Source: an uncultured Paracoccaceae bacterium (GTDB lineage: Bacteria > Pseudomonadota > Alphaproteobacteria > Rhodobacterales > Rhodobacteraceae). Taken from it: 64,000 bases of DNA. Under the pieces are notes generated by a model. It did not search any database and had not been told where the DNA came from. It was given only the letters and a program-made list of their open reading frames with translations. Of the stretch, positions 1 through 64,000 are shown piece by piece (position 1 is the first letter of the stretch; each line of letters starts with the position of its first letter). The position numbers were made by a program, and so were the translations under genes. The stretch lies in the NCBI GenBank assembly GCA_947498645.1, contig CANMKS010000001.1, positions 434,001 through 498,000 on the forward strand. Direction: 5' to 3'.

Positions 1-91
1 GCTGTGCGACAAAGACATGTCCACGCGGATTGATGAGCATAATGCCCACGCAGGGGCGATAGGGCAGCTGAGCAATTTGGTCTGGAGTCAT
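1..91 (-). CDS. rppH: RNA pyrophosphohydrolase (Nudix), N-terminal fragment cut by window edge
   Basis: Reverse-strand translation from ATG at 91: [30 protein letters not shown], a typical alphaproteobacterial RppH N-terminus; runs off the window. Confidence 0.8.
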
Positions 92-150
92 TGACGAGGG
101 CCTTGGTCGTTGAGTGGCGTCTATGAGGGTTCTTACCCCTGCACTGACGG

Positions 151-645
151 TTATGCGATAACAAGCCGTGTTTCATGGCGAATCTGGGCCGCTATCCAGC
201 GCAAATGATCGCGCCGAAAGGCCACGCACCCCGCTGTCGGACGGCCCGGACCGCGCCATTGGTGGATGAATATTGCCGATCCGCGCCCTTTGACAGCATA
301 GGGCCAGTTCCAATCGGTCAGTATGACAAGGTCATACATCGGGTCGGCCCGGCGCAGGCGTTCATGACTGTACGGGTAAGGAGCGCGGGTCATGAGATTA
401 TAGTCTTCGTGGGTAGGATCATCCGACCACAGGTCTGATGGCCCAATCGGCAGCGCCCAATTTGCGGGCCGCGCCATGCGGTCGGGGCGGTAGAGCATAC
501 CCACGATGCGATGGGTACCGCGCGGGGTTGCGCCATCGCCTTCTTTTTTGTGCAACGTCAGCCCGCCACGTCCGATAGTGCAGGGAAAACGGCGGCTCAG
601 GAACCGGACATGGGTTGGAGTCAGGACAAGGTCTGTTGGCTTCAT
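151..645 (-). CDS. L,D-transpeptidase (YkuD-like) family protein
   Basis: ORF 151..726, start more likely the internal Met at 645 ([15 protein letters not shown]); C-terminal [19 protein letters not shown] resembles the catalytic H..SxGC motif. Confidence 0.75.
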
Positions 646-665
646 GCACGTGTGATAGCGCCGAC

Positions 666-735
666 GTAGGGTGGGTGAAACCCACGCGCGGCGATTCTGA
701 TGCCCCTTTGGGCGCGTGGGTTTCACCCACCCTAC
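666..735. repeat. Perfect 24-bp inverted repeat GTAGGGTGGGTGAAACCCACGCGC / GCGCGTGGGTTTCACCCACCCTAC, spacer 22 nt
   Basis: Direct reading of arms 666-689 and 712-735; each arm also contains the smaller palindrome GTGGGTGAAACCCAC. Confidence 0.9.
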
Positions 736-1856
736 AGCAAATGTCCTGATTTCGCGGCCTTTGTGGCCAGATATGCATGGTTATGGGCGTTCTCGCCCAC
801 TTTCAGCGGCACCCGTTCTGCCACGGTGATCCCGCAACTTTGCATACGCGCGACCTTGGCGGGGTTGTTGGTCAGCAATCTGACCGCGCCAAATCCCATG
901 CGCTTGAGAATCTCTGCCCCAATCCGAAAATCACGCTCATCATCCTCAAACCCAAGCCGATGATTGGCTTCGACCGTATCAAACCCCTGATCCTGCAAGG
1001 AATAGGCGCGCATCTTGTTGGCCAGCCCGATCCCGCGCCCTTCCTGATTGAGATAAAGCAACACCCCTGCCCCTTCGGCCCCCATTTGCCCCAACGCCCC
1101 CCGCAGTTGCGGGCCACAGTCGCATTTGAGCGAGCCGAGCAAATCACCGGTAAAACACGCGGAATGCAGGCGGGACAGGACCGGTTGTGACCGATCAGGT
1201 TGGCCGATCTCAACGGCGTAATGTTCTTCGGCGCCATCGTCGGGGCGGAAAATATGCAAGCGCCCTGCTTCGGACACATCCAGCGGCAACCTTGCGGAAA
1301 TAATCGGGTTCAGCGGGCTGAGCCCGGTATCAAGTGCCGCATCTGCCGGAACAAGCGTCAGGTTATTGGCCTGCGCAAACCCTGCCGCATCGTCCAGATC
1401 AAGCATGACAACAGCCGGCAACAGCCGCGCCGCCTTGACCAGCGCAATCGCCGCGCGGTGCAGGTCAGCTGATCCATCGCGCACGGTCTGAAGCGGGCCT
1501 TTCATCGGTGAGCGTAGGTCATCAGCCGGATCAGCCACAGCGCGGACCCATGACAGTTTGGCATCCGGTGGCAGCACAATACGGGCGATATCAGCATCGT
1601 AGGCGCGCGCTTTCAGCGTTTGCGCCCGCCTGCCAGTCACGGCAAGCACCGGCGACCCGCCCAAGGTCCGCAAATCGGCCAATCGTTCCGCATCCAGCGT
1701 TTCTGCCGCCAGCACCAGCGCACCGCCAACCAGCACAACAGGCACGCCCATGCGCAAATCCGCGCGGGCGCGGGCCAGCCGTTCTGTAATATCCGGGGCA
1801 AATCCCATCGCTTTCAGCCTCTCATTTGTTTCAACTGATAGCCGTTTGCGCACCAA
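732..1856 (-). CDS. ribA: GTP cyclohydrolase II (riboflavin biosynthesis)
   Basis: 374 aa; SRLHSACFTGDLLGSLKCDCGPQL and YLNQEGRGIGLANKMRAY are GTP cyclohydrolase II signatures, C-terminal half canonical. Confidence 0.92.
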   Translation of the reverse strand: MVRKRLSVETNERLKAMGFAPDITERLARARADLRMGVPVVLVGGALVLAAETLDAERLADLRTLGGSPVLAVTGRRAQTLKARAYDADIARIVLPPDAKLSWVRAVADPADDLRSPMKGPLQTVRDGSADLHRAAIALVKAARLLPAVVMLDLDDAAGFAQANNLTLVPADAALDTGLSPLNPIISARLPLDVSEAGRLHIFRPDDGAEEHYAVEIGQPDRSQPVLSRLHSACFTGDLLGSLKCDCGPQLRGALGQMGAEGAGVLLYLNQEGRGIGLANKMRAYSLQDQGFDTVEANHRLGFEDDERDFRIGAEILKRMGFGAVRLLTNNPAKVARMQSCGITVAERVPLKVGENAHNHAYLATKAAKSGHLL

Positions 1857-1964
1857 AGTGAAACATTAGCACGATAAATCACACGTCCGTGTGAAACTGC
1901 GATGGGATCGGTTGTTCCAGACGTAACAAGAGCACAAATCTAATGCGTAACGAAGGAGGATGTC

Positions 1965-2651
1965 ATGGGACAACTCAAGAAGATATTGCTTGTGGACGAC
2001 GACGATGACCTGCGCGAGGCGCTGGGTGAACAGTTGTTGATGACCGAGGACTTCGACGTCTTTGAAGCCGATGACGGGGCCAGCGCCATGGTGAAGGCCA
2101 AGGAGGGCCTTTATGATCTGATGATCCTTGATGTGGGTCTGCCAGACACCGATGGGCGCGAATTGTGCCGTGTGATGCGCAAACAAGGCGTCAAATGCCC
2201 GATCCTGATGCTGACTGCTCAGGACAGCGATGCCGACACGATTTTGGGCCTTGATGCAGGCGCTAACGATTATGTGAGCAAGCCGTTCAAATTCCCGGTT
2301 CTGCTTGCCCGTATCCGCAGCCAACTGCGCACGCATGAGCAATCCGAAGACGCGGTTTTCCAGCTTGGGCCCTACACGTTCAAGCCGGCACAAAAGCTGC
2401 TGATCACCGAAGATGAAAAGAAAGTCCGCCTGACGGAGAAGGAAACCAATATCCTCAAATTCCTGTACCGCGCGACCGAAGGTGTTGTGGCCCGCGATGT
2501 GCTGCTTCACGAGGTTTGGGGCTATAATGCGGGCGTGACGACGCACACATTGGAGACACATATTTACCGTCTTCGTCAAAAAATAGAACCAGATCCGTCC
2601 AATGCCCGCCTTCTTGTGACCGAATCCGGTGGCTATAGATTAGTAGCGTAG
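1965..2651 (+). CDS. OmpR-family response regulator (resembles CenR-type regulators of Rhodobacterales)
   Basis: 228 aa; receiver domain with KILLVDDDDDLRE and LDVGLPD; winged helix VRLTEKETNILKFLYRATEGVVARDVLLHEVWGYN. Confidence 0.88.
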   Translation: MGQLKKILLVDDDDDLREALGEQLLMTEDFDVFEADDGASAMVKAKEGLYDLMILDVGLPDTDGRELCRVMRKQGVKCPILMLTAQDSDADTILGLDAGANDYVSKPFKFPVLLARIRSQLRTHEQSEDAVFQLGPYTFKPAQKLLITEDEKKVRLTEKETNILKFLYRATEGVVARDVLLHEVWGYNAGVTTHTLETHIYRLRQKIEPDPSNARLLVTESGGYRLVA

Positions 2652-2661
2652 AAGTACTCCT

Positions 2662-2733
2662 CCCGGTGATCAGGCCCCTCCCTGTCGGGTCACCGGGTTC
2701 CCAAGTTCCCGCCGGAGATCGGGTTATATCTCC
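2662..2733 (+). other. Two consecutive hairpins in the 3' region of the response-regulator gene
   Basis: CCCGGTGA(2662-2669)/TCACCGGG(2690-2697) and GGAGAT(2714-2719)/ATCTCC(2728-2733). Confidence 0.6.
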
Positions 2734-2749
2734 ACCTCCCTGTTGGACT

Positions 2750-2779
2750 TGCCCGGACCTTGTGTCCGGGCATTTTTTT
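2750..2779 (+). terminator. Rho-independent terminator downstream of the response regulator
   Basis: TGCCCGGAC-CTTGT-GTCCGGGCA followed by TTTTTTT. Confidence 0.9.
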
Positions 2780-2840
2780 ATCTCTGGTCATTTTCCGCCC
2801 ACGGTTTACCTATGGGATTATCTACAAACGGAGAACAATC

Positions 2841-3215
2841 ATGAAATCTGCCAAAGACTTTATGGAAGAGGCAAACGCCGTCGTCCCGCGCATGGGCGTT
2901 GAAGACGCCATCGCGAAACACAAGGCGGGTGGTTCCGTCTTTGTTGATGTTCGCGATAGCGGCGTCATTGCCGGGACCGGCACGATTGCAGGCGCCCATC
3001 GCATCGCCCGCGGCATGATGGAGTTTGTCGCCGATCCGGCAACACCCTATCACAACGACGCCCTGCAAAAGGATGCCGAGATTTATCTGGTCTGCGGTGC
3101 GGGCGGTCAGGCGGCACTTGCCGGTAAGACGTTGAAAGACATGGGCTTTACCAATGTCACGAATATCGGCGGTTTTGGTGATTGGAAAGAGGCCGGCGGC
3201 CCCTCAGAGGACTAG
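2841..3215 (+). CDS. Rhodanese-like domain protein
   Basis: Start at MKSAKDFMEEANAVV after gagaacaatc; VFVDVRDSGVIAGTGTIAGAHRIARG...YLVCGAGGQAALAGKTLKDMGFTNVTNIGGFGDW. Confidence 0.85.
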   Translation: MKSAKDFMEEANAVVPRMGVEDAIAKHKAGGSVFVDVRDSGVIAGTGTIAGAHRIARGMMEFVADPATPYHNDALQKDAEIYLVCGAGGQAALAGKTLKDMGFTNVTNIGGFGDWKEAGGPSED

Positions 3216-4333
3216 CCCAGCGCCTGATCCCAATCTGCGATCAGATCCTCGATCGCCTCGATCCCGACCGAGACGCGGATCAGATTTTCAGGAATACCGG
3301 TGTGCGGTTCAATCGTATGCCGGTGTTCCACCAGGCTCTCTACCCCGCCCAAAGAGGTTGCACGCAAGAACACTTGCAGCGCGCCCACGACGCGCAGTGC
3401 GTCCTCTCGGTCGCCTTTCACAAGCACCGATAGCAGGCTGCCATAGCCGCCCTTCATTTGCTTTTGTGCAACGTCGTGTCCGGGGTGATGTGGCAGACCC
3501 GGATAGAAGACATCAGCCACCTTCGGATGTTCAAACAGATGCGCGGCCAGCGCTTGTGCATTCTGTGACATCCGCTCTACCCGCAATGGCAAGGTCCGCA
3601 TTGCGCGCGTCAGCAGCCATGCTTCGAAGGGTCCGAGAATCGCCCCTGCCATTTTTCTGTCATCATGGACAATCTGCCAGATTGCGGCATCATTGTGTCG
3701 CGTCGAAAGAACCCCGGCCAGCACATCAGAGTGTCCGTTGATCCCTTTTGTGGCCGAATGCATGACAATATCCGCCCCGTGATCCAGCGCCCGCGTCAGG
3801 ACCGGCGTGGCCGCTGTGCCATCCACCACGAGGGTCGCGGCACTTGCATCGGCGACCGCCTGAATATCAACCGTCTTGAGCCAAGGGTTCGACGGCGTCT
3901 CGATAAACATGATATCGGCGGGCTGGTTTTGGCAGGTGCTGACAAGGTCGTCCGCATCAACCTCGATCAGGGTAATGTCGCGCCTTTGGCAAAAGTCCCG
4001 CACCCAGGCCGTTGTACCCCAATAGATGCCCGATTGCACGATAACTGTGCCGCCGTTTGGGATCGTGCGGAACGCGGCCGCAATTGCTGCCATCCCCGAA
4101 GGGAACAGCAGCGTGTCGGTGGCCCCCTCCAACTGACGCAGCACCTCTTCTGCTTGTCGCAGATTGTCAGAATCCGCGCGGGAATAGATATTGTCCGCCC
4201 GCAGCGGCACGTAATCCGCATCACGCATGAAGGTTGTGGAAGGCTGCAACGCTGGCACCACGCCGCCTGACTGCGGATCAGTGGCCCCGGCGGCATGGGC
4301 GGCAACGGTGGCGGGTTTTCTGGATGTGCTCAT
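3212..4333 (-). CDS. PLP-dependent trans-sulfuration enzyme (cystathionine gamma-lyase/beta-lyase family)
   Basis: 373 aa; PSTTFMRDADYVPL, FPSGMAAIAAAFRT, IVMHSATKGINGHSDVLAG (PLP lysine), SLGGVESLVEHRHT. Confidence 0.85.
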   Translation of the reverse strand: MSTSRKPATVAAHAAGATDPQSGGVVPALQPSTTFMRDADYVPLRADNIYSRADSDNLRQAEEVLRQLEGATDTLLFPSGMAAIAAAFRTIPNGGTVIVQSGIYWGTTAWVRDFCQRRDITLIEVDADDLVSTCQNQPADIMFIETPSNPWLKTVDIQAVADASAATLVVDGTAATPVLTRALDHGADIVMHSATKGINGHSDVLAGVLSTRHNDAAIWQIVHDDRKMAGAILGPFEAWLLTRAMRTLPLRVERMSQNAQALAAHLFEHPKVADVFYPGLPHHPGHDVAQKQMKGGYGSLLSVLVKGDREDALRVVGALQVFLRATSLGGVESLVEHRHTIEPHTGIPENLIRVSVGIEAIEDLIADWDQALG

Positions 4334-4375
4334 GCGCCTATCTGGCGCGGGTGGGGGGCAAGATGCAAGAGCTGC

Positions 4376-5251
4376 CTAGGTGACAAACTCATCCCGGTTG
4401 TACCCTTGCAGATAAAGCAGGCCCGTCAGATCGCCGTGGTTGATCCGCATATCGCATTGCGCCTGTACGGTTGGCTTTGCGTGCAGGGCCACGCCGCTGC
4501 CGGCAAGGTTCAGCATTCCAAGGTCGTTTGCCCCGTCGCCAACAGCCAGAACATCCGCCGCCGAAATGCCGCGCTGTGCTGTGATCTCTTCGAGTGCCTG
4601 CACTTTGGCGGCCTTGCCAAGGATCGGCCGCCCGACCTGCCCGGTCAGTTTGCCACCTTCGGCGATCAGTGTATTCGCGCGGTGCTGGTCAAAGCCAAGT
4701 GCCGCGGCCACCCGCGCTGTGAAGGCCGTGAACCCGCCCGAGACCAGCGCTGCATAGGCCCCATGGGCTTTCATGGTGTTCACGAGTTCATAGCCGCCGG
4801 GCATGTAGGTGATCCGTTGATCCAGCACCTGCGCGATCATGGCCTCGGGCAAATCCTTGAGCAGGCCAACCCGTTCGATAAGTGCCGCCTCGAAATCCAG
4901 CTCGCCGTTCATCGCCCGTGCTGTGATGTCGGCGACACGCGCGCCGACCCCTGCCTCTGCGGCGAGTTCATCAATGCATTCCTGCCGGATCATTGTGCTG
5001 TCCATGTCCGCCAGCAACATCTTTTTGCGCCGGTTCGCGGCGGGTTGCACCACCAGATCAACGCATCCCGCCTGTAGGTCTGTCCAGACCGCCCATTGGT
5101 TGTCGGGCAATGCAGGCACCGGAAATTCAGCGGCTTCGTCAATGGCCAGCCATTGCACATCCCCCCCGCCCCAGGCGTTGCGCAGGTTTTCGACCAAGGC
5201 GCCATCCAGGGCGCGTTCTTGTGGTGTGGTGATCAATGTGACGACAAACAT
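4376..5251 (-). CDS. serB: Phosphoserine phosphatase
   Basis: 291 aa; [57 protein letters not shown] motifs. Confidence 0.93.
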
Positions 5252-5529
5252 GGGTGTCCTCCGGCAAAATCTGCTCTGGGTCTACCTCTGCCGCACGGGT
5301 TTGCCACCCCTAAAAGTCAAAGAGTTTCCTTGGAAATGCGGGAGCGGCGGTGGATCATCGCAGTTTTGTCGTGTTCAAAAGTCTGTTTCGAACAAGACTT
5401 CGACACCGATGGCTTCGACATTGACATCATTGGAAAAAAGCGCCGTCGTATTGGAACAGATTTGCGCCTATCGGAAACATGCGTTCCTGCACGTTCTGTA
5501 GAATCCTTCATTTACCTGCATCGCTTATG

Positions 5530-5620
5530 CCTTCGCCTGTTGCTGTTGCACCGAAGGTTCCGTATGTCCGGCGGTGGGACACCCTTCCCCAACGAAGGGC
5601 GCATATCTGTGAGGATACCA
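5530..5620 (+). promoter_or_regulatory. Candidate structured serC 5' leader (possible serC RNA motif)
   Basis: Immediately upstream of serC: hairpins CCTTCG(5530-5535)/CGAAGG(5552-5557) and CCCTTC(5582-5587)/GAAGGG(5594-5599), then GAGG Shine-Dalgarno and ATG at 5624; position matches the known alphaproteobacterial serC leader motif, family membership not verified. Confidence 0.55.
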
Positions 5621-5623
5621 CTG

Positions 5624-6790
5624 ATGGTTACGACTACACCGGCGTCGCGCGACACCGCGCGCAAACCTATTTCGCGGCCGACCAATCCGCGTTTTTCTTC
5701 TGGCCCTTGTGCCAAACCCCCCGTCTGGAAACTTGATGCACTCAGCGACGCCCCATTGGGACGGTCGCATCGTGCGGCTGTTGGCAAGGCCAAGCTGGCC
5801 GAGGCGATTGATCTGACGCGAGAGATTTTGGGCGTGCCTGCGGATTACCGCATCGGCATTGTGCCTGCCTCGGACACGGGCGCGTTTGAGATGGCGATGT
5901 GGTCGCTCTTGGGTGAGCGCCCCGCACAGATGGTCGCCTGGGAAAGCTTTGGCGCGGGTTGGGTCACGGATGTGGTCAAGCAGCTTAAGATCGATGCAAC
6001 CGTCCACACGGCGGAGTATGGCGAGATCGTCGATATGGCGACGCTGAACTATGACAATGATGTCTGCTTTACCTGGAATGGCACAACATCCGGCGTGCGT
6101 GTCGTGTCGGGCGATGTGATCCCGGCGGACCGCGCTGGCCTGACGCTTTGTGATGCCACTTCCGCTGCCTTCGCGCAGGATTTGCCATGGGACAAGCTGG
6201 ATGTGACGACGTTCTCCTGGCAGAAGGTCATGGGTGGTGAAGCGGCCCACGGGATGCTGATCCTGTCGCCTCGCGCTGTTGCACGCCTGGAAAACTATAC
6301 CCCGGCCTGGCCGCTGCCGAAAATCTTTCGCCTGACCAAAGGTGGCAAGTTGATCGAAGGCATCTTTGAGGGTGCGACGATCAACACCCCCTCAATGCTG
6401 GCGGTTGAGGATTATCTGGTCGCACTGAAATGGGGCCGTGCGATTGGTGGGCTGGACGGGCTGATGCACCGCGCCAATGCCAATGCGCAGGCGATTTGGA
6501 ATTTTTGTGCGGAAAAGCCGTGGATTGCCAATCTGGCCGTTGATCCTGCAACGCGCTCAAACACCTCTGTTTGTCTCAAGTTCACGGATCCGCGGATCAC
6601 CGATGGTGCCGCCTTTGCCAAGGCAGTGGCCAAACGGCTGGAGGTCGAGAAGATCGCCCTGGACGTCGGCGCCTATCGCGATGCCCCCGCCGGTCTGCGC
6701 ATCTGGTGTGGTGCCACGGTCGAGACGTCCGACATCGAGGCCATGTTGCCGTGGCTGGAATGGGCGTTTGAGGCTGAAATCAACGCATAA
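5624..6790 (+). CDS. serC: Phosphoserine aminotransferase
   Basis: Within ORF 5096..6790; true start [60 protein letters not shown]-lysine region. Confidence 0.92.
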
Positions 6791-6813
6791 CGTGGGTTTC
6801 ACCCACCCTGCAA
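6791..6813. repeat. Single-arm copy of the CGTGGGTTTCACCCACCCT repeat in the serC-serA gap
   Basis: CGTGGGTTTCACCCACCCTGCA is 19 nt identical to the right arm at 713-731 then diverges by one base. Confidence 0.8.
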
Positions 6814-6838
6814 TTTACGAACTTCAAGGAGCGGCAAA

Positions 6839-8431
6839 ATGGCCCCCAAAGTACTGATCTCTGACAAACTTTCCCCTGCCGCCGTACAGATCTTCAAGGA
6901 TCGCGGCATTGACGTGGATTTCCAGCCTGACCTTGGCAAGGACAAAGCCAAACTGCTGGAGGTGATCGGCCAATATGATGGCCTTGCCATCCGGTCTGCC
7001 ACCAAAGCAACCGAAAAGGTTATCACCGCCGCCACGAACCTCAGGGTGATTGGCCGTGCCGGTATTGGTGTCGACAACGTCGATATCCCGGCCGCGTCCA
7101 AGAAGGGTATCATCGTGATGAACACACCCTTCGGGAATTCGATCACCACTGCCGAACACGCGATTTCCATGATGATGGCCGTGGCCCGCCAGATCCCCGA
7201 GGCGAACGCATCAACCCATGCGGGCAAATGGGAAAAGTCTCGATTCATGGGTGTAGAGCTGACCGGCAAGACACTGGGTGTGATCGGTGCGGGCAACATC
7301 GGGTCCATCGTGATTGACCGCGCACAGGGCCTGAAGATGAAGGTCGTGGCCTATGATCCCTTCCTGTCGGAAGAACGCGCAGTGGATATCGGTGTGGAAA
7401 AGGTCGAACTGGACGAACTGTTGGGTCGCGCTGATTTCATCACTATGCACGTGCCGCTGACCGATCAGACAAAGAATATCCTGTCCGAGGAAAACATCGC
7501 CAAGCTGAAGAAAGGCGTGCGCATCGTGAACTGTGCCCGTGGTGGTCTGGTGGATGAGGCTGCTTTGGCCGAAGCGTTGAAGTCCGGTCATGTTGCCGGT
7601 GCGGCCTTTGACGTATTTGCAGTCGAGCCCGCCACCGACAGCCCGTTGTTCAACCTGCCCAATGTTGTGGTCACCCCGCATCTTGGGGCGGCAACCACCG
7701 AAGCGCAGGAAAACGTGGCCCTGCAAGTGGCCGAGCAGATGTCCGACTACCTGCTGACCGGGGCTGTGCAAAATGCGCTGAACATGCCGTCGGTCACAGC
7801 AGAGGAAGCCAAGGTCATGGGCCCTTGGATCAAGCTGACCGAGCATCTGGGCAACTTCATCGGCCAGATGACGGATGAGCCGATCAAGGCGATCAATATC
7901 CTTTTTGACGGTGAAGCCAGCGAGATGAACCTCAAGGCACTGACAGCCGCCACCGTGGCCGGGATCATGACCAAGGCCAACCCAGACACCAATATGGTCA
8001 GCGCCCCTGTGATCGCCAAGGAACGCGGGATCAAGGTTTCCACCACCAAGCAGGACAAGTCCGGCGTGTTTGAAGGATACGTCAAGGTCACCGTTGTTAC
8101 CGAAAAGCGCGAACGCTCTGTCGGGGGGACTGTCTTTAGCGACGGCAAGCCGCGCTTTATCCAGATCAAGGGGATCAACATCGACGCCGAGATCGGCGCA
8201 CATATGGTCTATACCACCAACGAAGATGTGCCCGGCATTATCGGCACATTGGGAACCACAATGGGGGCCAATGACGTGAACATCGCGAACTTTACGCTTG
8301 GCCGGTCAGAGGCGAAGGGAGAGGCAATCGCCCTTCTCTATGTCGATGAACCGGTCCCGGCCACCGCGATCAAGGCGCTTGAAGACACCGGGTTGTTCCA
8401 GCAGGTCAAGCCGCTGATGTTCAACGTATAG
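6839..8431 (+). CDS. serA: D-3-phosphoglycerate dehydrogenase
   Basis: 530 aa; GRAGIGVDNVD, GVIGAGNIGSIV, NCARGGLVDEAAL, C-terminal ACT domain. Confidence 0.95.
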   Translation: MAPKVLISDKLSPAAVQIFKDRGIDVDFQPDLGKDKAKLLEVIGQYDGLAIRSATKATEKVITAATNLRVIGRAGIGVDNVDIPAASKKGIIVMNTPFGNSITTAEHAISMMMAVARQIPEANASTHAGKWEKSRFMGVELTGKTLGVIGAGNIGSIVIDRAQGLKMKVVAYDPFLSEERAVDIGVEKVELDELLGRADFITMHVPLTDQTKNILSEENIAKLKKGVRIVNCARGGLVDEAALAEALKSGHVAGAAFDVFAVEPATDSPLFNLPNVVVTPHLGAATTEAQENVALQVAEQMSDYLLTGAVQNALNMPSVTAEEAKVMGPWIKLTEHLGNFIGQMTDEPIKAINILFDGEASEMNLKALTAATVAGIMTKANPDTNMVSAPVIAKERGIKVSTTKQDKSGVFEGYVKVTVVTEKRERSVGGTVFSDGKPRFIQIKGINIDAEIGAHMVYTTNEDVPGIIGTLGTTMGANDVNIANFTLGRSEAKGEAIALLYVDEPVPATAIKALEDTGLFQQVKPLMFNV

Positions 8432-8442
8432 GTGCCCTGTCC

Positions 8443-9231
8443 ATGACCCCCATTTACGCCGTCGGCGACATTCACGGCCAGAAAGAGATGCTGGATCACG
8501 CACTTGCATTGATCGAAGCGGACGGAGGCCCGGATGCGCAGGTGGTGTTTCTGGGGGATTACACAGATCGCGGGCCGGACAGCCGGGCCGTGGTTGAGAC
8601 GTTGATTGCAGGGCGTGATGCGGGCCGAAACTGGGTCTTTGTCAAAGGCAATCATGATCGGTCTTTCACCCGTTTTGTCCGCGATGGCCGCCAGCATGAC
8701 CCGCGCGTAAAATCGGGGATCAGCTGGCTGAACCCGCGTTTGGGCGGCACCGCGACGCTGAACGCATATGGGGTGGTGGGCGTATCTGAGTTTGCCCGCG
8801 ATGCGGTTACCGGATTGGAGTACCTCACCACGTTCCGCACGGCGGACGAGGATTGGGATATCGACAGGCTACGGCAAGAGGCCGGGCGCGTCATTCCCGC
8901 AACGCATCTGGATTTCCTTGATGCGCTGCCGCTTTGGCACGCCACAGATGAACTGCTCTTTGTCCATGCAGGCCTGCGTCCGGATATCGCCTTGGAAGAT
9001 CAAGACCCCGAAGATCTGATCTGGATCCGCGACGGGTTTCTGGACAGCGACCATGACTTTGGCAAGTTGGTGGTGCATGGGCATACCGCCCTTGATCATC
9101 CACAGCATTTCGGCAACCGGGTCGATCTGGATGGTGGGGCGGGGTATGGCAAGCCGCTGATTCCGGCCGTGTTCGAAGGCCGCGATTGCTGGTTACTGAC
9201 CGAACAGGGCCGCGTTGCGCTTACGCCCTGA
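8443..9231 (+). CDS. Metallophosphoesterase / serine-threonine protein phosphatase
   Basis: YAVGDIHGQKEML, FLGDYTDRGPDS, VKGNHDRSF, VHGHTALD motifs. Confidence 0.9.
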   Translation: MTPIYAVGDIHGQKEMLDHALALIEADGGPDAQVVFLGDYTDRGPDSRAVVETLIAGRDAGRNWVFVKGNHDRSFTRFVRDGRQHDPRVKSGISWLNPRLGGTATLNAYGVVGVSEFARDAVTGLEYLTTFRTADEDWDIDRLRQEAGRVIPATHLDFLDALPLWHATDELLFVHAGLRPDIALEDQDPEDLIWIRDGFLDSDHDFGKLVVHGHTALDHPQHFGNRVDLDGGAGYGKPLIPAVFEGRDCWLLTEQGRVALTP

Positions 9232-9291
9232 TCCCATCCCCATTTGCATCAAGCGCGAAGGGCAAATAGCCTCGCAGGTGGAGGATTGCAG

Positions 9292-9672
9292 ATGATTGAT
9301 CACATCACCTTTGGTGTTACGGATTTCGCGCGTTCCACGGCCTTTTACGATCAGGCCTTTGCCCCTTTGGGTGTCGCGCGATTGTTTGATGTCCCCGCCG
9401 AACACGCGGATGGCGTCAAAGTCACCGGCTATGGCGATGATCGTCCGTGGTTCTGGCTGGCCGAAGAAAACGCCACAACAGGCATGATGCATATTGCGCT
9501 ACAGGCCAAGAGCACGGCCGAGGTGGATGCATTTCATGCAGCGGCTTTGCGTGCAGGGGGAAGGGACAATGGGCCACCGGGGCTACGCCCGCATTATCAC
9601 GCCGCATACTACGCGGCCTTCGTGCTTGATCCCGATGGGCACAACATCGAAGCCGTCTGCCACGCACCTTAA
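9292..9672 (+). CDS. VOC (glyoxalase-like) family protein
   Basis: MIDHITFGVTDFARSTAFYDQAFAPLGVARL...YYAAFVLDPDGHNIEAVCH. Confidence 0.9.
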   Translation: MIDHITFGVTDFARSTAFYDQAFAPLGVARLFDVPAEHADGVKVTGYGDDRPWFWLAEENATTGMMHIALQAKSTAEVDAFHAAALRAGGRDNGPPGLRPHYHAAYYAAFVLDPDGHNIEAVCHAP

Positions 9673-11594
9673 TCGCGCCGGATCACACCCGTCACGGCCG
9701 CCGCCCCAATCGCTGTAACAATCCAACCCAAGACAATCAGCCACCAGCGCACCCACCACAGCCACTGCCCCCAGGGGCCGCGTGTTGTGGACGGCGCCCA
9801 TGCTGCCTCTTGTCCCAATGACACCAGTGGGACAACCAGATCCACCGCATAGGACAGGGCGTGAAACGTCTCATAGTCGCGTCCCGCGGTTAGCACCGGC
9901 GTCCCGTCGGGGGCGAGCATATATTTGTCAGACCAGACCTTGGCCGGGTTCGCGATCCGCTCGTCTGTTGCCAGCGCCTGCCAGCTTTCGGACATCAGCA
10001 CCGGACCTGCTGTGGGGGCAAAATCGCCCGCCTTCCATGATTTGTCAGCCAGAAACCAGCCGATCAGCACCAGCGTCAGCAGCATGTAGAAACTGCGTTC
10101 CGGCTTGTGCCCGTAGCCCACAACAACACCAAAGACCCGGTCGGCAATCACACTGCTCAGATTGCGCCAGAACACGCGGATGTTGTGCCAGCGCTGCTCT
10201 GCGCGGAATTGCTGTTGCGCATGTTCCAGCGTGAGCGGGGCCACATTCAGCATTGTTTGGTCAACAGGATGCAGCATCGCCAGCCTTGCGACATTAGGGT
10301 CGTTGGGGCGCCGCTTTTCCAGTGCTGCAATCGCCTCTGGCCGTGTCTTTGCCGGGGCGCGGCTGGCGTCCAGCAGGGCCGTGCGCCACTGGGCTTCGCG
10401 CCGCCAGCGCGCGCGGGACGCTTTGCGCTGTTCCTTTTCCTTGGCCACCATGATCGCCCGCGCATCAGAACGGTGCCCAGTGTCGCGCAACAGTTTCGCC
10501 AGTTGCTCATAAGGTTGTGGGTAAAACTCGCGTCGCGACACAGCACCTTTCTTGAGCCATGCCAGACGATCCGCAACCTTGATGCTGCCATGCAGGACAT
10601 CATAGATGAAACCGCTGAGGTAAAGCCTGTCACAGCGTGCCCAGCTTTCAGGATCATCCCAAAGGTCACCCACATGGGCCGAAGTCAGATCAACCGCCCC
10701 TGTCACATCATTCAGCCGCCGCCAGATAAACCCCTCGCGTACCACCAGACGCTGCGCGTTCAACGCATGGCCAGTTGGGTTGCGCATGGTCGCATGGCTG
10801 CAATCCAGCACGCCGTGGATCGCAGCCCCCATAAAGCTGACCTCACCATCGGTGGTCGCTTCGCGCAGAAAGGCATCGCCCTGGACCTGCGTGCTCTGGC
10901 AGTTCAGCGCATGGCCGTCGGGGTTGTGAAAAGCCGCGCCGATGGCCACCAACTGCCCGCCGATCTGTGCGCCCAGCAGGCTGACCAGGCCGGTGGCCGT
11001 GGTCCCTTCGAGCAGGACACTGCTGGCCACCGTCATGCCCTGCGCCTTGAGGGCCGAGCCACCCTCGTTGCGCAGTCTGGCATGTGTACAGGACAAATGC
11101 CCCTTGATCACACTACCCGAGAGCGAGACCTTGCCGTCAATCCGGCTGCCATTCAGCGTCAGGTTGCCTGATATCTGGATGCGCGCCGCGTCAATGCCGT
11201 CTTTGAGGCTGCATTTGACCAGCGCCAACCCGTCGGTTTGCAATTGCTGCATCTGGGGTTGGTTGGCGAATTCGCAATTGAAAAAATCAATTGGCCCGCG
11301 CGCCGTGGTATAGCTCAACTCAAGTGTGCCACCGATCCAGGCCCCGTTGACCGTGACGCCAGAGGGCTGCGTGCGGAAATCCTTGCAACCGCCAAGGATC
11401 AGGTAGCGCAGCAAGGCGGCCCTGATCAGGACAGTTGGTGCCTTGAGGTTCGGCACGCTCCGCCCGATCTGTGCCACCGCCCCTGATTGGGCAGCGTCGA
11501 GCAACGTCAGCTCTGCCGGGGTCAGCAAGTCATCATCGCGCAGCTGTACCACCTGAGCCCAAGTGGTGATCGGATGCAGGTCTTCGTAATTCAT
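9669..11594 (-). CDS. Large membrane protein: N-terminal beta-helix-like repeats, C-terminal transmembrane region; function unknown
   Basis: 641 aa; recurring ALNxQxxxVxGDxFLRxATxxGxVxFxGAxIxGxLxCxxAxxRNPxGHALN units; C-terminal hydrophobic segments FYMLLTLVLIGWFL and WWLIVLGWIVTAIGAAAVTG. Confidence 0.75.
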   Translation of the reverse strand: MNYEDLHPITTWAQVVQLRDDDLLTPAELTLLDAAQSGAVAQIGRSVPNLKAPTVLIRAALLRYLILGGCKDFRTQPSGVTVNGAWIGGTLELSYTTARGPIDFFNCEFANQPQMQQLQTDGLALVKCSLKDGIDAARIQISGNLTLNGSRIDGKVSLSGSVIKGHLSCTHARLRNEGGSALKAQGMTVASSVLLEGTTATGLVSLLGAQIGGQLVAIGAAFHNPDGHALNCQSTQVQGDAFLREATTDGEVSFMGAAIHGVLDCSHATMRNPTGHALNAQRLVVREGFIWRRLNDVTGAVDLTSAHVGDLWDDPESWARCDRLYLSGFIYDVLHGSIKVADRLAWLKKGAVSRREFYPQPYEQLAKLLRDTGHRSDARAIMVAKEKEQRKASRARWRREAQWRTALLDASRAPAKTRPEAIAALEKRRPNDPNVARLAMLHPVDQTMLNVAPLTLEHAQQQFRAEQRWHNIRVFWRNLSSVIADRVFGVVVGYGHKPERSFYMLLTLVLIGWFLADKSWKAGDFAPTAGPVLMSESWQALATDERIANPAKVWSDKYMLAPDGTPVLTAGRDYETFHALSYAVDLVVPLVSLGQEAAWAPSTTRGPWGQWLWWVRWWLIVLGWIVTAIGAAAVTGVIRRD

Positions 11595-11679
11595 GATGTC
11601 ACGCTAGGGGCCGCGTGCGCGGCTCGCAATCACTATTCTGCTCTTTTGCCCGCGGGTTAACTGGCGTAGACCGCCCCCC

Positions 11680-12732
11680 ATGCCGCGTAAATTTGACAGC
11701 CTTGATGCCATCCTCAACCACGGGTTTGATACCGTGATTGATGTCCGGTCCCCGGCCGAGTTCGCCCAGGATCATTTGCCGGGTGCCATCAACCTGCCTG
11801 CCCTGTCTAATGATCAACGCGCCGAGGTCGGCACGCTTTACAAACAGGTCAGTGCCTTTGATGCCCGCAAGCTGGGTGCGGGTATGGTCGTGCGCAATGT
11901 TGCGGATCATCTTGACGGTCCATTACGCGACAAGGACGGGGCATGGCGCCCTTTGGTTTATTGCTGGCGTGGTGGGCAGCGTTCGGGCGTGTTTTCCATG
12001 CTGCTGTCCGAGATTGGCTGGCGGGCAGAGACCATCAAGGGCGGCTACACCAGTTTTCGCCGCATGGTGAAATCCTATCTTTATGATGATCCATTGCCGC
12101 ATCGGTTTGTGCTGCTGGATGGCTACACCGGCACGGCAAAAACCGCGTTGTTGTCCCGGCTTGCCGCGCGGGGCGTTCAGGTGATCGATCTGGAGGAGTT
12201 GGCGCATCATCGCGGCTCTCTTCTGGGGGCGCGGCCCGGTGGGCAGCCTGCCCAGAAGGGGTTTGAGACGGGGCTGGCCCTGGCATTGCAGCGCTGCGAT
12301 CCGGCCCGCCCTGTGGTGGTCGAGGCTGAAAGCAGCAAGATCGGCCGTATTTCATTGCCCACATCTGTCTGGGTCTCGATGATGGCCGCGCCACGGATTG
12401 TGGTCCAAGCCCCGATTGAGGCGCGCGCGTCCTATTTGGCCAGCGCCTATCGCGAGGTGATTTCTGACCCGGTTGCTGTGGCTGAAAAGCTGGCCCCGTT
12501 GCGCCGCCTGCGCGGCCATGCAGTGGTGGACAACTGGATTGCCCTGTCAAAGGCGGGCGCATTGGTGGAGCTGTCCAAGGCCCTGATGCTGGAACACTAC
12601 GACCCGACCTATGCCAAATCCCGCAAGATTGCAGAGCGCGATGTGTTGGGTGAGGTGACGGCCAATACGCTGGATGCGGATGGGCAGAACCGGGCTGCCG
12701 ATCAGATCACGGCTATTTTGCGCAGGTCTTGA
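11680..12732 (+). CDS. mnmH: tRNA 2-selenouridine synthase (rhodanese + P-loop)
   Basis: 350 aa; VIDVRSPAEFAQDHLPGAINLP, VYCWRGGQRSGVFSMLLSEIGW, LLDGYTGTAKTALL, VVVEAESSKIGRISLP. Confidence 0.93.
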   Translation: MPRKFDSLDAILNHGFDTVIDVRSPAEFAQDHLPGAINLPALSNDQRAEVGTLYKQVSAFDARKLGAGMVVRNVADHLDGPLRDKDGAWRPLVYCWRGGQRSGVFSMLLSEIGWRAETIKGGYTSFRRMVKSYLYDDPLPHRFVLLDGYTGTAKTALLSRLAARGVQVIDLEELAHHRGSLLGARPGGQPAQKGFETGLALALQRCDPARPVVVEAESSKIGRISLPTSVWVSMMAAPRIVVQAPIEARASYLASAYREVISDPVAVAEKLAPLRRLRGHAVVDNWIALSKAGALVELSKALMLEHYDPTYAKSRKIAERDVLGEVTANTLDADGQNRAADQITAILRRS

Positions 12733-14815
12733 TCACCGATCCTGCCGTAACTTCACCAATCAGCGCCGCCGGATAGCCGGCATCCTGCAACTGTTGCAAA
12801 ATCCCCTCTGCCCCTTTGGCCGGGATCGCGGCAAGCAATCCCCCTGCGGTCTGCGGGTCGAACAGAAGGTCAAACACCGGCCCTTCGATGGGTCCGGCCC
12901 CAACCTGATTGGCCGCGAACAGGGTCGAGCGCATGCCACTATCCGACAACGCCCCGGCTCCAGCCATCACAGGGATCGCGCCAAGGTCAAGCGTGGCCCC
13001 CACGCCGGATGCATCACAAATCCCACGCAGATGTCCGGCCAACCCGAAGCCGGTGATATCTGTCATTGCATGGGCTTTGCCCAAAATTCCTGACGCTTTG
13101 GCCTGATCCTGTGCCATCAGATCAAGGCAGGCGATCACATCCGCACCTGCGGCCTTGCCCGCCATTTCCGCCGCCAGAACCGTGCCGCTGCCGATAGGTT
13201 TGGTCACGATCAACCGGTCACCGGGCTTGGCCCCGGCAAGGGTGATTGGCCTCTTGGCCGTTCCTGTCACAGTAAAGCCGATCGTTAGCTCATCACCGAT
13301 TGAGGTATGCCCACCGATGATCTTTGCCCCTGCTGTGCGCATCACATCGGCGGCCGTTGTCATGATCTCGACCAAGGTGCGTTCATGCAGTGTGGCATGC
13401 ATGCGCGGCAGGATCAGGCTGACGGTTGCTGCCTGGGGTTTCGCCCCCATCGCCCAGATATCGCCCAGCGCATGGACCGCCGCAATCCGCGCCATGATCA
13501 CGGGATCATGGGTAAAGGCGCGCAAGTGGTCGGTGCTCATCACTTGCCCTTTTTGTACCTCGCCTGCGTCATCGCCAAAGTGATCGGCCAGGACATGTTG
13601 CAATGTCGCCCGGCCCACTTTGGCACCACAGCCGCCGCACATGGGTTTGTCGCCCAAGGTTTCCTGCACCTCCAAGGCCACCGTCCTTGGCAATTTCGGC
13701 AGTTGCATTTGCGGCAATTCAGCAAACTGATCCATGAACTTGCGGTCGATATGGTCTTTCCATTTCCACAACAGCGCACCCTCGCGCGCTGTGCCGAATT
13801 TTTCGGCCAGGGCAGATTTCTGGCCCAGTGAGATCAGCTTGAGGTAATCACGCTGCGGCTTGTAAGGGCGCAGATCACCGCCCGACAGAACCGCGCGCAG
13901 GTTATCAAAAAGAACCGGGGCTTCGCGCACCGCGTAAACCCCGGCCTTGGGCCTTGGGTCGTGGCTGAGGTGCGCGCAATCGCCCACCGCAAAGACCTCT
14001 GGCGCGCTGGATTGCAGGTTGGCATCCACATTGATGAACCCTTCGTGCAGTTTCAGTCCGGTGGCGGCAATCCAGTCGTGCGGTTTGGCCCCGGCGGCGC
14101 CGGTTGTGAAATCGCTGCGGATCGTGCGCCCGTCGCGCAGGACAAGTCCTTCGGCAAAGACCTCTGTGACTTCGGCATCTTCAATGATCTCGATCTCAAG
14201 TGCGGTGAGCGCGGCGAGCATTTTTTGCCGCGCCTTGTAGCCCAGCGCCGTCAAGACGGTGCCGCGGTCGATCAGTTTGACATGGGGGTTCTGATCCCGT
14301 AGCGCATGGGCCATCGCCATCGCAAGTTCAGCACCTGCAACACCACCGCCAATGATCGCCACATGCGGCCCGCGCGCGGTTGCCCGGAACGCATCCCAGC
14401 GCGACGCAAAGGCCCCCAGGGGTTTTGCCGGGATGGCGTGCGACTTGAAGCCCGGCAGATCAGGCATGGCCGAGGTGATCCCCACATCAACCGCCGCCAC
14501 ATCATAGGCAATCGGTGGACGCCCGGCGACCGTGACCGTTTGCGCCGATGTGTTGATCCCCGTGGCATAGCCGTTGATGATCCGCGCGCCAGCAAATCGG
14601 GCAAGCCTGACCAGATCAATGTCGAGCTCATCCCGCGTATAATGACCGGCCACAAAACCGGGCAGCATGCCTGAATAAGGGGCTGTTGGACCGGGATTGA
14701 TCACTGTGACCCGGACGCCGGGCAGCGGGTTCATCCCCCAACTGCGCAGCACAAGCGCATGGGTATGGCCACCGCCGATAAGAACCAGATCACGGGTGAA
14801 GGGAAGTATATTCAT
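12713..14815 (-). CDS. selD: Fused FAD/NADH dehydrogenase-like oxidoreductase + selenide, water dikinase
   Basis: 700 aa; N-terminal LVLIGGGHTHALVLRSWGMNPLPGVRVTVI pyridine nucleotide-disulfide oxidoreductase; C-terminal CGGCGAKVGRATLQHVLADHFGDDA, MSTDHLRAFTHDPVIMARIAAVHALGDIWAMGA, DPQTAGGLLAAIP. Confidence 0.93.
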   Translation of the reverse strand: MNILPFTRDLVLIGGGHTHALVLRSWGMNPLPGVRVTVINPGPTAPYSGMLPGFVAGHYTRDELDIDLVRLARFAGARIINGYATGINTSAQTVTVAGRPPIAYDVAAVDVGITSAMPDLPGFKSHAIPAKPLGAFASRWDAFRATARGPHVAIIGGGVAGAELAMAMAHALRDQNPHVKLIDRGTVLTALGYKARQKMLAALTALEIEIIEDAEVTEVFAEGLVLRDGRTIRSDFTTGAAGAKPHDWIAATGLKLHEGFINVDANLQSSAPEVFAVGDCAHLSHDPRPKAGVYAVREAPVLFDNLRAVLSGGDLRPYKPQRDYLKLISLGQKSALAEKFGTAREGALLWKWKDHIDRKFMDQFAELPQMQLPKLPRTVALEVQETLGDKPMCGGCGAKVGRATLQHVLADHFGDDAGEVQKGQVMSTDHLRAFTHDPVIMARIAAVHALGDIWAMGAKPQAATVSLILPRMHATLHERTLVEIMTTAADVMRTAGAKIIGGHTSIGDELTIGFTVTGTAKRPITLAGAKPGDRLIVTKPIGSGTVLAAEMAGKAAGADVIACLDLMAQDQAKASGILGKAHAMTDITGFGLAGHLRGICDASGVGATLDLGAIPVMAGAGALSDSGMRSTLFAANQVGAGPIEGPVFDLLFDPQTAGGLLAAIPAKGAEGILQQLQDAGYPAALIGEVTAGSVIKTCAK

Positions 14816-14839
14816 GCCAGTGTTCTAGCCGCGCAATCG

Positions 14840-15397
14840 TCAGGGGGAAAGCCACTGGCCATCCCAATGACGTGCCCGCGAAAAACAGGCCCTGCGATGC
14901 GCGGCACCCAGATGCACCGCATCCACATGCATCACCCGGCAGGTCAGCACGGCAAATGTCGCTGGGTCCGGCTTTTTGCGGTAGTCCAGCGCGTCGTCAA
15001 TCACCGTGCCGGGAGGGGGGGTGACCCCATAGGACTGCTGCGCATGATCGGGGATTTTGTGCCAAAGCGCACGGGTCTGTGCGCCGGACTCGATACTGAC
15101 CGTAGCCTGCAATCTGATTTGCAGTTGCTGGCTTTCGTCCCAGACATGCAAACCCGCGCGCGGCGCCTTGGACAGGCTTTTGATCTTGTCGGTATAAAGA
15201 TCGGTATGCACCGTGATCACCGCCGCGTGCGGATCAGCGGTGCGCAGGACAACGGTTCGGGCCTCTGGCCACCCATCAGGCGAAACAGTTGCGAAGGTAG
15301 GCACACGCGCCGGGTGATCGGCATCGGCAATCCCACATGCCAATGTATGCCAGAGCTGCGCCCATATGCCTTGGGTCGTTTCAAACCATTCACTCAT
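14840..15397 (-). CDS. Pyridoxamine 5'-phosphate oxidase-like flavoprotein
   Basis: PTFATVSPDGWPEARTVVLRTAD..VHTDLYTDKIKSLSKAPRAGLHVWD..LQIRLQATV. Confidence 0.82.
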   Translation of the reverse strand: MSEWFETTQGIWAQLWHTLACGIADADHPARVPTFATVSPDGWPEARTVVLRTADPHAAVITVHTDLYTDKIKSLSKAPRAGLHVWDESQQLQIRLQATVSIESGAQTRALWHKIPDHAQQSYGVTPPPGTVIDDALDYRKKPDPATFAVLTCRVMHVDAVHLGAAHRRACFSRARHWDGQWLSP

Positions 15398-16418
15398 AGC
15401 CTGTCATCTCCAGATACCCGATGCCCGCGTGGGTGCCGCTGACCGTCACAGGCCCTTCCCAATATGGCACCGATGTCGTCATCCATGCATTGTCATTGAT
15501 TGCCGCCACGGTGACGTCAACGCCCATGTCCGGTAACGTCACCTGCCATCTGATCGGCACATCCGCATCGTTGACCGCCAATGGCACAGCCTGCAACGCA
15601 CCATTGCTGTAGGGGGTCGTCTTGCCCTCCGCGCTGATCCATGTGGCTGATGTAAAGTTTGCCCCATCCGTTTGTTGCAGACGGAACCCCATCAACTTGG
15701 CCCCGCTATCAAAGGACAATGAAAACCAATCCCAGCCGGTTTGATTATCTGCCAAGGGTTGCGAGGACCATTCTCTGTCCAGCCACGCATGTCCCGTGAC
15801 AGCAATATCGCCATCGGGCAGTTGCAGGATGCCCTCAATCGCAAAGAAGGGCTGTGAATAGTAATATGACGCCTGTCCCGCCGCTGATTTCACCGAAAAC
15901 CCGTTGTCACCATGAAAGACCAGCGGGCCTTGCGCGGTGAGTTGCATGTCATAGGCAAACTCCGGCCCGCTTGCCCGCATCTGCAACGTGTTCCAGTCCC
16001 CCGCCAGTTCCCAATCGTCGATCCACGCTGTGAAGGGTGCTGTTGTCACCCCCGCTTGGCCGATGCCCCCACGGGCAAGCCGTTCGCTGACATAGTGATC
16101 GTCCGGCGTCGTGACAGCCGCATGTCCCATCCACAGTTGCGGTGCGGCCCAACCTGCCCCGGCTTCGGGCGCGAGCGCTGAGCGAAAGAGCGTCCATTGC
16201 AACCCGTAATCCGTGCCGTCTGCCCCTTTGAGGTTGGCCGTCAGATACCACCACTCGATCCGGTAGTCGTTGTGCGGGCCGTGATCCGCCGGAAAGTCGA
16301 ATGCTGGGGCTGGTTGCGGAATGCTGAACCCATCAACCTGCGTACCCAGGCCCGCAAACCCCTGCGCCTGTGCGGCGAAGGGCAACCAGCACATCAAGAA
16401 AAGCACTCTAACGTTCAT
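15390..16418 (-). CDS. AttH-like lipocalin/CrtC-fold secreted protein
   Basis: Start chosen at MNVRVLFLMCWLPFAAQAQ (signal peptide); HGPHNDYRIEWWYLTANLKGADGTDYGLQWTLFRSAL, WLDREWSSQPL typical of AttH/CrtC family. Confidence 0.82.
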   Translation of the reverse strand: MNVRVLFLMCWLPFAAQAQGFAGLGTQVDGFSIPQPAPAFDFPADHGPHNDYRIEWWYLTANLKGADGTDYGLQWTLFRSALAPEAGAGWAAPQLWMGHAAVTTPDDHYVSERLARGGIGQAGVTTAPFTAWIDDWELAGDWNTLQMRASGPEFAYDMQLTAQGPLVFHGDNGFSVKSAAGQASYYYSQPFFAIEGILQLPDGDIAVTGHAWLDREWSSQPLADNQTGWDWFSLSFDSGAKLMGFRLQQTDGANFTSATWISAEGKTTPYSNGALQAVPLAVNDADVPIRWQVTLPDMGVDVTVAAINDNAWMTTSVPYWEGPVTVSGTHAGIGYLEMTGYE

Positions 16419-18792
16419 TGGAAAACACCTTGAGCAGATCAGCAGGCGGCGTGCGGGCAAGGCGGCGCGCGGGCCAAAGGGCCGCAAGTGCGGCCGCCAG
16501 CAACGCAAAGAGGCCCAGCCGGGCATAGTCCAGCGGGAACAGATACATCGGCAGTTTCCATCCAAATGCCGCGACATTCACGACGGCCAATAGCGCCCAG
16601 GCCAATGCCAGACCAAGTGGCAGCGCCACAATGGCCGTCAGAATCGCCAGCATCATTGCCCGCATCAATTCCAGCCTGCCAATCTGCCGCCGCGTCATGC
16701 CCATGGCCCAGGCCGGGGCCAGCTGTGGGACGCGCATGGTGGCCAATGTCAGCAGGCTCATCAAAATGGCAAAACCCGCAACCGCGAGGGTCAGCACATT
16801 TAGCGCTGTTGTCACGGTAAATGTCCGCTCAAAGATCGCCAGTGAAATCGCCTTGATCCGTGCCTGATCGACCGATTGCGTGGCCGGGATGCCCGCCCTG
16901 TTCTCTAGCTCTTCCACAAAGCCGGGGACCGCTGCCGGATCCATCCGCAAGCCAAAGCGCTGCGGGATCACATCTGGAAAGAGCCGTGCAAAGATGTCTT
17001 CGCCAATCACGGCCTGACCAATCGGGTTGCCATAGTCCCCATAGACCCCCGCGATCGGGAAATCCCGCCCCTGCACCTGCACCACGTCGCCGATGCTCAA
17101 CCCCGACCTGCGGGCCAGCTGTTCGTTGATCAGGATTGTTTCATCGGCAAAGGTGGTGTCCCACGCTGCCGCCGCAGTTTCCAGAAAAACCCAGTTGTCC
17201 CGGTATGTCGCGTGATCGCGCGGCCCGAAAACCTGTGTCGTTTGGCCTGCAATCGTCACTTCAGCGCTTTGGATGGGCAGGATTGCATCTGTGCGCGGGC
17301 TGGCAAAATCGACAAGTGCTGCCAGCTGGGTTGTATCTTCGACTTGCACGTAAAGCTCTGACGCCAACCGCTGATCAAGGAAGTCAGTGAACGTCAGACG
17401 AAAGCTCGACACCATTGTCGAGACGCCAATATTGGCCGCCATTGCCAGCAAAAGCGCCATCAGCGCCAGTGAAAGCCCCGGTAATTGTTGCCGTGTGTCC
17501 GCCCAGAACCACTGTGCCGTCACTGATCTGGCCAGTCTGCTCAGACCTGCCAGCAGCCGATCAAGGACCAGCGGTAAAGCCAATGCTGCACCGATCAGCA
17601 AAGTCGCAAGCAAGGCAAATCCGCCGATCAGCCCCTTGGCAGTGATCATCAAGATGCCTGCGACGCAGAGCAATGCAAATGCCACAATGCCCTGAAATCG
17701 CGCCCGCCGGCCCGCCGCCATGGCCAAGGCGCGCGGCTGAGCGGCGGCCAGCAACGGCATTTGCGCAAGTTGATACAGCGCGCCGCTTGCGGCGATTGCC
17801 GTGCCCCCCAGCGCGATGGCCAGTGCCGAGAGCCACCAAACCGGGCGCAATTGGAGCGTGCCGGAGACATCGGCGCCATAAAGCCCCTGCAATGTCGCGG
17901 CGACATCGGGCAAAAGAAGTGCGGCAATCACATATCCCAGTGCGACGCCGACGCCCCCCGCCATCAGCGCAAAGAACATCAGTTCCGCGACCATCAGGAC
18001 AACCAGACTGCGCAGCGGCACGCCCAGCGCGCGCAATGTGCGCACCACAGGGCGGCGTTGTTCAAAGGCCAGCCCGATTGCACCGTTGACGATGAAGATA
18101 CCAACGGCAAAGGACAAAAGGCCAAAGGCCGTCAGGTTAAGGTGAAAACTATCCGTGAGCCGGGCAATGTCGCTACCCCCTTGCGCAGGCTGGCGCGCGA
18201 GGTCCGGCGCGATATCGGCAAGGGGCGGTTGCCCCATGGGTTGGCCGGGCAGCACAATGAGCGTGTCAATCTGCCCCTGCCTGTCCAGCAATCGCTGAGC
18301 GACGCCGATATCCGTCACAGCCGTGCCCGGTGCCGCCTCTGGGGTGATAACGAATGCCAGCTCTGGCAGCCGTGATGCGGTTTCTGAACTGCCAAACAGC
18401 TGACCTTCACCGCTTAGGAAACGGGCCACATCTGCGCCCTCTTGCGGGGCGACCGGGCCGATGCCGCCAGGTGCTGTCAAAGGTTCAACCCCGACAATGC
18501 GCACCCCGTTCAGGCGACCCTGGACAACGGGGCTGACCAGCCAACCGGCGCGGCGCAGGGTGATGTAAGTGTCCTGCGCCATCGGTTGCCCATCACGGCG
18601 CACCAAACGGTCGTATTGCCCTTCGCCCAAGGTTGCGGCAGCGGCATCATAGCTTGCCCGCGCCTCGGCATTCACGGCCTGCACGCCCGACCAAAGGGCC
18701 GTCGCAAGCGCCAACCCGGCCAGCAGCGTGAATAGCTGCAATGGGTTGCGCCACCAATGCGACAACAGCGCCTGAAGCGTGGCCTTGGTCAT
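16408..18792 (-). CDS. ABC transporter permease (FtsX-like, AttF/AttG-like fused permease)
   Basis: 794 aa with two FtsX-like TM blocks (FGLLSFAVGIFIVNGAIGLAFEQRRPVVRTLRALG; TTALNVLTLAVAGFAILMSLLTLATMRVPQLAPAWAMGMTRRQIGRLEL). Confidence 0.87.
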   Translation of the reverse strand: MTKATLQALLSHWWRNPLQLFTLLAGLALATALWSGVQAVNAEARASYDAAAATLGEGQYDRLVRRDGQPMAQDTYITLRRAGWLVSPVVQGRLNGVRIVGVEPLTAPGGIGPVAPQEGADVARFLSGEGQLFGSSETASRLPELAFVITPEAAPGTAVTDIGVAQRLLDRQGQIDTLIVLPGQPMGQPPLADIAPDLARQPAQGGSDIARLTDSFHLNLTAFGLLSFAVGIFIVNGAIGLAFEQRRPVVRTLRALGVPLRSLVVLMVAELMFFALMAGGVGVALGYVIAALLLPDVAATLQGLYGADVSGTLQLRPVWWLSALAIALGGTAIAASGALYQLAQMPLLAAAQPRALAMAAGRRARFQGIVAFALLCVAGILMITAKGLIGGFALLATLLIGAALALPLVLDRLLAGLSRLARSVTAQWFWADTRQQLPGLSLALMALLLAMAANIGVSTMVSSFRLTFTDFLDQRLASELYVQVEDTTQLAALVDFASPRTDAILPIQSAEVTIAGQTTQVFGPRDHATYRDNWVFLETAAAAWDTTFADETILINEQLARRSGLSIGDVVQVQGRDFPIAGVYGDYGNPIGQAVIGEDIFARLFPDVIPQRFGLRMDPAAVPGFVEELENRAGIPATQSVDQARIKAISLAIFERTFTVTTALNVLTLAVAGFAILMSLLTLATMRVPQLAPAWAMGMTRRQIGRLELMRAMMLAILTAIVALPLGLALAWALLAVVNVAAFGWKLPMYLFPLDYARLGLFALLAAALAALWPARRLARTPPADLLKVFSNER

Positions 18793-19445
18793 GCGACGCG
18801 GCCTGCCTTGAGGTGCAGGCGGCGCGACATGCGGCTGGCGAGCGCCTGGGAATGGGTGACCATCAACAGACCGGCACCCGCCTCTGAGACAAGTTCAAGC
18901 ATCAGGTCCATCACGGTCGCCGCTGTCGCCTCGTCCAGATTGCCAGTCGGCTCATCCGCCAGCACCAACTGTGGCTTCGGGGCCAGGGTGCGCGCGATCG
19001 CTACCCGTTGTTGCTGCCCACCAGAGAGCTGTTCTGGATATTTGGACAGTTGCGCAGACAGGCCCATCCTGTCGGTCAGTGTCTTGATCCATGCCGCATC
19101 ATGTTGCCCGGCCAGCCGCGCCTGAAACGCGATATTGTCTGCAATCCGCAGACTGGGGATCAGGTTGAACTGTTGAAAAACAACGCCGACAGTGCCCCGG
19201 CGCAAGGCGGCGCGCGCGGTATCATCCAGTGTTGCGATATCCTGATCCTGCAAAACGATCTGACCTGCATCCGGCGTATCAAGCCCGCCGATCAGATGCA
19301 GCAACGTGCTTTTGCCGCTGCCGGACTCGCCCGTCAGTGCCAGTGTTTCGCCAGCATCCAGCGTCAGGTCAATGCCCCGCAAGACGGCGAACGGCCCATC
19401 GGCTGTTTGGTAGGTTTTGTGAATATCAGTAACGCGTAGCAGCAT
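18789..19445 (-). CDS. ABC transporter ATP-binding protein (LolD/MacB-like, AttE-like)
   Basis: Walker A GESGSGKSTLL, signature LSGGQQQRVAIARTLA, Walker B LVLADEPTGNLD. Confidence 0.92.
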   Translation of the reverse strand: MLLRVTDIHKTYQTADGPFAVLRGIDLTLDAGETLALTGESGSGKSTLLHLIGGLDTPDAGQIVLQDQDIATLDDTARAALRRGTVGVVFQQFNLIPSLRIADNIAFQARLAGQHDAAWIKTLTDRMGLSAQLSKYPEQLSGGQQQRVAIARTLAPKPQLVLADEPTGNLDEATAATVMDLMLELVSEAGAGLLMVTHSQALASRMSRRLHLKAGRVA

Positions 19446-19499
19446 GGTCGGTGGTCCTTTGGTAAATGACCTAACACGCTATGCTGCGAAGGAAACGCT

Positions 19500-20021
19500 C
19501 TAGCCGCCGATCAAGGCGATTTCTGTGCCTGCGGGATCAACAACAATCAGGCGCTGCACGTAGGACAAACGCCGGTCCCACGTCGTTTGATAGCCAGCGG
19601 CGTCCAGCCGCGCGGCGATATCCTCTAGCCCCCGGATCGGAAATGACGGCAGAGCCTCCACATCAAATGGAAAACTGGGCCGGGTGCCAAAGTAAATCTG
19701 CCGGGTGCCGCTGACGGCCCAGAACCCGTCGATATCCTTGGGGTAGTTCGGCGCGCGCATCTCCATCAGGCCAAGTTCGTCCAGATAGAAAGCACGCAAG
19801 GCGGGTTCTTCTGCCGGTTCCATCGGGATAAAGACCTGTTGCAGGCGTGTGTTCTGATGGGCCGCATCCCGCCCCGCACTAAAGGCCATATCGGGCCCAC
19901 GCCTTTTGCGGGTCTTTCTGGGCTTATCCTCGCCCTCTTCTGCGGCCCGGTTTCGCATGAACCGGAAAAACGCAAAAAACGCGACGAGGACGACGAAGGG
20001 AGGGAGCAACAGATCGGTCAT
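19500..20021 (-). CDS. VOC-like protein with N-terminal membrane anchor
   Basis: N-terminal LLLPPFVVLVAFFAFFRF then basic linker and glyoxalase-like LQQVFIPMEPAEEPALRAFYLDELGLMEM...VVDPAGTEIALIG. Confidence 0.78.
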   Translation of the reverse strand: MTDLLLPPFVVLVAFFAFFRFMRNRAAEEGEDKPRKTRKRRGPDMAFSAGRDAAHQNTRLQQVFIPMEPAEEPALRAFYLDELGLMEMRAPNYPKDIDGFWAVSGTRQIYFGTRPSFPFDVEALPSFPIRGLEDIAARLDAAGYQTTWDRRLSYVQRLIVVDPAGTEIALIGG

Positions 20022-20036
20022 TGAAGGCGGTTCCGT

Positions 20037-20396
20037 TTAAACTTCTGCGATCAATTCTAGCCGGTTTCCAACGGGATCAGCGGTAAAGAACCGGATGACA
20101 TCTGGCAAGGTTTTGTCCCATAGGATCAGATGCCCTGCCTGCTCCAACCTGGCGGCAAGACCGGCAAGGTCATCAACACGAAACCCCGGATGCGCCTTGG
20201 TGGCGGGGCGAAAATTCGGGTCGATGCCAAAATGAACCTCAAGCTTGCCCGCACGCGCCCAAAACCCGCTACGTGATTGCAGTTCCGGCGGCTTAGCAAC
20301 CTCTTGCAAGCCCAGCAGGTTACAATAGAAGGCGCGCATTGCGTCTTCCTTGCCTGCGGGCATGGCCAGTTGCAGATGATCAAACCCCGTGATCAT
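20037..20396 (-). CDS. VOC (glyoxalase-like) family protein
   Basis: Start MITGFDHLQLAMPAGKEDAMRAFYCNLLGLQEV; ends FFTADPVGNRLELIAEV. Confidence 0.87.
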   Translation of the reverse strand: MITGFDHLQLAMPAGKEDAMRAFYCNLLGLQEVAKPPELQSRSGFWARAGKLEVHFGIDPNFRPATKAHPGFRVDDLAGLAARLEQAGHLILWDKTLPDVIRFFTADPVGNRLELIAEV

Positions 20397-20529
20397 CACT
20401 GTCCTTTCGCCACCTGCCTTTGCGCTTGCTGCCTGCCCGCAACAGGATCCAGACAACAGCAACAAAAACTGCGATCACAACAATCGGATTTCCGCCTGCC
20501 AGGTCTTGGAACATATGTCCTCCCAATGA

Positions 20530-20547
20530 TGTATACTATAGTATACA
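20530..20547. promoter_or_regulatory. 18-bp perfect palindrome TGTATACTATAGTATACA, candidate operator
   Basis: Direct reading; between divergent VOC (-) and thiolase (+) genes. Confidence 0.6.
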
Positions 20548-20650
20548 ATTAGGGTCGAACAGCATGATTTTCAACCTTTGCCGTGACGTTTTCCTGTTTT
20601 GGTCGGGCATCTGAGGTAGCACAATGGCAACGACAGTAATGGAGGCTTTG

Positions 20651-21826
20651 ATGACAGATATCGTGATTCTTGGTGGTGCACGTACGGCTATTGGCACTTT
20701 TGGCGGCTCGCTGGCGGGCACATCGCCGATCGAACTGGGCACGATTGCAGCCAAGGCAGCGCTGGAACGTGCTGGCGTTGAGGGTGGGCAGATCGGCCAT
20801 GTGGCCTTTGGCCATGTCATCAACACCGAGCCCAAGGATATGTATGTCAGCCGGGTCGCTGCCATCAATGCGAGCATTCCTGACACCACACCGGCGATGA
20901 ACGTGAACCGCCTGTGCGGCTCTGGGCTGCAATCCATCGTGTCGATGGCGCAGTCGCTAATGCTGGGCGATGCTGATTTTGCGCTTGCGGGCGGATCCGA
21001 GAACATGAGCCGCTCTCCCTTCATCATCCCCGATCAGCGCTGGGGCGCCAAGATGGGCGATGTGCGCACGTTGGATATGATGCTGGGCGCGCTGAATTGC
21101 CCCTTTGGCACCGGCCATATGGGTGTCACGGCCGAAAACGTCGCAGGTGAGCATGATATCAGCCGTGCCGCACAAGACGCATTCGCCCTGCAAAGTCAGG
21201 AGCGCGCCGCGGCAGCGATTGCCGCAGGCTATTTCGAAAGCCAGATCGCCCCCGTGCCTGTCAAGAAGCGCCGCGAGGTGGTGGATTTTGTCACTGACGA
21301 GCACCCCAAGGCAACAACGCTTGAGGCCCTGGCAGGCCTGCGCCCGGTTTTCCAGAAGGATGGCAGCGTGACCGCTGGCAACGCCTCTGGCCTTAACGAC
21401 GGCGCGGCCGCTGTGGTGCTGGCCACAGCACAGGCGGCAGAGGCGGCAGGGCTGACACCCAAATTCCGTGTGCTTGGGTATGGCCATGCGGGCGTGCGCC
21501 CCGAGGTGATGGGCATCGGCCCGGTTCCGGCGGTGGCGAACCTGCTGATGAAGCTGCGCCTGTCCGTTGATGATTTTGACGTGATCGAAAGCAATGAGGC
21601 CTTTGCCGCGCAGGCACTGGCCGTCACCAAGGAACTTGGCTTTGATCCCGCCCGCGTGAACCCCAATGGCGGTGCGATTGCATTGGGTCACCCTGTTGGT
21701 GCATCCGGCACGATCATCACCGTCAAAGCCATGTATGAACTGGAACGGATCGGCGGCAAACGTGCGCTGATCACCATGTGCATTGGTGGCGGGCAAGGGA
21801 TTGCGCTGGCGATTGAGCGGCTCTGA
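20651..21826 (+). CDS. Acetyl-CoA C-acyltransferase (thiolase)
   Basis: NRLCGSGLQSIVSMAQSLMLGDADFALAGGSENMSRSP; NPNGGAIALGHPVGASG; MCIGGGQGIA. Confidence 0.93.
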   Translation: MTDIVILGGARTAIGTFGGSLAGTSPIELGTIAAKAALERAGVEGGQIGHVAFGHVINTEPKDMYVSRVAAINASIPDTTPAMNVNRLCGSGLQSIVSMAQSLMLGDADFALAGGSENMSRSPFIIPDQRWGAKMGDVRTLDMMLGALNCPFGTGHMGVTAENVAGEHDISRAAQDAFALQSQERAAAAIAAGYFESQIAPVPVKKRREVVDFVTDEHPKATTLEALAGLRPVFQKDGSVTAGNASGLNDGAAAVVLATAQAAEAAGLTPKFRVLGYGHAGVRPEVMGIGPVPAVANLLMKLRLSVDDFDVIESNEAFAAQALAVTKELGFDPARVNPNGGAIALGHPVGASGTIITVKAMYELERIGGKRALITMCIGGGQGIALAIERL

Positions 21827-21917
21827 CCGCCCATTGCCACCTGTCGCGGGGGATGTGGGTGTTCATCCTGCCCCTGCGGACAGCGCAACCTTGCGGCTTA
21901 TGAGGGATCGCTGACGT

Positions 21918-22688
21918 TCAGGTCGGGTAGTCGCGCAGAAAGACCCATTTGTCGCCCTCTGACAGATCCGGGTCGTAGGCGTAGCCGCCTGCGCGGAAAC
22001 CTTTGATATCGTCCGCCTCGGTCAAACGGTTCTCGATCACATGACGGGCCATGGCCCCTCGCGCGCGTTTGGCAAAGAAGCTTACGATGCGCGGCTTGTC
22101 GTCCTTGAGTTCCATAAATACAGGCGTGATTACCCGCAGCTTCAGCGCCTTGCGGTCGGCGGCCCCGAAATATTCCTGACTGGCGCAATTGATCAACGTG
22201 TCCGTGCCCAAGGTTGTGGCTTGCGCATTCAGTGCCTTGGCAATCGTGTCGCCCCAATAGTCATAAAGCGTCTTGCCGCGCCGCGTCTTCAGGCGGCTGC
22301 CCATTTCCAATCGGTAGGGTTGGATCGCGTCAAGCGGACGCAGCAACCCGTACAGGCCGGACAGGATGCGCAGGTGGTCCTGCGCCCAGGCCATGTCTGC
22401 CTCGCCCAGCGTGCGCGCCTCTAGCCCTTGATAGGTATCGCCGTTGAAGGCCAGCGCCGCAGGTTTGGTGGTTGATGGATCAGGCGCGGCGGCGAAAACC
22501 TTGAATCGGTCGCGGTTCAGACGCGCCAGATCATCCGAAATGCTCATCAATCCTTTGAGTTGGGTCAGTGTCAGGTTGCGTGCCGTTTTCGACAGGCGCA
22601 CCGCGTCTTGCTGAAAATCAGGCGCAGTGGCCACCACATCAACAGGGTCCATGTCGAGCGACTTGGCAGGTGAGACAACAACAAGCAT
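21918..22688 (-). CDS. yaaA: Peroxide stress protein YaaA (DUF328)
   Basis: MLVVVSPAKSLDMD; ILSGLYGLLRPLDAIQPYRLEMGSRL; FFAKRARGAMARHVIENRLTEADDIKGF. Confidence 0.93.
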   Translation of the reverse strand: MLVVVSPAKSLDMDPVDVVATAPDFQQDAVRLSKTARNLTLTQLKGLMSISDDLARLNRDRFKVFAAAPDPSTTKPAALAFNGDTYQGLEARTLGEADMAWAQDHLRILSGLYGLLRPLDAIQPYRLEMGSRLKTRRGKTLYDYWGDTIAKALNAQATTLGTDTLINCASQEYFGAADRKALKLRVITPVFMELKDDKPRIVSFFAKRARGAMARHVIENRLTEADDIKGFRAGGYAYDPDLSEGDKWVFLRDYPT

Positions 22689-22785
22689 CGGGCATCCTTT
22701 TTCACTTCAAAAAGGATGTAACATGACAACCGGGCAAGACCAGCGCCATGTGCCGGATCGTTCTGCACAATTTTTGTCGAGTGGT

Positions 22786-23118
22786 TTAGTTCAGTTGAGC
22801 CTGAAGCGGGTACTGCCCATCCTCAAACGGGCCAAAAAGATCATCAAGATCGGGGTGATCCACAGGTTCGCCAGAGTAGTCGGCAATCAGGTTCTGTTCG
22901 GACACGTAAGCCACATAAAAGCTCTGCTCGTTCTCGGCCAGAAGGTGGTAGAACGGCTGGTCTTTCTTGGGACGGCTTTCCTCGGGGATCGCGTCATACC
23001 ACGCATCCGTGTTCGAAAACATGGCGTCCACATCAAAGACCACACCCCGGAAAGGGTGTTTGCGGTGGCGTACAACTTGCCCCAAATGATATTTCGCGCG
23101 CGTTTTGAACATAGTCAT
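22786..23118 (-). CDS. hspQ: Heat shock protein HspQ (hemimethylated-DNA-binding YccV-like)
   Basis: AKYHLGQVVRHRKHPFRGVVFDVDAMFSNTDAWYDAIPEESRPKKDQPFYHLLAENEQSFYVAYVSEQNL. Confidence 0.9.
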   Translation of the reverse strand: MTMFKTRAKYHLGQVVRHRKHPFRGVVFDVDAMFSNTDAWYDAIPEESRPKKDQPFYHLLAENEQSFYVAYVSEQNLIADYSGEPVDHPDLDDLFGPFEDGQYPLQAQLN

Positions 23119-23192
23119 TAATATATCGATAATATATGTCCGCTGCGGATGCAAAGTCTACAGTATCAAGGCACATTTAAAGGAAACAGTCT

Positions 23193-24140
23193 GTGAACCT
23201 GGCCCTGACAGTCCTCAACATTACGGCCCCGGTGTTTCTATTGGCGGCGGTGGGATTTATCTGGGTCAAGCTGGGATTTGAGTACCGGGTGCAGTTTGTA
23301 ACCCGCATGGCCATGACCCTTGCGGTGCCCTGTCTGATCTTTGTCGCGCTTATGCAGACAGACGTGGAGCCCGAGGCCTTGGCGGCGCTATCGCTGGCCG
23401 CGTTGGTTGCTTACGGCTTTGTAACGGTTGGCTGTTTCATTGTGGTCAAACTGGGCCGTCTTGACCTGCAAACCTACCTTGCCCCGCTGATTTTCGGCAA
23501 TACAGGCAACCTTGGACTACCTTTGGCCCTGTTTGCGTTTGGGGAAACGGGGTTGGGATATGCGGTTGTGGTCTTTGCCGTTATGGCCATCCTGTCCTTT
23601 ACGGTTGGAATCTGGATGGTTGCGGGCGGTGGATCGCCTGCAAATCTGGTGAAAGAGCCAGTCGTGGCCGCAACGCTGCTTGGTGCCATATTTCTTTGGC
23701 AGGGATGGGAGACGCCTGCCTTTCTGACCAATGCGCTGGACCTCATCGGGCAGATGGCGATTCCAATGATGTTGATCACCCTTGGCGTTGCCGTTGCACG
23801 GCTGGAAACCAAGGCGATGTCGCGCGCGGTTGTGCTGTCAGTCGTCAAGGTCGTGATCTGCCTTGGCAGCGGCTGGCTTGCCGCAACATGGTTCGGGCTG
23901 GAGCCTGTCGCCGCCGCCGTGCTGATCGTGCAGGTTGCAACGCCAGTGGCTGTGACCTCTTACCTTCTGGCCGAGAAGTACGGGACAGATGCACAGCCCG
24001 TTGCCGGGCTTGTTGTGGCCTCAACATTGCTGTCGGTTGTGGCTTTGCCGCTTGATCCTCGCATTTGTGATCTGATTGCATCCTCTTGGGGGATTCCCAG
24101 ATCGTCACAAGCACGCTATGCTGGCAAAAAACAAAGATAA
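23193..24140 (+). CDS. AEC (auxin efflux carrier) family transporter; C-terminus apparently frameshifted
   Basis: 315 aa AEC-type permease; ends ...TLLSVVALPL then non-canonical tail; see finding. Confidence 0.85.
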   Translation: MNLALTVLNITAPVFLLAAVGFIWVKLGFEYRVQFVTRMAMTLAVPCLIFVALMQTDVEPEALAALSLAALVAYGFVTVGCFIVVKLGRLDLQTYLAPLIFGNTGNLGLPLALFAFGETGLGYAVVVFAVMAILSFTVGIWMVAGGGSPANLVKEPVVAATLLGAIFLWQGWETPAFLTNALDLIGQMAIPMMLITLGVAVARLETKAMSRAVVLSVVKVVICLGSGWLAATWFGLEPVAAAVLIVQVATPVAVTSYLLAEKYGTDAQPVAGLVVASTLLSVVALPLDPRICDLIASSWGIPRSSQARYAGKKQR

Positions 24141-24151
24141 GCGAGAGGCAG

Positions 24152-24742
24152 ATGAGCAGTTTCTTTCGCGCGGCGGCATGTGTGCTGTTATTGAGCAGTT
24201 GTAGCGGAGGTTCGGGTGATTTCTCGGCACCGCGCAATCTTGATGACGCTTGCAGTATTGTGTCAGAGCGCCCCGAATACCTACGCGCGTTCCAGCGGGT
24301 CGAACGCAAGTACGGCGTGCCGGTCCCGTCGATGATGGCGATCATCTATCAGGAAAGTAAATTCATCGGTAACAACCGCACGCCCCATCGCTATGCGCTT
24401 GGCGTGATCCCGGTTGGGCGGCAATCCTCTGCCTTTGGCTATAGCCAGGCGCTGGACGGCACCTGGGAAGAATATCAGGATGGGCCCGGCGGACGTCGCG
24501 CCCGTCGCGATGATATCGACGATGCGACTGATTTTATGGGCTGGTACATGGTGCAAACCGTGGAAGAAACGGGCGTACCGATCAATGACACCCGCAACCA
24601 GTATCTCGCCTATCACGATGGGCGCACCGGGTTTAATCGCGGTACGTGGCGATCAAAAAGCTGGCTGGTACGGATCGCGGGAGAGGTCGAAGCCCGCGCG
24701 GTGATGTATGATCAGCAGTTACGATCCTGTCGCAAGCGCTGA
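24152..24742 (+). CDS. Lipoprotein lytic transglycosylase-like (SLT domain)
   Basis: Lipobox VLLLSSCSGG; YGVPVPSMMAIIYQESKF...ALGVIPVGRQSSAFGYSQALDGTWEEYQ...YHDGRTGF. Confidence 0.87.
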   Translation: MSSFFRAAACVLLLSSCSGGSGDFSAPRNLDDACSIVSERPEYLRAFQRVERKYGVPVPSMMAIIYQESKFIGNNRTPHRYALGVIPVGRQSSAFGYSQALDGTWEEYQDGPGGRRARRDDIDDATDFMGWYMVQTVEETGVPINDTRNQYLAYHDGRTGFNRGTWRSKSWLVRIAGEVEARAVMYDQQLRSCRKR

Positions 24743-24748
24743 ATGCAA

Positions 24749-24780
24749 AAAAGGGCGGCCCGGTGTGGCCGCCCTTTTGT
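24749..24780 (+). terminator. Rho-independent terminator (likely bidirectional) between lytic transglycosylase and lolA
   Basis: AAAAGGGCGGCC-CGGTGT-GGCCGCCCTTTT, 12-bp perfect stem. Confidence 0.9.
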
Positions 24781-24799
24781 ATTTGAGTGCAGTCGGCGC

Positions 24800-25405
24800 T
24801 TAACCGGCGCGCTTGCGCGTCTCGGCCTGAATGTTGAACAGAATATCCCGCAGTGTCCCGCCTGCCACCAGATCGTTCAGGATCACGGTTGTCTCTACCC
24901 CCAGATCATCGGTGACAATCCACTGACGAAGCTCGACCGGATTGGCGGTAAAAACCATCTGAATGTTTCCGTATTGCGGATTGTCGGGGTCTTGCGCGGT
25001 GACGGTGGTGGTTGGGCCATCAGACACCACATTGGTGACCATGCGCGCGCGCTCCAGATCGACATCAGGTTGCAGAATGATGCTGAGCGGGGTCTGGTTC
25101 AGCGGATAGCGTTCAGGGCCGGTGTTTGACCGCGCATCAAAGACAGCCAACTGCCCGCCCCCAGCCATCACCATCGATTCAGACGGTGGGTTATATTCAA
25201 AACGGATGCGCCCCGGCCGTTTGATGTAGATCTGCCCGGTATAAAGCGTGCCGTCAGAGTTGATCTGGGTAAAGCCACCCTGTGCTGTCTGAAGCTGGTT
25301 CAGATAGGCCGATATTTGCGAGAGGCTTAGCTGCTGGGCCGACGCGGCACCGGCATAAAGCACAAGCGCAGCAGCGGCGATAAGGGAAAGGATACGTTTG
25401 CTCAT
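24800..25405 (-). CDS. lolA: Outer-membrane lipoprotein carrier protein LolA-like
   Basis: Signal peptide then LSQISAYLNQLQTAQGGFTQINSDGTLYTGQIYIKRPGRIRFEYNPPSESMVMAGGGQLAVFD. Confidence 0.88.
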   Translation of the reverse strand: MSKRILSLIAAAALVLYAGAASAQQLSLSQISAYLNQLQTAQGGFTQINSDGTLYTGQIYIKRPGRIRFEYNPPSESMVMAGGGQLAVFDARSNTGPERYPLNQTPLSIILQPDVDLERARMVTNVVSDGPTTTVTAQDPDNPQYGNIQMVFTANPVELRQWIVTDDLGVETTVILNDLVAGGTLRDILFNIQAETRKRAG

Positions 25406-25537
25406 AAGTCCTACCTAGATGTTTGGATGCGGGTTTGCACCCTTTGGATGCAGAGAACAACAGCATGTGAGCGGCCGTTAGGCGATATCATGCCCGCTGA
25501 TTTTGGATAGCGCGCAGTCCGGGAAGCCCTTTATGAC

Positions 25538-25566
25538 AAAACCCCCACGTTCATCAAACGCAGGGG
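25538..25566 (-). terminator. Rho-independent terminator downstream of the PstS-like gene
   Basis: Minus strand CCCCTGCGTT-TGATG-AACGTGGGGG-TTTT. Confidence 0.75.
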
Positions 25567-25599
25567 CTATGCCGTAATTCCGATGGTATTTGCGCGCGT

Positions 25600-27204
25600 C
25601 TAGCGGACCCAAACCTCGACGCGGGTGTAGCCAGAGCCCGCGACCTGTCCGTCAACGCAGGTTGCCGGGAAGACGTTACCAAATCCGTAGCTGGACAGTG
25701 TCACCCCGTTGTTGGCGGTTGCCGATCCTGCAAACTGCTCAAGCGTGGCTTGCATGGTTTGCGCCGCACTCAATGAGGCGCTGATCGCAGCTTCGCTGCC
25801 CGCGGTGGATGCTCCGAAACCCGCAAAGACGATCTCGCGGCCCTGATAGTCCGGGCCGGACAACAGGCTGACAAGGTCGATCACCATCGCACGGTTCCAG
25901 GCACCTTCGGGACCGCTTGCCGCCCCGCCGGTCATCGTTGTCGACAAACGGTTCGCATCAAACAGCACCTGAAACATCTCGGCCGCTGCAACGCGTTGGG
26001 CGTCGTCCAACGATGCATTCAACAGCCCGCCCAGCCGCGCGTTTTTCAACACCGGATCTTGCTGTTGCGCGGAGTGGTTCAAATAGCCTTCTCTGACCAG
26101 AAGACCTTGAGCCACATCAGTCGAGGCGAAATCAAACAGCTCTGCCGCAAACGGTGTGGTCGGTGCGGTGTCGTAGCTGGCCATGACCGGGCGCGCCAAA
26201 GGATAGTCGCCAGAAATGATGTTGAATTCATTTGGCGCCACGGCAATGCCACAGGCGCCTGAGACGGCAATCGTCTGATCGGCATTCGCCGCAGCGGAAT
26301 CGATGATGCTGATACTGCCCGGAAATTGCAGGATCGACGCCGAGATACCGGCTTGATCCGACATCGTCAGCACGTTGCCGGCGACAGTCTTGCCTGCCGG
26401 TTCCATCACCAGCTTGTTCATCTGCGCCCATAAATCCGAATTCGTCGGCAATTGCAGCGGCAAAACATTCATGTCCGCGCCACCGATCTGGGACCAGTTT
26501 GTCACTTCGCCTGCAAAGACGCGGGCCAGATCGTTCAATGAAATCTCGCTGATGCCCGCATTGGGTGCAACAATGACGGAAAAGGCATTCAGGCCAAGCA
26601 ACTGATTGGCAGGCTGCGTCGTCGCAATCCAATCACTGGGGCCCGCATACTGCTGGGCCGCCGTTCCGTTCAACGATACGGTTTCGATGGCGATGTCTGC
26701 CTCTGCGCCATCATCGGCGATGGTCAACGTCAGTGAAGCCTCGCCATTGCCCAAGACTGCCGCGCCATTTCCGGCGACCTCAACCGTGGCGCTTGTATCG
26801 CTGGCAACGGCAAAAGCGCCGGCCACGGTGCGATAAAGCCCGCCGGCGGACGCGCTTTCAAAACCGATGCTCAAGGTTTGGTCACCGCTGATTGCTTGCT
26901 CGGGCCCACCGCTGACCACGTCGATCAAGGCATCCGCGGTCAGGCCAAAGTCGTTACTTGCCAGAACTTCGGCGCAACCAGGGCCATAGCAGATCACCTC
27001 GGACGCAGGCACACTTATGGCGCCCACTGACGTCTGAACCCGCAACATGACGCCGTTAAAGCCGACGATCTCGCCCTCAACACTGATAAATTCATCAGGA
27101 GAACGCAGATCAACTTGCTGCGCCATTAGCGCAACAGGCGCCACACTACACACTAGGGAAGTTACTATTCGTGTTATCATAGTCTTCGTAGCTCCAGCCA
27201 TCAA
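25600..27204 (-). CDS. PstS-like substrate-binding protein with additional C-terminal region
   Basis: 534 aa; signal peptide; EISLNDLARVFAGEVTNWSQIGG typical of PstS-like periplasmic proteins; C-terminal YQGREIVFAGFGAS..LSSYGFGNVFPATC..YTRVEVWVR resembles OmpA-like end. Confidence 0.78.
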   Translation of the reverse strand: MMAGATKTMITRIVTSLVCSVAPVALMAQQVDLRSPDEFISVEGEIVGFNGVMLRVQTSVGAISVPASEVICYGPGCAEVLASNDFGLTADALIDVVSGGPEQAISGDQTLSIGFESASAGGLYRTVAGAFAVASDTSATVEVAGNGAAVLGNGEASLTLTIADDGAEADIAIETVSLNGTAAQQYAGPSDWIATTQPANQLLGLNAFSVIVAPNAGISEISLNDLARVFAGEVTNWSQIGGADMNVLPLQLPTNSDLWAQMNKLVMEPAGKTVAGNVLTMSDQAGISASILQFPGSISIIDSAAANADQTIAVSGACGIAVAPNEFNIISGDYPLARPVMASYDTAPTTPFAAELFDFASTDVAQGLLVREGYLNHSAQQQDPVLKNARLGGLLNASLDDAQRVAAAEMFQVLFDANRLSTTMTGGAASGPEGAWNRAMVIDLVSLLSGPDYQGREIVFAGFGASTAGSEAAISASLSAAQTMQATLEQFAGSATANNGVTLSSYGFGNVFPATCVDGQVAGSGYTRVEVWVR

Positions 27205-27465
27205 ATGCCACTTTCATGTGCGGCATCCTGTCGATTAGACCATCCAAAGCGGGCAGAACTTGGATGGTTAACCTCATTGCTCGCAAATTGTGCCCACTTT
27301 AGCAACAATAGCTGCAATGTTATTTTTATGGGAATTTTTCAGTGTTCGACAACTGACACGATGTCAGGCTACACAAAAATGCCACAATCTTGATCTGCGG
27401 CACCGCATCAACGCAGTCCGAATGCCCATAAGTGAATCACCGATTTCAAGTGGAAAAATCGCCAC

Positions 27466-28308
27466 TCAGTCATTTCTTGCCGATTGCGGATCACAGGTCA
27501 GCCCGGCAAAATCGAACAGCTTTGGATCGAGCAGATGTGACGGGCGTGCGTTCATCAATGCCCGGAACATGACCTGGCGTCGTCCGGGGCTGTTCGCTTC
27601 CCATCCATCAAGGATCTGCTTGACTTGCTGACGCTGCAATCCGTCCTGTGACCCACATAGATCACATGGGATGATGGGATAGTTCATTGCCTTGGCGAAT
27701 TTCTCGCAATCTGCCTCGGCCACATGGGCCAAGGGGCGGTAGAGGAACAAATCGCCCTCTTCATTCACCAGCTTGGGCGGCATTGTCGCCAGACGCCCGC
27801 CATGGAAAAGGTTCATGAAGAAGGTTTCGAGAATGTCGTCACGATGATGGCCCAGCACCACGGCTGAACATCCCTCTTCACGAGCAATCCTGTACAGGTT
27901 GCCGCGCCGCAATCGCGAGCAGAGCGCGCAGAAGGTCCTGCCTTCAGGCACCTTATCCATCACGATTGAATAGGTGTCCTGATATTCGATCCGATGCGGC
28001 ACGCCCATCTTCTCAAGGAACGCAGGCAAGACGGTGGCAGGAAATCCGGGCTGGCCTTGGTCAAGGTTGCAAGCAACCAGTTCTACCGGCAGCAGGCCAC
28101 GCCACTTGAGTTCATATAGAACAGCCAGAAGCGTGTAACTATCTTTGCCGCCGGACAAGCAGACGAGCCACTTCGCATCACGCGCAATCATGCCATACTG
28201 CTCGATCGCTTCGCGGGTGTAGCGCACAATCCGCTTGCGGAGTTTCTTGAACTCCGTTGTTGAAGGTGCGCCATGGAACAGCGGGTGAATTTCAGAGTTG
28301 TCCAACAT
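27466..28308 (-). CDS. ttcA: tRNA 2-thiocytidine biosynthesis protein TtcA
   Basis: Start [51 protein letters not shown]-loop; [17 protein letters not shown]. Confidence 0.92.
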
Positions 28309-28324
28309 GGCGCGGATATGCCAG

Positions 28325-28636
28325 ATGCAGACGCATCTGCCTAGAGGTATCCCATTCGAGGGCACCGGCGTATCAGTTCAAACAGATTGGGAGCGCGCAA
28401 TAAAGCGGATCGACCGAGCAGCGGGTCGGGACATTGACCAAAACTACCCCGACGGTTGAACGGATACAGCACCCGGTGAGATTGGCGCGGCCACCGGACA
28501 GTACGAGATTGACCAGCTGGTGCTGTCAAACAGCGACACCAAGTGTGACCTTCAACGACTGAGCGTGGACTTGGCTTATGTCCGCTGCGATGGGCGGGAT
28601 ATCGGAACGGTCACATTTTCAGTCAAACGGCGGTAG
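28325..28636 (+). pseudogene. Coding-like remnant with one in-frame TGA
   Basis: Frame from ATG 28325: [102 protein letters not shown]. Confidence 0.4.
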
Positions 28637-28663
28637 CCAAGAAATTTCGGCGAAATTTCTTGG
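28637..28663. repeat. Perfect hairpin CCAAGAAATTTC-GGC-GAAATTTCTTGG
   Basis: 12-bp perfect inverted repeat with 3-nt loop. Confidence 0.9.
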
Positions 28664-28670
28664 CAGTGGG

Positions 28671-28694
28671 AAAGATTTTCGGATGAAAATCTTT
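28671..28694. repeat. Perfect hairpin AAAGATTTTC-GGAT-GAAAATCTTT, overlaps yidD stop codon
   Basis: 10-bp perfect inverted repeat with 4-nt loop, 7 nt after previous hairpin. Confidence 0.9.
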
Positions 28695-28914
28695 AGTCTG
28701 GAACGTTATCAATCCCTGACCCGCCCCACGGATGGCAGCGTAGAATACGGCGTATGGTCAGATAACTGCCCTTGATCGCCCCATGCTTTTCCAACGCCTC
28801 CAGCGAATAAGCCGAACAGGTGGGTTGATACCGGCAACTCATCCCGACCCATGGTGACAGCACCATGCGGTAGGCCCGGACGGGCAAAGAAACAACATAG
28901 GCGAACGGGCTCAT
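28693..28914 (-). CDS. yidD: Membrane protein insertion efficiency factor YidD
   Basis: [61 protein letters not shown]. Confidence 0.95.
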
Positions 28915-29234
28915 CCGTGGACCTTTTTGATTGCACGCCTTAGATCGGCCACCAATGTCTCAAACGGGAGGGTCGCTGTGATATCTTTGCGCCCGACCAG
29001 CACATAATCCCAGCCATCGCGACCCAGTTCAGGCAATACAATGCGGGCCACCTCGCGCAAGCGACGCTTGGCCCGGTTTCGGGCGACCGCGTTACCGACC
29101 TTCTTGGAACAAGTGAAACCAACGCGGATGCCATCCGCCTCGCCCTCTGTGCGTTTGCGGCCCTGCAGGTGGATGCCGGGAGTGCCCTGACGGCGGCCGT
29201 GTGATGCGCGCACAAAGTCAGCGCGCTTGGTCAA
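28911..29234 (-). CDS. rnpA: Ribonuclease P protein component (start uncertain; no ATG, TTG at 29234 possible)
   Basis: [28 protein letters not shown]...[28 protein letters not shown]; longer N-terminus of the track ORF overlaps rpmH out of frame. Confidence 0.85.
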
Positions 29235-29311
29235 TACGCAAACAGAAACCGCCGGAGTGCCCGTGACAGGCCCAACCGGCGGTTTCAAATCGGTCAAAAC
29301 GGCTGTTGCGC

Positions 29312-29446
29312 TTACGCGCTCAGCTTCGCACGGCCCTTGGCGCGGCGATTGTTCAGGATCTTGCGACCGGCCTTTGTGGCCATGCGCGCGCGAAATCCGT
29401 GACGGTTCTTGCGAACCCGGTTTGATGGTTGGAACGTGCGCTTCAT
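29312..29446 (-). CDS. rpmH: 50S ribosomal protein L34
   Basis: 44 aa, below track threshold: [44 protein letters not shown]. Confidence 0.97.
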
Positions 29447-29736
29447 AGCGTGCTCTCCGGTTTATGGCCAAATCCGATCAAGGGATTCGAAGCCGAACTA
29501 CAATTCAGACCCGTCCTTTAGAGGGGGTCGCTATGCATGTCAACGCAAGCAGGGGGGTGAAACTGCAACAATTCCCACATTTCGATCACGTCAATTGTTA
29601 CAGTCTTCACGGCCAATACACATAAAACTGAAACATCAGGGGTGCTTTGCATCAATGCGCCGTGAGGTGGGTATCGCAATAGCCGGGTTACGTCCATCTA
29701 ACCTGCAACCAACAAGACACCCATAGGACCCGAAAG

Positions 29737-30468
29737 ATGACCGATATGACCGAAGCCCCGACCAACCCGATACTCAAAAAACTGCCCCTCATCATTATCG
29801 GCGTTGTCGCTGTACTGGGTGCGTTTTTCCTGCGCGACTACCTGACGTTCGAGGCGCTGGCCGAAAATCGTGAATCCCTCCTCGGCTTTCGCGACAACAA
29901 CTATCTGCTGACCGTTGTGGTCTTTATCGCGGCCTATGTGGTGATTGTTGCCTTCTCCCTTCCCGGAGCAACAATCGCCACGCTGACCGGCGGTTTCCTG
30001 TTTGCAACCTTCCCCGGCGCGCTGTTCAACATGACCGCAGCCACCATCGGTGCCACCGCAATCTTCCTTGCCGCCCGTTGGGGGTTCGGTGAAAGCCTTG
30101 GCAAGAAGCTGGAGAGCTCAGAAGGTGCCGTCAAGAAGATCAAAGACGGGATCGACGAAAACCAGTGGTCCATGCTCTTCCTGATCCGCCTGGTCCCAGC
30201 TGTCCCCTTCTTCCTTGCCAATCTCATCCCGTCCTTCCTGGAGGTGCCACTGCATCGCTTTGTGATCTCGACCTTTCTGGGCATCATCCCCGGTTCTGTC
30301 GTCTACACCTCTGTCGGCGCTGGCCTTGGCGAAGTGTTTGCCCGCGGCGAAACCCCGAACCTTGGCATCATTTTTGAGCCCCAGATCATCTTCCCCATCA
30401 TCGGCTTGTGTGTACTCGCCGCTCTGCCCATCGCGATCAACGCCCTTCGCGGCAAGAAAGGCCTGTAA
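29737..30468 (+). CDS. TVP38/TMEM64 (DedA-like, SNARE-associated) family membrane protein
   Basis: SLPGATIATLTGGFLFATFPGALFNMTAATIGATAIFLAARWGFGESL; LIRLVPAVPFFLANLIPSFLEVPLHRFVISTFLGIIPGSVVYTSVGAGLG. Confidence 0.9.
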   Translation: MTDMTEAPTNPILKKLPLIIIGVVAVLGAFFLRDYLTFEALAENRESLLGFRDNNYLLTVVVFIAAYVVIVAFSLPGATIATLTGGFLFATFPGALFNMTAATIGATAIFLAARWGFGESLGKKLESSEGAVKKIKDGIDENQWSMLFLIRLVPAVPFFLANLIPSFLEVPLHRFVISTFLGIIPGSVVYTSVGAGLGEVFARGETPNLGIIFEPQIIFPIIGLCVLAALPIAINALRGKKGL

Positions 30469-30470
30469 TC

Positions 30471-31889
30471 ATGAACCGTATTAAGACAGATATTTGCATC
30501 ATCGGCGGCGGCTCGGGCGGTTTGTCCATCGCGGCCGGTGCGGTCCAGATGGGCGCCAAGGTGGTCCTGCTGGAAGGACACAAAATGGGTGGCGATTGCC
30601 TGAACTACGGCTGTGTGCCTTCCAAGGCGCTGATCGCCTCGGCCAAGCAGGCCCACGCCATGTCGCACGGCGCAAAATACGGTGTCGGCGAGGTTGAAGC
30701 GCAGGTTGATTACGCCGCTGCCAAAGACCACGTCCACGATGTGATTGCGACCATCGCCCCCGTTGACAGCGTCGAGCGGTTCGAAGGTCTCGGCGTGCAG
30801 GTGATCGAAGAGTTTGGCAAATTCATCTCAAAGACCGAGGTGCAGGCCGGCGACAACATCATCGAAGCGCGCCGCTTTGTCGTCGCCACAGGCTCTGCCC
30901 CATTTGTGCCCCCGATCCCCGGTCTGGACACGGTCAAGCACTACACCAACGAAGATATCTTTGATCTGCGTGAAAAACCCAAGCATCTGATCGTCATCGG
31001 CGGCGGACCCATCGGCATGGAAATGGCTCAGGCGCACCGGCGCTTGGGCTGCAACGTGACCGTCATTGAAGGGGCGAAAGCCTTTGGCAAAGATGACCCA
31101 GAAATGGCCGCATTCGTCCTGGAAAAGATGAAGGACGAAGGCATCAACATCATCGAAGAAGCCCAGGCCGAGAAGATCAGCGGCAAGGGTAAATCGATCA
31201 CCGTGCATACGCCAAAGGGCGATTTCACCGGATCACACCTGCTGATGGCCGTCGGGCGCAAGGTAAATACCGACAAACTGGATCTGGACGCAGGCGGCAT
31301 TGCCCATGACCGCTCTGGTCTGAAGGTTGGCCCTGATCTGCGCTCTGTCACCAACAAGAAGGTCTATGCGGCCGGTGACGTTGCAGGTGGGCTACAGTTC
31401 ACCCATGTCGCGGGCTATCATGCGGGTGTGCTGATCCGCTCCATGCTGTTCGGTCTACCATCAAAGCAACGCACAGATCACATTCCCTGGGCAACTTATA
31501 CGGACCCAGAGCTGGCACAGGTTGGCCTGACCGAAGCACAGGCCAAGTCAAAATACGGTGGGTCGCTTGAGGTCGTGCGTTTTGATTTCCATCACAATGA
31601 CCGCCTGATTGCCGAACGTAAAAACAAGGGGCTGATCAAGGTCATGGTTGTCAAAGGCCGCCCCGTTGGCGCGTCCATCGCGGGACATATGGCGGGCGAG
31701 CTGATCGGCATGTGGGCGATGGCGATTGCCAATAAGATGAAGATGTCTGCCATTGCAAATACGGTACTGCCCTACCCCACAGTGAGTGAGGTTAACAAAC
31801 GGGCCGCGGGGGCTTATTTTAGCCCAAGACTATTCGAAAGCGATAAGGTAAAGCGTGTCGTAGGCTTCGTGCAGCGTTGGCTGCCATAA
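30471..31889 (+). CDS. FAD-dependent pyridine nucleotide-disulfide oxidoreductase (mercuric reductase/lipoamide dehydrogenase-like)
   Basis: IIGGGSGGLSIAAGAVQMG, GGDCLNYGCVPSKALI, IVIGGGPIGMEMAQ, C-terminal dimerisation domain. Confidence 0.9.
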   Translation: MNRIKTDICIIGGGSGGLSIAAGAVQMGAKVVLLEGHKMGGDCLNYGCVPSKALIASAKQAHAMSHGAKYGVGEVEAQVDYAAAKDHVHDVIATIAPVDSVERFEGLGVQVIEEFGKFISKTEVQAGDNIIEARRFVVATGSAPFVPPIPGLDTVKHYTNEDIFDLREKPKHLIVIGGGPIGMEMAQAHRRLGCNVTVIEGAKAFGKDDPEMAAFVLEKMKDEGINIIEEAQAEKISGKGKSITVHTPKGDFTGSHLLMAVGRKVNTDKLDLDAGGIAHDRSGLKVGPDLRSVTNKKVYAAGDVAGGLQFTHVAGYHAGVLIRSMLFGLPSKQRTDHIPWATYTDPELAQVGLTEAQAKSKYGGSLEVVRFDFHHNDRLIAERKNKGLIKVMVVKGRPVGASIAGHMAGELIGMWAMAIANKMKMSAIANTVLPYPTVSEVNKRAAGAYFSPRLFESDKVKRVVGFVQRWLP

Positions 31890-31905
31890 TAATCAGGTGG
31901 AAAAG

Positions 31906-32211
31906 ATGGCAATTGAAGGTTTCGCGAGGGAGCTATTACCTTACAGGTTGAACAAGCACTCTGATGACACTTGGTCGCTATCAAATCGTAACTACAAGCC
32001 AATCAGCTTCATTGGCGCGGAAGGTGAGTACCGGTTCAAACTGAAGAGTATGAATCAAGACAAGCTGGCGAAAATCTCTTGGAATGGAGATGTCCGTGAC
32101 GATGGTGTGTTTCTATACAATGATGGGACGCACCCCATGATTAGCGAGACACTACGCGACGAATACCTCGCACGACTTGGGGAATTGATCTCATCCTCGG
32201 TTGGAAGCTGA
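31906..32211 (+). CDS. Small hypothetical protein
   Basis: MAIEGFARELLPYRLNKHSDDTWSLSNRNYKPISFIGAEGEYRF...; stop overlaps downstream ATG (TGATG). Confidence 0.6.
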   Translation: MAIEGFARELLPYRLNKHSDDTWSLSNRNYKPISFIGAEGEYRFKLKSMNQDKLAKISWNGDVRDDGVFLYNDGTHPMISETLRDEYLARLGELISSSVGS

Positions 32212-33611
32212 TGACCAACTCACTATCAGGTCGATTTCTGATCCTCACGGTGATCTTCGTGATGCTGGCCGAGATTTTTATCTTTGTGCCGTCAGTCGCG
32301 CGTTTCCGTGAGGACTATTTGCTGGCGCGACTGGAACGTGCGCAGATCGCTTCACTTGCGCTGGAAGCAGACGATATGATCAGCCCTGCGCTTGAAGCAG
32401 AGCTGCTACGCAATGCGGAAGTCTATAACGTGGTGCTGCGGCGCGATGAGATCCGGCAGTTGGCGCTGTCATCACCCATCCCCTCGCCCATCACCGCGAC
32501 CTATGACATGCGCAACGCCACGGGCATGACACTTATCGGTGATGCCCTTGGCACGCTGCTGGACACCCAAGAGCGTGTGATCCGGGTCATCGGCAACCCT
32601 GTGCGCGATGGCGGCCTGCTGATCGAAGTCACCATGGATGAAATGCCGCTGCGGGCGGCGTTGCTGGACTACGGGCGCAACATCCTTTTCCTTTCGGCCT
32701 TCATCTCGATCATCACAGCGGGGCTTTTGTTTATTGCAGTGCAATTGCTGCTGGTCCGCCCGATCAAAGGTGTTGTCGATCACATGCAGGCCTACGCCAA
32801 GGCACCCGAGGACGCGCGCCAGATCATCACGCCCACGGCAGGCGTGCGCGAGTTGCGCGATGCCGAAGAATCCCTGCAAATGATGCAACAGCAACTCACC
32901 GGTGCGCTGAAACAAAAGGAACGCCTGGCCCAATTGGGTGGTGCTGTGGCCAAGGTGAGCCATGACCTGCGCAATATCCTGACCTCTGCACAGCTGTTTA
33001 CGGATCGCATTGAATCCTCGGATGATCCATTGGTCAAACGGATGGCACCCAAACTGGTAAATTCCATCACACGGGCAGTGAACCTGTGTGAAACCACACT
33101 TGCCTTTGGTCGGGTGGATGAACCCGCACCGACACTCTCTCGGGTCAACCTCGCGGGGATCGTTGGCGATGTCATCGACAGTGAACGGCTGGCGGCCGGG
33201 GACTATCCGCTGTCCTTTTCCGAAGATATTCCAGCCTCCATGACCCTGCGCGCCGATGGCGAACAACTGTTCCGCGTGATCTTCAATCTGGTGCGCAATG
33301 CCCGCCAGGCGATCATGGCAACAGGAGAACCGGGCGAGATTGGCCTGCAAGCGCTTGAGGATGATCAGGCCTGGCGGTTGACGATCACCGACACCGGACC
33401 GGGACTGCCACAAAAAGCGCAGGAACACCTGTTCCAGCCGTTTCAGGGCGGCGTGCGCAAAGGAGGCTCTGGTCTGGGTCTTGTGATCGCAGCCGACCTG
33501 ATCCGCGGGCACGGCGGGCGGCTGGAGCTGCAAAAAACCGACGAGAACGGCACCGTGTTCGTTGTGCAACTGCCCAAAGAAGACCTGGCACTGGCCCCGG
33601 CTGCTGAATAG
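32211..33611 (+). CDS. Sensor histidine kinase
   Basis: AKVSHDLRNILTSAQLFTDRIE H-box; VIFNLVRNARQAI N-box; ITDTGPGLP, GGSGLGLVIAADLI. Confidence 0.93.
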   Translation: MTNSLSGRFLILTVIFVMLAEIFIFVPSVARFREDYLLARLERAQIASLALEADDMISPALEAELLRNAEVYNVVLRRDEIRQLALSSPIPSPITATYDMRNATGMTLIGDALGTLLDTQERVIRVIGNPVRDGGLLIEVTMDEMPLRAALLDYGRNILFLSAFISIITAGLLFIAVQLLLVRPIKGVVDHMQAYAKAPEDARQIITPTAGVRELRDAEESLQMMQQQLTGALKQKERLAQLGGAVAKVSHDLRNILTSAQLFTDRIESSDDPLVKRMAPKLVNSITRAVNLCETTLAFGRVDEPAPTLSRVNLAGIVGDVIDSERLAAGDYPLSFSEDIPASMTLRADGEQLFRVIFNLVRNARQAIMATGEPGEIGLQALEDDQAWRLTITDTGPGLPQKAQEHLFQPFQGGVRKGGSGLGLVIAADLIRGHGGRLELQKTDENGTVFVVQLPKEDLALAPAAE

Positions 33612-33672
33612 CGAAAGAATCTGAATTGGGCCTTGCATCATGCGTGCAGCACGTCTAAATCCCCGAATACGC

Positions 33673-33749
33673 GGATTGGTAGCTCAGTTGGATAGAGTAC
33701 TTGACTACGAATCAAGGGGTCGGGGGTTCGAATCCTCCCCAGTCCGCCA
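33673..33749 (+). tRNA. tRNA-Arg (anticodon ACG)
   Basis: GGATTGG-TA-GCTC-AGTTGGATA-GAGT-A-CTTGA-CTACGAA-TCAAG-GGGTC-GGGGG-TTCGAAT-CCTCC-CCAGTCC-G-CCA; all stems pair, CCA encoded. Confidence 0.95.
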
Positions 33750-34029
33750 CGACAGCCTTTTGTGTGAAGCGACGCATCGTTTTGCCATCGGCGACGCAAA
33801 ACCATTCCATACTCTCATCCCGTAGCTGACTCTTTTGGCTCCCGAGTTACGTTTGATCCCGTTTCCCGGTCGGAAAGCCGAATAGAAACGGCATTGCGAT
33901 CAGGCCCAAGGCCGCGGAGTAGTCACGATGGGTGTGGATGGTTTTTGTGATGAAGCATGGAAACATGGGGACTTCTCGCCTTTTGTTGCGGCGTGATATG
34001 CTCGTTCGTTCCCATATCGTGTGGATCGT

Positions 34030-34986
34030 TCAAACCATCGTTCGTTCAGATAATTCCTTCTTTCGAAAGCCGGCCGGTGTTTGCCCAGTCTCTTTCTTGA
34101 ATGCGCGGGCAAAGGCGGAACCGGACGCGTAGCCTGCGCTTTCGGCAGCATCAGTCAGGGATGTATTGCCTTGCTGAAGTACCTTCTTGGCAATCTCCAT
34201 CCGCCACGACGTTACATACTCCATTGGGGACATCAGCATCTGTTTCTGGAACTGCACGGCAAAGCCAGTGCGCGACATCCCTGCGGCATTGGCAAGCAAT
34301 TCAACAGTCCATCGCTCGGCAGGTGCCTTGTGAAAGGCATCCATTGCGCGGGCGAGGTTCTTGTCAGAAAACGCCCCCAGGGCGCAATCCTGCGCCGCGC
34401 CGCTTTCGATGAAGCTGCGAATGGCCTGTGCCAGAATGGCCTCGGACATTTTGAGCGCAATGAGATCACCACCCATTTTGCGCCCGCCCGCCTCTTCGCC
34501 GATCACGCGCAAGGTGGCCTCCATCCATCGCCCGGCATCTTCGCCATAGTTGGTCAGGTGAATGTAGGGGGGCAAGCGTTCCATCAGGATGTGCCGAGAG
34601 TTCGGCTCAAATGAAAAATGGCCGCAGATCAGCTGTGTCTCGCTTTGCGGCTCCTCTCCGCCATAGACAAGAACACCGGACCCATCAAAGCCGGATTTTT
34701 CCAACACGACATCCAAGGGCATTACTGTCCGTTCTGGTTCATGCCCACAGTAAAGATCATGGGCAGAGCCGTGCGGAATGATGACAAGATCCCCCTGTGC
34801 AAGTGCGACCGGGTCCTTCTGCCCATCGACTTTCACCAGACAACTGCCTCGATGGGCAAAGTGAAACCGGGCCACGTTTTCATAGCGCGGGACGGCAACG
34901 CCCCATGGTTTCGTGAACGATGTGCGGAAGTACAAAGTTCCCCGCATCGACAGGTTGGTGAGGATATCGCTGAGTAGATCTAGCAT
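34030..34986 (-). CDS. AraC-family transcriptional regulator (cupin_6-type sensor)
   Basis: C-terminal MEYVTSWRMEIAKKVLQQGNTSLTDAAESAGYASGSAFARAFKKETGQTPAGFRK. Confidence 0.92.
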   Translation of the reverse strand: MLDLLSDILTNLSMRGTLYFRTSFTKPWGVAVPRYENVARFHFAHRGSCLVKVDGQKDPVALAQGDLVIIPHGSAHDLYCGHEPERTVMPLDVVLEKSGFDGSGVLVYGGEEPQSETQLICGHFSFEPNSRHILMERLPPYIHLTNYGEDAGRWMEATLRVIGEEAGGRKMGGDLIALKMSEAILAQAIRSFIESGAAQDCALGAFSDKNLARAMDAFHKAPAERWTVELLANAAGMSRTGFAVQFQKQMLMSPMEYVTSWRMEIAKKVLQQGNTSLTDAAESAGYASGSAFARAFKKETGQTPAGFRKKELSERTMV

Positions 34987-35126
34987 GCTCCATTCATACC
35001 TCTTATGAAGTCACCCTGTACAGACTTCTGAACGATCTGCACGAAATTCGGGACGATGAGGCATATCTTGATCATATCCATTGGGGATACCCATTCATTA
35101 TCGAAACAACCAATGGAGTTCCCAAC

Positions 35127-35651
35127 ATGAAAAAACTGATTTCCACACTTGCCATCACCCTCGCCATGACTGGCGTTCAGGCATCGGCCCAGGATGTTGC
35201 CGCGATGAGCGATCTTGAGTATGCGCATATCGCATACACCGCCGACAACATCGACATCCGCTATGCTTACCTCGCACTGGCGTTGTCCGCCAATCCCGTC
35301 ATCCATGAATTTGCCGACACAATGATCCGCGATCATACCGCCGTGAACGAGGCCGCTTTGGACTTGTTGGACAAGCTTGGCGCGTCAGCACAGGACAACG
35401 CATTCAGCCAAACACTGAACGCAAATGCCGAAGACATCATTGATGGTTTTGTTCAATTGCGCGGAGCAGAATTTGATGCGGCTTATGCTGCCAACGAATT
35501 GGCCTATCACAAGGCGGTAAACGACCTGGTTGAAAACACCATGATCCCGAACATCGACAATGCCGAATTGAAGGCGCTGTTCGAGCAAGGCCTGGAAATC
35601 TTCAAGGCGCATGAAGGTCATGCTGAGATGATGGTTGAGGCACTTCAATAA
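35127..35651 (+). CDS. DUF4142-type secreted protein
   Basis: Signal peptide; SDLEYAHIAYTADNIDIRYAYLALALSANPVIHEFADTMIRDHTAVNEAALDLL. Confidence 0.8.
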   Translation: MKKLISTLAITLAMTGVQASAQDVAAMSDLEYAHIAYTADNIDIRYAYLALALSANPVIHEFADTMIRDHTAVNEAALDLLDKLGASAQDNAFSQTLNANAEDIIDGFVQLRGAEFDAAYAANELAYHKAVNDLVENTMIPNIDNAELKALFEQGLEIFKAHEGHAEMMVEALQ

Positions 35652-35992
35652 TGGACAAGACCTATACACGCCGTGGCGTAATGGCGGGGGCGGCTGCATC
35701 AGCAGCCGTCCTGACCGTCGCCCCTGCTTGCGCACAAGCCCCAGCCATCCATGATGTCGAAATCCAATCGTTCAAATTCGACCCTCCATCGTTGCAGGTC
35801 CAGGTTGGCGATACGATCCGATGGACTAACCATGACCTTGCCCCGCATACGGCAACAGCCGACAATTTCGGCTGGGACACAGCGGAGATTACGACGGGTG
35901 AGAGCGGCGAGATTGTCGTCACAGAAGATATGGAAACGTCATATTTCTGCGCCTTTCACCCCCATATGACGGGGACAGTCGAGATTTTGTGA
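35651..35992 (+). CDS. Cupredoxin-domain (plastocyanin/amicyanin-like) protein
   Basis: Tat-like leader RRGVMAGAAASAAVLTV; VQVGDTIRWTNHDLAPHTATADNFGWD..SYFCAFHPHMTGTVEIL type 1 copper ligands H, C-x2-H-x2-M. Confidence 0.9.
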   Translation: MDKTYTRRGVMAGAAASAAVLTVAPACAQAPAIHDVEIQSFKFDPPSLQVQVGDTIRWTNHDLAPHTATADNFGWDTAEITTGESGEIVVTEDMETSYFCAFHPHMTGTVEIL

Positions 35993-36019
35993 CCCCAAAA
36001 CCAAAAGCAACGCATCAAT

Positions 36020-36466
36020 GAAACCCGCCTCATTTGTCACCTGTCAGATGCAATCGCCAAAGGTGCCAATGTTGCCACAGGCGGCCGCCGTCACGCGCTT
36101 GGCGGAACCTATTTTGAACCAACTGTCGTCACGGATGTGACCCGCGACATGCTGGTGCAGCGCGAAGAGACCTTTGGACCCATCGCACCGCTCTTTAAGT
36201 TCGAAACAGAAGACGAGGCCGTCGAACTTGCAAACGATACGGAGTTTGGCCTCGCCGGTTACTATTACGCCAAGGACATCTCTCGCGTCTGCCGCGTCGC
36301 CGAGCGCCTGGAGACAGGGATGGTCGGGATCAACACCGGTCTGATTTCAACGGAAGTGGCACCCTTCGGCGGCATCAAGCAATCTGGCCAAGGGCGCGAA
36401 GGGTCCAAGTACGGGGCCGATGACTATCTCGAAATCAAATACATGTGCTTCGGCGAGATCCACTGA
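36020..36466 (+). pseudogene. C-terminal remnant of a succinate-semialdehyde/aldehyde dehydrogenase (gabD-like)
   Basis: [86 protein letters not shown]...[46 protein letters not shown]; catalytic and NAD-binding N-terminal part absent. Confidence 0.88.
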
Positions 36467-36501
36467 GATTGCGGCGTCGCCTGCAAATAGTCATGCGCGC
36501 C

Positions 36502-36541
36502 AAGGCGTCGTTATTTCGCGATTGCGGAATGACGACGCCTT
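36502..36541. repeat. Long hairpin AAGGCGTCGTTATTTC-GCGATTGC-GGAATGACGACGCCTT
   Basis: 16-bp stem with G-T wobbles, intergenic. Confidence 0.8.
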
Positions 36542-36812
36542 CAGCGTTTCCTGCATTCCCCTGCGCTAAACGTCAGGTCGGCTCAACCTGATCGGCAGCT
36601 GCCAAGAATGACCTAATCTGCGCCGAGGCCTGCCCAACAGACCGAGAATGCCACTGCGCGGCTTTGTTGACCGCGCGTGCACGGACTTTCGCCTAGTCCG
36701 CGCAAATTGCTTGCTCGGAGTGAAAAAACCCATCTACAGTCTACCCAGAGCGGTTTTCTAAGGTTCTTGGTGCGCCAAATAGCCCAAGATTGGTCAGTCA
36801 GGGTAGGGTTTC

Positions 36813-37610
36813 ATGGAAAAAGACCTCGGACTATGCACACGCGTCGCACATCACATGATCGACGTAATCGCCAAAACGCCGGTTGACGACGCACCATGCA
36901 AACATGCCATGCTTTCGGATGTCTTCCCCGATGATGTCTATCAACAGATGCTGGGAAACATCCCCGAAAAACAGGCCTTTCGTCCGATGAGCCTTGAGCT
37001 TTTCCACGATGATGACGGCCTGTCCACACGCGATTTGATCGAACTGCCCGACGTCGGGGTCGCGCGGATTGCAGAAGATCAGCAAAGCCTTTGGTGGGCT
37101 GTGGGCACCGCGATCATGTCCGCCGACGTCAAATCGGCCGTTTTCAAATGCCTTGCCGATGATCTGGCGCCGGTTTTCGGTTGCAAGGCCGCTGAGGTGA
37201 ATGACCAACCTGTTTTCGTAAGCACCGCCCTGCGGGTCGAAACGGAATCCTACTATATGCCTCCGCATTTCGACGACTTGCCACGGGTTGCCACGATGCT
37301 GCTGTATCTTCCACAGGACGATAGCCTCGATGGGTTGGGCACATCGCTTTATGAATATCTGCCGAAATGGAAAAGGCCCTTTCAGGCGGGCCACCGCGAA
37401 CTGCGCCGCGCACCGTTTTTGCCAAACTCGGGCATGTATTTTTCGGGCAACAAGCGCAAGACCCGCCCCGGCTGGCATGGGTTTGAACGGTCAAACAAAG
37501 CGACCGTCGGCAATGCCCCGCGTGTCAGCCTGCTGACAACCTGGTATACCGGGACCGACGAAACCCATGCCGATTACCCTGATATCATCCCGGTGGGCCA
37601 ACTGCCCTAA
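36813..37610 (+). CDS. Hypothetical protein, candidate 2OG-Fe(II) oxygenase-like
   Basis: YYMPPHFDDLPRVATMLLYLP (HxD) ... KTRPGWHGFERS (distal H) ... RVSLLTTWY. Confidence 0.6.
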   Translation: MEKDLGLCTRVAHHMIDVIAKTPVDDAPCKHAMLSDVFPDDVYQQMLGNIPEKQAFRPMSLELFHDDDGLSTRDLIELPDVGVARIAEDQQSLWWAVGTAIMSADVKSAVFKCLADDLAPVFGCKAAEVNDQPVFVSTALRVETESYYMPPHFDDLPRVATMLLYLPQDDSLDGLGTSLYEYLPKWKRPFQAGHRELRRAPFLPNSGMYFSGNKRKTRPGWHGFERSNKATVGNAPRVSLLTTWYTGTDETHADYPDIIPVGQLP

Positions 37611-38092
37611 CTGCTGTGCGTCAGCGTTGCTGGGGAAAACAGAACGCCAAACTGCTCGCACCAGATCACGACGGACCCGTAGGCTGACAGATCAACCCCA
37701 TCCGGAACGGCATAAGTCTGATCGCCTACATTGCCCTTGAGCTGGCCAAGTGACACCCATTGCGAGGTTTTGACATCGTCAGAGCTTTGGGGGTTCGCAG
37801 CAGCCACCAGCCAGACTTCAAGATCGGGGCCATTGGTCACCCGGAACTCCGTCAGGCGCACAAGCCCGGCACCGCTGCCGGTGCGCAGGATTTCAACCCT
37901 GCCCTCACCCTTATGAGCACGATCGGCATCCCGGAATGTCCCGCTGGCCACCTGTGTCAGCACCAGCTCTGCGGGCAATACCTCTGACACTTCCCGATCA
38001 ATCCAGAGCGGTGAGGCCAGATACCAGAATGCGTTACCAGCGATGAAACCCAAGAGAAAAACAGGGATCGCGATTTTGAGAAAGCGTGCCAT
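37607..38092 (-). CDS. DM13-domain protein, membrane-anchored
   Basis: ASGTFRDADRAHKGEGRVEILRTGSGAGLVRLTEFRVTNGPDLEVWLVAAANP..VSLGQLKGNVGDQTYAVPDGVDLSAYGSVVIWCEQFGVLFSPA. Confidence 0.88.
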   Translation of the reverse strand: MARFLKIAIPVFLLGFIAGNAFWYLASPLWIDREVSEVLPAELVLTQVASGTFRDADRAHKGEGRVEILRTGSGAGLVRLTEFRVTNGPDLEVWLVAAANPQSSDDVKTSQWVSLGQLKGNVGDQTYAVPDGVDLSAYGSVVIWCEQFGVLFSPATLTHSS

Positions 38093-38225
38093 GATGGTCC
38101 TTTCGGTATGACTGGCCCATTTGTCGCCGATATTGGTGGTCAGCGAAAGCTTTATGCAGATTGGCGCATTTGCGGCCCGCCTTGTTTTCGAGCAAGACGC
38201 GGCCTAGCCTTTGGGTCTCTCCGCC

Positions 38226-39107
38226 ATGAAAGACCCTGCCATGAAACTTGCTACTCCAGAATTTAACGCCCCGGCTGACGCTGATGACCGCCGCGCTGTC
38301 GTGCCGGTAATTTGCTACCCGCCCGACGCGCTGACCCCGCCGGATCTTGCGGCCCTCGCAGCGCGGCGCAAGGATGCCACCAAATCCGGCGCCGTCACCG
38401 TCGCACCGCGCGAAGCTGCCTGCATCGATGTGCCAGCGGGCTGTTTCTTTCGCATATCATCGGTTGAAGGGCCACAGGTGGGCGATCTGAACCTGTGGAA
38501 CAAGGCCGATATCAGCGAACGGTTCTATTCCGGCAAGACCAGAGCGCTGCATGGCACGCATCTGTCGACCGGCGACAGAATGTGGTCCAGTTTCCCAAAC
38601 CTGCGCCCCATGGCCACGATCACGGCAGACACATTGGATTGGTATGGCTTTGATGAATTCGGTGGCTCTGTGCATGATGTGATCGGGACGCGCTGCGATC
38701 CCTACACGGGGCGTCTGTTGTCCGGGGCCGACTATCACCACTGCTGCCACTCTAACCTGACACGGGCCTTTGCCGATCACACCGGGCTGCCGCTGGCAGA
38801 CGCCGAGGCGCATGTCCACGATGTGCTCAATGTCTTTATGTGTACCGGTTTTGCGCGCGATACCGGGCAGTACTTCATGAAGGCAAGCCCGGTGCGACCC
38901 GGCGATTATCTTGAGCTCTTTGCAGAGATTGACCTGATCGTGGGTCTGTCCGCCTGCCCTGGCGGTGATTGTTCGGAAGAGCATTCTTCGGACAAAACCA
39001 CGTGCTATCCACTGCTGATCGAGGTTTTTGATCCGGGTCAAGAGGCCCGCAGCGCGCATCAGTCACCTGCATCCTCGGCTTATGATCAAAGCCACGGGCG
39101 CGGCTAG
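38226..39107 (+). CDS. Urea carboxylase-associated family protein (DUF1989)
   Basis: GDLNLWNKADISERFYSGKTRALHGTHLSTGDRMWSSFPNLRPMATITADTL; HHCCHSNLTRA; SACPGGDCS. Confidence 0.88.
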   Translation: MKDPAMKLATPEFNAPADADDRRAVVPVICYPPDALTPPDLAALAARRKDATKSGAVTVAPREAACIDVPAGCFFRISSVEGPQVGDLNLWNKADISERFYSGKTRALHGTHLSTGDRMWSSFPNLRPMATITADTLDWYGFDEFGGSVHDVIGTRCDPYTGRLLSGADYHHCCHSNLTRAFADHTGLPLADAEAHVHDVLNVFMCTGFARDTGQYFMKASPVRPGDYLELFAEIDLIVGLSACPGGDCSEEHSSDKTTCYPLLIEVFDPGQEARSAHQSPASSAYDQSHGRG

Positions 39108-39739
39108 GTCAGATCCGTTACCAGGTTGGACAGGTCAATCAGCTCTGCCACCGAATGAATACCCAATTTTTCCAGAATGCGGGCGCGGTGATGGTCAACA
39201 GTTCTGGGGCTGATGTTCAACTCGCGCCCAACCTCTTTGCTGGCGGTGTTGGATGGGTTGGCAATCATGAAATTTGCAATTTCACGTTCGCGCGTTGTCA
39301 GTTTCGAAAATCTTTCCTGCGTTGATTTTCGGTCCATTTCCAACGCGCGCGCTGCCATGTCAGCAGCAAAAGCGGCAGTGATGCAATCCACAAGGACATG
39401 CTGACGGAACGGCTTTTCAAGGAAGTCTACAGCGCCGGCTTTCATGGCCTGCACCGATTCCGGCACGCCACCATGACCCGAGATGAAGATGATCGGAATT
39501 GCGATCTGCTTGTCCGCCAGCACCTTTTGAAGTTCGAGGCCATTCATCTCTGGAAGCCCGTAGTCCAGCACAAGGCATCCCGGCTCTGCCGGATCGTATT
39601 CTTCCAGAAACCGTGTGGCGCTTTCAAACGCGCGCACATTGAACTGCCGTTTGATCAGCGCCCGCGACAAGGTAGTGCGGATCTTGTCGTCATCATCAAT
39701 CAGAAAGACAGTTGATCTGGATGTCTGGTCTTTTCTCAA
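39104..39739 (-). CDS. FixJ/TodT-type LuxR-family response regulator
   Basis: VFLIDDDDKIRTTLSRAL, LVLDYGLPEMNGLEL, FISGHGGVPESVQAMKAGAVDFLEKPF, LTTREREIANFM HTH. Confidence 0.93.
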   Translation of the reverse strand: MRKDQTSRSTVFLIDDDDKIRTTLSRALIKRQFNVRAFESATRFLEEYDPAEPGCLVLDYGLPEMNGLELQKVLADKQIAIPIIFISGHGGVPESVQAMKAGAVDFLEKPFRQHVLVDCITAAFAADMAARALEMDRKSTQERFSKLTTREREIANFMIANPSNTASKEVGRELNISPRTVDHHRARILEKLGIHSVAELIDLSNLVTDLT

Positions 39740-39786
39740 AGGGTCGCTTGCCTGATGTGTGATGCCTGTTGGGCCGGATCGTCAGT

Positions 39787-41736
39787 TCATGTTGTTTCGC
39801 ACGGTACAGTAAAACAGAACCGCGATCTATCCGCCCCGGTGCGATCATACCAAAGATGCCCGGCGTTCGCCTCGATGATGCTGCGCGAAATCGAAAGCCC
39901 AAGACCGAGGCCGTCAGGTTTGCTGGTCTGAAACTGCTTGAAAAGGGTGACATCCTTGGCGACACCGGGACCGGTATCATCCACCCAGACCTCAATCTTG
40001 TCGCCGTTCTGACGGGCCGTGATGACAATCTGTTTCGGCGTGCTTGCGGCGCCAACCATCGCGTCAACAGCATTACGCATCAGGTTGATCAGGACCTGCG
40101 CAATCTGCACGCGGTTGCCAATGGCAGGCGGCAATGGGGCCAATTGTGTATTGATGGTCACGCCATGCGTGTCTGTTTCATTATGCATCAGGCGGCTTGT
40201 CTGGGCGATCAGCTCGCTCAGGTCGAAATGCTCTGCTTTGCCCTCGTCCTTGCGGACGAAACCCCGCAGCGCACGAATAATGTCACCGCCCTGATGGGCC
40301 TGTTCGTCAAGTTCGGTCAGGATCGACAGCAGTTCGGCATTTGGGTTTGGATCCAGTTTTGCAACGGTGATGGCCGCATCCACGTTCTGGGTTATCGCTG
40401 TCAGTGGCTGGCTCAATTCATGGGCCAAACCGGTCGCCATCTGCCCCATGACATTCACCCTTGAAAAATGGGACATGTCGCGGCTCAGCTCTTCGACTTT
40501 GCGATCCGCGTCGCGGCGTTGGGCGATCTCGTGAATCAGTGTCTGATTGGCCTTGCGCAATTCCTGATAGGTGCGTGGCAAAGGCGCGTTGGTTGACACC
40601 TCACCTTGCGAAACAAGCGCTGTTCTGACCGCAAAGGCCCGCACAGGCCTCAGGATCAGCTCGGCGAGCAAAACACCGACGGCAGCTGTCACCAGCGAAA
40701 TAATTGCGGCAATCCAGGTGTTACGGCGGCGATTGTCCTTGATGCCTTGGATAAAGTCATTCTCGGGCGCAAAAACAGCGATCGTCCAAGGCAGGTCGAT
40801 ACCGGAAATCGGTAAAAGCAACGTCATGAACCGGTCGCCTTGATAGGCAAACTCCGATTGCATTGATCCCTGAGCGGACACGGCGGCAGGATTGAAATCG
40901 GCCAATGCCGTGCGCGCAATCGGATCACCCAGATCATCAATTTGCGCAAAACCAAGCGTCCCATCAGCGTCTTCCACGCTAATCTGCGTTTGATCGGGAT
41001 GCGCAATGACTTCCGCGCTGTCGCTCAGGATGATCGCGGCACCTTCTGTGCCAATGGCAAGGCCCGACAGAAACTCGGAGATTTCGGCAATCTCGATATC
41101 AACGCCGACAACGCCTTCCAGCGCACCATTTGACTGCAAGACCGGGGCGGCAACGGTGATGCCCGGCTGTTGCGACGAAAAGAAGATATAGGGGCTGGTC
41201 CAGACACCGGCCTTTGCGGTGCTTGCATTGATGTACCACTGCCGCCCCCGCGGATCAAAGATGTCTTCAGGATCAAAAACCCGTTCGACAACACTGAAAT
41301 CCTCTGTGCGCCAGATCAGCTCGGTCGTGCGCTCTTCCCCGTCTATGGCGACAAATTTGGTGCGATAGGGCCCCGGCCCGTTGCTGCGCATCACATAAAC
41401 GAAATTGCCTGCCTCATCGCCATAATAGATACCCGAAAGCTGCGCCTTGGATTGCAAATGACGGAAAAGATATCTCTCCATCTCGGCGGGGTCCGCAGTC
41501 GAGACGACCTCGCTTTGCAGGATGCGGCTGGCCAGATCAGCGCTTTCGCGGGCAGGTTCCAGAAAACGCTTGGTGTGATCCACGGCGTTCAGGCCCGCAT
41601 CCCGCATCAGCCCGCGCGCGTGGTCCAGCATCGCGCGTTCAGATGACACGAAAGATGTGGACACAACGATGATGATGGCCAGAAACTGAAGCCCTGCCAG
41701 ACTGATCGCAAGAATGAAGCCGAGCGAATACCTCAT
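39787..41736 (-). CDS. Cache-domain sensor histidine kinase
   Basis: 649 aa; periplasmic dCache-like region; MATGLAHELSQPLTAITQNVDAAI H-box; LINLMRNAVDAM; GLGLGLSISRSIIEA. Confidence 0.92.
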   Translation of the reverse strand: MRYSLGFILAISLAGLQFLAIIIVVSTSFVSSERAMLDHARGLMRDAGLNAVDHTKRFLEPARESADLASRILQSEVVSTADPAEMERYLFRHLQSKAQLSGIYYGDEAGNFVYVMRSNGPGPYRTKFVAIDGEERTTELIWRTEDFSVVERVFDPEDIFDPRGRQWYINASTAKAGVWTSPYIFFSSQQPGITVAAPVLQSNGALEGVVGVDIEIAEISEFLSGLAIGTEGAAIILSDSAEVIAHPDQTQISVEDADGTLGFAQIDDLGDPIARTALADFNPAAVSAQGSMQSEFAYQGDRFMTLLLPISGIDLPWTIAVFAPENDFIQGIKDNRRRNTWIAAIISLVTAAVGVLLAELILRPVRAFAVRTALVSQGEVSTNAPLPRTYQELRKANQTLIHEIAQRRDADRKVEELSRDMSHFSRVNVMGQMATGLAHELSQPLTAITQNVDAAITVAKLDPNPNAELLSILTELDEQAHQGGDIIRALRGFVRKDEGKAEHFDLSELIAQTSRLMHNETDTHGVTINTQLAPLPPAIGNRVQIAQVLINLMRNAVDAMVGAASTPKQIVITARQNGDKIEVWVDDTGPGVAKDVTLFKQFQTSKPDGLGLGLSISRSIIEANAGHLWYDRTGADRSRFCFTVPCETT

Positions 41737-41772
41737 TTGAAATGCCTGACGATGCCGGTTGGATTTGGCAAG

Positions 41773-43104
41773 TCAGATCCCGAGGTCGGTCGTGACGGCT
41801 GCAACCGCCGAACCAAGTTTTTCAACCACCTCGTCCAGGTGATCAGGCGTGGCGATAAAGGGTGGGGCCAGCAACACATGGTCGCCCTGCTTGCCGTCAA
41901 CTGTGCCACCCATCGGATAACAAATCAGACCTTGCGCAAAGGCCGCCGCCTTCAGCCGAGCATGAAATTTATGCTGCGGATCAAGGCAGGTCTTGGTCTC
42001 TCGATCGGCGACAAATTCAACGCCAACAAACAATCCGCGGCCGCGGATATCGCCCACATTGGGATGCTGGCCGAACCGCGCGCGCAACATATCCTGCAAC
42101 ATCTCACCCTTACCGCCAACCGCATCAATCAGACCCGACGTCAGTTTTGTCACCACGGCCAGACCGGCCGCACAGGCGACAGGGTGGCCAATGTAGGTAT
42201 GGCCGTGCTGGAAAAAACCGCTGCCCTGCTGGATCGCATCATGGATCGTCTTGCTGCAAAGCGTGGCACCAATTGGCTGATACCCGGCACCAAGGCCCTT
42301 TGCGATGGTGCAGATATCCGGGCTGATCCCATCGTACTCGCTGGCAAACAACGTGCCCGTGCGCCCCATGCCACACATCACCTCGTCCAGGATCAACAAC
42401 ACACCGTATTTATCGCAAATCTCGCGGATACGTTTGAAATAGCCCGGTACCGCCGGAACAGCACCAAGCGTGGCACCGACCACAGGCTCGGCCACAAAGG
42501 ACATGACATTCTCGGGGCCAAGGCGCAGGATTTCTGCCTCAAGCTCATCTGCGATGCGCAGGCCAAATGCCGCTTCGGTTTCGCCTTCATGCTGTTCGCG
42601 ATAGGCATAGCAAGGGGCGATGTGACTGACATCAATCAGCAAAGGCGCAAACTGGGCGCGGCGCCACGCGTTCCCGCCCACAGCCAGCGCCCCCAGCGTA
42701 TTGCCGTGATAGCTTTGCCGCCGGGCGATGATCTTTGCGCGTTGGGGCTGACCGATCTCGACATAGTATTGCCGCGCAAGCTTTAGCGCGGCCTCAACGG
42801 CCTCGGACCCGCCAGAGACGAAATAGACCCGATCGAGACCCTCTGGCGCGTGTGCAATCAACAGATCGGCCAGTTCCTCGGCGGGTTGTGATGTCAGGAA
42901 ACTGGTATGGGCAAATGCCATATCATCGAGCTGGGATTTGATCGCGGCGATAACATCGGGATCACTGTGACCAAGGCAGGAAACCGCCGCGCCACCCGAT
43001 CCATCAAAGTACCGCTTACCATTTTGGTCAATCAGATAGACGCCGTCACCTGCCACACCGACAGGAGGTAAGTGATTGGAATTTCTTGGAAAGACGTGGG
43101 ACAT
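41773..43104 (-). CDS. Class III PLP-dependent aminotransferase
   Basis: FVSGGSEAVEAALKLARQYYVEIGQPQRAKIIARRQSYHGNTLGAL; LLILDEVMCGMGRTGTLFASEYDGISPDICTIAKGLGAGYQPIGA. Confidence 0.93.
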   Translation of the reverse strand: MSHVFPRNSNHLPPVGVAGDGVYLIDQNGKRYFDGSGGAAVSCLGHSDPDVIAAIKSQLDDMAFAHTSFLTSQPAEELADLLIAHAPEGLDRVYFVSGGSEAVEAALKLARQYYVEIGQPQRAKIIARRQSYHGNTLGALAVGGNAWRRAQFAPLLIDVSHIAPCYAYREQHEGETEAAFGLRIADELEAEILRLGPENVMSFVAEPVVGATLGAVPAVPGYFKRIREICDKYGVLLILDEVMCGMGRTGTLFASEYDGISPDICTIAKGLGAGYQPIGATLCSKTIHDAIQQGSGFFQHGHTYIGHPVACAAGLAVVTKLTSGLIDAVGGKGEMLQDMLRARFGQHPNVGDIRGRGLFVGVEFVADRETKTCLDPQHKFHARLKAAAFAQGLICYPMGGTVDGKQGDHVLLAPPFIATPDHLDEVVEKLGSAVAAVTTDLGI

Positions 43105-43332
43105 CCGCAGATTTCCAGTGTTGGCTGCGATGATGCTCTCATTTTTGCTTCAAATTTGCTATAGGTAGTTACGCGCATAGACAGGGTGTCGGGCGGCTGA
43201 AACATTCAGGTTTCAAGTAGGGTACCCCTGCGCGGCTACACTTGCGGTGTCAAAACAAGATGGGCAACGGCGACGCTTCGCTGATTTCCACAAGCACCCG
43301 AATGCCAAACATTTGACTAAGGGAGAACGTCA

Positions 43333-44304
43333 ATGATCCAGAAAAAAATCTCAACAGTTGCTGCCGTCGCTGTTGCACTTACGGTTTCCGCCCCTGCGGC
43401 GATGGCCGAAGAGTTCATCACAATCGGGACCGGTGGTGTCACGGGTGTCTATTATCCGACAGGTGGCGCGATCTGCCGTCTGGTCAATCAGGGCCGCCGC
43501 GACCATGGGATCCGTTGCTCGGTCGAATCCACTGGTGGTTCGGTCTACAACATCAACACAATTCGCGAAGGCGAGCTGGAATTTGGTGTGGCCCAGTCCG
43601 ATTGGCAGTTCCACGCTTACAACGGTTCTTCCCGCTTCGAAGAGCAGGGGCCGTTCGAAAGCCTGCGTGCTGTTTTCTCTGTTCACCCAGAGCCGTTCAC
43701 CGTTGTAGCCCGCGCTGACGCAGGCATCACGACACTTGCCGATCTTGAAGGCAAGCGCGTGAACATCGGCAACCCGGGGTCAGGCCAACGCGGCACAATG
43801 GAAGTTGTGATGGAGCAGATGGGCTGGACCATGGACAGCTTTGCGCTGGCCTCCGAGTTGAAAGCCGCTGAACAGTCAGCCGCCCTTTGTGACAATCAGA
43901 TCGACGCGATGATCTACACCGTCGGTCACCCATCCGGTTCCATCCAGGAAGCGACAACAGCATGCGACTCTGTCCTTGTTGAAGTATCCGGCCCCGAAAT
44001 CGACGCGTTGATCGCTGACAACTCTTATTATCGCGCAGCCACAATCCCGGGTGGCATGTATCGCGGCAATGATGGCGATGTTGCAACCTTCGGTGTCGGT
44101 GCGACATTTGTCTCTTCCGCCGATGTTTCCGAAGACGTCGTCTATACCCTCGTTTCGGCTGTCTTTGACAACATCGACGACTTCCGCGGCCTCCATCCTG
44201 CGTTTGCCAATCTTGTCCCCGAAGAAATGGCCTCTGCGGGTTTGTCTGCACCAATCCACGACGGTGCGGCCAAATACTACCGCGAGCAAGGCTGGATGGA
44301 ATAA
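43333..44304 (+). CDS. TAXI-family TRAP transporter solute-binding protein
   Basis: ITIGTGGVTGVYYPTGGAICRLVNQGRRDHGIRCSVESTGGSVYNINTIREGELEFGVAQSD. Confidence 0.95.
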   Translation: MIQKKISTVAAVAVALTVSAPAAMAEEFITIGTGGVTGVYYPTGGAICRLVNQGRRDHGIRCSVESTGGSVYNINTIREGELEFGVAQSDWQFHAYNGSSRFEEQGPFESLRAVFSVHPEPFTVVARADAGITTLADLEGKRVNIGNPGSGQRGTMEVVMEQMGWTMDSFALASELKAAEQSAALCDNQIDAMIYTVGHPSGSIQEATTACDSVLVEVSGPEIDALIADNSYYRAATIPGGMYRGNDGDVATFGVGATFVSSADVSEDVVYTLVSAVFDNIDDFRGLHPAFANLVPEEMASAGLSAPIHDGAAKYYREQGWME

Positions 44305-44329
44305 GTCAGGCCAGCGGGCAAAGCATCCA

Positions 44330-44353
44330 GAGGAGGCGGGAAATCGCCTCCTC
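44330..44353 (+). other. Intercistronic hairpin GAGGAGGCG-GGAAAT-CGCCTCCTC
   Basis: 9-bp perfect stem between TAXI binding protein and TRAP permease genes. Confidence 0.75.
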
Positions 44354-44410
44354 CATCGCCAACAAGAACGTCCGCTCTTTTGAGAGCAGGACAAGGGGGA
44401 GTGAGATCAC

Positions 44411-47023
44411 ATGGCAACCGATCAAGACCAACGCAAAGGCCTAAGCGAAGAAGAGCTTCAGGACCTTGTTTCATCTTCGGACGCCGGCGCGCGTAATCCT
44501 GTTGGATCGGTAGGGCTATTCCTGTCCATCGTTGCGATTACCTGGTCTGTCTTCCAAGTGGTGCTCGCTTCCCCATTGTCCAACCAGATTTTGCCGGGTT
44601 CGGTTGTGAACAATTCTCGCCAAATTCACCTGGCATTTGCCATTTTCCTTGCGTTCATGGCCTACCCTGCCTTCAAGTCCAGCCCGCGCGACTACATCCC
44701 GATCCCCGACTGGATCATGGGATTTGCCGGGGTGTTCATCGCGCTGTACGGCTATTTCTTCTACGACAAGATCGTCAACTCTGGCGGGCTTGCAGATGAT
44801 GTCGACAAGTGGTTTGCGCTGGCAGGCCTTGCGTTGCTGTTTGAAGGCGCACGCCGTGCGCTTGGACCAGCCATGGCGATCATCGCCGTTATCTTTCTCT
44901 TCTACGTCTTCTACGGATCATCGACGATTGTACCGGATGTGATCCGTTGGGGTGGTGCATCGCTCAAGAAAGCGATGAGCCATATGTGGATCACATCAGA
45001 GGGTGTGTTTGGTATTGCCCTGGGTGTCTCCACCAAGTTTGTTTTCCTTTTTGTGTTGTTCGGCGCGCTCCTCGATAAGGCTGGGGCTGGTAACTATTTC
45101 ATTAAGATGGCTTTTGGCGCGCTGGGCCATCTTAAAGGGGGGCCTGCGAAGGCTGCTGTGGTGGGTTCCGCTGCAACCGGTCTGATCTCGGGCTCCTCTA
45201 TCGCCAATGTTGTGACCACGGGTACGTTCACCATCCCGCTGATGAAGCGGGTCGGGTTCAGTTCCGAAAAGGCGGGTGCCGTTGAAGTGGCATCATCGGT
45301 CAACGGGCAGATCATGCCGCCGGTGATGGGCGCTGCGGCGTTCCTGATGGTTGAGTATGTGGGCATCTCTTATGTTGAGGTGATCACCCACGCTTTCCTG
45401 CCTGCGACGATTTCCTATATCGCGCTGGTCTATATCGTTCACCTTGAAGCGGTGAAAAACAACATGCCGACGCTGGGCAACCGCGTCGTGTCCATGGGCC
45501 GGACCATTGGTGGGATGGCGGCCTTCTTTGTCGGGTTCGCGGCCCTTTGCTATGGCGTGCAATACCCCGTCAGGGCGATCACGAGTGCGCTCCCGAACTC
45601 TGGGTTGATCCTGTCGGCACTGGTCTTTTTGACCTATGTTGCCTTGCTCTGGGTCGCGTCCGGCGTTGCTGATCTTGAGGCTGACGATCCAAACGCGAAA
45701 GAAGTCGAACTGCCGGTCGTTGGCGAAATCTACAAGGCGGGCCTTTATTATCTGCTGCCGATCATCGTGCTGGTTTACTTCTTGATGATCGAACAGAAGT
45801 CGCCCGGCCTTTCGGCCTTCTGGGCCACGATGCTGCTTTTTGTGATCCTGCTGACGCAACACCCGTTAAAGGCGGTCTTCCGGGGCGAAAGCGCCCTGTT
45901 CGAACGGTTCAAGGACGGGATCGTTGACCTGCTGCAAGGTCTGGTTGATGGCGCGCGCAATATGATCGGTATCGGTCTGGCAACGGCAACCGCTGGCGTC
46001 ATCGTCGGCACGGTCACGCTGACCGGTGTGGGTCAGGTCATGGCTGATCTGGTTGAATTCCTTTCTGGTGGCAATCTGATCCTGATGCTGGTCATGGTCG
46101 GGCTGTTGTCGCTGGTGCTGGGCATGGGGCTGCCGACAACGGCGAACTACATCGTTGTGTCCTCGTTGATGGCGGGTGTTGTCGTGCAACTGGGCGCGCA
46201 GTCCGGGCTTGTTGTGCCACTGATCGCGGTCCATCTCTTTGTGTTCTATTTCGGGATCATGGCGGATGTGACGCCGCCGGTGGGTCTGGCCAGTTTTGCC
46301 GCCGCCGCTGTGTCAGGCGGGGACGCCATCCGAACCGGTTTCGTGGCATTCTTCTATAGCCTGCGTACCGTTGCCCTGCCCTTTGTTTTCATCTTCAACA
46401 CGGACCTGCTGCTGATTGATGTGGGATGGGCCCAAGGCATACTGGTCTTTATATCGGCAAGTATCGCAATCCTTGTATTCACGGCAGGCACGATGGGCTG
46501 GTTTGTCACCAAAAGCCGCATTTATGAAAGCGTGCTGATGATCCTGATCGCCTTCATGCTGTTCCGGCCTGATTTCGTGATGGACCGCGTCCAGCCGCCC
46601 TTTGCAGATGTGGCTCCCGCAGCACTGACGCAGACCATCGAAGAAGCACCAGTCGGAAGCGAAATTCGCGTGGTCATCAATGGCCCCGACTTTGACACCA
46701 GTGAATTGCGCGACACGACCATCGTGCTGACGATTGGTGAAGAGGCCCCCGCCGACAGATTGGCGGCGATGGGTCTGGCGTTCTTTGCCGAAGGTGATGA
46801 TCTGGCCGTGGAAGAACCGATGTTTGGCTCTCCACACGCCAGCAGCCTGGCCGACTACGATTTTTACGGCGATGAATATGTCACCGTAAAAGAGGTGCTG
46901 GCGCCGCAGTCACAACTGCCAAAAGAGCTGGTTTTCATTCCGGCACTCTTGCTGCTGGCCTTCGTCTATATGCTGCAGCGTGGCCGTGCCCGCCACGCCG
47001 TTCCCCAAGGAGAAGCCGCATGA
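44411..47023 (+). CDS. Fused 4TM/12TM TRAP transporter permease with C-terminal DUF3394-like extension
   Basis: 870 aa; GAGNYFIKMAFGALGHLKGGPAKAAVVGSAATGLISGSSIANVVTTGTFTIPLMKRVGF typical TRAP DctM. Confidence 0.95.
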   Translation: MATDQDQRKGLSEEELQDLVSSSDAGARNPVGSVGLFLSIVAITWSVFQVVLASPLSNQILPGSVVNNSRQIHLAFAIFLAFMAYPAFKSSPRDYIPIPDWIMGFAGVFIALYGYFFYDKIVNSGGLADDVDKWFALAGLALLFEGARRALGPAMAIIAVIFLFYVFYGSSTIVPDVIRWGGASLKKAMSHMWITSEGVFGIALGVSTKFVFLFVLFGALLDKAGAGNYFIKMAFGALGHLKGGPAKAAVVGSAATGLISGSSIANVVTTGTFTIPLMKRVGFSSEKAGAVEVASSVNGQIMPPVMGAAAFLMVEYVGISYVEVITHAFLPATISYIALVYIVHLEAVKNNMPTLGNRVVSMGRTIGGMAAFFVGFAALCYGVQYPVRAITSALPNSGLILSALVFLTYVALLWVASGVADLEADDPNAKEVELPVVGEIYKAGLYYLLPIIVLVYFLMIEQKSPGLSAFWATMLLFVILLTQHPLKAVFRGESALFERFKDGIVDLLQGLVDGARNMIGIGLATATAGVIVGTVTLTGVGQVMADLVEFLSGGNLILMLVMVGLLSLVLGMGLPTTANYIVVSSLMAGVVVQLGAQSGLVVPLIAVHLFVFYFGIMADVTPPVGLASFAAAAVSGGDAIRTGFVAFFYSLRTVALPFVFIFNTDLLLIDVGWAQGILVFISASIAILVFTAGTMGWFVTKSRIYESVLMILIAFMLFRPDFVMDRVQPPFADVAPAALTQTIEEAPVGSEIRVVINGPDFDTSELRDTTIVLTIGEEAPADRLAAMGLAFFAEGDDLAVEEPMFGSPHASSLADYDFYGDEYVTVKEVLAPQSQLPKELVFIPALLLLAFVYMLQRGRARHAVPQGEAA

Positions 47024-47451
47024 CCGGACCCGTACTTTGCGCAATCGACATCAACGATGCGGCGCACGACAATGTCGTGATCCTGGCCGCCAAGAAGCTG
47101 GCCGATCTAGAAGGCGCGCCGCTGGATGTCGTCACCGTGGTTCCCGACTTTGGCAAAAGCATGGTCGGCAGCTTCTTTGAAAGCGACCATCACAACAAAC
47201 TGGTGGCATCCACCAAACAAACCCTGAATGATCTTGTCATCGCGACAATCGGGAAAGAAGCCAACGAAAATGTCCGCCACGTCGTCGCAACAGGCACAGC
47301 CTACGAAGAAATAATCAAGTTGGCCGAACAGACGAAATCAAGCCTGATTGTCATTGGCGCGCATAAGCCTGATTTCAAAGACTACCTTTTGGGGCCAAAT
47401 GCCGCGCGGGTCGTGCGCCATTCCAACTGCTCGGTCTACGTAGTGCGCTAG
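47020..47451 (+). CDS. Universal stress protein (TRAP-associated, TeaD-like context)
   Basis: VLCAIDINDAAHDNVVILAAKKLADLEGAPLDVVTVVPDFG...SLIVIGAHKPDFKDYLLGPNAARVVRHSNCSVYVVR. Confidence 0.93.
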   Translation: MTGPVLCAIDINDAAHDNVVILAAKKLADLEGAPLDVVTVVPDFGKSMVGSFFESDHHNKLVASTKQTLNDLVIATIGKEANENVRHVVATGTAYEEIIKLAEQTKSSLIVIGAHKPDFKDYLLGPNAARVVRHSNCSVYVVR

Positions 47452-47585
47452 GGCCAGTTTCCTGCAATGCATAATTTTGACTTGCAGGACTAATAAATTG
47501 TCTCTCCAGTGGCAGGGTAACACCATGCTGCGAAAATACGGGCGCACGCCGCCCGGCCTCTCAGCATCGCAGCGAGGGGCGCTCA

Positions 47586-50021
47586 ATGAAAACCAGAACC
47601 AAAGTCGTTGTCATTGGCGGGGGTATCGCAGGGTGTTCCACCCTTTATCACCTGACCGAGGAAGGCTGGACAGATGTTGTTCTGATCGAGCGGGATGAAC
47701 TGACATCGGGGACAACCTGGCACTCTGCCGCGCAAGTCACGAACTTTGGCATGAACCAGACGATGGTCGGGCTCAAATCCCACTCTATCCGGCTTTACAA
47801 GAAACTGCGCGATGATCCCGCTTATCCGGTTGGCTATCATCACGGTGATGGCGGCATACGGCTGGCCAATACCGAAGCGCAGATGCAAGGGTACCGGCAT
47901 TTCGCCTCGATGGCGCGTGGCATGGGTGTGGAATTTGAGGTGATCGACGCCGCAGAATGCGCCAAGCGGCACCCGCTGATCTCGACCGACAACCTGCTGG
48001 GCGGGTTGTGGGATGGCGAAGACGGCGACATTGACCCCGCGCAACTGTGTCAGGCGCTGGCATTTCATGCCCGCAAAGCCGGTGCCGAAGTCTATCGGCA
48101 CACGGCCGTCACGGGACTGACCCAGCGCGACGATGACACCTGGTTGGTAGAAACCGACAAGGGCAACATTGACGCTGATATTGTGGTCAACGCCTGCGGC
48201 TACCGGGTGAACGAAATGGGCGCATTGATGGGGGTACAACACCCCGTCGCATCAATGGAACACCAGTATTTCGTCACCGAAGATATCCCCGCGATCAAAG
48301 AGGCGGGGCACCGGATGCCGCTGCTGCGCTGCCCGATCTCGGATTACTATTGCCGGCAGGAAAAAGATGGTCTGCTGGTGGGTTTCTATGAACAAGGCTG
48401 CAAGACCTGGGGCATGGATGGGATCAGCCCCAGCTTTGCCAATGACCTTTGCCCCGACGATCTTGATCGGGTGATGGATGTGCTCGAAGGGGCCTTCGCC
48501 CGGATGCCCGCGCTGACAGAAGTGGGAATCAAACGTGTGGTCAACGGCCCCATCACCTATACGATTGATGGCGCGCCACTGGTCGGCCCGATCCCCGGCA
48601 AGCGTAACGCATTCTGCATTATTGGCCTGCGGGCTGGCATGGGCGAAGGTGGCGGGCACGGCTGGTTGCTGGCCCAGCAAATCGTCCATGGTGAGGCCTG
48701 CTATGACACGTGGTGCATTGATCCACGCCGGTTCACCGGCCATGCCAATGTTGAACTGACGGCGCTCAAAGCCATCGAGGACTACCAAAACGAATTCCGC
48801 TTCCACTTCCCGCATGAACACCGCCCCGCCGGGCGCCCGGCCAAGACCACACCCTTGACGCCCATCTTGGCTGCGGAAGGGGCTGAATTCACTGTCGTGA
48901 ACGGCTGGGAACGTGTGGACTACATCAAGCCTGCACCCGATTTTCAACCTACGCCCAGCTTCAATTTCGACGAAACTTTCGCTGTGATCGCCGCTGAAGT
49001 CCACAACGTGCAAACCAATGTGGGTCTGGCCGAAGTCAACGGTTTCAACCGGATCGAAATCACCGGTGCAGACAGGCACAGCTTTCTGGACCGACTGTTC
49101 TGCGGCAATGTCACCAGGCGCACAGGGCGCGTTGGGCTGGGATACCTGCTGAACCATCAGGGCATGGTGAAGGGCGAGGCAACCGTTGCCAATCTGCCTG
49201 CCAGCGACCGCGGACCAGCGCGTGTCTGGTATGGCTCTGCCGCGGCAAGCGAATATCACGACATGGATTGGTTGAACGCACAGTTGCGCGCGGATGAAGA
49301 CGTGCAGTTGCGCAGCCTGACCAATGACCAGACCATTCTGGTACTGGCGGGCCCAAAATCACGCGCGGTCTTGTCGGCCTGTGCGCGCGGCGACTGGTCA
49401 AAAGAGGCGTTTCCCTGGCTTAGTGTCCGCGAATGCACCATCGGCTTTGCGCCTGCCACAGTCATGGGTGTCAGTTTTTCGGGCGAGCTGGCCTACGAAA
49501 TCCACGTGCCAAACGCCGCGCTCTATGCGGCCTATCTTGCACTGCGCGAGGCGGGCAAGGCGCAGGGGCTGAAACTCTTCGGCGCGCGCGCTGTGGACGC
49601 GATGCGCATGGAGAAAGGGTTCCTGCATTGGAAGGCCGACCTGATTACAGAGCGCGACCCGTTCGAGACCGGATTGGCGCGGTTTGTGAACACTGCAAAA
49701 GACACGTTCATCGGCAAAGATGCGTTGCTGAAACGGATGGCGGATGGTCCTGCAAAACAGCTCGTGTCGCTTTGTGTTGAGGCGGATCATGCCCCCGCCC
49801 ACGGCGGTGCATCGCTGATGAAGGATGGAGCGGTGGTTGGCACAATCACCTCTGGCGATTGGGGGCATCGGGTGAACATGAACCTCGCCTATGCCTTCAT
49901 AGATCCAAAATTGGCCGACGTGGGGACAAGGCTACACCTGGATCTTTGCGGTGACTTGATCAACGTGGAAGTGATTGCACCGTCACCCTATGATCCCGAC
50001 TTCGCACGGATGCGATCCTAG
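47586..50021 (+). CDS. FAD-dependent oxidoreductase fused to GcvT-like domain (dimethylglycine/sarcosine dehydrogenase family)
   Basis: 811 aa; VVVIGGGIAGCSTLYHLTEEGWTDVVLIERDELTSGTTWHSAAQ; C-terminal FAPATVMGVSFSGELAYEIHVP...LFGARAVDAMRMEKGFLHWKADLITERDPFETGL. Confidence 0.93.
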   Translation: MKTRTKVVVIGGGIAGCSTLYHLTEEGWTDVVLIERDELTSGTTWHSAAQVTNFGMNQTMVGLKSHSIRLYKKLRDDPAYPVGYHHGDGGIRLANTEAQMQGYRHFASMARGMGVEFEVIDAAECAKRHPLISTDNLLGGLWDGEDGDIDPAQLCQALAFHARKAGAEVYRHTAVTGLTQRDDDTWLVETDKGNIDADIVVNACGYRVNEMGALMGVQHPVASMEHQYFVTEDIPAIKEAGHRMPLLRCPISDYYCRQEKDGLLVGFYEQGCKTWGMDGISPSFANDLCPDDLDRVMDVLEGAFARMPALTEVGIKRVVNGPITYTIDGAPLVGPIPGKRNAFCIIGLRAGMGEGGGHGWLLAQQIVHGEACYDTWCIDPRRFTGHANVELTALKAIEDYQNEFRFHFPHEHRPAGRPAKTTPLTPILAAEGAEFTVVNGWERVDYIKPAPDFQPTPSFNFDETFAVIAAEVHNVQTNVGLAEVNGFNRIEITGADRHSFLDRLFCGNVTRRTGRVGLGYLLNHQGMVKGEATVANLPASDRGPARVWYGSAAASEYHDMDWLNAQLRADEDVQLRSLTNDQTILVLAGPKSRAVLSACARGDWSKEAFPWLSVRECTIGFAPATVMGVSFSGELAYEIHVPNAALYAAYLALREAGKAQGLKLFGARAVDAMRMEKGFLHWKADLITERDPFETGLARFVNTAKDTFIGKDALLKRMADGPAKQLVSLCVEADHAPAHGGASLMKDGAVVGTITSGDWGHRVNMNLAYAFIDPKLADVGTRLHLDLCGDLINVEVIAPSPYDPDFARMRS

Positions 50022-50206
50022 AGCGGCGGCTGGATCACCGCGCGCCGGCCCAGCCTTAGATCATGATCTCAAGTCCCCAGAACTGGCTTATCTGCGCAGT
50101 GGGATCAGCATCAATCCTGTGGGTTTTCGTCCGTTTGCCCCTAAAGGCGCCATTCCCATCCACCGGCGGCCTCGAAACAAACCAGAGATTCAGAAGGGTC
50201 AAAACC

Positions 50207-53444
<3,238 letters not shown>

Positions 53445-53451
53445 ACCAAAG

Positions 53452-53478
53452 GGGCGCAGCCTTCCCAAGGCTGCGCCC
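53452..53478 (+). terminator. Strong hairpin after katG, candidate terminator (no U-tract)
   Basis: GGGCGCAGCCTT-CCC-AAGGCTGCGCCC, 12-bp perfect stem. Confidence 0.6.
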
Positions 53479-53516
53479 ATCCCCTACGCAGGACCTTCAC
53501 AGCATAGGTCGGCGGT

Positions 53517-54554
53517 ATGTACACCCAAACATTGATCATCGGCGGCGGCCTTAGCGGGTTGTCATTGGCCCACCAGCTGCAAAAGGCCGGGCACGACTAC
53601 CACCTTGTCGAAGCACGCGGTCGCTTGGGTGGGCGGATCAAATCGCTGATCGTGGATGATATCGCCGTTGATCTTGGGCCATCATGGATATGGCCGGGGC
53701 AAGATCGGGTTGCGGCACTTCTGTCTGAACTGGACCTTGGGGTATTTGAACAATGGTCCCAAGGCGCAAGCCTGTTGGAACAACCCAACGGTGAGGTCGT
53801 GCAAAACTCCGGCTTCATGTCGATGGCCGGGTCTCTGCGGGTCGCAGGCGGGACAACTGCGCTGACAGATGCACTGGTCGCCCAGCTTGACCCGTCGCGG
53901 ATATCGTTGAATGCTGCCGTGACCCAGATCAGCAGCGCACCAAATGTGATATTGGCGGATGGGCGGACCATCACGGCGGAACGGATCGTGCTGGCGGTGC
54001 CACCCCGGATCGCTGCCAATCTGACCTACACGCCCGCATTGGCCCAGATCAACATGCTGGGCCATATCCCGACCTGGATGGGCGCACATGCCAAATTCGT
54101 GGCCGTCTATGACACTCCTTTCTGGCGCGATGGGGGCCTGTCAGGTGACGCCAGCAGCAGGCGCGGACCGATGGTTGAGATCCACGACGCAAGCCCCGCG
54201 GATGACACTTATGGCGCGCTCTTTGGCTTTGTTGGGTTACCGGCACATGTTCGGGCCCAAGCGAAAGATCAGGTGCAAGACGCTGCTCTGGCGCAGCTCG
54301 CGAACCTCTTTGGTGAGGCCGCCGGCAAACCATTGTCCTATGTGTTGGAAGACTGGTCAACTGCGGCCTTCACCGCAACCGCAGCCGACGCCACGCCACC
54401 GCCGGGGCATCCGCCATACCTGATGCCCAAAGCACTGGCGCATGTCTGGGATGACAAACTCATCTTTGCGGTCACCGAAATGGCACCGGACAATGGTGGG
54501 CTGATCGAAGGGGCCTTGGCCGCAGCAGAACATGCGGCCAAGAAGATCCTGTAG
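53517..54554 (+). CDS. Flavin monoamine oxidase-like FAD-dependent oxidoreductase
   Basis: TLIIGGGLSGLSLAHQLQKAGHDYHLVEARGRLGGRIKS. Confidence 0.9.
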   Translation: MYTQTLIIGGGLSGLSLAHQLQKAGHDYHLVEARGRLGGRIKSLIVDDIAVDLGPSWIWPGQDRVAALLSELDLGVFEQWSQGASLLEQPNGEVVQNSGFMSMAGSLRVAGGTTALTDALVAQLDPSRISLNAAVTQISSAPNVILADGRTITAERIVLAVPPRIAANLTYTPALAQINMLGHIPTWMGAHAKFVAVYDTPFWRDGGLSGDASSRRGPMVEIHDASPADDTYGALFGFVGLPAHVRAQAKDQVQDAALAQLANLFGEAAGKPLSYVLEDWSTAAFTATAADATPPPGHPPYLMPKALAHVWDDKLIFAVTEMAPDNGGLIEGALAAAEHAAKKIL

Positions 54555-54560
54555 CCCGAC

Positions 54561-57500
54561 CTATTCTGCCGGAACCAACTGCGGCCCGGCTTCAAATCGC
54601 TTCGCACGCCGCTCTCCCAGCATCAGCATCGCGGGGGTGACCAGCAAGGTCAGGACCGTGGCAAAAATCAACCCACCCGCAATCGCACTGGACAGTTCGG
54701 TCCACCATTGTGTGGACGGGGCACCATAGATGATTTCACGGGTGAAGAAGTTGATGTTCAGACCAATCACCATCGGCATCAGGCCCAGCGCGGTCGTGAC
54801 CGAGGTCAGCACAACAGGACGCAAGCGCTGCGCACCGGTGCGCAAGGCGGCCTCAAGCGAGGACAGCCCCTGCGCCTTGAGCTGGTTGAACGTGTCGATC
54901 AGCACGATGTTGTTGTTCACCACAATACCCGCCAAGGCGATCACACCAATGCCGCCCATCACCACACCAAAGGGCCGACCGGTGATCATCAGGCCCAGCA
55001 GAACACCCGCAATCGAAAAGATGATTGCGGACATGACGATAAAGGCCTGCCAGAAACTGTTGAACTGGGTCAAAAGGATCAGAAACATCAGCCCGATGGC
55101 CGATAGGAATGCGCCCACAAGAAAGGTCATCGCATCGGCCTGTTCTTCGGCCTCACCACCAAAGGCGACGCTGACACTGCCTGGCAGATCAAGCGTTTCG
55201 ATGGCGGCCTGCAAGGCGATGGTCTGATCATTGGCCAGCACGTCGCTTGTCACGTCGGCCGAGATCGTGATGACACGCGCCTGATCAATCCGGGTGATCA
55301 CACCGCTTTGCGGGGCCGGGCTGAAAGAGACGAAATTCGAAATCGGCACAAGACCCGCATTCGTGGGTACGCGCAGCGATTCCAGTTCGGCCAATGTGCG
55401 GTCTACGGCTGGGAAGCGGACAACAATATCAACCTCGCCATCGCCGTCTTCGGGGCGATAGTCGGCCACGACAATGCCACTGGTCAGCAGTTGCACCGCC
55501 TGCCCCAAAAGCGCGACGCTGGCCCCGCTGCGCGCGGCCTCCGAGCGGTCAACGGTGATCTGCCATTCCACACCGGGGTTCGGACAGGATTCGACCACAT
55601 CAATAAAGCCGCCCATCTGCTCCATCTTGGCGATGATGGTCCGCACGGCGGCTTCCTGTTCGGCCTGAATAGTGCCCAGAACCTCAAGATTGATCGGTTT
55701 ACCGCCACCGGGGCCGCCCGAATCCGTCTGCACCTGCACGTCAATGCCGGGGATTTCAGCCATGTCAGCACGGATATCCTCGGCAATTTGTGCCACCGGG
55801 CGGCGGGTATCCCATTCTGCCAGTTCCAGCTGCAACGACCCGATCACATCACCACCATTGTTAGAGCTGCCCGAGCGGGCATAGACGCTGGCGATTTCGT
55901 CGTAGTCAACCAAACGCGCCTCGACCTGACGGACCAGTGCGTCCTGCTCATAGACCGAGAAATTGTCCTTTGCCCGAACCTCGACCTGCGCATAATCGGG
56001 TTCGACATCAGGAAAGAACGTCAAACCATTGCCAAAGCTGCCATAAGCAACAAAAGAGGCCACGAGCGCCATCATGGCAAAACTCAATGTGGTCCAGGGG
56101 CGCAAGAGCGACCATTGCAGCACCCGCACGTAACCCCCCATAAACCCGGTCATATCGCGCGGATCACCCTTTTCAGCCGCATAAAGCTGCGCTTTCGCCT
56201 TGGCCGATTGTGCTTGGCGTTTGCCGATCAACCCACCCATGACGGGGATAAAGATCAGCGCCATGAACAGCGACGCAGCAAGCGTAAAGATGACCGTGAT
56301 CGGCAGGAACTTCATGAATTCGCCGACCACACCGGTCCAGAACAACAGCGGAAAGAACACGCAAAGCGTGGTCGCAGTCGAGGCGATAATCGGCCAGGCC
56401 ATACGTTTGGCTGCTTTGGCATAGGCCACCTTTGGTGCGTCGCCCTCGTGCAAATACCGGTCCGCAAGTTCGACCGTGACGATGGCACCATCCACCAGCA
56501 TCCCGACAACAAGGATCAGAGAAAACAGAACCACGATATTCATCGTGAAACCCATGAAATAGAGGCCCGCAACACCGGTCAGAAACGCGCCGGGAATAGC
56601 CAGCCCCACCAGCAGGGAAGAGCGCAGACCAAGCGCATAAACGACCACGATCATCACCAGAATGATGGCCGCAATCACATTGGCCTCAAGATCGCTGAGC
56701 ATTGATTGGACCTGCTCGCTTTCATCAAGGGTATAGCGGACCTGCACACTTTCAGGCCAATCGGCCTGTGCGCGTTCAATGACCGCTCGGACCTCATCCA
56801 CGGTCTCAATGATGTTTGCGCCCACACGTTTCTTGATTTCTAGGGCCAGTGCGGGCTGGCCGTCGATGCGGGCAAAGCCGGTGGGGTCTTTGAATGTGCG
56901 CCGGATCGTCGCCACATCGGCAAAGGTCACAACGGTCTGCCCGCGCACCAGAATGGGCAGTTCCATCACATCTTCAAGGTTCTCGATCAGGCCCGGCACC
57001 TTCAAGACAAGGCGACCCGCTTCGCTCTCAATCGCGCCGGCGGCAATCAACTGGTTGTTGCTGGTGATCGAGCCGATCAGCTCATCAAAGGAAATGTTGT
57101 AGGTCTCGAACACGGTTGGGTCGATTAGGACCTCCAACAGTTCGGTCCGCTTACCGCCGACATCGACCTCAAGCACACCGCTGAGCGATTCGATGTCGTC
57201 GCGCAGGTCTTCGGCCAGGGCATTCAGCGTGCGTTCCGGAACCGGGCCTGACAGGATGGCAGTCATGATCGGGAACAGGGCCGTGTTGATTTCCGTCACC
57301 GTGATGCTGGCATCCGAAGGCAATTCGCTTTCGGCCTTGTCCGCAGCCTCGCGAACCTTGTCCAATGCGGCATCGGAATCGAACCCCGGTTCAAACTCCA
57401 GTTGCACGCTGGCGTGGCCTTCGCTGGCCGTGGCCGTCATCGACTTCAATCCGGTGAGCGAAGCAAATTCAGCCTCCATCGGGCCAACAAGCACGTCCTC

Positions 57501-57680
57501 GGAATCCTCGGGCGAGATGCCATCAATCGAGGTGGAAACATAAGCCACCGGAATCGGGATTTCGGGGTTACTTTCCTTGGGGATAGCACTGTAGGACAGC
57601 GCGCCGATGGCCAGCAGGAAGAACAGAACCAATTGCACGACCTTGCTGCGGCTGAAGGCCGCATCGATCAGACCAATCAT
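54561..57680 (-). CDS. RND efflux transporter permease (AcrB/MdtC-like)
   Basis: 1039 aa, 12TM RND layout; GDAPKVAYAKAAKRMAWPIIASTATTLCVFFPLLFW; GVVMGGIGVIALAGIVVNNNIVLIDTFNQL. Confidence 0.96.
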   Translation of the reverse strand: MIGLIDAAFSRSKVVQLVLFFLLAIGALSYSAIPKESNPEIPIPVAYVSTSIDGISPEDSEDVLVGPMEAEFASLTGLKSMTATASEGHASVQLEFEPGFDSDAALDKVREAADKAESELPSDASITVTEINTALFPIMTAILSGPVPERTLNALAEDLRDDIESLSGVLEVDVGGKRTELLEVLIDPTVFETYNISFDELIGSITSNNQLIAAGAIESEAGRLVLKVPGLIENLEDVMELPILVRGQTVVTFADVATIRRTFKDPTGFARIDGQPALALEIKKRVGANIIETVDEVRAVIERAQADWPESVQVRYTLDESEQVQSMLSDLEANVIAAIILVMIVVVYALGLRSSLLVGLAIPGAFLTGVAGLYFMGFTMNIVVLFSLILVVGMLVDGAIVTVELADRYLHEGDAPKVAYAKAAKRMAWPIIASTATTLCVFFPLLFWTGVVGEFMKFLPITVIFTLAASLFMALIFIPVMGGLIGKRQAQSAKAKAQLYAAEKGDPRDMTGFMGGYVRVLQWSLLRPWTTLSFAMMALVASFVAYGSFGNGLTFFPDVEPDYAQVEVRAKDNFSVYEQDALVRQVEARLVDYDEIASVYARSGSSNNGGDVIGSLQLELAEWDTRRPVAQIAEDIRADMAEIPGIDVQVQTDSGGPGGGKPINLEVLGTIQAEQEAAVRTIIAKMEQMGGFIDVVESCPNPGVEWQITVDRSEAARSGASVALLGQAVQLLTSGIVVADYRPEDGDGEVDIVVRFPAVDRTLAELESLRVPTNAGLVPISNFVSFSPAPQSGVITRIDQARVITISADVTSDVLANDQTIALQAAIETLDLPGSVSVAFGGEAEEQADAMTFLVGAFLSAIGLMFLILLTQFNSFWQAFIVMSAIIFSIAGVLLGLMITGRPFGVVMGGIGVIALAGIVVNNNIVLIDTFNQLKAQGLSSLEAALRTGAQRLRPVVLTSVTTALGLMPMVIGLNINFFTREIIYGAPSTQWWTELSSAIAGGLIFATVLTLLVTPAMLMLGERRAKRFEAGPQLVPAE

Positions 57681-58822
57681 TGTGACACTCCCGCAGTTTG
57701 CGATGCCTCCACCAGGCGTGGTTCAACCACATCACCGGCACCGACAAAGCCCTGACCGACGGTGATGATATCTGCCTCTTCCGGCAGGCCGGTAACCCAG
57801 ACACCATCCGTTTGGGCGCGCACGATCGACACCGGGGCAAAGGCCACGGTGTTGTCGCTCTCAACGGTTTTGATGCCAAGCGCACCATCTGTGCCCAGCG
57901 ACAGGATCGCGGGCGAGATAAAATGCCCCCGCGCCATGCCCGTTGGCAGGACGATGCGCGCGCTCAGACCCGCAGGCATCACGCTGTCAGGATTATCGAC
58001 CGTGACCTCAACGCGAAACGTCCGGGTTTGCTGATCAGCATTGGCCCCAATGAAGCTCACCGCGCCATTGCGTTCTTCGCCCGTGATAAACTGCACTTGG
58101 GCCATCTGTCCGATATCAATGCGGGACAGTGCCTGCTGCGGCACCTGAATAACCACGGTCAACGGATCATTGTCCAGAACTTCGGCTACAACGTCACCCG
58201 CATCAACAAATTCACCCTCATCAAGGGTCATATCGTTGAGGCGCCCTGCGAATGGGGCACGCACGATGGTATTGTCCAGCTGTTGCTCTGCCGCCGAAAC
58301 AGCAGCATCGGCCGCGGCTTTCGCGGCGCGTGATTGGCTCACGCGGTCTTCGGTTGCTATGCCGCGTGCCTGCAAGGCAAGGGCATTGTTCAGATCACGG
58401 GTCGCCTGTTCTTGCTGTGCCAGGGCCTGTGTCAACTGGGCCTGGATCGTTTCTGCGTCGATGCGGCCAATCTCCTGGCCAGCCGTCACCAGATCACCAC
58501 GGGCCACGAGGACGGATTTGACCTGCCCGGTGGCTTCGGCCTGAATACCGCTGGCGCGGTCCGGTTCTGATTGGCCTTCGGCGCTTAGCACCAAGGGCAC
58601 ATCCTTGGCTTGCGACGGCAAAACGGCAACCGCAATTGCGCGCTTGGGCGGTGCCTCTGGTGCTGTGACCTCGGCATCAGCGGTGGGAATGATGTACCCG
58701 CTGCCCATCCAGCCGACCAGTATCAGGGCCAGCAAAACCGCAAGCCATTTTGAGCGCCCAGCGCCCTTGTCATTTTGAAATGTCAGTTTCCCCGTCAAAT
58801 TCGGGGCTGTATCAGATGCCAT
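57677..58822 (-). CDS. RND efflux periplasmic adaptor subunit (MFP/HlyD)
   Basis: GQSEPDRASGIQAEATGQVKSVLVARGDLVTAGQEIGRID; TIVRAPFAGRLNDMTLDEGEFVDAGDVVAEV; overlaps RND start by 4 nt. Confidence 0.93.
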   Translation of the reverse strand: MASDTAPNLTGKLTFQNDKGAGRSKWLAVLLALILVGWMGSGYIIPTADAEVTAPEAPPKRAIAVAVLPSQAKDVPLVLSAEGQSEPDRASGIQAEATGQVKSVLVARGDLVTAGQEIGRIDAETIQAQLTQALAQQEQATRDLNNALALQARGIATEDRVSQSRAAKAAADAAVSAAEQQLDNTIVRAPFAGRLNDMTLDEGEFVDAGDVVAEVLDNDPLTVVIQVPQQALSRIDIGQMAQVQFITGEERNGAVSFIGANADQQTRTFRVEVTVDNPDSVMPAGLSARIVLPTGMARGHFISPAILSLGTDGALGIKTVESDNTVAFAPVSIVRAQTDGVWVTGLPEEADIITVGQGFVGAGDVVEPRLVEASQTAGVSQ

Positions 58823-58998
58823 TGGCTTATCCCTCGATCGTCATCGCGGAGACACGCCGGTCAAATCCGCAGACAGAATTCAATGAGAGATAGTTATGGT
58901 CAGTTTGTCGCAGTTACCAGAGAGCAGGCCAGAATAAGTCGACAAATAGATGAGGATCACAGCCAGATAACGGCGGCGATCCTCTTTCTGCGCCCTGC

Positions 58999-59679
58999 TT
59001 AGCCCGCGTCAGGCAAGGTAAATTCCACCCGGCGGTTCTGGGCGCGACCGTCGGGGTTGTCGGCGCCATCCTCGGTCAGGTTGGGTGCAATCGGATCGTT
59101 TTCACCAACGCCACGCGCGGTCACGACGTCGGCCGACAAATCGGTATTGGCAACCAGCCAATCGCGCACCGCGTCCGCACGCCGCTGCCCCAGGGCTTCG
59201 TTATAGGCTTCATCACCGATGGCATCGGTATGGCCCGTGATCTCAATGGCGGTCACACCGTCCAGCTTGTCAGCCACGCCGCGCAATGTCTCAAGTGCGC
59301 TGGCTTCCAGTGAAGCATCGCCAAAGCTGAACAGCACATCCGAGAGCATGACCATTGCATCAACATCACCGTCTTCATTGGTCGAGACTTCCAGATTGGG
59401 GTCTGAGGCGGCGATTTCTTCCAGGTTGGGCACCTCTTCTGCCATCACCTCATCGGCCGTTGTCTCATCTTCCACCATCTCCTCTTCCATGGCATCTCCC
59501 GCGATGGTTTCCTCTGCCATAGTGTCCTCGGCCGTGGCACCTTCGGTCATCGTGTCCTCGGCCATCTCTTCGATCAGTTCTTCGGTCATGGGCTCCGCAT
59601 CAGAGGTGTCTTGCTGGGCAAAGGCCGGGCCTGAGGCGGCGGCAAGAAAGCAAAGCAGGGTCAAGGTTGATGTGCGCAT
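58999..59679 (-). CDS. OmpA-family protein with acidic low-complexity linker
   Basis: Signal peptide; acidic MTEELIEEMAEDTMTEGATAEDTMAEETIAGDAMEEEMVEDETTADEVMAEEV; C-terminal ITGHTDAIGDEAYNEALGQRRADAVRDWLV...NRRVEFTLP. Confidence 0.9.
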   Translation of the reverse strand: MRTSTLTLLCFLAAASGPAFAQQDTSDAEPMTEELIEEMAEDTMTEGATAEDTMAEETIAGDAMEEEMVEDETTADEVMAEEVPNLEEIAASDPNLEVSTNEDGDVDAMVMLSDVLFSFGDASLEASALETLRGVADKLDGVTAIEITGHTDAIGDEAYNEALGQRRADAVRDWLVANTDLSADVVTARGVGENDPIAPNLTEDGADNPDGRAQNRRVEFTLPDAG

Positions 59680-59838
59680 TTTGGGGTCTCCGTCATTAAA
59701 TCTGTGTTGCGCCCAGCTATGCCAATTGCCCGCTCGCAGTAAAATGAACCCTCATCATATCGGCGTCAGGAATTGTTGCAGTCCATTCTGGACATTCCAC
59801 CACCCGCTATGCCCAAAATGATGCCGAAGGAGACGCCC

Positions 59839-60240
59839 ATGCCCAAGCTCACCACATCTGCCGCCGCCCTCGTCGCCGCAGCGCGCGCGAAAATCGAGGA
59901 GGTGGACACCGCAGACGCCATTGCGATGCTGGATGATCCGCGCGTCACCTTCGTGGACCTACGCGATATCCGCGAGCGGCAGCGCAGTGGCGCGATTCCC
60001 GGCAGCTTTCATTGCCCGCGCGGCATGGCGGAATTCTGGGTTGATCCGGAAAGCCCCTATTTCAAAGACATCTTTGGCGAGGACCGCAGGTTCATCTTTC
60101 ACTGCGCCTCGGGCTGGCGGTCCGCGTTGACGGTCGCAACGCTGAACAACATGGGCTTTCCGGCAGCGCACCTCAAGGACGGCTTTGGCAGCTGGGCCAA
60201 GGCAGGCGGGCCCATCGACAGCCCCGATAAATCCTCCTAA
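59839..60240 (+). CDS. Rhodanese-like domain protein
   Basis: DDPRVTFVDLRDIRERQRSGAIPGSFHCPRGMAEFWVDPESPYFKDIFGEDRRFIFHCASGWRSALTVATLNNMGF. Confidence 0.88.
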   Translation: MPKLTTSAAALVAAARAKIEEVDTADAIAMLDDPRVTFVDLRDIRERQRSGAIPGSFHCPRGMAEFWVDPESPYFKDIFGEDRRFIFHCASGWRSALTVATLNNMGFPAAHLKDGFGSWAKAGGPIDSPDKSS

Positions 60241-60249
60241 ACCGCGCTG

Positions 60250-60984
60250 ATGACCGATACCCTGCAAGACCCGGAGATTTGCCCACTTGGCGTGGACGGG
60301 GTGCTTGTGCGCTTCGCCCAAAGCCTCAGCGATACCGCCAACGCACGCGCCCTGAACTTTCGCGACCAGGCCGAGGCGGCGGCCATCACCGGAGTGACAG
60401 AGGTTGCATCGTCGCTGGTATCGGTGCGCATCGGTTTCGATCCATCAGCAACCGACCGGAAAACCGTCACAGCGGCCATTCGCCTGTTGCTATCGGAACC
60501 ATCATCGGGCGACGCCACGGCCCGGCGGCTTTGGCACATTCCGGCCTGCTTCAGCGCCGATCACGCCCCGCAACTGACCGAAGCCGCCGAATTGGCGGGA
60601 TGTAGGGTGGACGACGCGATCACACAAATCACCAGCCAACAGGTCCGGGTGATAGCCATCGGGTTTGCACCGGGACAGCCTTACCTTGGGTTGCTGCCTG
60701 AGCATTGGAACATTCCGCGCCAATCCGCGCTGACCGACATGCTGCCCCGCGGCGCGCTGATCTGTGCGGTGCGTCAGTTGATCATCTGGGCGGCAGAGGC
60801 CCCCACCGGCTGGCGGCACATCGGGCAAACGGCGTTCCGGGTCTACCTGCCCGACACCGACCGGCCCTTTGCCTTCCAGCCGGGGGATGCGGTGCAATTC
60901 GCTGCTGTCTCAGACACCGATTTCGCTGCAATCCGCAACGACCCCGCAACCAACGGCGGTGCCAGATGCGAGGTGTTGCGCTGA
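60250..60984 (+). CDS. pxpB: 5-oxoprolinase subunit PxpB
   Basis: IAIGFAPGQPYLGLLPEHWNIPRQ; GWRHIGQTAFRVYLPDTDRPFAFQPGDAVQF; followed by pxpC and pxpA. Confidence 0.9.
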   Translation: MTDTLQDPEICPLGVDGVLVRFAQSLSDTANARALNFRDQAEAAAITGVTEVASSLVSVRIGFDPSATDRKTVTAAIRLLLSEPSSGDATARRLWHIPACFSADHAPQLTEAAELAGCRVDDAITQITSQQVRVIAIGFAPGQPYLGLLPEHWNIPRQSALTDMLPRGALICAVRQLIIWAAEAPTGWRHIGQTAFRVYLPDTDRPFAFQPGDAVQFAAVSDTDFAAIRNDPATNGGARCEVLR

Positions 60985-62003
60985 TGCCCGGCCTGACACT
61001 GCACAAAGCCGGACCGGGGCTGACGGTCCAAGACCTCGGCAGGCCGGGTTGGAAGGCGCAGGGGTTGTCCACAGGAGGCGCCGCCGACCCGCTGGCCGTG
61101 CTGGAGGCCGCAGCACTGCTTGGGACAGCGCCCAATCACGCCGTGATCGAGATGATGGGCTTTGGCGGGACGTTCTCGGTGAGCGAGGGCACATATTTTG
61201 CACTGACCGGGGCGGTCATGCAGGCGGATATCGACGGCGTGGCAGTTCCCCATAACACCACGCATTTCCTGCCCGCCGGGGCAAAGCTGACAATCGGCGG
61301 TGTGTCCAAGGGTGTTTATGGCTACCTCGCCTTAGCCGGCGGGATCACCACGACACCAATCATGGACAGCCGAGCAACGCATCTAACAGCCGGGATTGGC
61401 AAACTGCTTGCCGCCGGGGACACGCTGCCCATCGGCGCGGACCCAGCCCGGATGCCCGTACCAGTCAACTTGCCCACCGACGACAGGTTCTCCGGCGGCG
61501 TCTTGCGGGTGATGCCCGGCCCGCAAACCAGTTCCTTTTCGGATCAGACGCTTGCAGCATTTGCCGAAACCACGTTCCGGCGCAATCCAAGGGGCAACAG
61601 GCAAGGGATCAGGCTCGACTACGACGGAAAAGGGTTCGGCACGCAGGGTGGTCTTACGCTTGTCTCAGACCTGATTGTGCCCGGTGATATCCAGATGACC
61701 GGCGACGGCGTGCCCTATATCCTGCTGGCCGAGTGCCAGACCATCGGCGGATACCCACGGATCGGCAGCGTCGTCCCTGCGGACCTGCCCAAAGTGGCGC
61801 AGGCGGCCCCCGGCACAGCGTTCCGCTTCCGGTTCCTGAGCGTGGCAGAGGCCGACGCCACTGCCACCAACCAAGCCGCCCAATTGCACCAGCTTAAGGA
61901 GCGTTGCGCGCCAGTCCTGCGCGACCCCCATGACATTGCCGACCTGCTTGGGTACCAATTGATCAGCGGCGCAACCCGTGGCGACGATCTTGAGAGGCCC
62001 TGA
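60984..62003 (+). CDS. pxpC: 5-oxoprolinase subunit PxpC (biotin-dependent carboxyltransferase family)
   Basis: MPGLTLHKAGPGLTVQDLGRPGWKAQGLSTGGAADPLAVLEAAALLGTAPNHAVIEM. Confidence 0.92.
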   Translation: MPGLTLHKAGPGLTVQDLGRPGWKAQGLSTGGAADPLAVLEAAALLGTAPNHAVIEMMGFGGTFSVSEGTYFALTGAVMQADIDGVAVPHNTTHFLPAGAKLTIGGVSKGVYGYLALAGGITTTPIMDSRATHLTAGIGKLLAAGDTLPIGADPARMPVPVNLPTDDRFSGGVLRVMPGPQTSSFSDQTLAAFAETTFRRNPRGNRQGIRLDYDGKGFGTQGGLTLVSDLIVPGDIQMTGDGVPYILLAECQTIGGYPRIGSVVPADLPKVAQAAPGTAFRFRFLSVAEADATATNQAAQLHQLKERCAPVLRDPHDIADLLGYQLISGATRGDDLERP

Positions 62004-62762
62004 ATGACACAGCACGTAGACCTGAACGCAGATATGGGCGAAGGATTCGGGCCCTGGACCATGGGCGATGATGCCGCCCTGCTGGATATCGTGAGCTCCG
62101 CCAATATCGCCTGCGGCTTTCACGCAGGCGACCCCGATGTGATGGCACAAACGATGCAACAGGCGGTGGCCAAGGGCGTCGGGATCGGTGCGCATCCCGG
62201 CTTTGCCGATCTCAAGGGGTTCGGGCGGCGCAAGCTGCCGCTGCCACATGATGAAATCGCCAATGCTGTTGCCTATCAACTGGGGGCCGCACAGGCGATG
62301 GCCAAACGGGCAGGCGGGCGCGTGCGGCACCTTAAACTGCACGGGGCATTGTCCAACATGGCGTCGGTCGATCACGCCCTGGCGCGGGCCTGCTATCAGG
62401 CGGCGCTGGAGGTGGATCCCGACATCATTATCATGGTGCTGGCCGCGACCGCCATGGAAGAGGTCACGCGCGAGCTGGGCTGCAATTGGGCGGGCGAGAT
62501 TTTCGCCGACCGCGCCTATAATGAAGACGCCACACTGGTGGACCGCAGCTTACCGGGGGCGGTGCTGCATGACTCCGAAACCGCTGCACCGCGCATTCTT
62601 GAAATGCTCAAAGCAGGGGCGATCATCGCCAAGAACGGCACGCATATCCCCTGCCAGATTGACACGATTTGTTTACATGGCGACACGCCGGGTGCCGTTG
62701 CGCTGGCGCGCGGCCTGCGCGATCATCTGACCAAAGCTGGCGTGCAGATCGCCCAATTCTGA
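62004..62762 (+). CDS. pxpA: 5-oxoprolinase subunit PxpA (LamB/YcsF)
   Basis: VDLNADMGEGFGPWTMGDDAALLDIVSSANIACGFHAGDP. Confidence 0.96.
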   Translation: MTQHVDLNADMGEGFGPWTMGDDAALLDIVSSANIACGFHAGDPDVMAQTMQQAVAKGVGIGAHPGFADLKGFGRRKLPLPHDEIANAVAYQLGAAQAMAKRAGGRVRHLKLHGALSNMASVDHALARACYQAALEVDPDIIIMVLAATAMEEVTRELGCNWAGEIFADRAYNEDATLVDRSLPGAVLHDSETAAPRILEMLKAGAIIAKNGTHIPCQIDTICLHGDTPGAVALARGLRDHLTKAGVQIAQF

Positions 62763-62771
62763 AGGTGTCCC

Positions 62772-63440
62772 ATGGAACTGAACGCAGACTTCACGCAGCG
62801 CGCCCTCGTCCATTCTGAAAGCCTTGACTGGATCGCGTCACCCATGCCCGGCGTTGACCGGCGGATGCTGGACCGGATCGGGGATGAGGTCGCGCGCGCC
62901 ACGTCCATTGTGCGCTACGCACCGGGCAGCAAATTCTCGGCGCATACACATACGGGTGGGGAAGAATTTATCGTACTCGACGGCGTTTTTCAGGATGAAC
63001 ACGGCGATTATCCAGCAGGCACCTACGTGCGCAATCCGCCCACCACATCGCATACACCGGGTGCCACAGATGGCTGCACGATCTTTGTCAAACTCTGGCA
63101 ATTCGACCCCGACGACCGGACACAGTTTCGCATGGAAATGGATGACGGGCTGACAGATATCGCTGACGGTATCCGTGCCAAAACCTTGCATGAAGATGCA
63201 CAAGAGCAGGTGCGCTTTGTTTCGCTGGCACCGGGGGCTGCGTTGAATGAAACACCCCAAGGCGGGGCCGAGCTATTGATGATTGCGGGCAGCGGCACGG
63301 AAGGCCCCGACAGTTTGGTGAAAGGCACATGGCTGCGCCTGCCCGAAGGGTCACCGCTCAATCTGACCTCCGGCGATGATGGCGCACAAGTCTGGATCAA
63401 GACGGGGCATCTGCCCTTTGCAAAGGCACCCGCCACCTGA
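62772..63440 (+). CDS. ChrR-like double-cupin protein
   Basis: [52 protein letters not shown] cupin; second degenerate cupin half. Confidence 0.87.
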
Positions 63441-63441
63441 A

Positions 63442-64000
63442 TCAGGCGCAGAACTCCTTCGGGATCGTATCGCGCCCGTCGAGCACAAGGTCAGCCATGA
63501 CCTCTCCGACCTTCGGAGCCATCCCAAAGCCGATCTTGAACCCGCCATTGGCGATATAGGCGCCGGGCCGTGTGGGATGTGTACCCAGAACCGGTGCGCG
63601 GCTCTTGCTCCGCGGGCGCACGCCGGCCCAACGATCAATGACTTGCGCCCCTTCCAACACCGGAAACGCGGCAACGGCACGGGCCAGTACATCATCCAGT
63701 GCGGCATCGGTCCCGGTGGGATCATCAAATTCACGCTCTGAGGTGGAGCCGATCGCAATCGTGCCGTCACCATGCGGAATGATATGCAAGGCATCGGCAA
63801 ATAACTGCGGCTGGCCCGACGCATCAAAACGCAGCAACGCGGCCTGCCCTTTGACGCCATTTCCACCGACCTCAACCATTCCCGGCCAACCGGTGGCCCA
63901 GACAACCTGCCCCTGCGGCTGACCCTCTGTCAGAACCTCGCCCCCAAGTACCACAACAGCATCGGCGAGCGCACGGGTGGCGCGGCGTGGATGGATCAGG
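63442..64000 (-). CDS. FAD-dependent oxidoreductase (glycine oxidase ThiO/DAO-like), 5' part beyond window
   Basis: Minus-strand frame stays open to 64000 (LIHPRRATRALADAVVVLGGEV...); WAGVRPRSKSRAPVLGTHPTRPGAYIANGGFKIGFGMAPKVGEVMADLVL. Confidence 0.85.
   Translation of the reverse strand, partial: LIHPRRATRALADAVVVLGGEVLTEGQPQGQVVWATGWPGMVEVGGNGVKGQAALLRFDASGQPQLFADALHIIPHGDGTIAIGSTSEREFDDPTGTDAALDDVLARAVAAFPVLEGAQVIDRWAGVRPRSKSRAPVLGTHPTRPGAYIANGGFKIGFGMAPKVGEVMADLVLDGRDTIPKEFCA

Follow-up and report, generated by a model that had tools for sequence, protein, structure and literature searches.

The 64,000-nucleotide stretch of DNA analysed here (the window) encodes a 641-residue protein, P0001, in which a predicted beta-solenoid is joined through a conserved linker to a C-terminal membrane module. 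This combination of a beta-solenoid and a membrane domain had been put forward in the original prediction, and it is supported both by the AlphaFold2 model and by the self-similarity of the sequence. P0001 belongs to a family that is real and broad, covering Alphaproteobacteria, Actinomycetota and Cyanobacteriota, and unnamed in the libraries searched; it is widespread but unstudied. As to its function, we assign a probability of about 0.4 to P0001 being a membrane-tethered cytosolic receptor or scaffold, possibly with a channel-like output.

The limits of the gene had been given exactly in the original prediction, which left the strand unstated; it is the minus strand, and the start codon is ATG (Table 1). 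The divergent gene mnmH (11680-12732, plus strand) is 85 bp away, and on the downstream side of P0001 serA/serC come after a VOC-type gene and a gene for a PPP phosphatase, these names being assigned by reading the sequences. Of 36 further genomes of the genus, 17 gave a significant match to P0001 (one of the 17 is marginal), and the orthologues are 71-94% identical to it (16 contigs, plus two shorter cousins). Most of them also adjoin mnmH, usually with PPP-phosphatase/serA genes on the opposite side. The dN/dS values (Table 1) were obtained with dS saturated in some pairs. Since the gene is under purifying selection and its mnmH/PPP-phosphatase/serA setting is shared by many genomes of the genus, we conclude from the sequence comparison that P0001 is a real, functional, vertically inherited protein-coding gene.

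Table 1. Coordinates of the P0001 gene and of the parts of its product.
Feature	Position in the window	Strand	Evidence
CDS P0001, 641 aa	9669..11594	-	ORF call; dN/dS mostly 0.04-0.24 against orthologues
N-terminal helical cap, residues 1-78	11361..11594	-	AlphaFold2 helices 12-20, 26-37, 59-66
Predicted beta-solenoid of 48-aa double-coil modules, residues 79-313	10656..11360	-	pLDDT ~95-98; lag-48 self-similarity
Conserved helical linker, residues 314-395 (RLAWLKKG..EFYPQPYEQLAKLLRDTGHRSDARAIMVAKEKEQR)	10410..10655	-	90% identity among orthologues, generally lowest dN
Variable basic helical insert, residues 396-477	10164..10409	-	coverage 0.13-0.51 in relatives
TM1, residues 498-521, GYG.(K/R)P motif just before	10032..10103	-	AlphaFold2 helix 498-521; family hydropathy
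Acidic loop from TM1 to the pore-helix-like element, predicted periplasmic, residues 522-577	9864..10031	-	88% identity among orthologues
Pore-helix/filter-like segment, residues 578-603 (Y582, D585, P589, G594, Q595)	9786..9863	-	AlphaFold2 helix 579-587, then extended
TM2, residues 607-635, then tail GVIRRD	9690..9776	-	AlphaFold2 helix 607-640

AlphaFold2, run with an alignment of 24 sequences, yielded a model with mean pLDDT 87.7 and pTM 0.72. The solenoid, whose absence from a structure model would have spoken against the original prediction, is predicted confidently, with coils of about 24 residues, and the best full-length fold match in the PDB is the synthetic solenoid 4yc5 (E = 1e-3). 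The BLOSUM self-similarity of residues 79-313 reaches 0.48 at lag 48, the shuffled mean being -0.89 (s.d. 0.16) and the shuffled maximum at any lag -0.13 (2000 shuffles); besides lag 48, only lag 96 (score 0.22) stands out. Three units (at 154, 202 and 250, and at 178, 226 and 274) form this repeat, each consisting of two 24-residue coils with the module G-x-V-S-L-x-G-A-x-I-x-G-x-L...NPxGHALN... Thus, the repetition noticed earlier is confirmed, but its period is 48 in three units and not about 47 between near-copies. No signal peptide was found in P0001, and its N-terminus has no hydrophobic stretch.

The solenoid had also been described as pentapeptide-like, which is loosely right, as Pfam Pentapeptide_3 matches P0001 marginally (28.8 bits at a cut-off of 27, residues 235-269 only); the same model matches 17 of the 25 relatives at E <= 0.1. 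A pentapeptide-repeat protein is expected to contain at least eight contiguous consensus pentapeptides (PMC8145042). In P0001 the longest in-register run is two (shuffled mean 2.5), and there is one strict motif. Because the consensus run is absent, P0001 is, judging by its residues, not a canonical pentapeptide-repeat protein by the published definition. With the pentapeptide-repeat proteins Qnr, MfpA and Rfr (PF13576) it shares the beta-solenoid, but it differs from them in the 48-residue double-coil period, in lacking the consensus run and in the additional linker and membrane module, and none of the tests made indicated a gyrase-type character. TM segments and a repeat solenoid are also united in one protein in HglK, a pentapeptide-repeat protein from the cytoplasmic membrane of Anabaena; in HglK, four TM segments lie in the N-terminal part and canonical AXLXX repeats in the C-terminal part (PMC8145042). 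Compared by this description, P0001 has the reverse order, two TM segments and non-canonical repeats.

The charged linker foreseen after the repeats is present; it carries the motif PQPYEQLA..GH..A and is the best conserved cytosolic part of the protein, while the following insert is missing from shorter relatives. At least two TM segments had been expected, and two are indeed found (Table 1), but the segment cited as one of them, SYAVDLVVPLVSLGQEAAW, is not a span: it is modelled as a short helix plus an extended segment. In the model, the pore-helix-like element (residues 579-587) is YAVDLVVPLVSLGQ, followed by the extended V-V-P-L-V-S-L-G-Q. In 25 diverse members, the conservation of D585 and of P589 is 90% or higher, and the TM2 region (residues 604-641) is 91% identical among the orthologues. 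The predicted topology is N-in/C-in with a cytoplasmic solenoid; residues 522-606 contain five K/R and ten D/E.

A faint likeness of the membrane end to ion channels had been noted, and one alternative is that P0001 is a genuine pore-loop channel, that is, a divergent two-TM K+-channel fold gated by the solenoid, with [DSN][LF]GQ at the position of GYGD. The order of elements in the model (TM1, loop, short helix, extended loop, TM2) agrees with that of the two-TM K+ channels (Kir, KirBac, KcsA; PF07885), and, compared by eye, Y582 and G594 are as far apart as the tyrosine and the second glycine of the filter in K+ channels (Y-x11-G). When the membrane end was compared with the PDB using Foldseek, K+ channels (Kir, KirBac, KcsA, hERG and Eag) constituted 37 of the 50 listed matches and 16 of the first 18, although these matches are not independent, because many of the K+ channel chains in the PDB are redundant. 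None of the 50 is significant (all E >= 1), and the K+ channels have TM-scores of 0.23-0.39 when normalised by query length. The sequence comparisons also speak against a channel: hhalign with 25 alphaproteobacterial Ion_trans_2 K+ channels, full-length or pore-only, produced non-significant probabilities of 0.5-2.2% and scores that differ from column-shuffled controls by no more than about 2.2 s.d. (reversed controls were also run), with the best stretch pairing TM2 with TM2 and leaving the filter unaligned. Pfam Ion_trans_2 matched none of the 25 members at E <= 0.1. P0001 differs from the K+ channels in lacking a TVGYG-type selectivity filter, its segment being VPLVSLGQ and the family pattern at this position P[IV][IVL][DSN][LF]GQ. 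Thus, channel homology was rejected at the sequence level and is unproven, and what stands of the earlier claim is a weak fold resemblance, not membership. We consider a genuine pore-loop channel unlikely, and conduction of ions by P0001 is similarly doubtful. A pentapeptide-repeat K+ channel in the same genus was considered as a precedent and dropped, as the protein inspected (L080) has no evident pentapeptide repeat.

In several genomes of the genus there is a tandem paralogue, usually about 45 nt upstream, the window genome having one copy. The lengths of these paralogues upstream of the orthologue differ (3761-5956 in L001, 4798-6486 in L008 and 4585-6435 in L012). The identity between tandem paralogues is 42% in the solenoid, 58% in the linker, 69% in the pore-like segment and 67% in TM2. 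In the shorter cousins (L017 and L018) the solenoid covers 59% of that of the window protein, and the linker, the pore-like segment and TM2 are better conserved. These proteins thus appear to join a varying recognition part to a constant output part. Gene conversion between the tandem copies was rejected, as their last 90 nt are 60-68% identical within a genome versus 62-72% between genomes.

Six members (L116, L120, L121, L123, L136 and L137) have a signal-peptide-like start, as judged by hydropathy and by eye, and form one clade (support 95/85 in a tree of 37 rows). Their TM1-TM2 loops are approximately neutral or positive (net charge from -1 to +4), their last eight residues include 0-1 K/R, and the GQ motif is retained in none of the six. 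In the members without a signal peptide, for the most part, the loop is acidic, the tail has at least two K/R and the motif reads GQ or HQ/RQ/EQ; the loop charges of two paralogues, L001_par and L008_par, where TM1 was mislocated, are left out. According to the positive-inside rule, the charge bias reflects the orientation in the membrane. Since the bias is reversed in the six relatives and they carry signal peptides, their membrane topology is probably inverted, and the solenoid would be periplasmic.

If the membrane module were a pure anchor, its hairpin would tether an elongated, perhaps polymerising, bactofilin-like solenoid to the inner membrane, and the re-entrant segment would be structural. 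The apparent inversion of the signal-peptide clade, which lacks the GQ motif, leaves membrane attachment as the common denominator and thus agrees with an anchor, as does the absence of a conserved partner or operon gene across families (18 loci). Bactofilins (PF04519) have a similar beta-solenoid and weakly matched 2 of the 25 members (best E = 0.017); P0001 itself differs in having no PF04519 match and in carrying the C-terminal membrane module. On the other hand, the acidic loop, D-x3-P-x4-GQ and TM2 are unusually conserved for a mere anchor, and the solenoid, supposedly the working part, diverges fastest. A pure anchor is hence possible, but we hold it only tentatively.

P0001 is well predicted to be a single-gene inner-membrane protein consisting of the cap, a beta-solenoid of 24-residue coils, the linker, and a module of TM1, acidic loop, short helix with extended loop, and TM2. 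In our preferred reading, that of a tethered receptor or scaffold, the solenoid could serve as a recognition or assembly surface whose state might be passed on by the linker to the membrane module. This module probably forms oligomers, and in it the conserved D-x3-P-x4-GQ segment may dip into the membrane in the manner of a pore loop; the whole would be a receptor or scaffold and possibly a gated pore. In favour of it we counted the architecture and confidence of the AlphaFold2 model, the near-invariant D585 and P589, the GQ/HQ/RQ end of the segment and the basic tail, both kept by nearly all members that lack a signal peptide, the conserved output part and the K+ channel fold matches; against it, the E-values of these matches, profile scores close to those of shuffled controls, the absence of a meaningful match in a viral structure library, and the absence of a shared partner. 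As the sister clade is probably inverted, conduction would not be the general function of the module. An extended version, with a solenoid-coupled, pore-loop-like membrane-domain family in at least three phyla, flipped in one clade and forming solenoid-gated channels in the upright ones, seems to us improbable.

At E <= 1e-3, a sample of 289 alphaproteobacterial genomes contained 13 with a relative, two of which are marginal cases, and the phylum sample of 399 genomes contained 12, of which one is marginal; both counts include the window genome and one congener. They also occur on plasmids of Streptomyces, Rhodococcus, rhizobia and Acaryochloris. Two plasmid relatives, from Acaryochloris (L042, 3932-6218) and Roseomonas (L043, 3800-5490), are split into two overlapping ORFs, probably due to frameshifts or sequencing errors, and the neighbours of L042, L136 and L137 are caspase-like, trypsin-like or CU044_2847-type genes. 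In line with the original prediction, no characterised family matched P0001 over its full length: the 35-residue Pentapeptide_3 match is the sole one in Pfam, NCBIfam, PADLOC and PDB sequences gave none, and for neither the linker nor the membrane end is there a model in Pfam or NCBIfam. Nothing useful was retrieved from the PDB by sequence or profile, matches to phytase (E = 0.04) having vanished when a profile was used, and no account of the family emerged from literature searches that combined pentapeptide repeats with terms for membranes or channels.

The Actinomycetota relatives are annotated as "membrane-associated oxidoreductase". Homology of the Streptomyces protein of this name covers the solenoid, the linker and the membrane module (tblastn, alignment and tree); it shares PQPYEQLA and the YALDLLLPIIDFGQ segment with P0001, and its acidic loop is shorter. 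The annotation alone suggests a redox function, and no redox domain matched any of the 25 members, including the Streptomyces one (L039). In S. lividans the gene so named (SCO6657) adjoins 6-phosphogluconate dehydrogenase genes (PMC6302529), and the name may have been taken from this neighbour. Thus, an oxidoreductase is hardly credible. A linker and membrane domain found across three phyla has no Pfam or NCBIfam model and is mislabelled in Streptomyces, and the family deserves a domain definition, which would correct this label and provide many uncharacterised solenoid proteins with a testable membrane output. The probable topology flip, in turn, offers a compact example from nature in which homologous membrane domains are oriented oppositely.

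Pentapeptide repeats are known as modules of conflict or defence-type systems (PMC7159879), and a signalling component of such a system is a further alternative. It agrees with the positions of the Acaryochloris pMB04 relative (L042) beside caspase and CU044_2847 proteins, the S. meliloti pSymA relative beside a caspase and a C1 peptidase, and the Mesorhizobium pOM4 relative beside a trypsin-like gene. For the window gene, a defence island was rejected on account of the conserved metabolic neighbourhood, and vertical inheritance points the same way. P0001 has no PADLOC family at E <= 1, the search for relatives in phages and viral contigs gave no phage match and no encoded relative, and a simple peptidase motif is absent near 18 members from whole genomes. 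We therefore regard a defence role as very unlikely, and the peptidase neighbours may be relevant to the three plasmid lineages only.

Elsewhere in the window, a SelD-like 700-residue protein with an NADH-dehydrogenase-like N-terminal half (12713-14815, minus strand) adjoins mnmH, the gene for tRNA 2-selenouridine synthase; these identities come from reading of the sequence, and the adjacency suggests a tRNA selenouridine pathway. Rfam matched SorX, a small RNA of singlet-oxygen resistance, at 2706-2777 (plus strand, 72.2 bits), just 3' of a response-regulator gene (1965-2651). A second Rfam match, to the serC leader (5572-5623, plus strand, 67.7 bits), is situated upstream of serC and suggests that the start of the listed 564-residue ORF (5096-6790) was placed too far upstream.
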